Below are positions 1-33,049 of a DNA stretch of 33,049 nt, piece by piece. The first letter of the stretch is position 1, and each line of letters starts with the position of its first letter. Source of the DNA: Deltaproteobacteria bacterium. GTDB lineage: Bacteria; Desulfobacterota; Syntrophobacteria; Syntrophobacterales; Syntrophobacteraceae. The DNA lies in NCBI GenBank assembly GCA_012517775.1, contig JAAYUJ010000738.1, positions 1 through 33,049 of the forward strand, read 5' to 3'. Below the pieces are notes generated by a model. The model did no database searches. It had not been told where the DNA came from and saw only the letters and a program-made list of their open reading frames with translations. The position numbers and the translations under genes are program-made.

Positions 1-411
1 GACCAGTTCCACGAGTTCGCTGGCTGAGACCTGGTCTCTGACCACTGAATCAATGATATCGTTCAGGCGGGACTGAGCCCCGGCCTCCGTGGCGACGCTC
101 TCCAGAAACTTCCTGGCGTCGGCAATCCGCCAGCGCGCCGTTGTGTCCACCCAGATGAATTCCCGCCCCTTGGTTGGGATTTGATTTGGGTCGCCATCCC
201 AGATGAGGAGGCGCTTCTCAAACCGGCGCACATCCTGGACGAACGGGAGCTTGAGGTGAAGGCCTGCATCCGTCACCGGCTGTCCGACGGGCCTGCCAAA
301 CTGAAGAATGACGGCCTGCTGGCCCTCCTCCAAGGTATAGAAGGTCCCGGAGAGTGCGAGGAGGACCCCCAGCAGCAAGACCCCGAGTCCGACTTTCAGT
401 GTGTTGTTCAT
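1..411 (-). CDS. hflC: HflC, FtsH protease modulator (SPFH/band 7), 3' end beyond the window
   Basis: Reverse translation from the CAT at 409-411: MNNTLKVGLGVLLLGVLLALSGTFYTLEEGQQAVILQFGRPVGQPVTDAGLHLKLPFVQDVRRFEKRLLIWDGDPNQIPTKGREFIWVDTTARWRIADARKF...; open to base 1. Overlaps the hflK stop (ATGA). Absent from the ORF track because it has no stop in the window. Confidence 0.93.
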   Translation of the reverse strand, partial: MNNTLKVGLGVLLLGVLLALSGTFYTLEEGQQAVILQFGRPVGQPVTDAGLHLKLPFVQDVRRFEKRLLIWDGDPNQIPTKGREFIWVDTTARWRIADARKFLESVATEAGAQSRLNDIIDSVVRDQVSASELVELV

Positions 412-1430
412 GGCTTCTTCCCTCCTGCGTCAGGCGACTGTCCCGACTCCACGGGGAGCCAGGGCACCAGGGCCTTCTGATCACTGTCCACGATGTACAA
501 GGCCTTCGCCTCCGGCAGGATGGCGCCTATGGCCTCAAGATAGAGGCGGCGGCGAGTGACCTCCGGGGCACGCTTGTATTCATCCAGGATGGCACGGAAT
601 CGGGTGGCCTCTCCATTGGCCCGGTTGACCCGTTCAAGAGTGTAGCCCTCGGCCTCGCTGATGGTCCGCGAAGCCTCGCCCCCCGCCTTGGGGATCTCCC
701 GGTTGGCCTGCTCCTGAGCCTGGTTGATCGTCCGTTCCCGGTCCTGACGGGCTTCGTTCACCTCGTTGAAGGCCGGCTTGACGGGATCCGGCGGGGTCAC
801 GTCCTGCAGTTCCACCGTGACCAGACGAACCCCGGCCTCGTATTCGGTCAGAATCTTCTGCATCTCTTCCTTAACCTCGCTGGAAACGGCCACGCGGCCG
901 ACTGTGAGGACGTCGCTCCCCAATCGGTTGCCGACCACCCGGCGCATAACCGACTCGGAGATGTCCCGGATTGTCTGCTGCGTATTCCGGACCCAGAAGA
1001 TGTAGTGGATAGGGTCTTCAATCCGGTACTGGACAATCCACTGTACATCGATCACGTTCAAGTCCCCCGTTAGCATAAGGGACACTTCCTTATAGGCCTT
1101 GTTATCCGCGTATTGAGTTCGCTGACCGGAAACCGCAGCAGTCGTCAGGAACCCGAATTCCTCTTTTAAAACCCGGGCTGTGGGAACCGTGCGGACCATT
1201 TCGATGCCGTTGGGCAGCTTGAAGTGCAGGCCCGGACCTACCGTCCGGTGTACCGCCCCAAAGCGCTGGATGATTCCTGTCTCCTCGGGTTGCACCGTGA
1301 ACCAGGTCGACCAGAGCAAGATGAACAGAACCGCTCCCAGTATGCCGGCGGCAATCCGCCAGCCTTTGAGCCCGCGGAAGTGGTTCCGCAGTTCCTCGAA
1401 TATCTGTTCTGGATCATAACGCTGCTGCAC
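408..1430 (-). CDS. hflK: HflK, FtsH protease modulator (SPFH/band 7)
   Basis: 340 aa; N-terminal TM, QPEETGIIQRFGAVHRTVGPGLHFKLPNGIE, and SPFH coiled coil; adjacent to hflC. Confidence 0.93.
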   Translation of the reverse strand: MQQRYDPEQIFEELRNHFRGLKGWRIAAGILGAVLFILLWSTWFTVQPEETGIIQRFGAVHRTVGPGLHFKLPNGIEMVRTVPTARVLKEEFGFLTTAAVSGQRTQYADNKAYKEVSLMLTGDLNVIDVQWIVQYRIEDPIHYIFWVRNTQQTIRDISESVMRRVVGNRLGSDVLTVGRVAVSSEVKEEMQKILTEYEAGVRLVTVELQDVTPPDPVKPAFNEVNEARQDRERTINQAQEQANREIPKAGGEASRTISEAEGYTLERVNRANGEATRFRAILDEYKRAPEVTRRRLYLEAIGAILPEAKALYIVDSDQKALVPWLPVESGQSPDAGGKKP

Positions 1431-1613
1431 GGTCCATCACCTTTCTGCAAGGGTCTCCCTTGCCGACTCAAGCTTTGCTGTGAGCTACGTTTCGATTTCT
1501 TCTTGTTTGATTTGATCCGATATCCCTTTCGCATCTTGCAGGACAAATACTTCGGCACTCCGATAAGTCCTGCCTTCAGCCTACGAGTTCCAAGCTATCC
1601 TTCCTGTTGTTCA

Positions 1614-1630
1614 GGCAAATTCCGTGCCTG
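1614..1630 (-). promoter_or_regulatory. Sigma-54 promoter upstream of hflKC
   Basis: Minus strand CAGGCACGGAATTTGCC; GG at 1628-1627, N10, GC at 1616-1615. Confidence 0.8.
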
Positions 1631-1727
1631 AGAAATCGAGAACCGTCACTTCCTGATTTTATATAATGTGTGTGGGTAGTTATAGAAGGAGGGAGTACCA
1701 CCCAACGGGTTGGAATTGAATGAAAAA

Positions 1728-1776
1728 ACGTTTCATGCAACAGAAGCGTTGCATGAAACGTGTGTCAGGTGCAACA
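1728..1776. promoter_or_regulatory. Palindromic enhancer-like site (site A)
   Basis: ACGTTTCATGCAAC-agaagc-GTTGCATGAAACGT, a perfect 14-bp inverted repeat, followed by GTGTCAGGTGCAACAC. Proximal edge is 100 bp from the GG of the hflK promoter. Confidence 0.75.
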
Positions 1777-1778
1777 CT

Positions 1779-3488
1779 TCAACATCGGAGGGACTCTTTG
1801 GTGAGGTTGTACTTTTCCATTTTTCGGTAGAGGGTCACGCGGTTTATCCCCAGCAACCGGGCTGCTTTTGCTTTGTTCCAGGCGGTTTTGTCCAGGGCTT
1901 CAAGAATTGCGTGAGAAACGGCATCCTGTGTCTCATGGGGAGCACGGTGCTCTATTTCTGGAGCATTCATGAAGTCAGGCGGCAGATGATCGAAGGTGAT
2001 GATGTTCTGGCTGCAAAGGACGAAGGCATGCTCCATGGTGTGCTCGAGTTCCCGCACATTGCCGGGCCAGGGATACTTGAGGAAGGCTTTGAATACATCT
2101 GAAGATACCGCCTCAATTGTTTTCTTGAATTTGATGTTGAACCCATTACGAAAGTGATCGATCAGGAGAGGGATGTCCTCGCGCCTGTCCCTTAGAGGTG
2201 GCAACCTGATCTCCACCACCTTCAGCCGGTAGTATAGGTCCTCTCTCAATTCTCCACGGCTGACTTTTTCCAGGAGATTCTTGTTTGTTGCGGCGATCAG
2301 CCGAACATCCACCTTCACTGGAGTAGAGTTTCCGACCCGCTCAAATTGCCTCTCTTCGAGGACGCGCAAAAGCTTGAGTTGTATCATTGGCGAGATGTCA
2401 CCAACCTCATCCAGGAAAATGGTGCCACCATCTGCTCGCTGGAATCGCCCCGCGTTGTCTCTGATGGCCCCTGTGAACGCCCCTTTCACATGGCCGAAAA
2501 GCTCGCTCTCGAGGAGGCTTTCCGGCAAAGACGAGCAGTTTACCTTGACCAGCGGCTTATGGCTCCGTTCTCCGGCAAGATGCAGCGCCTCGGCTACCAG
2601 TTCTTTCCCTGTCCCACTTTCCCCCGTGATGAGAACAGTCGATTGAACGCCGGCCAGAGCTCTTATGAGAGAAAAGACCTTCTGCATCTCCTCGCTTCTG
2701 CCAACGATGCGATGAAACTGCCGATGCGCTTTGAGCTTGCTTTCGAGGTCGGCCACATGCGTATCATCCCTCAACACCATAACGACACCCGAGAGTTTGC
2801 CCTGGAGGCTAGCCAGTGGATAAGTCCTCACGCTGATGACCTTCGTTCCGCGATTGTCAAACAGGCACTCGATACGGTCTAGCTCAACTGGTTTTCCACT
2901 CTTGATCGCTTCCTCCAGAATCTCCACAAGTCTTCCGCTGCACACCCCGGGCAGAGAGCCAAACGGCTTTCCGATGTCATCACGAGAATATCCACACATG
3001 GACATGGCTGCGTCATTAAGCTCGATGACGACTGACTCTTTATCTGTGGTGATGATAGCATCCCTGACGCTTCTGAAGATCGCCTCGATATTGGTGCGGT
3101 ATCTTTCCTTTTCTTCATTTACAGCCTTATATTTCAAGGCCGTGCGGGTGGCATGCAGCAACGCTTCCTGGTTGATGGGCTTGGGGATGTAATCGAAGGC
3201 ACCCAGGCGAATAGACTCAGCAGCAGTCTCGATGCTTGGATTTCCTGTGATCATGATCACAGGACAGCTCAGTCCTCTTCCCCTGATCTCGCGTAAGACA
3301 TCGATACCAGTTCCATCCTCCAGGATGATGTCGGCAAATATCAGGTCAAAGCTCATTTCGTTTATACGAGTCCGGGCTTGGCTGCAGTTTTCAGCAGTCG
3401 CCACGGCATGTCCCTCGGTCTTGAGGAACCTTTCGAAGGTAAACCTGATCGCTTCTTCATCGTCAATGACAAGAATCATGGCATTCAT
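1779..3488 (-). CDS. Sigma-54-dependent response regulator, REC-PAS-AAA+-Fis HTH
   Basis: 569 aa; ILVIDDEEAIRF receiver, central PAS, GESGTGKE Walker A, GAFTGA loop, C-terminal Fis-type HTH (AARLLGINRVTLYRKMEKY). Confidence 0.95.
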   Translation of the reverse strand: MNAMILVIDDEEAIRFTFERFLKTEGHAVATAENCSQARTRINEMSFDLIFADIILEDGTGIDVLREIRGRGLSCPVIMITGNPSIETAAESIRLGAFDYIPKPINQEALLHATRTALKYKAVNEEKERYRTNIEAIFRSVRDAIITTDKESVVIELNDAAMSMCGYSRDDIGKPFGSLPGVCSGRLVEILEEAIKSGKPVELDRIECLFDNRGTKVISVRTYPLASLQGKLSGVVMVLRDDTHVADLESKLKAHRQFHRIVGRSEEMQKVFSLIRALAGVQSTVLITGESGTGKELVAEALHLAGERSHKPLVKVNCSSLPESLLESELFGHVKGAFTGAIRDNAGRFQRADGGTIFLDEVGDISPMIQLKLLRVLEERQFERVGNSTPVKVDVRLIAATNKNLLEKVSRGELREDLYYRLKVVEIRLPPLRDRREDIPLLIDHFRNGFNIKFKKTIEAVSSDVFKAFLKYPWPGNVRELEHTMEHAFVLCSQNIITFDHLPPDFMNAPEIEHRAPHETQDAVSHAILEALDKTAWNKAKAARLLGINRVTLYRKMEKYNLTKESLRC

Positions 3489-5334
3489 TGTTCACCTTGG
3501 CAGGCAGGTCGATGATCACTTTGGTGAATTCCCCTTTGCGACTCTCAAAACTGAGGAACCCCCCATGATCTGTGATGATCCTTTCAGTGATGTTCAACCC
3601 AAGGCCGGTTCCTTTCCCAAAAGGCTTTGTGGAAAAGAATGCCTTTGTCAGCATGGGCAGTTCATGGGCTGAAACTCCCACTCCCTGATCATGAAACACG
3701 ATTCGCACATAAGGGCGAGCGCTGATGATCACTTTCTCGCCGGTGATTTCGAGGAGCTTGTTCTCATGCCTTCCCGGATACTTCTCGTTCAATGCATAGC
3801 GCGCGTTGCTGATAATATTTACAAAACCCTGCTGGATCTGCTGAAAGTTGACATCCACTTCAGGAAGATCGTCTGAAAGATCTATCTCCAGATCAATGCC
3901 CTCCTTTCGTATTTGAGCCTGGGTGAGAATGATTGACTCTTCAAGTATTAGAGGAATGGAGGTCACTTTCCTGCTCTCTCGCTCATCATTCCGTGCGTAG
4001 GAGAGCAGGGTCCTGACTGTGCGTCCGATACGCTCCCCTTCCTTCACGATTCTCTTGCCGATGTCATGTTCCATGCTCTCGGCGCTGCAATCGTTTATCA
4101 GTATCTGACCATAGTTGATGACACCCGTGACGGGATTGTTGATCTCATGAGCGATCCCGGCGACCAGTTCCCCCAGGGATGCCAAATGACATGCCTGCAT
4201 GGCTTCCGCCTGCAGTGCCATCTTTGCGGTTATGTCACTGGCCAGCAGGAGTACGCGGCTGACCCTGCCACCCTCTGTGATTGGAAAGGCCCTCAAGTCC
4301 AGTACGGCGCCATTGTGGGTCAACACCGAACCTTCCCTCTCGCCGGTATCAAAGCATCTCACTACCGGGGAGTCCTCGGACGGAGCAGACAGAACATGCA
4401 CCAATTCGCGACAGTATTGCCCTGCCTCCCCGGATACCGCCCCACTCAATTGTTGAACATTCCCACAATTTGTCCAGGATATTTCCATGTCGGAAGAGAA
4501 TAGGACCAGAGTGTCGCTGATAGCATTCAGAAGAGTATTGAATTCCTGTGTGAGGTTTTTGAAGTTATCACGTTCCGTCTGCAGAGCAGTTTGAATCTGC
4601 TGTCGCTCCAGAATTTCTTCACTCATCCGCGCATTTGCTCGCAACAGTTCGGCGGTTCGTTCCCTGACGCGATGCTCCAATTCAGCATTGACCCTGTGAA
4701 GCTCTTCCGTGCGCTCATGGACCAACCGCTCCAGCTCCGTCCGATGTTTTCCAAGCTCAGCCTCAATCAGCTTTCGTTCAGTCAAGTCGGTCACTACGGC
4801 GCAAGCTCCCTGGAAATCCCCCATGAGCAAAGGAGATATGGAAAAATGCGTCGAAAGCAGGCTTCCCCCCATGGCTCGAAGCGTTATTTCTCCCTTGGCG
4901 CCGCCGGTGAAGCCCGCATGGAGCAGTTTTTCAAAGGCGCCCAACTCTCCCGGTCTCAAGTAATTGAAAAGGGAAGATCCAGTAAGGTCCCGTGCTGTTG
5001 TCTTGAGCATCTCGGCGAACCGGACGTTGCAGTAGGCAATCATTCCGCTCGCAGAGATCGCGAGGGCGCCTTCGCTTATGGCTTCAATGAGTATACGGTA
5101 GCTGTAATCGGCTCCTTTGAGGGTATAAACCTGTTCGCTTGGATGGTAGACGACAACGGCATCCACCTCGCCCTGGCGAATGGCATCAATGACCGCCTCC
5201 GATTCTTCGAGCCGCTCCCGCAGTTCCTCAATCTCTTTGATCAAAAGCTCTTCCTTGGGCACCTGGTCCGTTGCCATGGAAGAACCTCCGCTCGCTGGGC
5301 CATTTTTTACGTTGTCATTGGGATTGTGTCCCAT
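3463..5334 (-). CDS. PAS-domain sensor histidine kinase
   Basis: 623 aa; PAS domains, coiled coil, H-box LASLGELVAGIAHEINNPVTGVINY, ATPase N/G boxes (NIISNARYALNE, GKGTGLGLNI). Overlaps the response-regulator start. Confidence 0.94.
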   Translation of the reverse strand: MGHNPNDNVKNGPASGGSSMATDQVPKEELLIKEIEELRERLEESEAVIDAIRQGEVDAVVVYHPSEQVYTLKGADYSYRILIEAISEGALAISASGMIAYCNVRFAEMLKTTARDLTGSSLFNYLRPGELGAFEKLLHAGFTGGAKGEITLRAMGGSLLSTHFSISPLLMGDFQGACAVVTDLTERKLIEAELGKHRTELERLVHERTEELHRVNAELEHRVRERTAELLRANARMSEEILERQQIQTALQTERDNFKNLTQEFNTLLNAISDTLVLFSSDMEISWTNCGNVQQLSGAVSGEAGQYCRELVHVLSAPSEDSPVVRCFDTGEREGSVLTHNGAVLDLRAFPITEGGRVSRVLLLASDITAKMALQAEAMQACHLASLGELVAGIAHEINNPVTGVINYGQILINDCSAESMEHDIGKRIVKEGERIGRTVRTLLSYARNDERESRKVTSIPLILEESIILTQAQIRKEGIDLEIDLSDDLPEVDVNFQQIQQGFVNIISNARYALNEKYPGRHENKLLEITGEKVIISARPYVRIVFHDQGVGVSAHELPMLTKAFFSTKPFGKGTGLGLNITERIITDHGGFLSFESRKGEFTKVIIDLPAKVNNECHDSCH

Positions 5335-5352
5335 GGTGCGACCCCTGAAGGC

Positions 5353-5649
5353 TTACGTTTTAGGACGAGGCAGCAAATGCAGCCCGATGAGCACTCGCTC
5401 GGTGTCGGAAAGGTCCCCTATGATCTTCCTGAGCGGTGGAGGAAGCTTTCTCACCAGGGTTGGAAGGGCGACAATCTGATCCTCCCTGGCAAGTTTCGGG
5501 TGCTCGAGAAGGTCAATGACTTCTATCTCGTACCTTCCCTTGAGCTGTTCCTCGCAGATCGCCTTCAGATTGGCAAAGGCTGCAATAGCCTTGGCGGTCT
5601 GCCCGGCCACATAGAGTCTCAGTATGAAATAATCACCCGGGTCACACAC
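5353..5649 (-). CDS. kaiB: KaiB-like protein
   Basis: 98 aa thioredoxin-like Kai[76 protein letters not shown]. Confidence 0.93.
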
Positions 5650-5661
5650 TGGAGTGTTCTC

Positions 5662-6135
5662 CTATAGCTTTGGTGTCGGAGGGGCTGCTTCGTCCGCCTT
5701 ACGGAGCCGGGCAATTTCCATGCGCTTTCTGGCAAGAACATCTTCGCGGGATTGCGCCTGTGAAATGGCTCTCTTGCGGAATGTGTCAACGATTTTGAGA
5801 CACCGAGTTCGAAGAATTAGTGAAGCTTGCCTCGCTCGTATTGTTGTTTGAGCGGGGCGGGTTGATCCAGACGGCCTTGGGCAATGGGGCAAGTGTCGGG
5901 GGCCCATTGACAAAGCGTGTCGGATTGGCTCGATAAGCCTGGCGCAGGATCCTGCGCCGCGCACAAGGAATTCCATGGCAAAAAGGGTCTTCCCCGAACC
6001 GGCAGAGCCGCAAACGAGGATCGGCCTTCCCTGTGGAAGCCCGCCGTTTGTGATATCGTCAAAGCCCAGTATGCCTGTAGGGGACTTGGAAAGCTGATTG
6101 GAAGCGCCGTGTTTGCTCTCTTCCGTGTCGTTCAT
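5662..6135 (-). pseudogene. kaiC: KaiC-like ATPase, internal part replaced by an IS-derived segment
   Basis: N-terminus SPTGILGFDDITNGGLPQGRPILVCGSAGSGKTLFAMEFLVRGA is KaiC-like with Walker A. It is followed by a 187-bp block identical in kind to 32754-32940, then a KaiC-type coiled-coil tail (ISQAQSREDVLARKRMEIARLRKADEA). Confidence 0.85.
5776..5962 (-). mobile_element. Solo remnant of IS3-type element (transposase C-terminus and element end)
   Basis: Near-identical by eye (a few mismatches) to 32754-32940, which encodes the transposase C-terminus (...WINPPRSNNNTSEASFTNSSNSVSQNR). Confidence 0.85.
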
Positions 6136-6551
6136 GCACTCTCCCTCTCGTGCCCGACGGCCTGGAACCTCCAGATTGCGCCTGATTCGCGATGGCCTCT
6201 CTATACAAGAAAATATTCAGAAGATGAGGAAAAAGCAATCCTCATCAACCTTCTCAATAATATGGAATGGATTCTCTGGCCCTCCTCGATTTTGTTCCCG
6301 GGCTTGATACCAACACCTGCCCTATGACACAACCTCAGAAGAACGGGGTGTCGGGCTGCCGCCAAACAGCGGTTTCACATGCTCACCGGCCTTGTCATGG
6401 GCGGGACTGCCATGCATCGCCTTGAAAGCGTCCTGATTTTGAAATTCAAGGAATGCTTATTTCATGATCCGATTATTCGCTGCCGAATTGTGCGGCATGA
6501 AAGGCCGCAGACAAGCCCACCCATATGAAAACGTCAGGAAGCAGCAGAAGG

Positions 6552-6731
6552 CTATTGTTTGAAGACCTTCTTGATTTCGCCAACCTTTTTCCGCGCCGCG
6601 CCTTTCAACTGATCGTCCTTTCCCTCTTCTTCGAGATCGCGGTTGCCTGTAAGCTTTCCGAGACCTTCTTTGACCTTTCCTTTGATCGTGTCTTTCTCAC
6701 CTTTAATTCTATCTTTTGTGCTCGGCTTCAT
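6552..6731 (-). CDS. CsbD family stress-response protein
   Basis: 59 aa, too short for the ORF track: MKPSTKDRIKGEKDTIKGKVKEGLGKLTGNRDLEEEGKDDQLKGAARKKVGEIKKVFKQ*, a CsbD-type KGK(V/I)KE..GKLTG pattern. Confidence 0.88.
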   Translation of the reverse strand: MKPSTKDRIKGEKDTIKGKVKEGLGKLTGNRDLEEEGKDDQLKGAARKKVGEIKKVFKQ

Positions 6732-6806
6732 GATGTTTCCTCCAGTGAAATACTTGTTGTCGCCTCAGGCGTGACCGCGCCACAGATAAAATCTTGAAAG
6801 CAAATG

Positions 6807-6841
6807 CCTTGTCTCCCGCCGCCTCTCGGCAGGAGACAAGG
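6807..6841. terminator. Strong hairpin, possible terminator
   Basis: CCTTGTCTCCCGCCG-CCTCT-CGGCAGGAGACAAGG, 15-bp stem with one mismatch; no clear poly-T. Confidence 0.5.
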
Positions 6842-6939
6842 GACCGTGCAGAATGCACAGGGCTGCCTCTTTTTGTGATCATTGCGAGTTCTGCCGGTGA
6901 AACTTTAGCGGCCTGGCGCCAGCTTTGTTATCTGCAGGC

Positions 6940-7332
6940 CTAATCAGAGTAGCCGCTTCCCACGATCAGGCCGCTCTTCGTTCTCTTGGCATAGGTGTGC
7001 TTCATCTTGCCCTGCCATTCATAGTCAACCCAAGTGCCTGCTGGAGTCGCTTTTACGACGGCATTGTAGACAACTGCCGCTTTCTCTTTTAAGCTCTGCC
7101 CCTCCAATGATGGGTGAACCAACAGGCTTCCATTTTCCTGCATGATGAATACGTAGTAGGGTTCTCTCTTGGCCGCATCCTTGAAGTCGGCGGCTGTCTT
7201 ACCACCATCAATGGCCGCCACAATCTCATCCACTTGCTTTTGTATGGCAGCTTTATCCGCCGCCGACAAAGCACTGGTTGTCAGAAGGATACCCATGAGG
7301 AACACAAGGCATGTAAGCGCAACTTTTTTCAT
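6940..7332 (-). CDS. Secreted single cache-like sensor domain protein
   Basis: 130 aa from MKKVALTCLVFLMGILLTTSALSA (signal peptide); ...YYVFIMQENGSLLVHPSLEGQSLKEKAAVVYNAVVKATPAGTWVDYEWQGKMKHTYAKRTKSGLIVGSGYSD. Confidence 0.8.
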   Translation of the reverse strand: MKKVALTCLVFLMGILLTTSALSAADKAAIQKQVDEIVAAIDGGKTAADFKDAAKREPYYVFIMQENGSLLVHPSLEGQSLKEKAAVVYNAVVKATPAGTWVDYEWQGKMKHTYAKRTKSGLIVGSGYSD

Positions 7333-7490
7333 ACTGATCCCCTTTCTGCTGATTGTTGATGAGTGTGAAATGACAGAATTCCCGTGCCTGGGCAATCCGA
7401 CTTCTATCCACCTCCCTCCTGGTATCCCGCTCCTATTATTTGGAAGACGAAGACGACAGATCGATCCTCGGGCACATGATCACCTCTTAG

Positions 7491-7506
7491 GCAAGCTTTG
7501 TGCCTA
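7491..7506 (-). promoter_or_regulatory. Sigma-54 promoter for the cache-like gene
   Basis: Minus strand TAGGCACAAAGCTTGC; GG 7504-7503, N10, GC 7492-7491. Confidence 0.75.
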
Positions 7507-7603
7507 GCACGCGGAAAGTTGCTGCATTTCAATGTTTGGTAATATCCGCATACAGTTACGACGCGTCATGAGTAGCATTGAAGCTTATCTTTGAACTGAA
7601 AAA

Positions 7604-7636
7604 GCGTTGCATGCAACAGAAGTGTTGCATACAACA
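7604..7636. promoter_or_regulatory. Palindromic enhancer-like site (site B), shared by divergent promoters
   Basis: GTTGCATGCAAC (7606-7617) - agaag - TGTTGCATACAACA (7623-7636). 102 bp to the left GG (7504) and 100 bp to the right GG (7736). Confidence 0.78.
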
Positions 7637-7734
7637 GTTCCCAGACTCAAATCCAGAAGCTTCGACGAGACATGTCCTGCTCCAAGCTCCACATATATTT
7701 ATAAAAATGAAGCAGCGACGCTTCTTAAACTGCT

Positions 7735-7750
7735 TGGCATAGAACTTGCC
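7735..7750 (+). promoter_or_regulatory. Sigma-54 promoter for the small membrane/EF-hand unit
   Basis: TGGCATAGAACTTGCC; GG 7736-7737, N10, GC 7748-7749. Confidence 0.78.
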
Positions 7751-7956
7751 CAAATATGAAGTCAATTACGCCATTGCGAATGGAATATGGCCTCGCCTGT
7801 TATCTCTCTCAACGGTGACAAGAGGCCTTCCCGCGAGGCCAGGGATGCTTGCCGGACATGCTCAGTGCGGGCATCAGTGGCGAGTTTTCAAATAATCGCA
7901 TGGCATGGTCAGGGGAGAATCTACTTTCGAGTCCAACCCAGAGAGGAGGTGATGAG

Positions 7957-8040
7957 ATGGAAACCATCCTCATAATAGTCGTACTGCTTTTGCTCTTCGG
8001 CGGTGGCGGAGGATACTGGTGGTCGAGGCGGGGCCGTTAG
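7957..8040 (+). CDS. 27-aa glycine-rich single-TM membrane peptide
   Basis: METILIIVVLLLLFGGGGGYWWSRRGR* with strong upstream Shine-Dalgarno GAGAGGAGGTGATGAG. Confidence 0.7.
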   Translation: METILIIVVLLLLFGGGGGYWWSRRGR

Positions 8041-8293
8041 GTCCCACGGAACCGCGGCGGTGGTCAATCGCCGGGATGAGAATCCGCGCAAGAACCACGA
8101 ACGGGTGATCGACGCCGGAGAGAACCACGCGGCCTGCGCAGCGCTCTTCATCGGTGGCTTCATGGGCATGGGGAACAAGTTTTCCATGCCTGGGGAAGCC
8201 TTCGCGTTTTCCGCAACCGAGGAAAGGCTCATCCTCGACGTGGACGAGGATGAACTGAAGCGTATTTGGGGATCGCCTGTTCGAAGCCATTGA
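8003..8293 (+). CDS. Hypothetical ORF or remnant
   Basis: Open frame ending FMGMGNKFSMPGEAFAFSATEERLILDVDEDELKRIWGSPVRSH; no family recognised. Confidence 0.3.
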   Translation: MAEDTGGRGGAVRSHGTAAVVNRRDENPRKNHERVIDAGENHAACAALFIGGFMGMGNKFSMPGEAFAFSATEERLILDVDEDELKRIWGSPVRSH

Positions 8294-8310
8294 ATCAAGT
8301 AGGAGAAAAA

Positions 8311-8667
8311 ATGAAGCATTTCAAGCTGGTTGTGCTGGTTGGATTGGTGACTGTGTTTTTCATGGCAGGTACTGCATTTGCACAGGGTGGCGGTCAGGGA
8401 AAGGGCGGTCAAGGTGCTGCCCCAATGATGGGATGCCAGCAACGATTTGATGCCATGGATACCAACAAAGACGGGCAGGTCAGCAAAGATGAATTCCTGG
8501 CGGCTCCACATCAAAGGGATAATCCCGAACAGATGTTCACGGCAATGGATGTCCACAAACGTGGTTACCTGACAAAAGATGAATTCTGCTCAGACAAGGG
8601 GATGGGGATGCATAAAGGCATGGGCAGAGGCATGGGTCAAGGTCAGGGCACAGGAAGAAATCAGTAG
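8311..8667 (+). CDS. Secreted EF-hand protein
   Basis: Signal peptide (MKHFKLVVLVGLVTVFFMAGTAFA), EF-hand loop DTNKDGQVSKDEF, second degenerate loop DVHKRGYLTKDEF, M/G-rich tail. Confidence 0.85.
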   Translation: MKHFKLVVLVGLVTVFFMAGTAFAQGGGQGKGGQGAAPMMGCQQRFDAMDTNKDGQVSKDEFLAAPHQRDNPEQMFTAMDVHKRGYLTKDEFCSDKGMGMHKGMGRGMGQGQGTGRNQ

Positions 8668-8901
8668 GACATCAAATCAGGTGGAGGGCAATATCCATCC
8701 CATCGCCCTCTGCCGTGGAAATCTTCACACCGTTTCAATTTACTTTCAGAACCAGGAGCTTAAAAGAAATCCAAGTTTACCTAGAAAATAGCCTTTTCAT
8801 GGTTCGCGGGTGTCGCCTGCCAACATGAAAATTGCGTTGGAAATAACATCGACCGATCCAGCAGGGCCAAAAAGTAGAAAGGTTGGGATTTCCGGTAGCC
8901 T

Positions 8902-10377
8902 ATGTCAACTCTACGGAATGATATGGGAAAAGGTATCCTAGAGCGCATCGCGCGCCGGGCGATGACGGAACGCGGTTTCCTGGTCGATTTCTCCGAGGCC
9001 GCCTTGAACGAGGTGGAAAAGATTGCGCAGGTCGATTCGGGGGCAAAATCTCCCGGGAAGGACCTGCGTCACCTGCTCTGGACGTCGATTGACAACGATG
9101 ATTCGTTAGACCTGGACCAGCTGACGGTGGCAGAGACCCTGCCGGATAAGACCGTAAAGATTTTTGTGGCTGTCGCCGACGTGGACGCCCTCGTTAAGAA
9201 GGGGTCGGCTATTGATGAGCACGCCCGGCAGAACACGACTTCGGTATACACGGCCGGCAAGATCTTTCCCATGCTCCCGGAGAAGCTCTCCACGGATCTC
9301 ACCTCGCTCAATTATCATGAAGACCGTTTGGTCATTGTCATCGAGGCGGTGATCAGCGATGTGGGGGAGATGCAAAGCTCGGATATCTATCCTGCCTTAG
9401 TCCGTAACCACGCCAAGCTCGCCTACGACAGTGTCGCGGCCTGGCTGGAAGGGAAGGAGCCCATGCCGGACGCCGTTGCGGCTGTCCCGGGGCTTGCGGA
9501 GAATCTTCGTATCCAGGACCGGGTGGCGCAGCAGATGAAAGGCCTGCGGCATGAGCATGGCGCCTTGGATCTGCAGACGCTGGAATCTCGGCCGGTCTTT
9601 GTCGGGGACAAGATCCAGGATCTGCGTATGGATGAAAGGAACCGGGCCAAAGAGGTTATCGAGGACTTCATGATTGCGGCCAACGGCGCGACCGCGCGTT
9701 TTCTCCACGGGAAAAAAGTCCCCTCCCTGAGGCGCATGGTTCGTTCACCCAAGCGGTGGGAAAGGATCGTAGAGATCGCGGCCCAGTACAATTCGCAGCT
9801 TCCACCGCAGCCGGATTCGAGCGCGCTCGCGAGTTTCCTGACTAAACAGAAAGCAGCCGACCCACTCCGTTTTCCCGATCTCTCGCTCTCCGTCATCAAA
9901 CTGCTCGGCCCGGGTGAATATGTCGTCGAATTCCCGGAAGAGACGGCGCCCGGCCACTTCGGCCTCGCCGTCAAGGATTATACCCACTCAACGGCTCCCA
10001 ACCGCCGGTTTCCGGATCTCACCACCCAGCGCATCCTGAAGGCAGCCCTGGACGGCTCGCCCATGCCCCACAGCCGGGACGAACTCGTGGAACTTGCCCG
10101 GCACTGCACGGAGCAGGAAAATGATGCCAACAAGGTGGAGCGGCTCGTCGCCAAGTCGGCCGCGGCCATGCTGCTTTCGTCGAGGATCGGAGATCGGTTT
10201 GACGCCATGTGCACTGGTGCTGCCGACAAAGGGACATGGGTGCGCATCTTACATCCACCCATCGAAGGTCGATTAGTTGCCGGGTATGAAGGCGTCGATG
10301 TGGGAAGCCGGCTCAGGGTGCAGCTCATCCACACAGATGTGGAGAAGGGGTATATCGATTTCAAGAAGACCCAGTAG
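8902..10377 (+). CDS. RNB-domain exoribonuclease (RNase II/R family)
   Basis: 491 aa; SIDNDDSLDLDQL...VKIFVAVADVDALVKKGSAIDEHARQNTTSVYTAGKIFPMLPEKLSTDLTSLN is the RNB active-site region; APNRRFPDLTTQR motif. Confidence 0.9.
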   Translation: MSTLRNDMGKGILERIARRAMTERGFLVDFSEAALNEVEKIAQVDSGAKSPGKDLRHLLWTSIDNDDSLDLDQLTVAETLPDKTVKIFVAVADVDALVKKGSAIDEHARQNTTSVYTAGKIFPMLPEKLSTDLTSLNYHEDRLVIVIEAVISDVGEMQSSDIYPALVRNHAKLAYDSVAAWLEGKEPMPDAVAAVPGLAENLRIQDRVAQQMKGLRHEHGALDLQTLESRPVFVGDKIQDLRMDERNRAKEVIEDFMIAANGATARFLHGKKVPSLRRMVRSPKRWERIVEIAAQYNSQLPPQPDSSALASFLTKQKAADPLRFPDLSLSVIKLLGPGEYVVEFPEETAPGHFGLAVKDYTHSTAPNRRFPDLTTQRILKAALDGSPMPHSRDELVELARHCTEQENDANKVERLVAKSAAAMLLSSRIGDRFDAMCTGAADKGTWVRILHPPIEGRLVAGYEGVDVGSRLRVQLIHTDVEKGYIDFKKTQ

Positions 10378-10401
10378 GGCCAACGCGTAAGGGGACCAAC
10401 C

Positions 10402-10740
10402 ATGAGCAAATACATGCAACTGACGGTTACCGTGCTTCCTTATTATCAAGGCGATCTGGAAGGGACTTACCCCAAACTGGCGCGTTATTTAGGACGTCTG
10501 GATCCGGGTCTGGCGAACCGGAGTCCCTCACTCTACGAGTTAGTGGGGCAGTTGGATGCGCTCCTTTATCGCCTTGAAGGAACAAAGCTCAGAGAGGTGC
10601 TTCTCCGGCACAGAGAGAAGCTTCTGGACCTGCATAAGATCGCTCAAGAGAATATAGCCGAGTGGAATCTCGCCCGGGCCGACCAGCTTCTGTACAGCAT
10701 GGAGGATACCTTTAGCGAGATAGAATTGGAATTGGGTTAG
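10402..10740 (+). CDS. Conserved hypothetical protein
   Basis: 112 aa ORF 24 bp after the RNB stop, charged and helical; no family recognised. Confidence 0.6.
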   Translation: MSKYMQLTVTVLPYYQGDLEGTYPKLARYLGRLDPGLANRSPSLYELVGQLDALLYRLEGTKLREVLLRHREKLLDLHKIAQENIAEWNLARADQLLYSMEDTFSEIELELG

Positions 10741-10880
10741 GTGATAAGAAAATGCTTTCAGGCCGTTTTCGACCAGTACTGCATACGGATGCGGTCAGGA
10801 ACATTCTCCGCTTTCTGACCGTCCCCGGTCATCTCGGGCGATGGGGTTTCCGACCTGCACACTGACAAGGGAGACAGCCC

Positions 10881-11342
10881 ATGAAAGATGTCAATCGAAT
10901 TCTGGTCGTGAGCAGATCAACGAAAAGTTGTCAAAAAGCCGTCCACTATGGAGTCTCGCTTGCTCGAAGATACGGCGCAAAACTTTTTGTAGTTCATGTC
11001 ATGCATAATCCTTTCAGGCTGGAGGGTTGGAATTTTGGGATTACTTCTTTGCGGATGGAATACGAAAGACTGCAGCAAAAATTCAGGGAGGACATTGATC
11101 ACATCCTCGAAGCTGAAAAAACGAAGGGTCTCGTTATCCAAGCAGTCATGAAAACAGGGAGCAGATCTGATGAGACCATCAAGATGGTCAAGGAAGAGAA
11201 TATCGACTTGCTCATCATGTTGGCCCACGAGGAGGGGCATATCGAGCACTTTCTATTTGGCCATGACAATGAGGAGTTGATACGCAAGATGCCCTGTTCC
11301 ATCATGCTGGTAAAAAAGGAATCTGACCATGCAGCGCAGTGA
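10881..11342 (+). CDS. Universal stress protein (UspA family)
   Basis: 153 aa; [38 protein letters not shown] ... [38 protein letters not shown]. Confidence 0.9.
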
Positions 11343-11397
11343 TGCGCTTCGCGGCGCGTCCATCAGGGACAGAGAATATCGACCAGATTTATGCGGA

Positions 11398-12020
11398 GAG
11401 CCTCCGGGTCAGATAAACATAAGGCTGAGGAGCTATCGGCCGGAGGATCTCTTCGACGAGCAGGGCCCCCTGAAACCGGAGTTGGCCGAACTCCAGCCCA
11501 AGGGCGAACGACGCATGGGCGCAAATCCCCGCGCCAACGGCGGCATGCTGCTCCGCGACCTGCGGATACCGGATTTCCGCGACTACGCGGTCGACGTGGT
11601 CTCGCCGGGGGTGCGCTGCATCGGCGACACGCATGTGCTCGGGCGTTTCCTGCGCGATGTGGCGAAGCTGAACAGTGGGCACAGCGAAACTTCCGGGTCT
11701 TTGGCCCTGACGCAACGCTTTCCAACGGCATGGAAGCCCTCTTTGAGGCGACCCGAAGCCAATGGGATGCGGGGACGTTGTTTAACGACGAATTCCTCGA
11801 AGAGAGCACCATCACCACGCGCCCTTCGACATGACCCGTGCTGAACGATCTGGACTGCTTCCACCTCGTGATGGACGCCATTGGACCGCCTGCCGCAGAC
11901 GGGCGAAAAGGGCATCACCCTGAAGCGGCAGCTCAAGGGCAAGCTCGTCGAGCACAGGCAGTACACCAACAAGCACGGACAAGACATGCCGGAAATCCGG
12001 AACCGGAAGTGGGAAGGATG
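11398..12020 (+). pseudogene. Phosphoketolase remnant (frameshifted, internally deleted)
   Basis: [56 protein letters not shown]..., then in another frame [29 protein letters not shown], then a jump to the C-terminus [15 protein letters not shown] ... QLKGKLVEHRQYTNKHGQDMPEIRNRKW. Confidence 0.85.
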
Positions 12021-12028
12021 ATACCGCG

Positions 12029-12880
12029 ATGGCCCTGCGATTGATTGAGATGGTGTTGCGGGAGAAGGACTGCGGGGAAGTCCGCGAGCTTCTCAAGGAG
12101 CACAAGGTGCTCGAACACCGGCAGGTCCGATTGGCGGATGGGGGAAGTGCTGGTGCGGATTTTGTTGGAAGCGGAACAGAGCGAGGTGGTCCTGGGGCGC
12201 TGGGCGAGGAACTGACAGAGTCGTACGAGACGGTCGCCTCCTACGGAGGCGTCGGCGCGGAGAGCACTCCCATGCACCACGGCCACGGCGGGAAGAAGGA
12301 CGAGGCAGATATCGATGCGGAGCGTTTCTTTCGTGCCATCGACCGCGCGGTGCTCGAGCATCACTCGCGCCCTTCCGGGCTGCCTTTGATGCTGGCGGCG
12401 TAGTCGGAGCATCATCATCTTTTCCACCGAGTCAGCCATAACCCGTTTCTGATGGCGAAGGGACTCACGATCAATCCCGATGTCCTGCCCATCGATGAAC
12501 TTCGGGAACGTGCCTGGCAAGTCCTCGATCCGCAGTATCAGGAGCAACCGGCGGAACTGGCCGACCAGTTCGCAGTGGCTGAGTCCAATGAGCTCCGTAG
12601 TGACGACCTGGCTCAGGTTGCTCGAGCGGCCGCCGCCGGGAGGGTCGCGACGCTGCTGATCGAGTTTGAGCGCCATATTGCCAGCCGGCTTGACGACGCG
12701 ACAGGTCGGGCCGGAGTTGCTGATATGAGCCACCCGCAAGTCGATGACCTGCTCGACGATCTGGGCGAGCTTGTCGGGAAAATGGGCGGGCAGGTCCTGG
12801 TCATTCCGGCCGAGCAGATGCCGGGGCGGACGGGGACTGGCGCTGCTGCCTGCCGCTACGGTATTGAGCTGAATCATTGA
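12029..12880 (+). pseudogene. Bacterial archaeo-eukaryotic release factor-like (baeRF family 3-type) remnant with in-frame TAG
   Basis: FFRAIDRAVLEHHSRPSGLPLMLAA[TAG at 12401]SEHHHLFHRVSHNPFLMAKGLTINPDVLPIDELRERAWQVLDPQYQEQ...; same frame on both sides of the stop. Confidence 0.7.
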
Positions 12881-12944
12881 TGACATCACGCGAGTGGATG
12901 TTGACCTGAATGAGGAGAACAGCCACAAGGGCAGCCGGAATGAA

Positions 12945-13262
12945 AAGCGGTGGGACAGGATCGTGGAGATGGCGGCCCAGCAAAATTCGCAGTTTCCAAC
13001 GGAGCAGGATTCGAAGGCTCGCGCGGGTTTCCTGGCTGTGCAGAAAGCAGGTGACCTACTCCGTTTTCCCGACCTCTCCCTATCCGTCATGAAACTGCCC
13101 GGCCCGTGTGAATATGTCGTCGAATTCCAGGAAGAGACAGCGCTCGGCCACCTCGGTCTTGCCGTCAAAAATTACACTCACTCAGCGGGTCCCAATCGGC
13201 CGTTTCCGGATCTCACCATTTAGTGCATCCTCAAGGCAGCCCTGGATGGGTCGCCCATAGAA
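12945..13262 (+). pseudogene. RNB exoribonuclease fragment (partial paralogue of 8902-10377)
   Basis: KRWDRIVEMAAQQNSQFPTEQDSKARAGFLAVQKAGDLLRFPDLSLSVMKLPGPCEYVVEFQEETALGHLGLAVKNYTHSAGPNRPFPDLTI* parallels the gene at 9751-10063; stop where the parent reads TTQRILKAALDGSPM. Confidence 0.9.
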
Positions 13263-13328
13263 CAGGTACCCTACCACCACCATCAATCCGACCACATGAC
13301 ACCGCAAACTCACGCACAGGACCGACTG

Positions 13329-15218
13329 TCAAGCGCGCAAAACGGGAAGGGCCGAGCGGTAAGCGCCTTGGATCAGGCGCATGTTGTCGCAGAACACCAG
13401 TCCCAGGTCCACGGCAGCCCGATAGAGGGAGTCGTTCACGGGATTGAGATCGAGTGCCAGAAGGCGGAAGCCTTTTGGCAGGTAGCGATCGATCTGTTGG
13501 CTCAGGGATCTCACCATATCCCGGCCGTGTCGGCCCAGCGCGCTCATCTCCTCCCTCAGGGGCACGAGGAGGAGTTGCGATCGCCGGCGTCGGGCCAAAG
13601 TCCTCCGCTCCAGCTCCGATCGCAGGGTGCATCCGGCTTCCCGCAGGCACCGATCGAGGTCGATGGACTCGACCTTCACCCCCAGCCCCCCGAGGAAAGC
13701 TCCTAGGAACCTGTGATAAGGTTCCTCCACCGTCTCCGCCAGGAAGACGCGCTTCGGACGGTCCCGCTTCTCGGAGACCACCCCCAGGGGGGTGCGGGCC
13801 CGCTCCATGATATCGGCCAGGAGTATCTTGGCGTATTCCCTGATCCGCTTTCGGGACCTCAGAACGATCCGCCGCGCGTGCCACCTGATGGCGGCAAAGA
13901 CCGGATCGAAGCTGATGGCCTTCCTCACCACCGAAAACCAGGAATAGAACCGACGATAGGCTCGGTGGGTCTCCAACTGGAGATCCCAGGCGGTCATGAG
14001 ATGCGGGTCGAAGACGGCATATGAGCCGTCGTAAAGCCCCCAGTCCCTTGTGATGAGCCTGCCGGACTCCTCGAGCTCACGGTAGGTCTCGGTTCCGGGC
14101 AGGGGGGTGAGCATCATGAACTGGACCGAGTCGATTCCCATGCGGCGGCTAAAACGTCTCGTCTCTTCCGCGGCCCCCGGCATGTCCTCATCGGCGCCGA
14201 CGATGAACATGCCGTGGATGTGTATCCCGTGACGGTGAAAGGCCCGGATGGCCCCTCTCATCTGGTCCGGACTCTGGTGTTTTCTGACGGCCGCCAAAGT
14301 TCGAGGGTTGATGGACTCAAAGCCGATGTAAACCATGTAGCAATTGGTCCGCTGCATCAGCCCCAGGAGCTCCTCGTCCCGGGCGGCGTCCACCCGCACC
14401 TGCGTACTCCACTTGATGCGAAGACCCTCTTCCACCATGCGTCGGAGAAGTTCCTTGGCCCGGCGAGGGTTGGCAGCGAAGTTGTCGTCGCAGAAGAAAA
14501 CGTGTTTGGCGTTGCGGCCGTTCCGGCGGATCTCCTCCAAAACACGGTCCGTGGAGTAAAAGCGCATGCGGCGTCCGAACATGGGGACGACGGAGCAGAA
14601 CTTGCAGTTGAAAGGGCAGCCGCGGGAAGTGGCGATGGGGACGATGCCCTTCCTGCCGCTCCAGCCCCTCACGAGCGAGAAATCATGCACCGGCAGGCTG
14701 TCGAGATCGCCCACCAGCGCTCTCTTCGGATTCTCCACAGTCTTCCCATCGCGGGCAAAGGTGAGCCCGGCTATCGTGGAGAAGTCTCCCGCGCCTCCCA
14801 GGGCATCCAGCAGTTCCGGCAGGGTCTCTTCGCCCTCCCCCCGGACGACAAAATGCCCGTGTGCCAATGCCTCGTCGGGGAGGAATGTCACGTGGGGGCC
14901 GCCCAGGACCACTTTCTTTCCCAGGCGCTTGGCCTCGTCACCGATGGCGTAAGCCCGTGGCGCCGTGCTGGTGATGGTGGAGATGGCGACCAGCTCCGAC
15001 CATGCCAGGTCCAGAGGCGTGACTTCTCCCCCGATCTCCTCTACCACCACTCGGACCTGGTGCCCGTGGTCACGCATAATGGTGGCAAGCAGAACACTTC
15101 CGAGCCGGGGAATTCTCGCCAGGGAGAATACATGCTCGGCTGGGCTCTTGGGTTCGATGAAAAGTATTCGCATCTTACGATTCCCATGAGCATTTCTGCT
15201 CAATAGCTGCACCGTCAA
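13329..15218 (-). CDS. B12-binding-domain radical SAM protein
   Basis: 629 aa; N-terminal cobalamin-binding-like domain, TSRGCPFNCKFCSVVPMFG (CxxxCxxC), FFCDDNFAANPRRAKELL. Confidence 0.9.
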   Translation of the reverse strand: MTVQLLSRNAHGNRKMRILFIEPKSPAEHVFSLARIPRLGSVLLATIMRDHGHQVRVVVEEIGGEVTPLDLAWSELVAISTITSTAPRAYAIGDEAKRLGKKVVLGGPHVTFLPDEALAHGHFVVRGEGEETLPELLDALGGAGDFSTIAGLTFARDGKTVENPKRALVGDLDSLPVHDFSLVRGWSGRKGIVPIATSRGCPFNCKFCSVVPMFGRRMRFYSTDRVLEEIRRNGRNAKHVFFCDDNFAANPRRAKELLRRMVEEGLRIKWSTQVRVDAARDEELLGLMQRTNCYMVYIGFESINPRTLAAVRKHQSPDQMRGAIRAFHRHGIHIHGMFIVGADEDMPGAAEETRRFSRRMGIDSVQFMMLTPLPGTETYRELEESGRLITRDWGLYDGSYAVFDPHLMTAWDLQLETHRAYRRFYSWFSVVRKAISFDPVFAAIRWHARRIVLRSRKRIREYAKILLADIMERARTPLGVVSEKRDRPKRVFLAETVEEPYHRFLGAFLGGLGVKVESIDLDRCLREAGCTLRSELERRTLARRRRSQLLLVPLREEMSALGRHGRDMVRSLSQQIDRYLPKGFRLLALDLNPVNDSLYRAAVDLGLVFCDNMRLIQGAYRSALPVLRA

Positions 15219-15315
15219 TCCAGGCCTGTGTAATGAATGCCCCGTTCCCAGCTTGCGGGAGCCTATTCAAGAGCGGCCGAGACGATGATCCAGACCCACC
15301 GGCGCTTGATCGAAA

Positions 15316-15594
15316 TCAGGAAAGATAGGTTGCCAAGCTCTTCATGGCCTTCACAATATCCTCAATCGCCTCGTGCACTCCTTCGCTGTAAGATCCGCGC
15401 CCTGGAGCTGCTTCATTCCCGATCTTCTCATGAACCTCAGACTTGAGTTTTTTCAAGCTCTGAGCATGTTGTTCAAGTTGGAGTCGTCGCTCTTCCTCCA
15501 TGTATTCCATGATCTCGGGATCAATTTGCTGCAGGAGATCATCGGCCTCAGCCAGTATCTGTTCGATATCTTCGTATTTGAAGGTCTCTTTCAT
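15316..15594 (-). CDS. Hypothetical coiled-coil protein
   Basis: 92 aa; MKETFKYEDIEQILAEADDLLQQIDPEIMEYMEEERRLQLEQHAQSLKKLKSEVHEKI... Confidence 0.6.
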   Translation of the reverse strand: MKETFKYEDIEQILAEADDLLQQIDPEIMEYMEEERRLQLEQHAQSLKKLKSEVHEKIGNEAAPGRGSYSEGVHEAIEDIVKAMKSLATYLS

Positions 15595-15656
15595 GATGTC
15601 GTCTTTCTGCGAGGTTAACAGATCTCATTTCATGAAATATATGGACCAGAGGCTCA

Positions 15657-15938
15657 TCAGGAAACCACATGAAAAGGTTCAGGTGGGTTGGTGTCGAAAG
15701 CCTCAGGTCCAAGCCTGTTGTATTGAGAAACGATCCTATAAACAGTTGCTTCAGAAAGACCCGTATGCATGGCGATTTGGGATAAGGGTCTTGGGTGCAC
15801 CATGAAGTTATAGATCACAAGCCATTTTTGCAGCGTTAGAAAGCCTGGCCTCGTTTGCATCTTTGTCCTTATCTCGTCCAATGACAGGTGATCTTCCAGA
15901 GCATCTGTTTGGAATTCTTCCCTCCCTCGATTCCCCAT
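15657..15938 (-). CDS. Small HTH protein (IS630 N-terminus/winged-helix-like)
   Basis: 93 aa; LSLDEIRTKMQTRPGFLTLQKWLVIYNFMVHPRPLSQIAMHTGLSEATVYRIVSQYNRLGPEAF. Confidence 0.7.
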   Translation of the reverse strand: MGNRGREEFQTDALEDHLSLDEIRTKMQTRPGFLTLQKWLVIYNFMVHPRPLSQIAMHTGLSEATVYRIVSQYNRLGPEAFDTNPPEPFHVVS

Positions 15939-16163
15939 ATGCTTCTCCTTTTGTGACCTCTCTGCGTCTCGGTTACTATCAATTGTTCCCCCCGGTTTAA
16001 AAAGCCAATTTGCACGCGGTCTTTATGACAGGCTCCGCTATTCCCAAAAGGAACTGCGGCAGTACTCGTATCTCCTTTAAAAACGTCAACCGCCGCTCAC
16101 CTATCAGGCGGCTGGTGAACAGATGAAAAATGTGCGGGATGACATCCATCGCACTCTCTAATG

Positions 16164-16179
16164 ATCAAGATCTGTGCCG
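16164..16179 (-). promoter_or_regulatory. Variant sigma-54-like promoter facing the HTH gene
   Basis: Minus strand CGGCACAGATCTTGAT (GG 16178-16177; GA instead of GC at -12), 100 bp from site C. The 20-mer ATGATCAAGATCTGTGCCGA recurs at 32395-32414. Confidence 0.5.
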
Positions 16180-16277
16180 AGAACATGAGTGATCTCGTCT
16201 ACTCAATAATTTGAAATATCATATACAGTTAGAGGTGAACGGGCAGCATCCTGGCCTATGACCCGCCAGAACGGACA

Positions 16278-16325
16278 TGTTGCATGCAACGGAAGCGTTG
16301 CATGCCTTCTGTGTCACATGCAACA
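16278..16325. promoter_or_regulatory. Palindromic enhancer-like site (site C)
   Basis: TGTTGCATGCAAC-ggaagc-GTTGCATGC followed by TGTCACATGCAACA. Confidence 0.78.
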
Positions 16326-16427
16326 TTAGTTTCTACACAAGTCCACAAGCATCTACGGATCGCGCATCCTTCAGTGAGTGTCTCTACACATTGGCCACAA
16401 GAAAAACTCGACGCTTCTCAATCCGTC

Positions 16428-16443
16428 GGGCATGGAACTTGCC
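16428..16443 (+). promoter_or_regulatory. Sigma-54 promoter for the redoxin gene
   Basis: GGGCATGGAACTTGCC; GG 16429-16430, N10, GC 16441-16442; 104 bp from the end of site C. Confidence 0.78.
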
Positions 16444-16569
16444 TTCAGGTTATGCAGGATAGGTCGCTCTTCCTTTACCCTGCTCCCCACTGTCGTCCCG
16501 CATTCGAGAAGGGACAACGGCCAAGAGTTCTGATGGAGGGACTCACTTGATTCCCAGGAGGGATGTCAC

Positions 16570-17142
16570 ATGAAGAAACGTTTTCTCACCAGCCTTCAAC
16601 TCCTGATTTGTCTCTTGTGCGCTTTACCGTGCAGTGCCGTTTACGGTTCTCAAGACCAGCCGTTTCTTGCAGGCTCACAGCTTCCCCGGTTCACTCTGCC
16701 GGCGCCGGAATCGCAACAAATATTGAGTTACCTTGGCCTGAAAACGACGGCCCCCTTCACCATCTCCCAGATAGGTGCAACACTTGTCTTTATCGAGGTC
16801 CTGAGCGCCCTGTGCCCTGCCTGCCTCGCGAATACGCCTGTAGTCAACAGGCTCTACCAGGTGATCCAGAAAGAGGCTGCTTTGGCGAGGGACGTGAAGA
16901 TCATTGGGATATGCATCGGAGACTCTAAAACGCAAATCGATGCTTTCAAAAAGAGCTTCAGGGTGCCGTTTCCGTTATTTCCCGACGCGAATCTGGCCAT
17001 TGCCAAAGCCTTGGGAGTGATGGAAACGCCAACCATGATCCCGGCAACGCCCAGTGGCAAGATGCTTTGGGGCCACAGCGGGATGATCCGCGATTTCGAC
17101 GGGTTGCTGAAAGTTCTGAGAGACAACCACAAGAAGCGGTAA
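16570..17142 (+). CDS. Secreted thioredoxin-fold protein (TlpA/AhpC-TSA-like)
   Basis: 190 aa; signal peptide, ATLVFIEVLSALCPACLANTPVVNRLYQ with CPAC, ...LFPDANLAIAKALGVMETPTMIPATPSGKMLWGHSGMI. Confidence 0.88.
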   Translation: MKKRFLTSLQLLICLLCALPCSAVYGSQDQPFLAGSQLPRFTLPAPESQQILSYLGLKTTAPFTISQIGATLVFIEVLSALCPACLANTPVVNRLYQVIQKEAALARDVKIIGICIGDSKTQIDAFKKSFRVPFPLFPDANLAIAKALGVMETPTMIPATPSGKMLWGHSGMIRDFDGLLKVLRDNHKKR

Positions 17143-17574
17143 ATGGCGATGACCGAGAACGACAACAAAGTGAACACCCTGATGAGAAGTGCGGTCTTCC
17201 GGGACTTGCCCGGGGAAGCACTGAATGCGATCGCCCGGGCGGTTCACGATCTGGTGGCGCCGCAACATATACTCCTCTGCAGAAAGGGCGATCCTGGAGA
17301 CAGCCTCTACCTCATCAGTTCAGGCAGGGTGAGGATCTTTGGAAGAAATGAAAAAGGAGTGGAGATCGACCTTTCCATCCAGGGGCCAAGCGACACGTTC
17401 GGCGAAATGTCGCTCCTCACGGGCGAATCGATGTATTCCGACGACTCGTGCCCTGCTGGCTCCTCAATCTGGGAGCGTTCATTTTGCCGTGGCTCGAGTT
17501 TGTCTACGGGCTGTTCCTCTCCAGGATTCAAAACCCTGTCTTTCAAAAAAATATCCAATAAATGTTGCATCTGA
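17143..17574 (+). CDS. Cyclic nucleotide-binding (CRP-like sensor) domain protein, C-terminus possibly frameshifted
   Basis: MRSAVFRDLPGEALNAIARAVHDLVAPQHILLCRKGDPGDSLYLISSGRVRIFGRNEKGVEIDLSIQGPSDTFGEMSLLTGE is a cNMP-binding fold; the sequence after LLTGE is atypical. Confidence 0.8.
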   Translation: MAMTENDNKVNTLMRSAVFRDLPGEALNAIARAVHDLVAPQHILLCRKGDPGDSLYLISSGRVRIFGRNEKGVEIDLSIQGPSDTFGEMSLLTGESMYSDDSCPAGSSIWERSFCRGSSLSTGCSSPGFKTLSFKKISNKCCI

Positions 17575-17610
17575 CACGAAAGATATGCAACGCTTCTGTA
17601 GCATGCAACA
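17563..17610. promoter_or_regulatory. Palindromic enhancer-like site (site D)
   Basis: TGTTGCATCTGACA-cgaaagata-TGCAAC-gcttct-GTAGCATGCAACA; same architecture as site C in inverted orientation. Confidence 0.75.
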
Positions 17611-17709
17611 TCTCTTCACCTGAAATCCACAATCTCCGATGGTTCTCAGCCTATGATAACCTTCTATACACATTAGCTAAATCCAAAACGCGACGCCTCT
17701 CGATCCGCC

Positions 17710-17725
17710 GGGTATGGAACTTGCT
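17710..17725 (+). promoter_or_regulatory. Sigma-54 promoter for the lmo0937-like/DUF3185-like/CreA unit
   Basis: GGGTATGGAACTTGCT; GG 17711-17712, N10, GC 17723-17724; 101 bp from the end of site D. Confidence 0.75.
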
Positions 17726-17854
17726 CAAAGATGATGGTGCAGGGCTAATTCAGCTCCCATCCTGGTTCTCTACTGTGATCCCGTATTTTCTAAGGGACAA
17801 CAGATGACCGGGCAAATCCGGTCGTGATCAGTTCTGCAATGGACGACAGAATTT

Positions 17855-17912
17855 GATGTGGGCAACCGGCTTAGGGTGCAATTCATCCCGTGGAGGTGGA
17901 AAAGAGCGATAT
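17855..17912 (+). pseudogene. Short remnant of the 3' end of an RNB exoribonuclease gene
   Basis: GATGTGGGCAACCGGCTTAGGGTGCAATTCATCCCGTGGAGGTGGAAAAGAGCGATAT vs 10297-10354 GATGTGGGAAGCCGGCTCAGGGTGCAGCTCATCCACACAGATGTGGAGAAGGGGTATAT. Confidence 0.75.
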
Positions 17913-18045
17913 GCCGGGAATGACACTCGAGGACTTTGGCAACATGCTTTGCATGGGCACTGCAATGAATCTGAACGGGGAGATCGGCTGTGTAAAAGAC
18001 AGTAAAAGAGACCAGCCCATCTCAAAAACCAGAGGGGAGGCAAAC

Positions 18046-18195
18046 ATGCTGTGGACCATAGGTGCGATTCTATTGATTTTGTGGCTGCTGGGACTGGTAA
18101 GTGGCTACACGATGGGCGGAGTCATTCACGCCCTGCTCGTCATCGCCATCATCGTGGTGCTGGTCCGGATTATCCAGGGGCGAAGACCCGTGTAG
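18046..18195 (+). CDS. lmo0937-like small membrane protein
   Basis: 49 aa MLWTIGAILLILWLLGLVSGYTMGGVIHALLVIAIIVVLVRIIQGRRPV with upstream AGAGGGGAGG. Confidence 0.85.
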   Translation: MLWTIGAILLILWLLGLVSGYTMGGVIHALLVIAIIVVLVRIIQGRRPV

Positions 18196-18415
18196 CCTTC
18201 TGGACCCATGCCGGAGAAGCTGAGGCATTAGACGGAGGTGAACCTGATTCTTGTCATTCAAGGTCAAAAGCCCCGGTGGCGACCATGAAATGACCCCGTT
18301 CAGCAGGGCACCGGGCGGAGTTTTCCGGCTTGCCCGCATTCTCTGTTGCGGCACTTTTTCCCCGGTGGGCCGCTCGCGCCGGAGGCTCACTGGTTTCTCC
18401 GAAGGAGGAGACGAG

Positions 18416-18637
18416 ATGAGCGCACTCAAGATCTTGGCCATCGTGCTGATTGTAGCCGGTATCGCGGGGCTGCTGTATGGCAAGTTCAGCTACACCAAGG
18501 AAACTCACGACATCAAGCTGGGCCCGCTCGAGATGTCGCTTGCGGAGAAGCAGACGGTCAACGTCCCTGCCTGGGCCGGCGTGGCGGCAATAGTCTGTGG
18601 TGGTGCGCTTCTGCTCTATGGGAGCAAGAAGAGCTAG
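18416..18637 (+). CDS. DUF3185-like small membrane protein
   Basis: 73 aa MSALKILAIVLIVAGIAGLLYGKFSYTKETHDIKLGPLEMSLAEKQTVNVPAWAGVAAIVCGGALLLYGSKKS; GAAGGAGG ribosome-binding site. Confidence 0.8.
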   Translation: MSALKILAIVLIVAGIAGLLYGKFSYTKETHDIKLGPLEMSLAEKQTVNVPAWAGVAAIVCGGALLLYGSKKS

Positions 18638-18714
18638 CTCCAGAATTAGAACCGCCTCATCCCCCCAATGACTCCAGAGTTGGGTGAAAGTTCACTCAAA
18701 GAAGGCAAATCACC

Positions 18715-19203
18715 ATGAAGAGGTTCGGAATTATTCTCGGCAGCGGAATCCTTTTGGCTATCGTGCTCTTCGGGTGGTGGGTCTTCAGTCGCCCCGAACG
18801 CGGCGCGACCGGCGAGGTCAGCACGCATTTTCGCTTGCTTGGGCCTAACGACAAGATCGTAATCGACGGTTTCGATGACCCCAAAGTCCAGGGCGTCGCC
18901 TGTCACATCTCCCGTGCGCAAACGGGAGGGATGAAAGGCGAATTTGGCGTGGCGGAGGACACGAGTGACGCCGGCATCGCCTGTCGTCAGGTCGGCCCGA
19001 TCAAGATCATTGGCGAGCTCAAGGACGGCGAGCGCGTCTTTGACGAGCACCGCAGCCTCGTGTTCAAGAGGCTTCAGGTCGTGCGTTTCTTTGACCGCGA
19101 GCGCAATGTGCTGGTTTACGTGGCCTACAGCCACCGGGTTATCGAGGGTAGCCCGAAGAACAGCATCAGTACGGTGCCGATCATGGGGTGGCCGGCACCC
19201 TAG
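18715..19203 (+). CDS. CreA family protein
   Basis: 162 aa; N-terminal TM/signal, DKIVIDGFDDPKVQGVACHISRAQTGGMKGEFGVAEDTSDAGIACRQVGPI. Confidence 0.9.
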   Translation: MKRFGIILGSGILLAIVLFGWWVFSRPERGATGEVSTHFRLLGPNDKIVIDGFDDPKVQGVACHISRAQTGGMKGEFGVAEDTSDAGIACRQVGPIKIIGELKDGERVFDEHRSLVFKRLQVVRFFDRERNVLVYVAYSHRVIEGSPKNSISTVPIMGWPAP

Positions 19204-19321
19204 ATTCGTTGCGCGGCCTGAATTGAGCTTTTGAAGAGACTCTTCATCCTCTGCCTTCCCGAAACCGGAGGGTATGAAAGCGGCAATTCAAGGACTTTCT
19301 TCAATGGAAGCGTAGGTCGCC

Positions 19322-20209
19322 ATGAAAACCATCAGCCCGAAAATAGCCGTGAGCGCAGCACTTGTTCTTGTCCTGTGCGGTTGCGCCCAAACCGGTGGTC
19401 AGCAGAATTCGCCTACGGCCACGGGAGTCGTCAATTCCTACCGGGTTGTCTACTCAACCGTTACCGGGTGCGTCCCCCATGACTTTTCGGCCGACTTCGG
19501 GCAAACGGGGGAGGTTGTGGCCTGCCTAGAAAGGAGCCTGGCCGTGAATGAAGGCGCCCGAGGCATAATATTGGCCGAACTGACCCGCCTCTACTTTAGC
19601 CTGGGGGAGGAGACGGCAAAAAAACATGAGCGGCTGGCGTGGTATGAGAAGGGACGCCATCACGCTGAGCTTCTGTGCCGGGAAGAGCCTAAACGGGTGG
19701 AAGGCTACTATTGGCTCGCTCTCAATCTTTGCGGCATCTGTCAGCTTAGCCCGGCGGGGCGGGCACTTTCCATAGTCCCAATGATTGCGGAAAATCTCGA
19801 ACTTGCGCTTGCCATCGATGCATCCTACGATCAGGGTGGGCCGCTTCGCGTCCTTGGCCGCATACGCTGTAAAGCACCGCCCTGGCCCCTGTCGGAAGGC
19901 GATCTCAAACAGTCGTTGAACCTGCTGCGCATTGCAGCCAAAATTGCCCCGGATAACAGCACCAATCACCTTTACCTGGCTGAAACCCTCATCCAGCTTG
20001 GTGAAGCCGAAGAGGCCTGCACGGAGCTGGACCGGGTCCTTGACTCCAAATTCCATGCCTCCTCGCCCAGCGGACTTGAAGAGGACCAGGCGCAGGCAGT
20101 TGCCCTCATGACCAAGTGCAGCCCGACACTCGGGAAAAATGCTCCGGGAAAAGGCAAGAGCTTTGCCAGCGCCATGAAGGACTCTGCGAAACATGGCGTT
20201 GCCAAATGA
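19322..20209 (+). CDS. Lipoprotein with TPR-like repeats
   Basis: 295 aa; lipobox VLVLCGCAQ; helical-repeat region (NHLYLAETLIQLGEAEEACTELDRVLDSKF). Confidence 0.75.
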   Translation: MKTISPKIAVSAALVLVLCGCAQTGGQQNSPTATGVVNSYRVVYSTVTGCVPHDFSADFGQTGEVVACLERSLAVNEGARGIILAELTRLYFSLGEETAKKHERLAWYEKGRHHAELLCREEPKRVEGYYWLALNLCGICQLSPAGRALSIVPMIAENLELALAIDASYDQGGPLRVLGRIRCKAPPWPLSEGDLKQSLNLLRIAAKIAPDNSTNHLYLAETLIQLGEAEEACTELDRVLDSKFHASSPSGLEEDQAQAVALMTKCSPTLGKNAPGKGKSFASAMKDSAKHGVAK

Positions 20210-20227
20210 TAAATTGAACCGAGCCCG

Positions 20228-20366
20228 GTTCATGAGGCTTCAGGTCGTGCGCTTTTTTGACCGCGAGTGCAATGTGCTGGTCTACGTGGCGGAGAGCGAC
20301 CGGGTGATCGGGGGAAGCCTGGAGAACAGCATCAGCACGGCGCCGAACATGGGGGTGGCCGGCACC
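20228..20366 (+). pseudogene. Duplicated 3' end of a creA gene
   Basis: About 139 bp parallel to 19061-19198 (MRLQVVRFFDRECNVLVYVAESDRVIGGSLENSISTAPNMGVAGT vs KRLQVVRFFDRERNVLVYVAYSHRVIEGSPKNSISTVPIMGWPAP). Confidence 0.9.
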
Positions 20367-20464
20367 ATACATTCGAACTGCCCGGCCTGGATGCCGGCGT
20401 GCACTGGCATGGTGGATTTACTTTTATAGAAACGCTGAAGCCGCAATGCTCAGGGGGAACCATC

Positions 20465-22354
20465 ATGAACCTGGAAAGACGATATCCCATCGGTGCCGAG
20501 GTGCAGCCGAACGGGGGCGCCCATTTTCGCGTCTGGGCGCCTCGCCCGAGGAAGGTGGAAGTGGTGCTTGAGGCCGGCCCCGGGGCCCCGGCAACCGTAC
20601 AACTGAAACCGCAGGCGGAAGGATACTTTGCGGGCCTGGTCCCGCAGGCCGCTGAGGGCACGCGCTATCGCTTCCGGCTGGATGACGCCGGGTGCTTTCC
20701 TGACCCGGTGTCGCGGCATCAGCCGGACGGGCCCCACGGAGCGTCCCAGGTGGTGGATCCTTCGCGTTTCGGGTGGAACGACAGCGGGTGGCAGGGCGCC
20801 GGCCTCGGGGGCCAGGTCATTTACGAAATGCACATCGGGACCTTCACGCGAGAAGGGACATGGCAGGCCGCTCAGCGGGAGCTCGCTGAGTTGGCTGACT
20901 TCGGAATCACCCTGCTTGAAGTGATGCCTGTGGCTGATTTTCCCGGCCGCTTCGGGTGGGGCTACGACGGAGTCGGGCAGTTCGCTCCGGTTCGGCTGTA
21001 TGGCGAGCCGGACGATTTCCGCCGTTTCGTGGACGAAGCTCATGGCGCCGGCTTGGGGGTGATTCTCGACGTAGTCTACAACCATTTCGGCCCGGACGGG
21101 AATTACCTGAATGAGTTTTCGCCCGACTATTTCGCGGACAAGTACAAGGACGAGTGGGGACCGACCATCAATTTTGATAGCGCGAAGGCCGGTCCGGTGC
21201 GCGAATTCTTCCTCACCAACGCCGTGTACTGGATCGAGGAGTTCCACATCGACGGACTGCGGCTGGACGCCACGCAGCAGATCTTCGACGCCTCGCCGGA
21301 AAACATCATAGCGGCCATCGGAAAACGCGTGCGGGAAGCGGCGCGCGGGAGGAAGACGATCATCGTGGCGGAAAACGAGCCGCAACTCACGAAGCTGGTG
21401 CGTTCGATCGAGAGCGGTGGCTACGGGCTGGACGCTCTCTGCAATGACGACTTCCATCACAGCGCCATGGTTGCCATGACCGGACGCAACGAAGCCTACT
21501 ACACCGACTACCTGGGCAAGCCGCAGGAGTTCATATCCATGGTGAAGTACGGCTATCTCTACCAGGGACAGCGGTACAAATGGCAGAAGCAGCGCCGCGG
21601 CACACCCGACCTCAGGCTGCCTCCGGCGAAATTCGTAACCTATATCCAGAATCACGATCAAATCGCCAATTCCGGCCGTGGCGAACGGGTGCAGTTCATG
21701 ACCAGCCCCGGACGGTTGAGGGCGATGACCGCGCTCATGCTGCTCGCCCCTGGGACCCCCATGCTCTTTCAAGGGCAGGAGTTCGCATCATCAAGTCCGT
21801 TCTATTATTTTGCGGACTACAAGTCTGATCTAGCCAGGCTGGTGGGGGAAGGGCGAGCGAAGTCCCTGGCGCAGTTCCGCAGTCTGGCCACGAGCGAGAT
21901 GCTGCCATGCCTTGCCGACCCGGCGAATCCATTTACATTCGAGCGGTGCAAGCTTGATTTCAGCGAGCGCGAACGCAACCGGCGATCTTACGATCTGCAC
22001 AGGGACCTGCTGCGTTTGCGCCGCGAAGATCCCGTCTTCAGCGCCCAAACTCCGGGCGGTGTGGATGGGGCCGTGCTCGCCGAAGAGTGCCTGATGCTGC
22101 GCTTTTTCGGCGGGTTGGGCGACGACCGCCTGCTGCTGGTGAACTTCGGACGCGATCTGCACCTGGACCCTGCGCCGGAGCCTCTGCTCGCACCGCCGGA
22201 TGGAATGACATGGCAGACCTTGTGGTCGAGCGAGGATCCCCGGTACGGCGGCAACGGGACGCCCCGTCTCGATTCCAAGGACAACTGGCGCATCCCGGGG
22301 CATGCCGCGGTAGCCATGCATCCAACGAAGAGGGGCAAGAAAAGGAATGGCTGA
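20465..22354 (+). CDS. treZ: Malto-oligosyltrehalose trehalohydrolase (GH13)
   Basis: MNLERRYPIGAEVQPNGGAHFRVWAPRPRKVEVVLE; MHIGTFTREGTWQAA; LGVILDVVYNHFGPDGNYL; IDGLRLDATQQIFD; VAENEPQ; YIQNHDQIANSGRGER. Confidence 0.92.
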   Translation: MNLERRYPIGAEVQPNGGAHFRVWAPRPRKVEVVLEAGPGAPATVQLKPQAEGYFAGLVPQAAEGTRYRFRLDDAGCFPDPVSRHQPDGPHGASQVVDPSRFGWNDSGWQGAGLGGQVIYEMHIGTFTREGTWQAAQRELAELADFGITLLEVMPVADFPGRFGWGYDGVGQFAPVRLYGEPDDFRRFVDEAHGAGLGVILDVVYNHFGPDGNYLNEFSPDYFADKYKDEWGPTINFDSAKAGPVREFFLTNAVYWIEEFHIDGLRLDATQQIFDASPENIIAAIGKRVREAARGRKTIIVAENEPQLTKLVRSIESGGYGLDALCNDDFHHSAMVAMTGRNEAYYTDYLGKPQEFISMVKYGYLYQGQRYKWQKQRRGTPDLRLPPAKFVTYIQNHDQIANSGRGERVQFMTSPGRLRAMTALMLLAPGTPMLFQGQEFASSSPFYYFADYKSDLARLVGEGRAKSLAQFRSLATSEMLPCLADPANPFTFERCKLDFSERERNRRSYDLHRDLLRLRREDPVFSAQTPGGVDGAVLAEECLMLRFFGGLGDDRLLLVNFGRDLHLDPAPEPLLAPPDGMTWQTLWSSEDPRYGGNGTPRLDSKDNWRIPGHAAVAMHPTKRGKKRNG

Positions 22355-24377
22355 CCTGATTCGAGTTCTTCGCAAGTGCGAGTTATGCGATCCGGAATCG
22401 GACCCCCACATGATGGAAGAGTGGCTCGTCACCAACGGGCTCGGCGGGTACGCGTCTGGAACCGTGACCGGCGCCATCACCCGTCGCTATCACGGGCTGT
22501 TGATCGCCGCCCTGCCCAATCCGCTGGGCCGCATGATGATGCTGAACGGACTCTCCGAGCGCCTGCGCCTGCCGGACCGCCGCGTGGTGTACACGGGCGC
22601 GGAGGAGCTCGCGGGCATCTCACCGGAGGCGACCCTTGCCCTCAGTGAGTTTCGGCTGGAAGCCGGACTGCCGGTGTGGCGCTACGAGGTGGGTGGGTTC
22701 GTTCTCGAAAAACGCCTTTTTCTTCTGTACCGGCAGAACACCGTGCACGTGACGTATCTTCTGCTCTCCGGGGAAGGCAAGCTGCGGTTAGGGCTCCGGC
22801 CGGCGATGCATTTCCGTTCGCACGATGCGCCCGTCAGCCAGCCGCCTTCGACGTATTATAGGTTATCCGTGCGTGAGGACCAGTTCGAGATCACGGGCGC
22901 TGCGGACCTGCCCGTGCTGCGGCTCATCGTTCACGGTCCGTCGATCGCGTTTACGTTCGACCGCAAGGAAACATCGTTGATTCCCTATCGCACCGAGCGC
23001 GACCGCGGATACGAGTGGCAGGGGTCACTTTGGAGTCCCGGTTACTTCCGTGCTGATCTGGGCGAGGGCGACAGGACGACGCTCGTGGCGTCAACCGAGG
23101 AGTGGGGCACGATTCGCGCGCTGTCACCGGAAGGGGCTTTCCGGGCAGAGCTGGATCGCCGCAAGCTGCTGCTGAACATTGCTCCACCTCAAGCACAGAT
23201 GGGACCGGCCGCGGAACTGGTGCTCGCCGCCGATCAGTTCCTCATCACGCCCGCCGGCCGCGTGGAAGACGCACGTGTGCGGGTCTCCGGCGAGGAGATG
23301 CGGACCGTTATCGCGGGGTACCCCTGGTTCACGGACTGGGGCCGCGACACCATGATCAGTCTGGAGGGACTCACGCTGATGACCGGCCGCAGAGACGAGG
23401 CAGGCCGGATACTGCGGACGTTTGCCCATTACGTGCGCGATGGACTGATCCCCAATATGTTCCCAGAAGGCGAGAAGGACGGCCTCTATCATACCGCCGA
23501 CGCAACGCTTTGGTTTTTCCACGCCGTCCACCGATACGTGCAGATCACCAACGACCGCACGACGCTGAAGCTGCTGCTGCCTAAGCTGGTGGAAATCATC
23601 GAGCATCACCGGAACGGAACGCGGTTCGGCATCGGCATGGACCTCAAGGACGCGCTGCTGCGCCAGGGGCAGCAAGGATATCAGCTCACCTGGATGGACG
23701 CCAAGGTGGGAGACTGGGTGGTGACGCCGCGGCGGGGCAAAGCGGTGGAGATCAACGCCCTCTGGTACAACGCCCTGCGGTTGATGGAGGGGTGGCTGAA
23801 GGAAGCGGACCAGGATGCCCCCATGCGCCGCATGAACGAGACGGCCAATCGTGTGCGAGAGTCTTTCAACCAAAGGTTCTGGTATGAACAGGGGGGCTAT
23901 CTCTACGACGTGGTGGACGCGGAAAACGGCGGCAGCGACGACGCATGCCGTCCGAACCAGATTTTCGCGATCTCGCTCGATCACCCGGTGCTCGACGAAG
24001 CCCGATGGAAACCCGTGATGGACGTGGTGACAAACCGCCTGCTCACGCCCGTTGGGTTGCGTTCTCTCGCGCCCGGACACCCGGATTACAAGGCGAAATA
24101 CTACGGAGACCTGCGCTCTCGCGATGCCTCATATCATCAGGGCACTGTGTGGGCATGGCTGATCGGGCCCTACGTGGATGCGTGGCGAAAGCTGAATCCG
24201 GGCAAGGAGGCGGAGGCCCGGCGATTCCTGGCAGGCTTCACGGCACACCTGGACGAGGCCTGCATCGGTTCGGTCAGCGAGGTCTTCGATGCCGAAGCGC
24301 CATACACGCCGCGCGGTTGCCTGGCACAGGCGTGGAGTGTGGCGGAGGTGCTGCGCTGCTGGGTGAATACGGCATGA
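22347..24377 (+). CDS. Glycogen debranching enzyme (amylo-alpha-1,6-glucosidase, GDE C-type)
   Basis: 676 aa; EEWLVTNGLGGYASGTVTGAITRRYHGLLIAALP; PWFTDWGRDTMISLEGLTL; YHTADATLWFFHAV. Confidence 0.92.
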   Translation: MADLIRVLRKCELCDPESDPHMMEEWLVTNGLGGYASGTVTGAITRRYHGLLIAALPNPLGRMMMLNGLSERLRLPDRRVVYTGAEELAGISPEATLALSEFRLEAGLPVWRYEVGGFVLEKRLFLLYRQNTVHVTYLLLSGEGKLRLGLRPAMHFRSHDAPVSQPPSTYYRLSVREDQFEITGAADLPVLRLIVHGPSIAFTFDRKETSLIPYRTERDRGYEWQGSLWSPGYFRADLGEGDRTTLVASTEEWGTIRALSPEGAFRAELDRRKLLLNIAPPQAQMGPAAELVLAADQFLITPAGRVEDARVRVSGEEMRTVIAGYPWFTDWGRDTMISLEGLTLMTGRRDEAGRILRTFAHYVRDGLIPNMFPEGEKDGLYHTADATLWFFHAVHRYVQITNDRTTLKLLLPKLVEIIEHHRNGTRFGIGMDLKDALLRQGQQGYQLTWMDAKVGDWVVTPRRGKAVEINALWYNALRLMEGWLKEADQDAPMRRMNETANRVRESFNQRFWYEQGGYLYDVVDAENGGSDDACRPNQIFAISLDHPVLDEARWKPVMDVVTNRLLTPVGLRSLAPGHPDYKAKYYGDLRSRDASYHQGTVWAWLIGPYVDAWRKLNPGKEAEARRFLAGFTAHLDEACIGSVSEVFDAEAPYTPRGCLAQAWSVAEVLRCWVNTA

Positions 24378-24398
24378 TATTGCAGAAAGGAGCCCTAA

Positions 24399-26840
24399 AT
24401 GATGGACCGATTTATTTGTATTCATGGGCATTTTTATCAACCCCCCAGGGAAAGCCCCTGGCTGGAGGCCATTGAGATCCAGGATTCGGCCTTCCCTTAC
24501 CACGACTGGAACGAGCGGATTTCAGCCGAATGCTACGCGGCAAACGCCGTATCGAGAATCTGGGACACGGAAGGACGAATCGCCCAACTCGTGAACAATT
24601 ATGCCAGTATAAGCTTCAACTTCGGTCCGACTGTCTTGCTCTGGATGCAGAAGTATGCCACCGAAGCGTATGAGGCCATTCTGGAGGCTGACAGGCAGAG
24701 TGTGGAGAAATTCTCCGGCCATGGAAATGCTTTGGCCCAAGCATACAACCACATGATCCTGCCGCTGGCCAACAGTCGCGACAAAAACACCCAGATCATC
24801 TGGGGAATAAAGGATTTTGAGTATCGCTTTGGACGCAAGCCCGAAGGGTTGTGGCTCCCGGAGGCGGCTGTAGATCTTGAATCCCTGGACATCATGGCAC
24901 AACACGGCATCGGATTTGCCATACTTTCCCCCAGTCAGGCACGGCAGGTTCGGCCCATTGATGGTAATGAATGGCAAGACGTGAGTGGCGGAAGAATCGA
25001 CCCCGGCATGGCCTACCGGGTGTCGCTGCCGTCAGGCCGCGTCATGGCCCTGTTCTTTTACGACGGCCCCATTTCACAGGCTCTGGCGTTTGAAGGATTA
25101 CTCAACAACGGAGAGGCCTTTGCCAACAGACTGCTGTCCGCTTTCCCCGACGACCGTTCTTCTCCCCGCCTCGTCCACATCGCAACGGATGGCGAAAGCT
25201 ACGGGCATCACCATCGCGGGGGCGACATGGCCCTCGCTCACGCGCTCCAATACATCGAGTCCAATGGACTTGCGCAGTTGACCAATTATGGCCGGTACCT
25301 GGACGAACACCCACCGGCGCACGAAGTGGAAATCTTTGAGAACAGCTCCTGGAGTTGCGCTCACGGCATAGAACGTTGGCGGTCGGATTGCGGATGCAAC
25401 AGCGGCGGCCATCCTGGTTGGAACCAGGGTTGGCGAGCCCCCCTGCGTGCTGCCCTGGACTGGCTCCGGGATGCCGTGAATCCGCCTTTTGAACAAGTGG
25501 CCGGACGGTTTCTCACCGATCCGTGGGCGGCCCGGGACGACTACATCGACATCATCGTGGACCGATCACCCGACCGCGTCAGTGCGTTTCTGACCCGCCA
25601 CGCGACCCGCCCATTGAGCTCCGAGGACGAGATCACGGTCCTGAGGCTCATGGAGTTCCAACGCCACGCCATGCTCATGTACACAAGCTGTGGTTGGTTT
25701 TTTGACGAGCTCTCCGGGATTGAAACAGTTCAGGTCATCCAATATGCCGGCAGGGTTCTTCAGCTAGCCGACCAGCTTTTTAGCGAGGCCTTCGAACCTG
25801 GCTTTCTCGAAAAGCTTGAACTTGCCAGGAGCAACATTCCTGAACATGGTAACGGCCGCATCATTTACGACAAATTGGTCAGGCCTGCCATGCTCGATAT
25901 GAAAGATGTGGGCGCCCACTATGCCTTGAGCTCGCTGTTTCAGGATATCGGCGAACGCAGCTCGATCTATGCCTATTCCGCCACCCGGGAGGACTACCGC
26001 AGCTTTCAGGTGGGAGGCTCAAGGCTCGTAATCGGGCGGGCCACTGTCACTTCAGAGGTTACGCGCATATCCTCCAGCTTGTGCTTTGGCGTTCTGCATC
26101 TTGGTGACCACAGCATCGCCTGCGGCACCGGTGAATATCAGGGCGCGCAAAAATATGAAGCGCTGGCCAAAGAGATTTCAGCAGCTTTCGCCGGAGCTGA
26201 CTTCCCCAAGACCATCCTTCTGCTGGGTAAATACTTCGGGACGTCCACGTATTCTCTGACCTCGTTGTTTGCCGATGAGCGACGAAAAGTCCTGAACATC
26301 ATCATGGGGCCGACTCTGAGAGAGGCTGAAGCTGCATACAGCTCGATTTATGAGCACCATGCTCCCTTGATTCGCTTTCTGACCGGGTCCGGCGCGCCAC
26401 GGCCCCAAGTCCTGTCGGTCGCCGCGGACTTGTGCTTGAATGCCAAGCTTCGCGGAGTGCTTCGAGGGGACGGGCTTGACCCCGAAGTCGTAAGACCTCT
26501 TCTGGAAGAAGCTCGTTTGGCCGGTGCAACTCTGGATGCGACTGCTCTTGGCCTGTTACTGGCCGTCAACATCGAGCGTCTGGCCGAACAACTTCTCGAG
26601 CATCCTGACGAGCTTTCTCGCCTGGAGAGGTTGAATAAGGCTGCTAAGTTGGTCCGGACCTTGCCGTTCGAGGTCAATCTCTGGAAAACCCAAAACATCT
26701 GCTACAAGATCCTTCACTCATGTTGCTCGGACTTCAGGGAGAAGGCCGACTCGGGCGACGAGAATGCGCGTGCATGGATACACAGTTCCATGGTTTTGGC
26801 TGAGAATTTTCGAATCCGGATGCCCTCAAGGCTGCTTTAG
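24399..26840 (+). CDS. GH57-like glycoside hydrolase (DUF3536 type)
   Basis: 813 aa; FICIHGHFYQPPRESPWLEAIEIQDSAFPYHDWNERISAECYAANAVSRI; EGLWLPEAAVDLESLDIMAQHGI; DGESYGHHHRGGDMAL. Confidence 0.9.
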   Translation: MMDRFICIHGHFYQPPRESPWLEAIEIQDSAFPYHDWNERISAECYAANAVSRIWDTEGRIAQLVNNYASISFNFGPTVLLWMQKYATEAYEAILEADRQSVEKFSGHGNALAQAYNHMILPLANSRDKNTQIIWGIKDFEYRFGRKPEGLWLPEAAVDLESLDIMAQHGIGFAILSPSQARQVRPIDGNEWQDVSGGRIDPGMAYRVSLPSGRVMALFFYDGPISQALAFEGLLNNGEAFANRLLSAFPDDRSSPRLVHIATDGESYGHHHRGGDMALAHALQYIESNGLAQLTNYGRYLDEHPPAHEVEIFENSSWSCAHGIERWRSDCGCNSGGHPGWNQGWRAPLRAALDWLRDAVNPPFEQVAGRFLTDPWAARDDYIDIIVDRSPDRVSAFLTRHATRPLSSEDEITVLRLMEFQRHAMLMYTSCGWFFDELSGIETVQVIQYAGRVLQLADQLFSEAFEPGFLEKLELARSNIPEHGNGRIIYDKLVRPAMLDMKDVGAHYALSSLFQDIGERSSIYAYSATREDYRSFQVGGSRLVIGRATVTSEVTRISSSLCFGVLHLGDHSIACGTGEYQGAQKYEALAKEISAAFAGADFPKTILLLGKYFGTSTYSLTSLFADERRKVLNIIMGPTLREAEAAYSSIYEHHAPLIRFLTGSGAPRPQVLSVAADLCLNAKLRGVLRGDGLDPEVVRPLLEEARLAGATLDATALGLLLAVNIERLAEQLLEHPDELSRLERLNKAAKLVRTLPFEVNLWKTQNICYKILHSCCSDFREKADSGDENARAWIHSSMVLAENFRIRMPSRLL

Positions 26841-26868
26841 AATTCCATTTTGACAGGGAAGCCGCTTC

Positions 26869-29778
26869 ATGAATACCCCAACAGCGACCTATCGAATTCA
26901 GTTCAGTCCGTCGTTCGGTTTTCAGGCCACGAATTCAATCATTTCCTACCTGGCAGACCTGGGCATATCGGATCTTTACGCTTCGCCCATATTCATGGCC
27001 GTGAAGGGGAGCCTCCACGGCTATGATGTGGTTGACCCCAGCCGCTTGAATCCTGAGCTGGGAGAACCCTCCGACTTCGAAGCGCTGGCTGATGAGCTGA
27101 AAAAGCACAACATGGGCTGGATTCAGGACATTGTCCCGAATCATATGGCAATGGATTCGGACAATCGTTTTCTGATGGATATTTTGGAGAATGGCCCCCG
27201 CTCTAAGTATTTCAAATTCTTCGACGTGGATTGGGACCATCCGGCCGCCAGCCTCAATAAGAGAATTCTGGCGCCATTTCTTGGCAGGTTCTACGGGGAG
27301 TGCCTCGAAGATGGCGAGATCGTGCTCGAATACGGTCCTGACGGTTTCAAGGTTGCTTACTATAACATCGCCTTCCCGTTGCGAATCGATTCTTATCTCA
27401 ATGTTTTTAAGGACTTGGCCCAGTTAAAAAGGAAACTTGCCGACGACGATCCCGACTTTATCAAACTTCTAGGCATCCTTTACGTCTTGAAGTCGCTCGC
27501 TTCCAGCGATGAGCCGGAGGAGCGCTCCAACCAGATCAAATTCATCCAACGGTCACTGTGGGAGCTCTACAACAGCGATGCCGTCATAAAGGCATTTGTT
27601 GATGACACCTTGCGAACATTCAACGGTGAGAAGGGGAAAGCCGAGAGTTTCAACTTCCTTCATGAGCTTCTTGCCCAACAACTTTTCAGGTTTTCATTTT
27701 GGAAAGTGGCCGCGGAAGAAATCAACTATCGCCGCTTTTTTTGTGTCAATGGGCTGATTTCACTCAGAGTGGAAGAGGAGCACGTTTTAGACCACACGCA
27801 CGGCCTGATTATCGATCTGATTGAAAGACGAATCGTAACCGGTTTAAGAATTGATCATGTTGACGGGCTTTACGATCCGACCAGCTATCTTCAAAAAGTG
27901 AGAAGCAGGGCGCCGTCAGCTTATATCGTCGTTGAAAAAATACTCAATCTCAACGAAGACCTGCCGCCTTTCTGGCCGGTACAGGGAACGACCGGCTATG
28001 ATTTTACGAATCAGGTCAATGGATTATTTTGCCAAAGGGAAAATGAGCGCGCCTTCAGCAGAATCTATTCGAGCGTAACGGGCTTGAAGAATTCTTATGA
28101 AGATGTGGTGCGCGACAACAAAAAACTGATGATCCAGGAAGATATGGCGAGCGATGTTCACAACCTCGCCCTGCTTTTGAAGAAGATCTCCAGCCGGGAC
28201 CGCCATGGAAGCGACATAACCTTAAATGCGCTGCGAAGAGCTTTGACCGAGGTCCTTGCGGCCTTCCCCGTATACAGGACCTACATCAGCCAGGTCGCGA
28301 TCTCGGAGAACGACAGGAAAACCATTTTGGAAGCAGTGGACCGGGCAAGAGCCAATTTCCCCTCACTGTTACACGGATTTACGTTCGTCCGCCGATTCCT
28401 TCTCCTGGACTTTCCCGATTATGTTTCCGAGGAAGAGAAACGAGGCTGGCTCCACTTTGCCATGAGGTTCCAGCAGCTTACCGGGCCGGTCATGGCGAAG
28501 GGAGTCGAAGACACCACACTTTATGGGTACAACCGGCTCGTGTCACTCAATGAGGTGGGTGGACGGCCGGATCACTTCGGCTGCTCGCTCGAAGAATTCC
28601 ACGCCTTCAGCACGAAGAAAAGGGAGTTGTGGCCGGATTCTATAAACGCGACCGCGACCCACGATACCAAAAGGGGCGAAGACGTTCGCACCAGAATCAA
28701 TGTGCTCTCCGAGATGCCGGACGAGTGGCTGAAAAAACTCCGCACCTGGCTCAGGATAAACAGGGGTAAAAAGAAGCGCGTCCAAGGCTCGCCAGTCCCG
28801 GATAGGAACGACGAGTACTTTTTGTACCAGACACTCATCGGAGCATTTCCCTTCTCAGATGCCGATTATCCCGACTTCGTTCAAAGAATTAAGGCGTATA
28901 TTGTCAAAGCTGTACGGGAAGCCAAAGTCCACACCGCGTGGTTGAGGCCCGACACCGAGTATGAAGACGCTTACGTATCATTTGCCGAAAAAATCCTGGC
29001 CCCCTCCCAAGACAACGCATTTCTGAAAGATCTCATCCCGTTTTGCAGGAGAGTATCTCACTACGGAATGCTCAACTCCCTCTCGCAGACGCTTGTCAAG
29101 ATAGCCTCACCCGGTGTTCCCGATTTCTATCAGGGGACAGAACTGTGGGACCTGAGCCTGGTGGATCCCGACAATCGCAGGTCCGTGGATTTTGAAAAAA
29201 GGCGTGCGATGCTTGCCGGTATCCGAGAAGGGGAGAATTCAAATATCGACCGACTCATCCAAGATCTACTTTCTACGAGAGAGGATGGAAGGATCAAGCT
29301 CTTTCTAACATATCGGGCGCTCAAAGGTAGAAGAGCGCACCGAGAGATCTTCCAGGAGGGAGCTTACCTTCCCCTCGAGTCGGGTGGAAGGTTCGGGAAC
29401 CACGTCATCGCGTTTGCGCGGAGGCATGAGCAACAATGGGCACTTGTCATAGCTCCGAGGTTTCTCAGCCGCCTGGTTCAAGCGGGAGATTTTCCTCTTG
29501 GAAGAAAGATCTGGCAGGACACTCAGGTGACCATGCCTGACGCGGCGCCGGCACAGTGGCGGAATGTGATTACGAGCGAGGTGCTTTCTGCGGGCATGGC
29601 ACTGCCTGTCGGAGACGCATTACTCAATTTCCCCGTGGCGCTGCTCATGGGCGAAGACAGCAGTATTTCTATAAGCTTGAGAGGGTTAGATGATTGCAAA
29701 TGCCAGGGTTCAATCGCGGATCGGGATGCGAAGCTGGTGAATGGTATCCGCTGCCCAAATGAATTCTTTCAAGTTTGA
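26869..29778 (+). CDS. treY: Malto-oligosyltrehalose synthase
   Basis: 969 aa; TATYRIQFSPSFGFQATNSIISYLADLGISDLYASPIFMAVKGSLHGYDVVDPSRLNPELG; GLRIDHVDGLYDP; ATATHDTKRGEDVRTRI; PGVPDFYQGTELWDLSLVDPDNRRSVDF. Confidence 0.95.
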   Translation: MNTPTATYRIQFSPSFGFQATNSIISYLADLGISDLYASPIFMAVKGSLHGYDVVDPSRLNPELGEPSDFEALADELKKHNMGWIQDIVPNHMAMDSDNRFLMDILENGPRSKYFKFFDVDWDHPAASLNKRILAPFLGRFYGECLEDGEIVLEYGPDGFKVAYYNIAFPLRIDSYLNVFKDLAQLKRKLADDDPDFIKLLGILYVLKSLASSDEPEERSNQIKFIQRSLWELYNSDAVIKAFVDDTLRTFNGEKGKAESFNFLHELLAQQLFRFSFWKVAAEEINYRRFFCVNGLISLRVEEEHVLDHTHGLIIDLIERRIVTGLRIDHVDGLYDPTSYLQKVRSRAPSAYIVVEKILNLNEDLPPFWPVQGTTGYDFTNQVNGLFCQRENERAFSRIYSSVTGLKNSYEDVVRDNKKLMIQEDMASDVHNLALLLKKISSRDRHGSDITLNALRRALTEVLAAFPVYRTYISQVAISENDRKTILEAVDRARANFPSLLHGFTFVRRFLLLDFPDYVSEEEKRGWLHFAMRFQQLTGPVMAKGVEDTTLYGYNRLVSLNEVGGRPDHFGCSLEEFHAFSTKKRELWPDSINATATHDTKRGEDVRTRINVLSEMPDEWLKKLRTWLRINRGKKKRVQGSPVPDRNDEYFLYQTLIGAFPFSDADYPDFVQRIKAYIVKAVREAKVHTAWLRPDTEYEDAYVSFAEKILAPSQDNAFLKDLIPFCRRVSHYGMLNSLSQTLVKIASPGVPDFYQGTELWDLSLVDPDNRRSVDFEKRRAMLAGIREGENSNIDRLIQDLLSTREDGRIKLFLTYRALKGRRAHREIFQEGAYLPLESGGRFGNHVIAFARRHEQQWALVIAPRFLSRLVQAGDFPLGRKIWQDTQVTMPDAAPAQWRNVITSEVLSAGMALPVGDALLNFPVALLMGEDSSISISLRGLDDCKCQGSIADRDAKLVNGIRCPNEFFQV

Positions 29779-29882
29779 GCTTTTCAGACTAGAAGGTCCT
29801 AAAGTTTTGCTTCAGTGCTCTGCGAGGAAAAATCACCCACCGGAGAACTGGAGTGCGGGAGATCCACCAGTCCGGTTCAGAT

Positions 29883-29918
29883 GGGAGGAGCGGGGCAAAC
29901 CAATGCCTCGCTCCTCCC
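29883..29918. terminator. Hairpin after treY
   Basis: GGGAGGAGCGGGGCA-aaccaa-TGCCTCGCTCCTCCC. Confidence 0.6.
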
Positions 29919-29962
29919 CCCTATGCGATGATGTAGCGAGATTCGCTCAAATTTCTCAGCAT

Positions 29963-30094
29963 CTACTGTTTCATGACATCTCCAATCTTTCCCGCTTTTG
30001 TTTCAAATTCCTTTGCCACTTTTGTTTTTCCAAAAAAGTACCCGCCAACAAAACCAATGAGCAAACAAACGACTGCTAGAAAGATATTCGACAT
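29963..30094 (-). CDS. 43-aa single-TM membrane protein
   Basis: MSNIFLAVVCLLIGFVGGYFFGKTKVAKEFETKAGKIGDVMKQ; AGGAGTAAGA-type ribosome-binding site upstream. The longer track ORF (29963-30820) is upstream read-through in a frame antisense-free of a recognisable domain. Confidence 0.65.
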   Translation of the reverse strand: MSNIFLAVVCLLIGFVGGYFFGKTKVAKEFETKAGKIGDVMKQ

Positions 30095-30287
30095 AAATCT
30101 TACTCCTTTCCTGGCCTCGTTTTTTTGAGCTTCTGCCTGGAAATCGTAACAGTGAACCGACTTCCAGGGAAAACAGATCCTTCCTGTAACCAGCAAGTCT
30201 TGACCGGAATCAGGTCCACTGGGTTCCAAATCTTTACTGTTGTTGTTCGTGTCCTTTCTGCTTTCCTTTCTCCTTATCGTCACCTTG

Positions 30288-30945
30288 CTATTGCTGCTTG
30301 TGCTGCTGTTGTGGTTCGGATTCGCGCTCCTCAGCGGGTTGCTGCTGTTGTGGTGGAGGCTTATGCCGTGGTTGAGGCTGCCGAATCTGCTGCTGGTGCT
30401 GCTGTTGTGGTTCAGGATCGTGCTGCACACCAGGTGGCTGCTGTTGTGGTTGAGGCTTGTGCCTTGGTTCATGCCGCTGCATCTGATGCTGGCGCTGCTG
30501 TTGTGGTCGGGATTGCAAACCTTGGACACCCCAAGTTTGTTGCTTTTCCCAATGCCTGCTCTTTTGCCAGCCACTCCAGTTATGTTGAAGTTTTTTGTAT
30601 GGTATTCGTTCGTGGTTCCATTGATGTCCTCCCCAACGATGCTCCCTGTAATCATTCCTCCAACTTGAGGGTATCCGTCTATGAAAAGATGGAATTCCTC
30701 GATAGTAACCCCAACCTGAGCTGTAGTGCCTTGAACGATACCAGCGTACTTCCCACGGACGCCACCACCAGCCATTGTAGAAAAAGATGTCCTCCTCCGC
30801 GTCAGGGACAACGTAGACATACGTCTCAGGTATCACTATGACTCTGGTGGGGCGGCAAATTCGATAGGCGGGGGCAGAGAAATACTAATGTGTACACCTG
30901 CTTCAGCCATCGCGGTAACAGAAACGACCATTGCCAACACCGATA
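30288..30945 (-). pseudogene. Secreted W/Y-rich protein with Q/P/H-rich tail, frameshifted near its N-terminus
   Basis: 30836 downward reads IPETYVYVVPDAEEDIFFYNGWWWRPWEVRWYRSRHY...QQQ. The preceding ISLPPPIEFAAPPES lies in another frame and meets a stop at about 30840. Confidence 0.6.
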
Positions 30946-31164
30946 GTAGTGTTCTAAAGAAGCAATCTTTTCATTTCTTGCCCCCTTTTTCTGCCTCTCC
31001 TTTTATAGAAAGGCTATTTCCATACACCAACAATGATTCACTATCTGAATGTCTGAAAAAGGACATTTGCCGCGTATGGGCACTCGTTTTCGGCAGTTCT
31101 CGACCATATTCCTGCCGTTGCCAGACACAGTCTGAAAGCGGCAGGAATGATGGACGCGCCTCCA

Positions 31165-31365
31165 CTACTTCAAAGAAGCTTCCCAAGCCTTGAGCTCCGC
31201 TTCCGCCTCTTCACGTGCGATGCCGTGCCTCTCCTGTATCTTGCCGAGGAGTATGTCACGTTTTCCGGCAATGACGTCCACGTCATCGTCGGTGAGTTTG
31301 CCCCACTTCTCCCTGACCACGCCCTTCACCTGCTTCCAGTTCCCTGCAATTTGATCCCAGTTCAT
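31165..31365 (-). CDS. CsbD family stress-response protein
   Basis: 66 aa MNWDQIAGNWKQVKGVVREKWGKLTDDDVDVIAGKRDILLGKIQERHGIAREEAEAELKAWEASLK. Confidence 0.93.
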   Translation of the reverse strand: MNWDQIAGNWKQVKGVVREKWGKLTDDDVDVIAGKRDILLGKIQERHGIAREEAEAELKAWEASLK

Positions 31366-31427
31366 GACTTGTTCCTTTTCTTTTTAGAAGTTGAATGTTT
31401 TTGGTTGCCGAACCCATGCCCCGTCGC

Positions 31428-31455
31428 AAGGGAGTGCTGTGCACTCCCTTTTTAT
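31428..31455 (+). terminator. Hairpin with T-tract
   Basis: AAGGGAGTGC-TGT-GCACTCCCTT followed by TTTA on the plus strand. Confidence 0.55.
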
Positions 31456-31511
31456 GGAAGCATGGCTAAATCCTCCCCCATCAGATCATGATGTGTTGTG
31501 GATTCACAATT

Positions 31512-31820
31512 TTACTCCTGCCTATCGTGCGACCCGGTGCCACCACTACCCTGGAAATTGCCGCCACGACGGCTGGAACCACCGCGACTAGGGCTATCGC
31601 CTCTGGATTTCCCGGAGGGTGGATTACGGCCCACTTGAGCACTGGATTTCCCAGATGACTTGCCGCGGCTCATTTGACTGCCGTCCGAGCCCACGCTCTT
31701 CTGGTTGACTTGTCGCGCACTTCTGCCCTGGCGCACTTGAGGCTTGCTCTCGCGCTGCTGAAGTCCCTTGCGAACAGGGTCTGCCGTCGGTTTGACGATC
31801 GCCTGGATGCAAGGCTCCAC
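31512..31820 (-). CDS. Low-complexity S/G/R-rich ORF, possibly a truncated C-terminal tail
   Basis: 102 aa rich in Ser/Gly/Arg (SRGGSSRRGGNFQGSGGTGSHDRQE); no N-terminal domain. Confidence 0.35.
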   Translation of the reverse strand: MEPCIQAIVKPTADPVRKGLQQRESKPQVRQGRSARQVNQKSVGSDGSQMSRGKSSGKSSAQVGRNPPSGKSRGDSPSRGGSSRRGGNFQGSGGTGSHDRQE

Positions 31821-31886
31821 GCTCCTTTCAAATGGCTGTCTGATTCAGATTATCCCTGACTATTCGTCTCGCCAGCTCCATTTTCC

Positions 31887-32249
31887 TTAGATTTGTAATG
31901 CCTTGTTTACTGAATGAATAAGCCCATCCTGTTTTAGCGGTTTAACGAGGTAATCAACGGCGTGCATGCGAAAACTATCTTGAAGTGTTTCTGCACTGGG
32001 ATATGCCGTCATGATGATCACTCGCGTTTTAAGGTTCCTCCGCATTACCTCCCGTAAGATATCTATCCCCCAGCCATCGCCAAGAAAGATATCTGCAAGT
32101 ATCAGTTCAAATTCTGCTTCATCCATTCTTGTCAAAGCTTCCCGATAATCTTTGGCAGTGAGCACCTTATGCCCTTCAGCTGTAAGGAATTTACTGAAGC
32201 TGAACCTGATGCTCTCTTCATCATCAATCACGAGTAAATTTGCCATCAT
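31887..32249 (-). CDS. Receiver-only response regulator
   Basis: 120 aa: LLVIDDEESIRFSFSKFLTAEGHKVLTAKDYREALTRMDEAEFELILADIFLGDGWGIDILREV...RVIIMTAYPSAET...VDYLVKPL; similar to the REC of the 1779-3488 regulator; no output domain. Confidence 0.9.
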   Translation of the reverse strand: MMANLLVIDDEESIRFSFSKFLTAEGHKVLTAKDYREALTRMDEAEFELILADIFLGDGWGIDILREVMRRNLKTRVIIMTAYPSAETLQDSFRMHAVDYLVKPLKQDGLIHSVNKALQI

Positions 32250-32396
32250 TGATTATCCTTAGTGTGTACGAAGCTCCTCTATTTCCCAATGAGCTAGTCA
32301 TCACCCGCGCCTGCTTTGGAAGCATGCACCGCCGCTCACCTCTCAGACCTGGCTGGCAAGAAATGTCCGAATTGGCTATTCGTCATGATTTCGATG

Positions 32397-32412
32397 ATCA
32401 AGATCTGTGCCG
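32397..32412 (-). promoter_or_regulatory. Variant sigma-54-like promoter for the receiver-only gene
   Basis: Minus strand TCGGCACAGATCTTGAT (GG 32411-32410; GA at -12), 100 bp from the start of site E1. Confidence 0.5.
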
Positions 32413-32510
32413 AAGAGGCGGATGCACCACTCATCCCATATTGTGATGGTAAAACCCAAGCTTAAGGATGAGCGGTGAGAGGGCAGGCGCATAGCCGGCA
32501 AGACAAGGAG

Positions 32511-32558
32511 TGTTGCATGCAATGGAAACGTTGCATGTATTCTGTATCACGTGCAACA
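32511..32558. promoter_or_regulatory. Palindromic enhancer-like site (site E1)
   Basis: TGTTGCATGCAATGGAAACGTTGCATGTATTCTGTATCACGTGCAACA aligns base for base with site C. Confidence 0.75.
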
Positions 32559-32645
32559 TTTCAAAATCCGGGGGGTATCGATAGTGAAGTTGTACCTTTT
32601 GGTCTTTAAAGACGTTGAACTGTGAGATTCGAGAGTCATAAGACG

Positions 32646-32668
32646 CAACGCTTCTGTTGCATACAACA
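32646..32668. promoter_or_regulatory. Palindromic enhancer-like site (site E2)
   Basis: GCAAC-gcttct-GTTGCATACAACA, same architecture as site D. Confidence 0.7.
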
Positions 32669-32753
32669 CTCTTTCCATACCTGGTCGCATCCCCGCATGG
32701 TAGTCACCACCCCATAACTACTTGAAATCGAGCTGTAAAGTTGTACAGGAACG

Positions 32754-33049
32754 GCGGAATGTGTCAACGATTTTGAGACACCGAGTTCGAAGAATTAGTG
32801 AAGCTTGCCTCGCTCGTATTGTTGTTTGAGCGGGGCGGGTTGATCCAGACGGCCCTGGGCAATGGGGCAAGTGTCGGGGGCCCATTGACAAAGCGTTCCG
32901 GATTGGCTTGATAAGCCTGGCGCAGGATCCTGCGCCGCGCTTCCAACACCTGGTCTGCCTGGCCATAGTGGAGCATATGCGGGGTGAGCAGACCAATGGC
33001 GCTATGGTGATGCTCCCGGTTGTACCAGGAAAAGAAGGACTGACAAAAC
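32754..33049 (-). mobile_element. IS3-type insertion sequence, end plus transposase (OrfB/integrase) C-terminus, truncated by the window edge
   Basis: Minus-strand frame open from the edge: FCQSFFSWYNREHHHSAIGLLTPHMLHYGQADQVLEARRRILRQAYQANPERFVNGPPTLAPLPRAVWINPPRSNNNTSEASFTNSSNSVSQNR*; typical rve-integrase C-terminus. Confidence 0.88.

Follow-up and report, generated by a model that had tools for sequence, protein, structure and literature searches.

In bacteria, enhancers of sigma-54 promoters serve as the model of action at a distance, and the common view is that they tolerate changes in spacing. NtrC acts from 15 kb (PMC4641369). The closest described systems come from Desulfovibrio vulgaris, in which the divergent sigma-54 operons orp1 and orp2 depend on the activator DVU2106 and IHF (PMC3897727), and the sigma-54 regulome counts among its members divergent T3SS operons for which a DVUA0100 motif was predicted (PMC4641369). 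Site B, in the 33,049-nucleotide window that is the whole stretch of DNA analysed here, resembles the orp locus of this sulfate-reducing relative in having palindromes between two divergent sigma-54 promoters and, as a candidate, one activator; the orp locus also has bending-protein sites between enhancer and promoter (PMC3897727). It differs in that the activator sites of orp are not equidistant (-131 and -88), the spacing there is not fixed, the targets are unrelated, and DVU2106 represses its own sigma-70 promoter (PMC3897727). The regulome is similar in that activators were predicted from motifs beside sigma-54 promoters and divergent operons have a common upstream region, but its distances scatter: the majority are within 100 nt, others exceed 300 bp, and still others are downstream of the promoter (PMC4641369). 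As judged from sequence, the divergent design is already known in kind from orp, and the apparently rigid, invariant spacing described below is the new part; our literature searches, for which subscription journals were mostly out of reach, returned no paper that describes either this motif or this spacing rule.

A sequence-only reading had placed site B (7604-7636) almost exactly midway between two divergent sigma-54 promoters, and both coordinates and symmetry hold: the two promoter GGs have their midpoint at 7620, and site B is centred on 7620.5. The minus promoter, AGGCACAAAGCTTGCC, occupies 7505-7490 of the minus strand (core AGGCACAAAGCTTGC, 7505-7491; GG at 7504-7503; predicted start site near 7479), and the plus promoter, TGGCATAGAACTTGCC, occupies 7735-7750 of the plus strand (core TGGCATAGAACTTGC, 7735-7749; GG at 7736-7737; predicted start site near 7761). 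Each has GG at -24 and GC at -12, 10 bp apart, in a sequence near TGGCACR-N4-TTGCW, and the genome has one sigma-54 gene. Scored with a sigma-54 matrix, the plus promoter outranks every other position on both strands of the window, and the score of the minus promoter is reached by just 3 of 66,066 window positions. A plain consensus scan of the whole window gave 32 hits against 32.4 expected, no enrichment, so significance rests on the positioning of the promoters and not on their count, and we used an analysis of fixed distances in place of a consensus-only scan. Both promoters are kept in relative G009, the minus promoter as AGGCATAAAGCTTGCT and the plus promoter as an identical 16-mer.

The predicted targets of the minus promoter are a secreted sCache_2 protein (6940-7332, minus strand), the first gene of the transcript, and a CsbD-like stress protein (6552-6731, minus strand) which is the direct target in G009, where the sCache_2 gene is absent from between promoter and CsbD. 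On the plus strand, the predicted target is a 27-residue DUF3309 membrane microprotein (7957-8040), probably followed in the same operon by a secreted EF-hand protein (8311-8667) downstream on the same strand. The microprotein, about half the length of the Pfam model, keeps the same length in G009 (L113:4032-4115).

Where the sequence-only reading saw one palindrome, site B (CGTTGCATGCAACAGAAGTGTTGCATACAACAG) holds two near-identical ones with centres 18 bp apart, GTTGCATGCAAC on the left (7606-7617) and GTTGCATACAAC on the right (7624-7635). The left palindrome would be the proximal site (P1) for the minus promoter and the distal site (P2) for the plus promoter, and the right palindrome the reverse. 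Measured from its own proximal palindrome, each promoter lies at the distance of about 100 bp that had been claimed: 100 bp for the minus promoter (spacer 7506-7605, 79% identical to its G009 ortholog) and 99 bp for the plus promoter (spacer 7636-7734, 71% identical). This position fits the upstream-enhancer range of about 80-200 bp.

The motif is far from random in the window: TGTTGCATRCAACA with at most 2 mismatches has 16 strand-hits where 0.32 would be expected, and tandem palindromes of the site B kind occur twice in the window but not once in 40 dinucleotide shuffles. We reject as scarcely credible the explanation that these inverted repeats form a bidirectional transcription terminator; on the minus strand a scan does find a stem of 14 pairs and a T tail (7636-7605), among terminator-like sites no more frequent than chance (2 against 1.5 expected), but most sister arrays consist of one full palindrome with half-sites and have no such stem, and the arrays stand at a fixed distance upstream of promoters, away from gene ends.

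The other motif copies in the window (1730, 16279, 17598, and 32512) are each accompanied, at about 100 bp, by a sigma-54-like promoter. Specifically, i) array 1730-1759 lies 100 bp from a minus promoter facing the Band_7/SPFH gene 408-1430; ii) array 16279-16324 is divergent, with a minus promoter at 99 bp facing the HTH gene 15657-15938 and a plus promoter at 103 bp facing the thioredoxin-like gene 16570-17142, and is divergent in G009 too (L112:3185-3230); iii) array 17564-17609 lies 100 bp from a plus promoter facing the lmo0937-family (DUF5670) gene 18046-18195; and iv) array 32512-32541 lies 99 bp from a minus promoter facing the receiver-only response regulator 31887-32249. A further array at 32656-32667 has no promoter at 100 bp on either side, and its plus-side spacer enters a probable transposase remnant. 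All copies of the 14-mer with at most 1 mismatch in the 4.14-Mb genome, a fragmented assembly of 740 contigs, sit on this one contig.

The same distance recurs across relatives. In 82 arrays (164 sides) from about 14 genomes, with distance counted from the array edge or promoter-proximal palindrome, 74 sigma-54 matrix matches scoring at least 9 fall within 97-103 bp and 36 in the other 373 distances, a roughly hundredfold enrichment per position for arrays that were themselves found by the same motif. Across 71 units the distance averages 100.0 bp (s.d. 1.3); a counter-example is relative G010, at 107 bp. A typical one-way array has a full palindrome beside the spacer and half-sites 18 bp and 34 bp farther out. 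Two promoter classes keep this spacing: class A, which includes both site B promoters, ends in TTGC, and class B is CGGCACAGATCTTGAT, with GA replacing GC at -12. Class B, represented in the window by the minus-strand promoters at 16165-16179 and 32398-32412 and found in many relatives, mostly precedes a receiver-only response regulator or a small HTH gene. At L018, L020, and L021, class B promoters are accompanied by 5′ pieces of the response-regulator gene, a pattern that looks like promoter spread through partial duplication of that gene. A conserved small RNA 3′ of class B promoters was considered and dropped, the conservation being mostly that of the response-regulator leader copied along with the promoter.

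Is site B, then, one indivisible enhancer used equally by both promoters, with the symmetry itself under selection? The geometry is indeed symmetric, and the second divergent array (16279-16324) has stayed divergent in G009, but we consider this explanation distinctly unlikely: almost every array serves one promoter only, at the usual distance, the site B promoters each lie 99-100 bp from their own palindrome, and in G009 each of these two promoters has a separate array. Divergent sharing of an array is uncommon, with 4 clear cases among the 82; L117:1134, a further candidate, has a poor minus promoter (CTGTCGAA) and was left out of the count. Nor is a single palindrome likely to serve both sides, because the other promoter would then be 117-118 bp away, beyond the 96-105 bp of the 71 units, and because of the separate arrays in G009. 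The sequence-only reading therefore stands in part: a compact module with its enhancer midway between divergent sigma-54 promoters agrees with the sequence, the comparison across the regulon, and the location of the regulator, whereas the idea of a single enhancer serving both promoters gives way to one palindrome for each. Since each palindrome is proximal to one promoter at the fixed distance of the regulon, the symmetry follows from the spacing rule and would be a consequence of fixed enhancer-promoter spacing, with no special dual-promoter design.

The arrangement in G009 suggests how the shared array arose. There the two promoters diverge in the same order, but each has an array to itself: array 3626-3655 lies 101 bp from the CsbD promoter and array 3864-3875 lies 100 bp from the DUF3309 promoter, with 208 bp between the arrays. 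The window matches the first half of the G009 locus through 7636 and the second half from 7623, and the overlap is exactly the 14-bp right palindrome TGTTGCATACAACA (7623-7636); because the two homologies overlap on a palindrome, the shared enhancer is probably a fusion. We conclude that the shared array was most likely formed by recombination at this palindrome, the presumed fusion point, merging two arrays and keeping both 100-bp spacings; the direction is our reading of the comparison, and the reverse route, a split of one array into two, may have been taken instead. In G042, the CsbD and DUF3309 genes form one operon behind one array.

Alternatively, the fixed 100 bp could reflect recent copying of a repeat-like module whose length is under no constraint. 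The modules are homologous, and class B promoters carry the leader and sometimes gene fragments with them, but spacers have diverged (median identity 40%, against 26% for shuffled sequences, with many pairs near random) and still differ in length by only about 1 bp, whereas promoter-to-gene distances vary widely, and columns near +47 to +51 (TAAGT near +47) and an A-rich patch near +68 to +70 are conserved in spacers of both promoter classes. Since spacer identity is so low, recent copying explains the constant length poorly, and we think it unlikely as the whole account, although common descent of the modules does contribute partly to the fixed spacing. The conserved spacer columns suggest a further contact or bend. 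A reverse-orientation IHF-like match at +47 in class B is borderline (6.3 of 9; p = 0.005 among four tests), and the same match reached no significance in class A, to which both site B promoters belong. At >70% identity, insertions and deletions appear to compensate one another, with a net change of 0.66 where 2.1 would be expected; this agrees with a constraint on length but counts for little, since the units were pre-selected by spacing and gap placement in them is unreliable. A rigid assembly of about 100 bp, in which an activator on the palindrome, a conserved spacer perhaps holding a bending protein, and sigma-54 polymerase fit together, so that these enhancers would work solely at a fixed distance and dual control would arise readily when units fuse at a palindrome, is a tentative reading which we take seriously but would not yet favor.

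The palindromes have a candidate reader. The gene at 1779-3488 (minus strand) encodes an NtrC-family response regulator with a receiver, a PAS domain, a sigma-54 AAA+ domain containing GAFTGA, and a Fis-type HTH, and was placed among bacterial enhancer-binding proteins of the NtrC family by PF00158 (E = 3.6e-69), PF02954 (E = 1.8e-14), and the GAFTGA in its translation. It has the receiver, AAA+ domain, and HTH of NtrC-, AtoC-, and ZraR-type regulators, but differs in its internal PAS domain after the receiver, in its putative recognition motif, and in scoring below every NCBIfam equivalog cut-off tried (402 against 714 for AtoC, 396 against 559 for NtrC, 392 against 760 for ZraR, and 347 against 503 for the PEP-CTERM regulator PrsR). 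A PAS histidine kinase gene (3463-5334, minus strand) overlaps the activator gene and probably encodes its partner. Directly upstream of both lies kaiB (5353-5649, minus strand), a possible link between Kai-type and sigma-54 control; the kaiC-like gene upstream of kaiB (5662-6135, minus strand) breaks off after about 62 residues, and the sequence past the break, which resembles the contig-end stretch 32799-33049, is probably a transposase remnant.

Several observations connect activator and motif: i) among 41 genomes, the tandem motif (at most 2 mismatches) is found in 11 of 13 with an ortholog of the activator and in 0 of 28 without one (Fisher p = 2.5e-8, a value that overstates independence among related genomes); ii) most orthologs have an array directly 3′ of their gene; and iii) in G010, where the activator is 65% identical, the sites read GTCGCGCGCGAC while the array step is still 34 bp and the spacer is 107 bp, a joint change of motif and activator which supports recognition by the activator 1779-3488. 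In G014 the site changes to GTTGCGCCGCAAC. On the opposing side, the nearest relative, G001, has neither regulator nor motif. G009 had looked like an exception, a genome with the motif and without the activator, until contig C397 turned out to have the start of an 89%-identical activator at its edge. The palindrome might instead be bound by the HTH protein 15657-15938 or by another activator, in a genome that has dozens of these with sigma-54 domains; given the co-occurrence, the array beside the activator gene, and the shift of the motif as the activator diverges, we consider another regulator very unlikely. The motif GTTGCATGCAAC is most likely read by the response regulator 1779-3488, to judge from these comparisons.

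Taken as a whole, site B is probably a divergent sigma-54 module of a local stress-type regulon, with two palindromes in one array, spacers of about 100 bp, and the activator 1779-3488. The PAS histidine kinase would switch on the activator, which would bind the palindromes and drive sigma-54 RNA polymerase across the nearly invariant spacer, perhaps aided by a bending protein within it; the left palindrome would act on the minus promoter (sCache_2 protein and CsbD), the right on the plus promoter (DUF3309 microprotein and, probably, the EF-hand protein after it), and each may assist the opposite promoter from its distal position. Arrays in relatives adjoin genes of the stress type (CsbD, Band_7/SPFH, DUF3309, DUF5670/lmo0937-family, thioredoxin-like, and response-regulator genes), and the motif appears to define a local sigma-54 regulon, of putative stress function, in a desulfobacterial (Syntrophobacteraceae-type) lineage.

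A ready-made test of rigid assembly against looping is available in the dozens of natural enhancer-promoter pairs that keep to about 100 bp while their sequences have diverged. The locus also provides a candidate regulator, a motif, and a target list (CsbD, DUF3309, lmo0937-family, SPFH, thioredoxin-like) for a putative stress regulon in desulfobacteria from peat and sediment, and it illustrates, at the level of sequence, a possible origin of a shared divergent enhancer.

Elsewhere in the window, a short RNase R/II-like gene (8902-10377) is accompanied by a nearby degenerate second copy of its C-terminal part (12894-13223).
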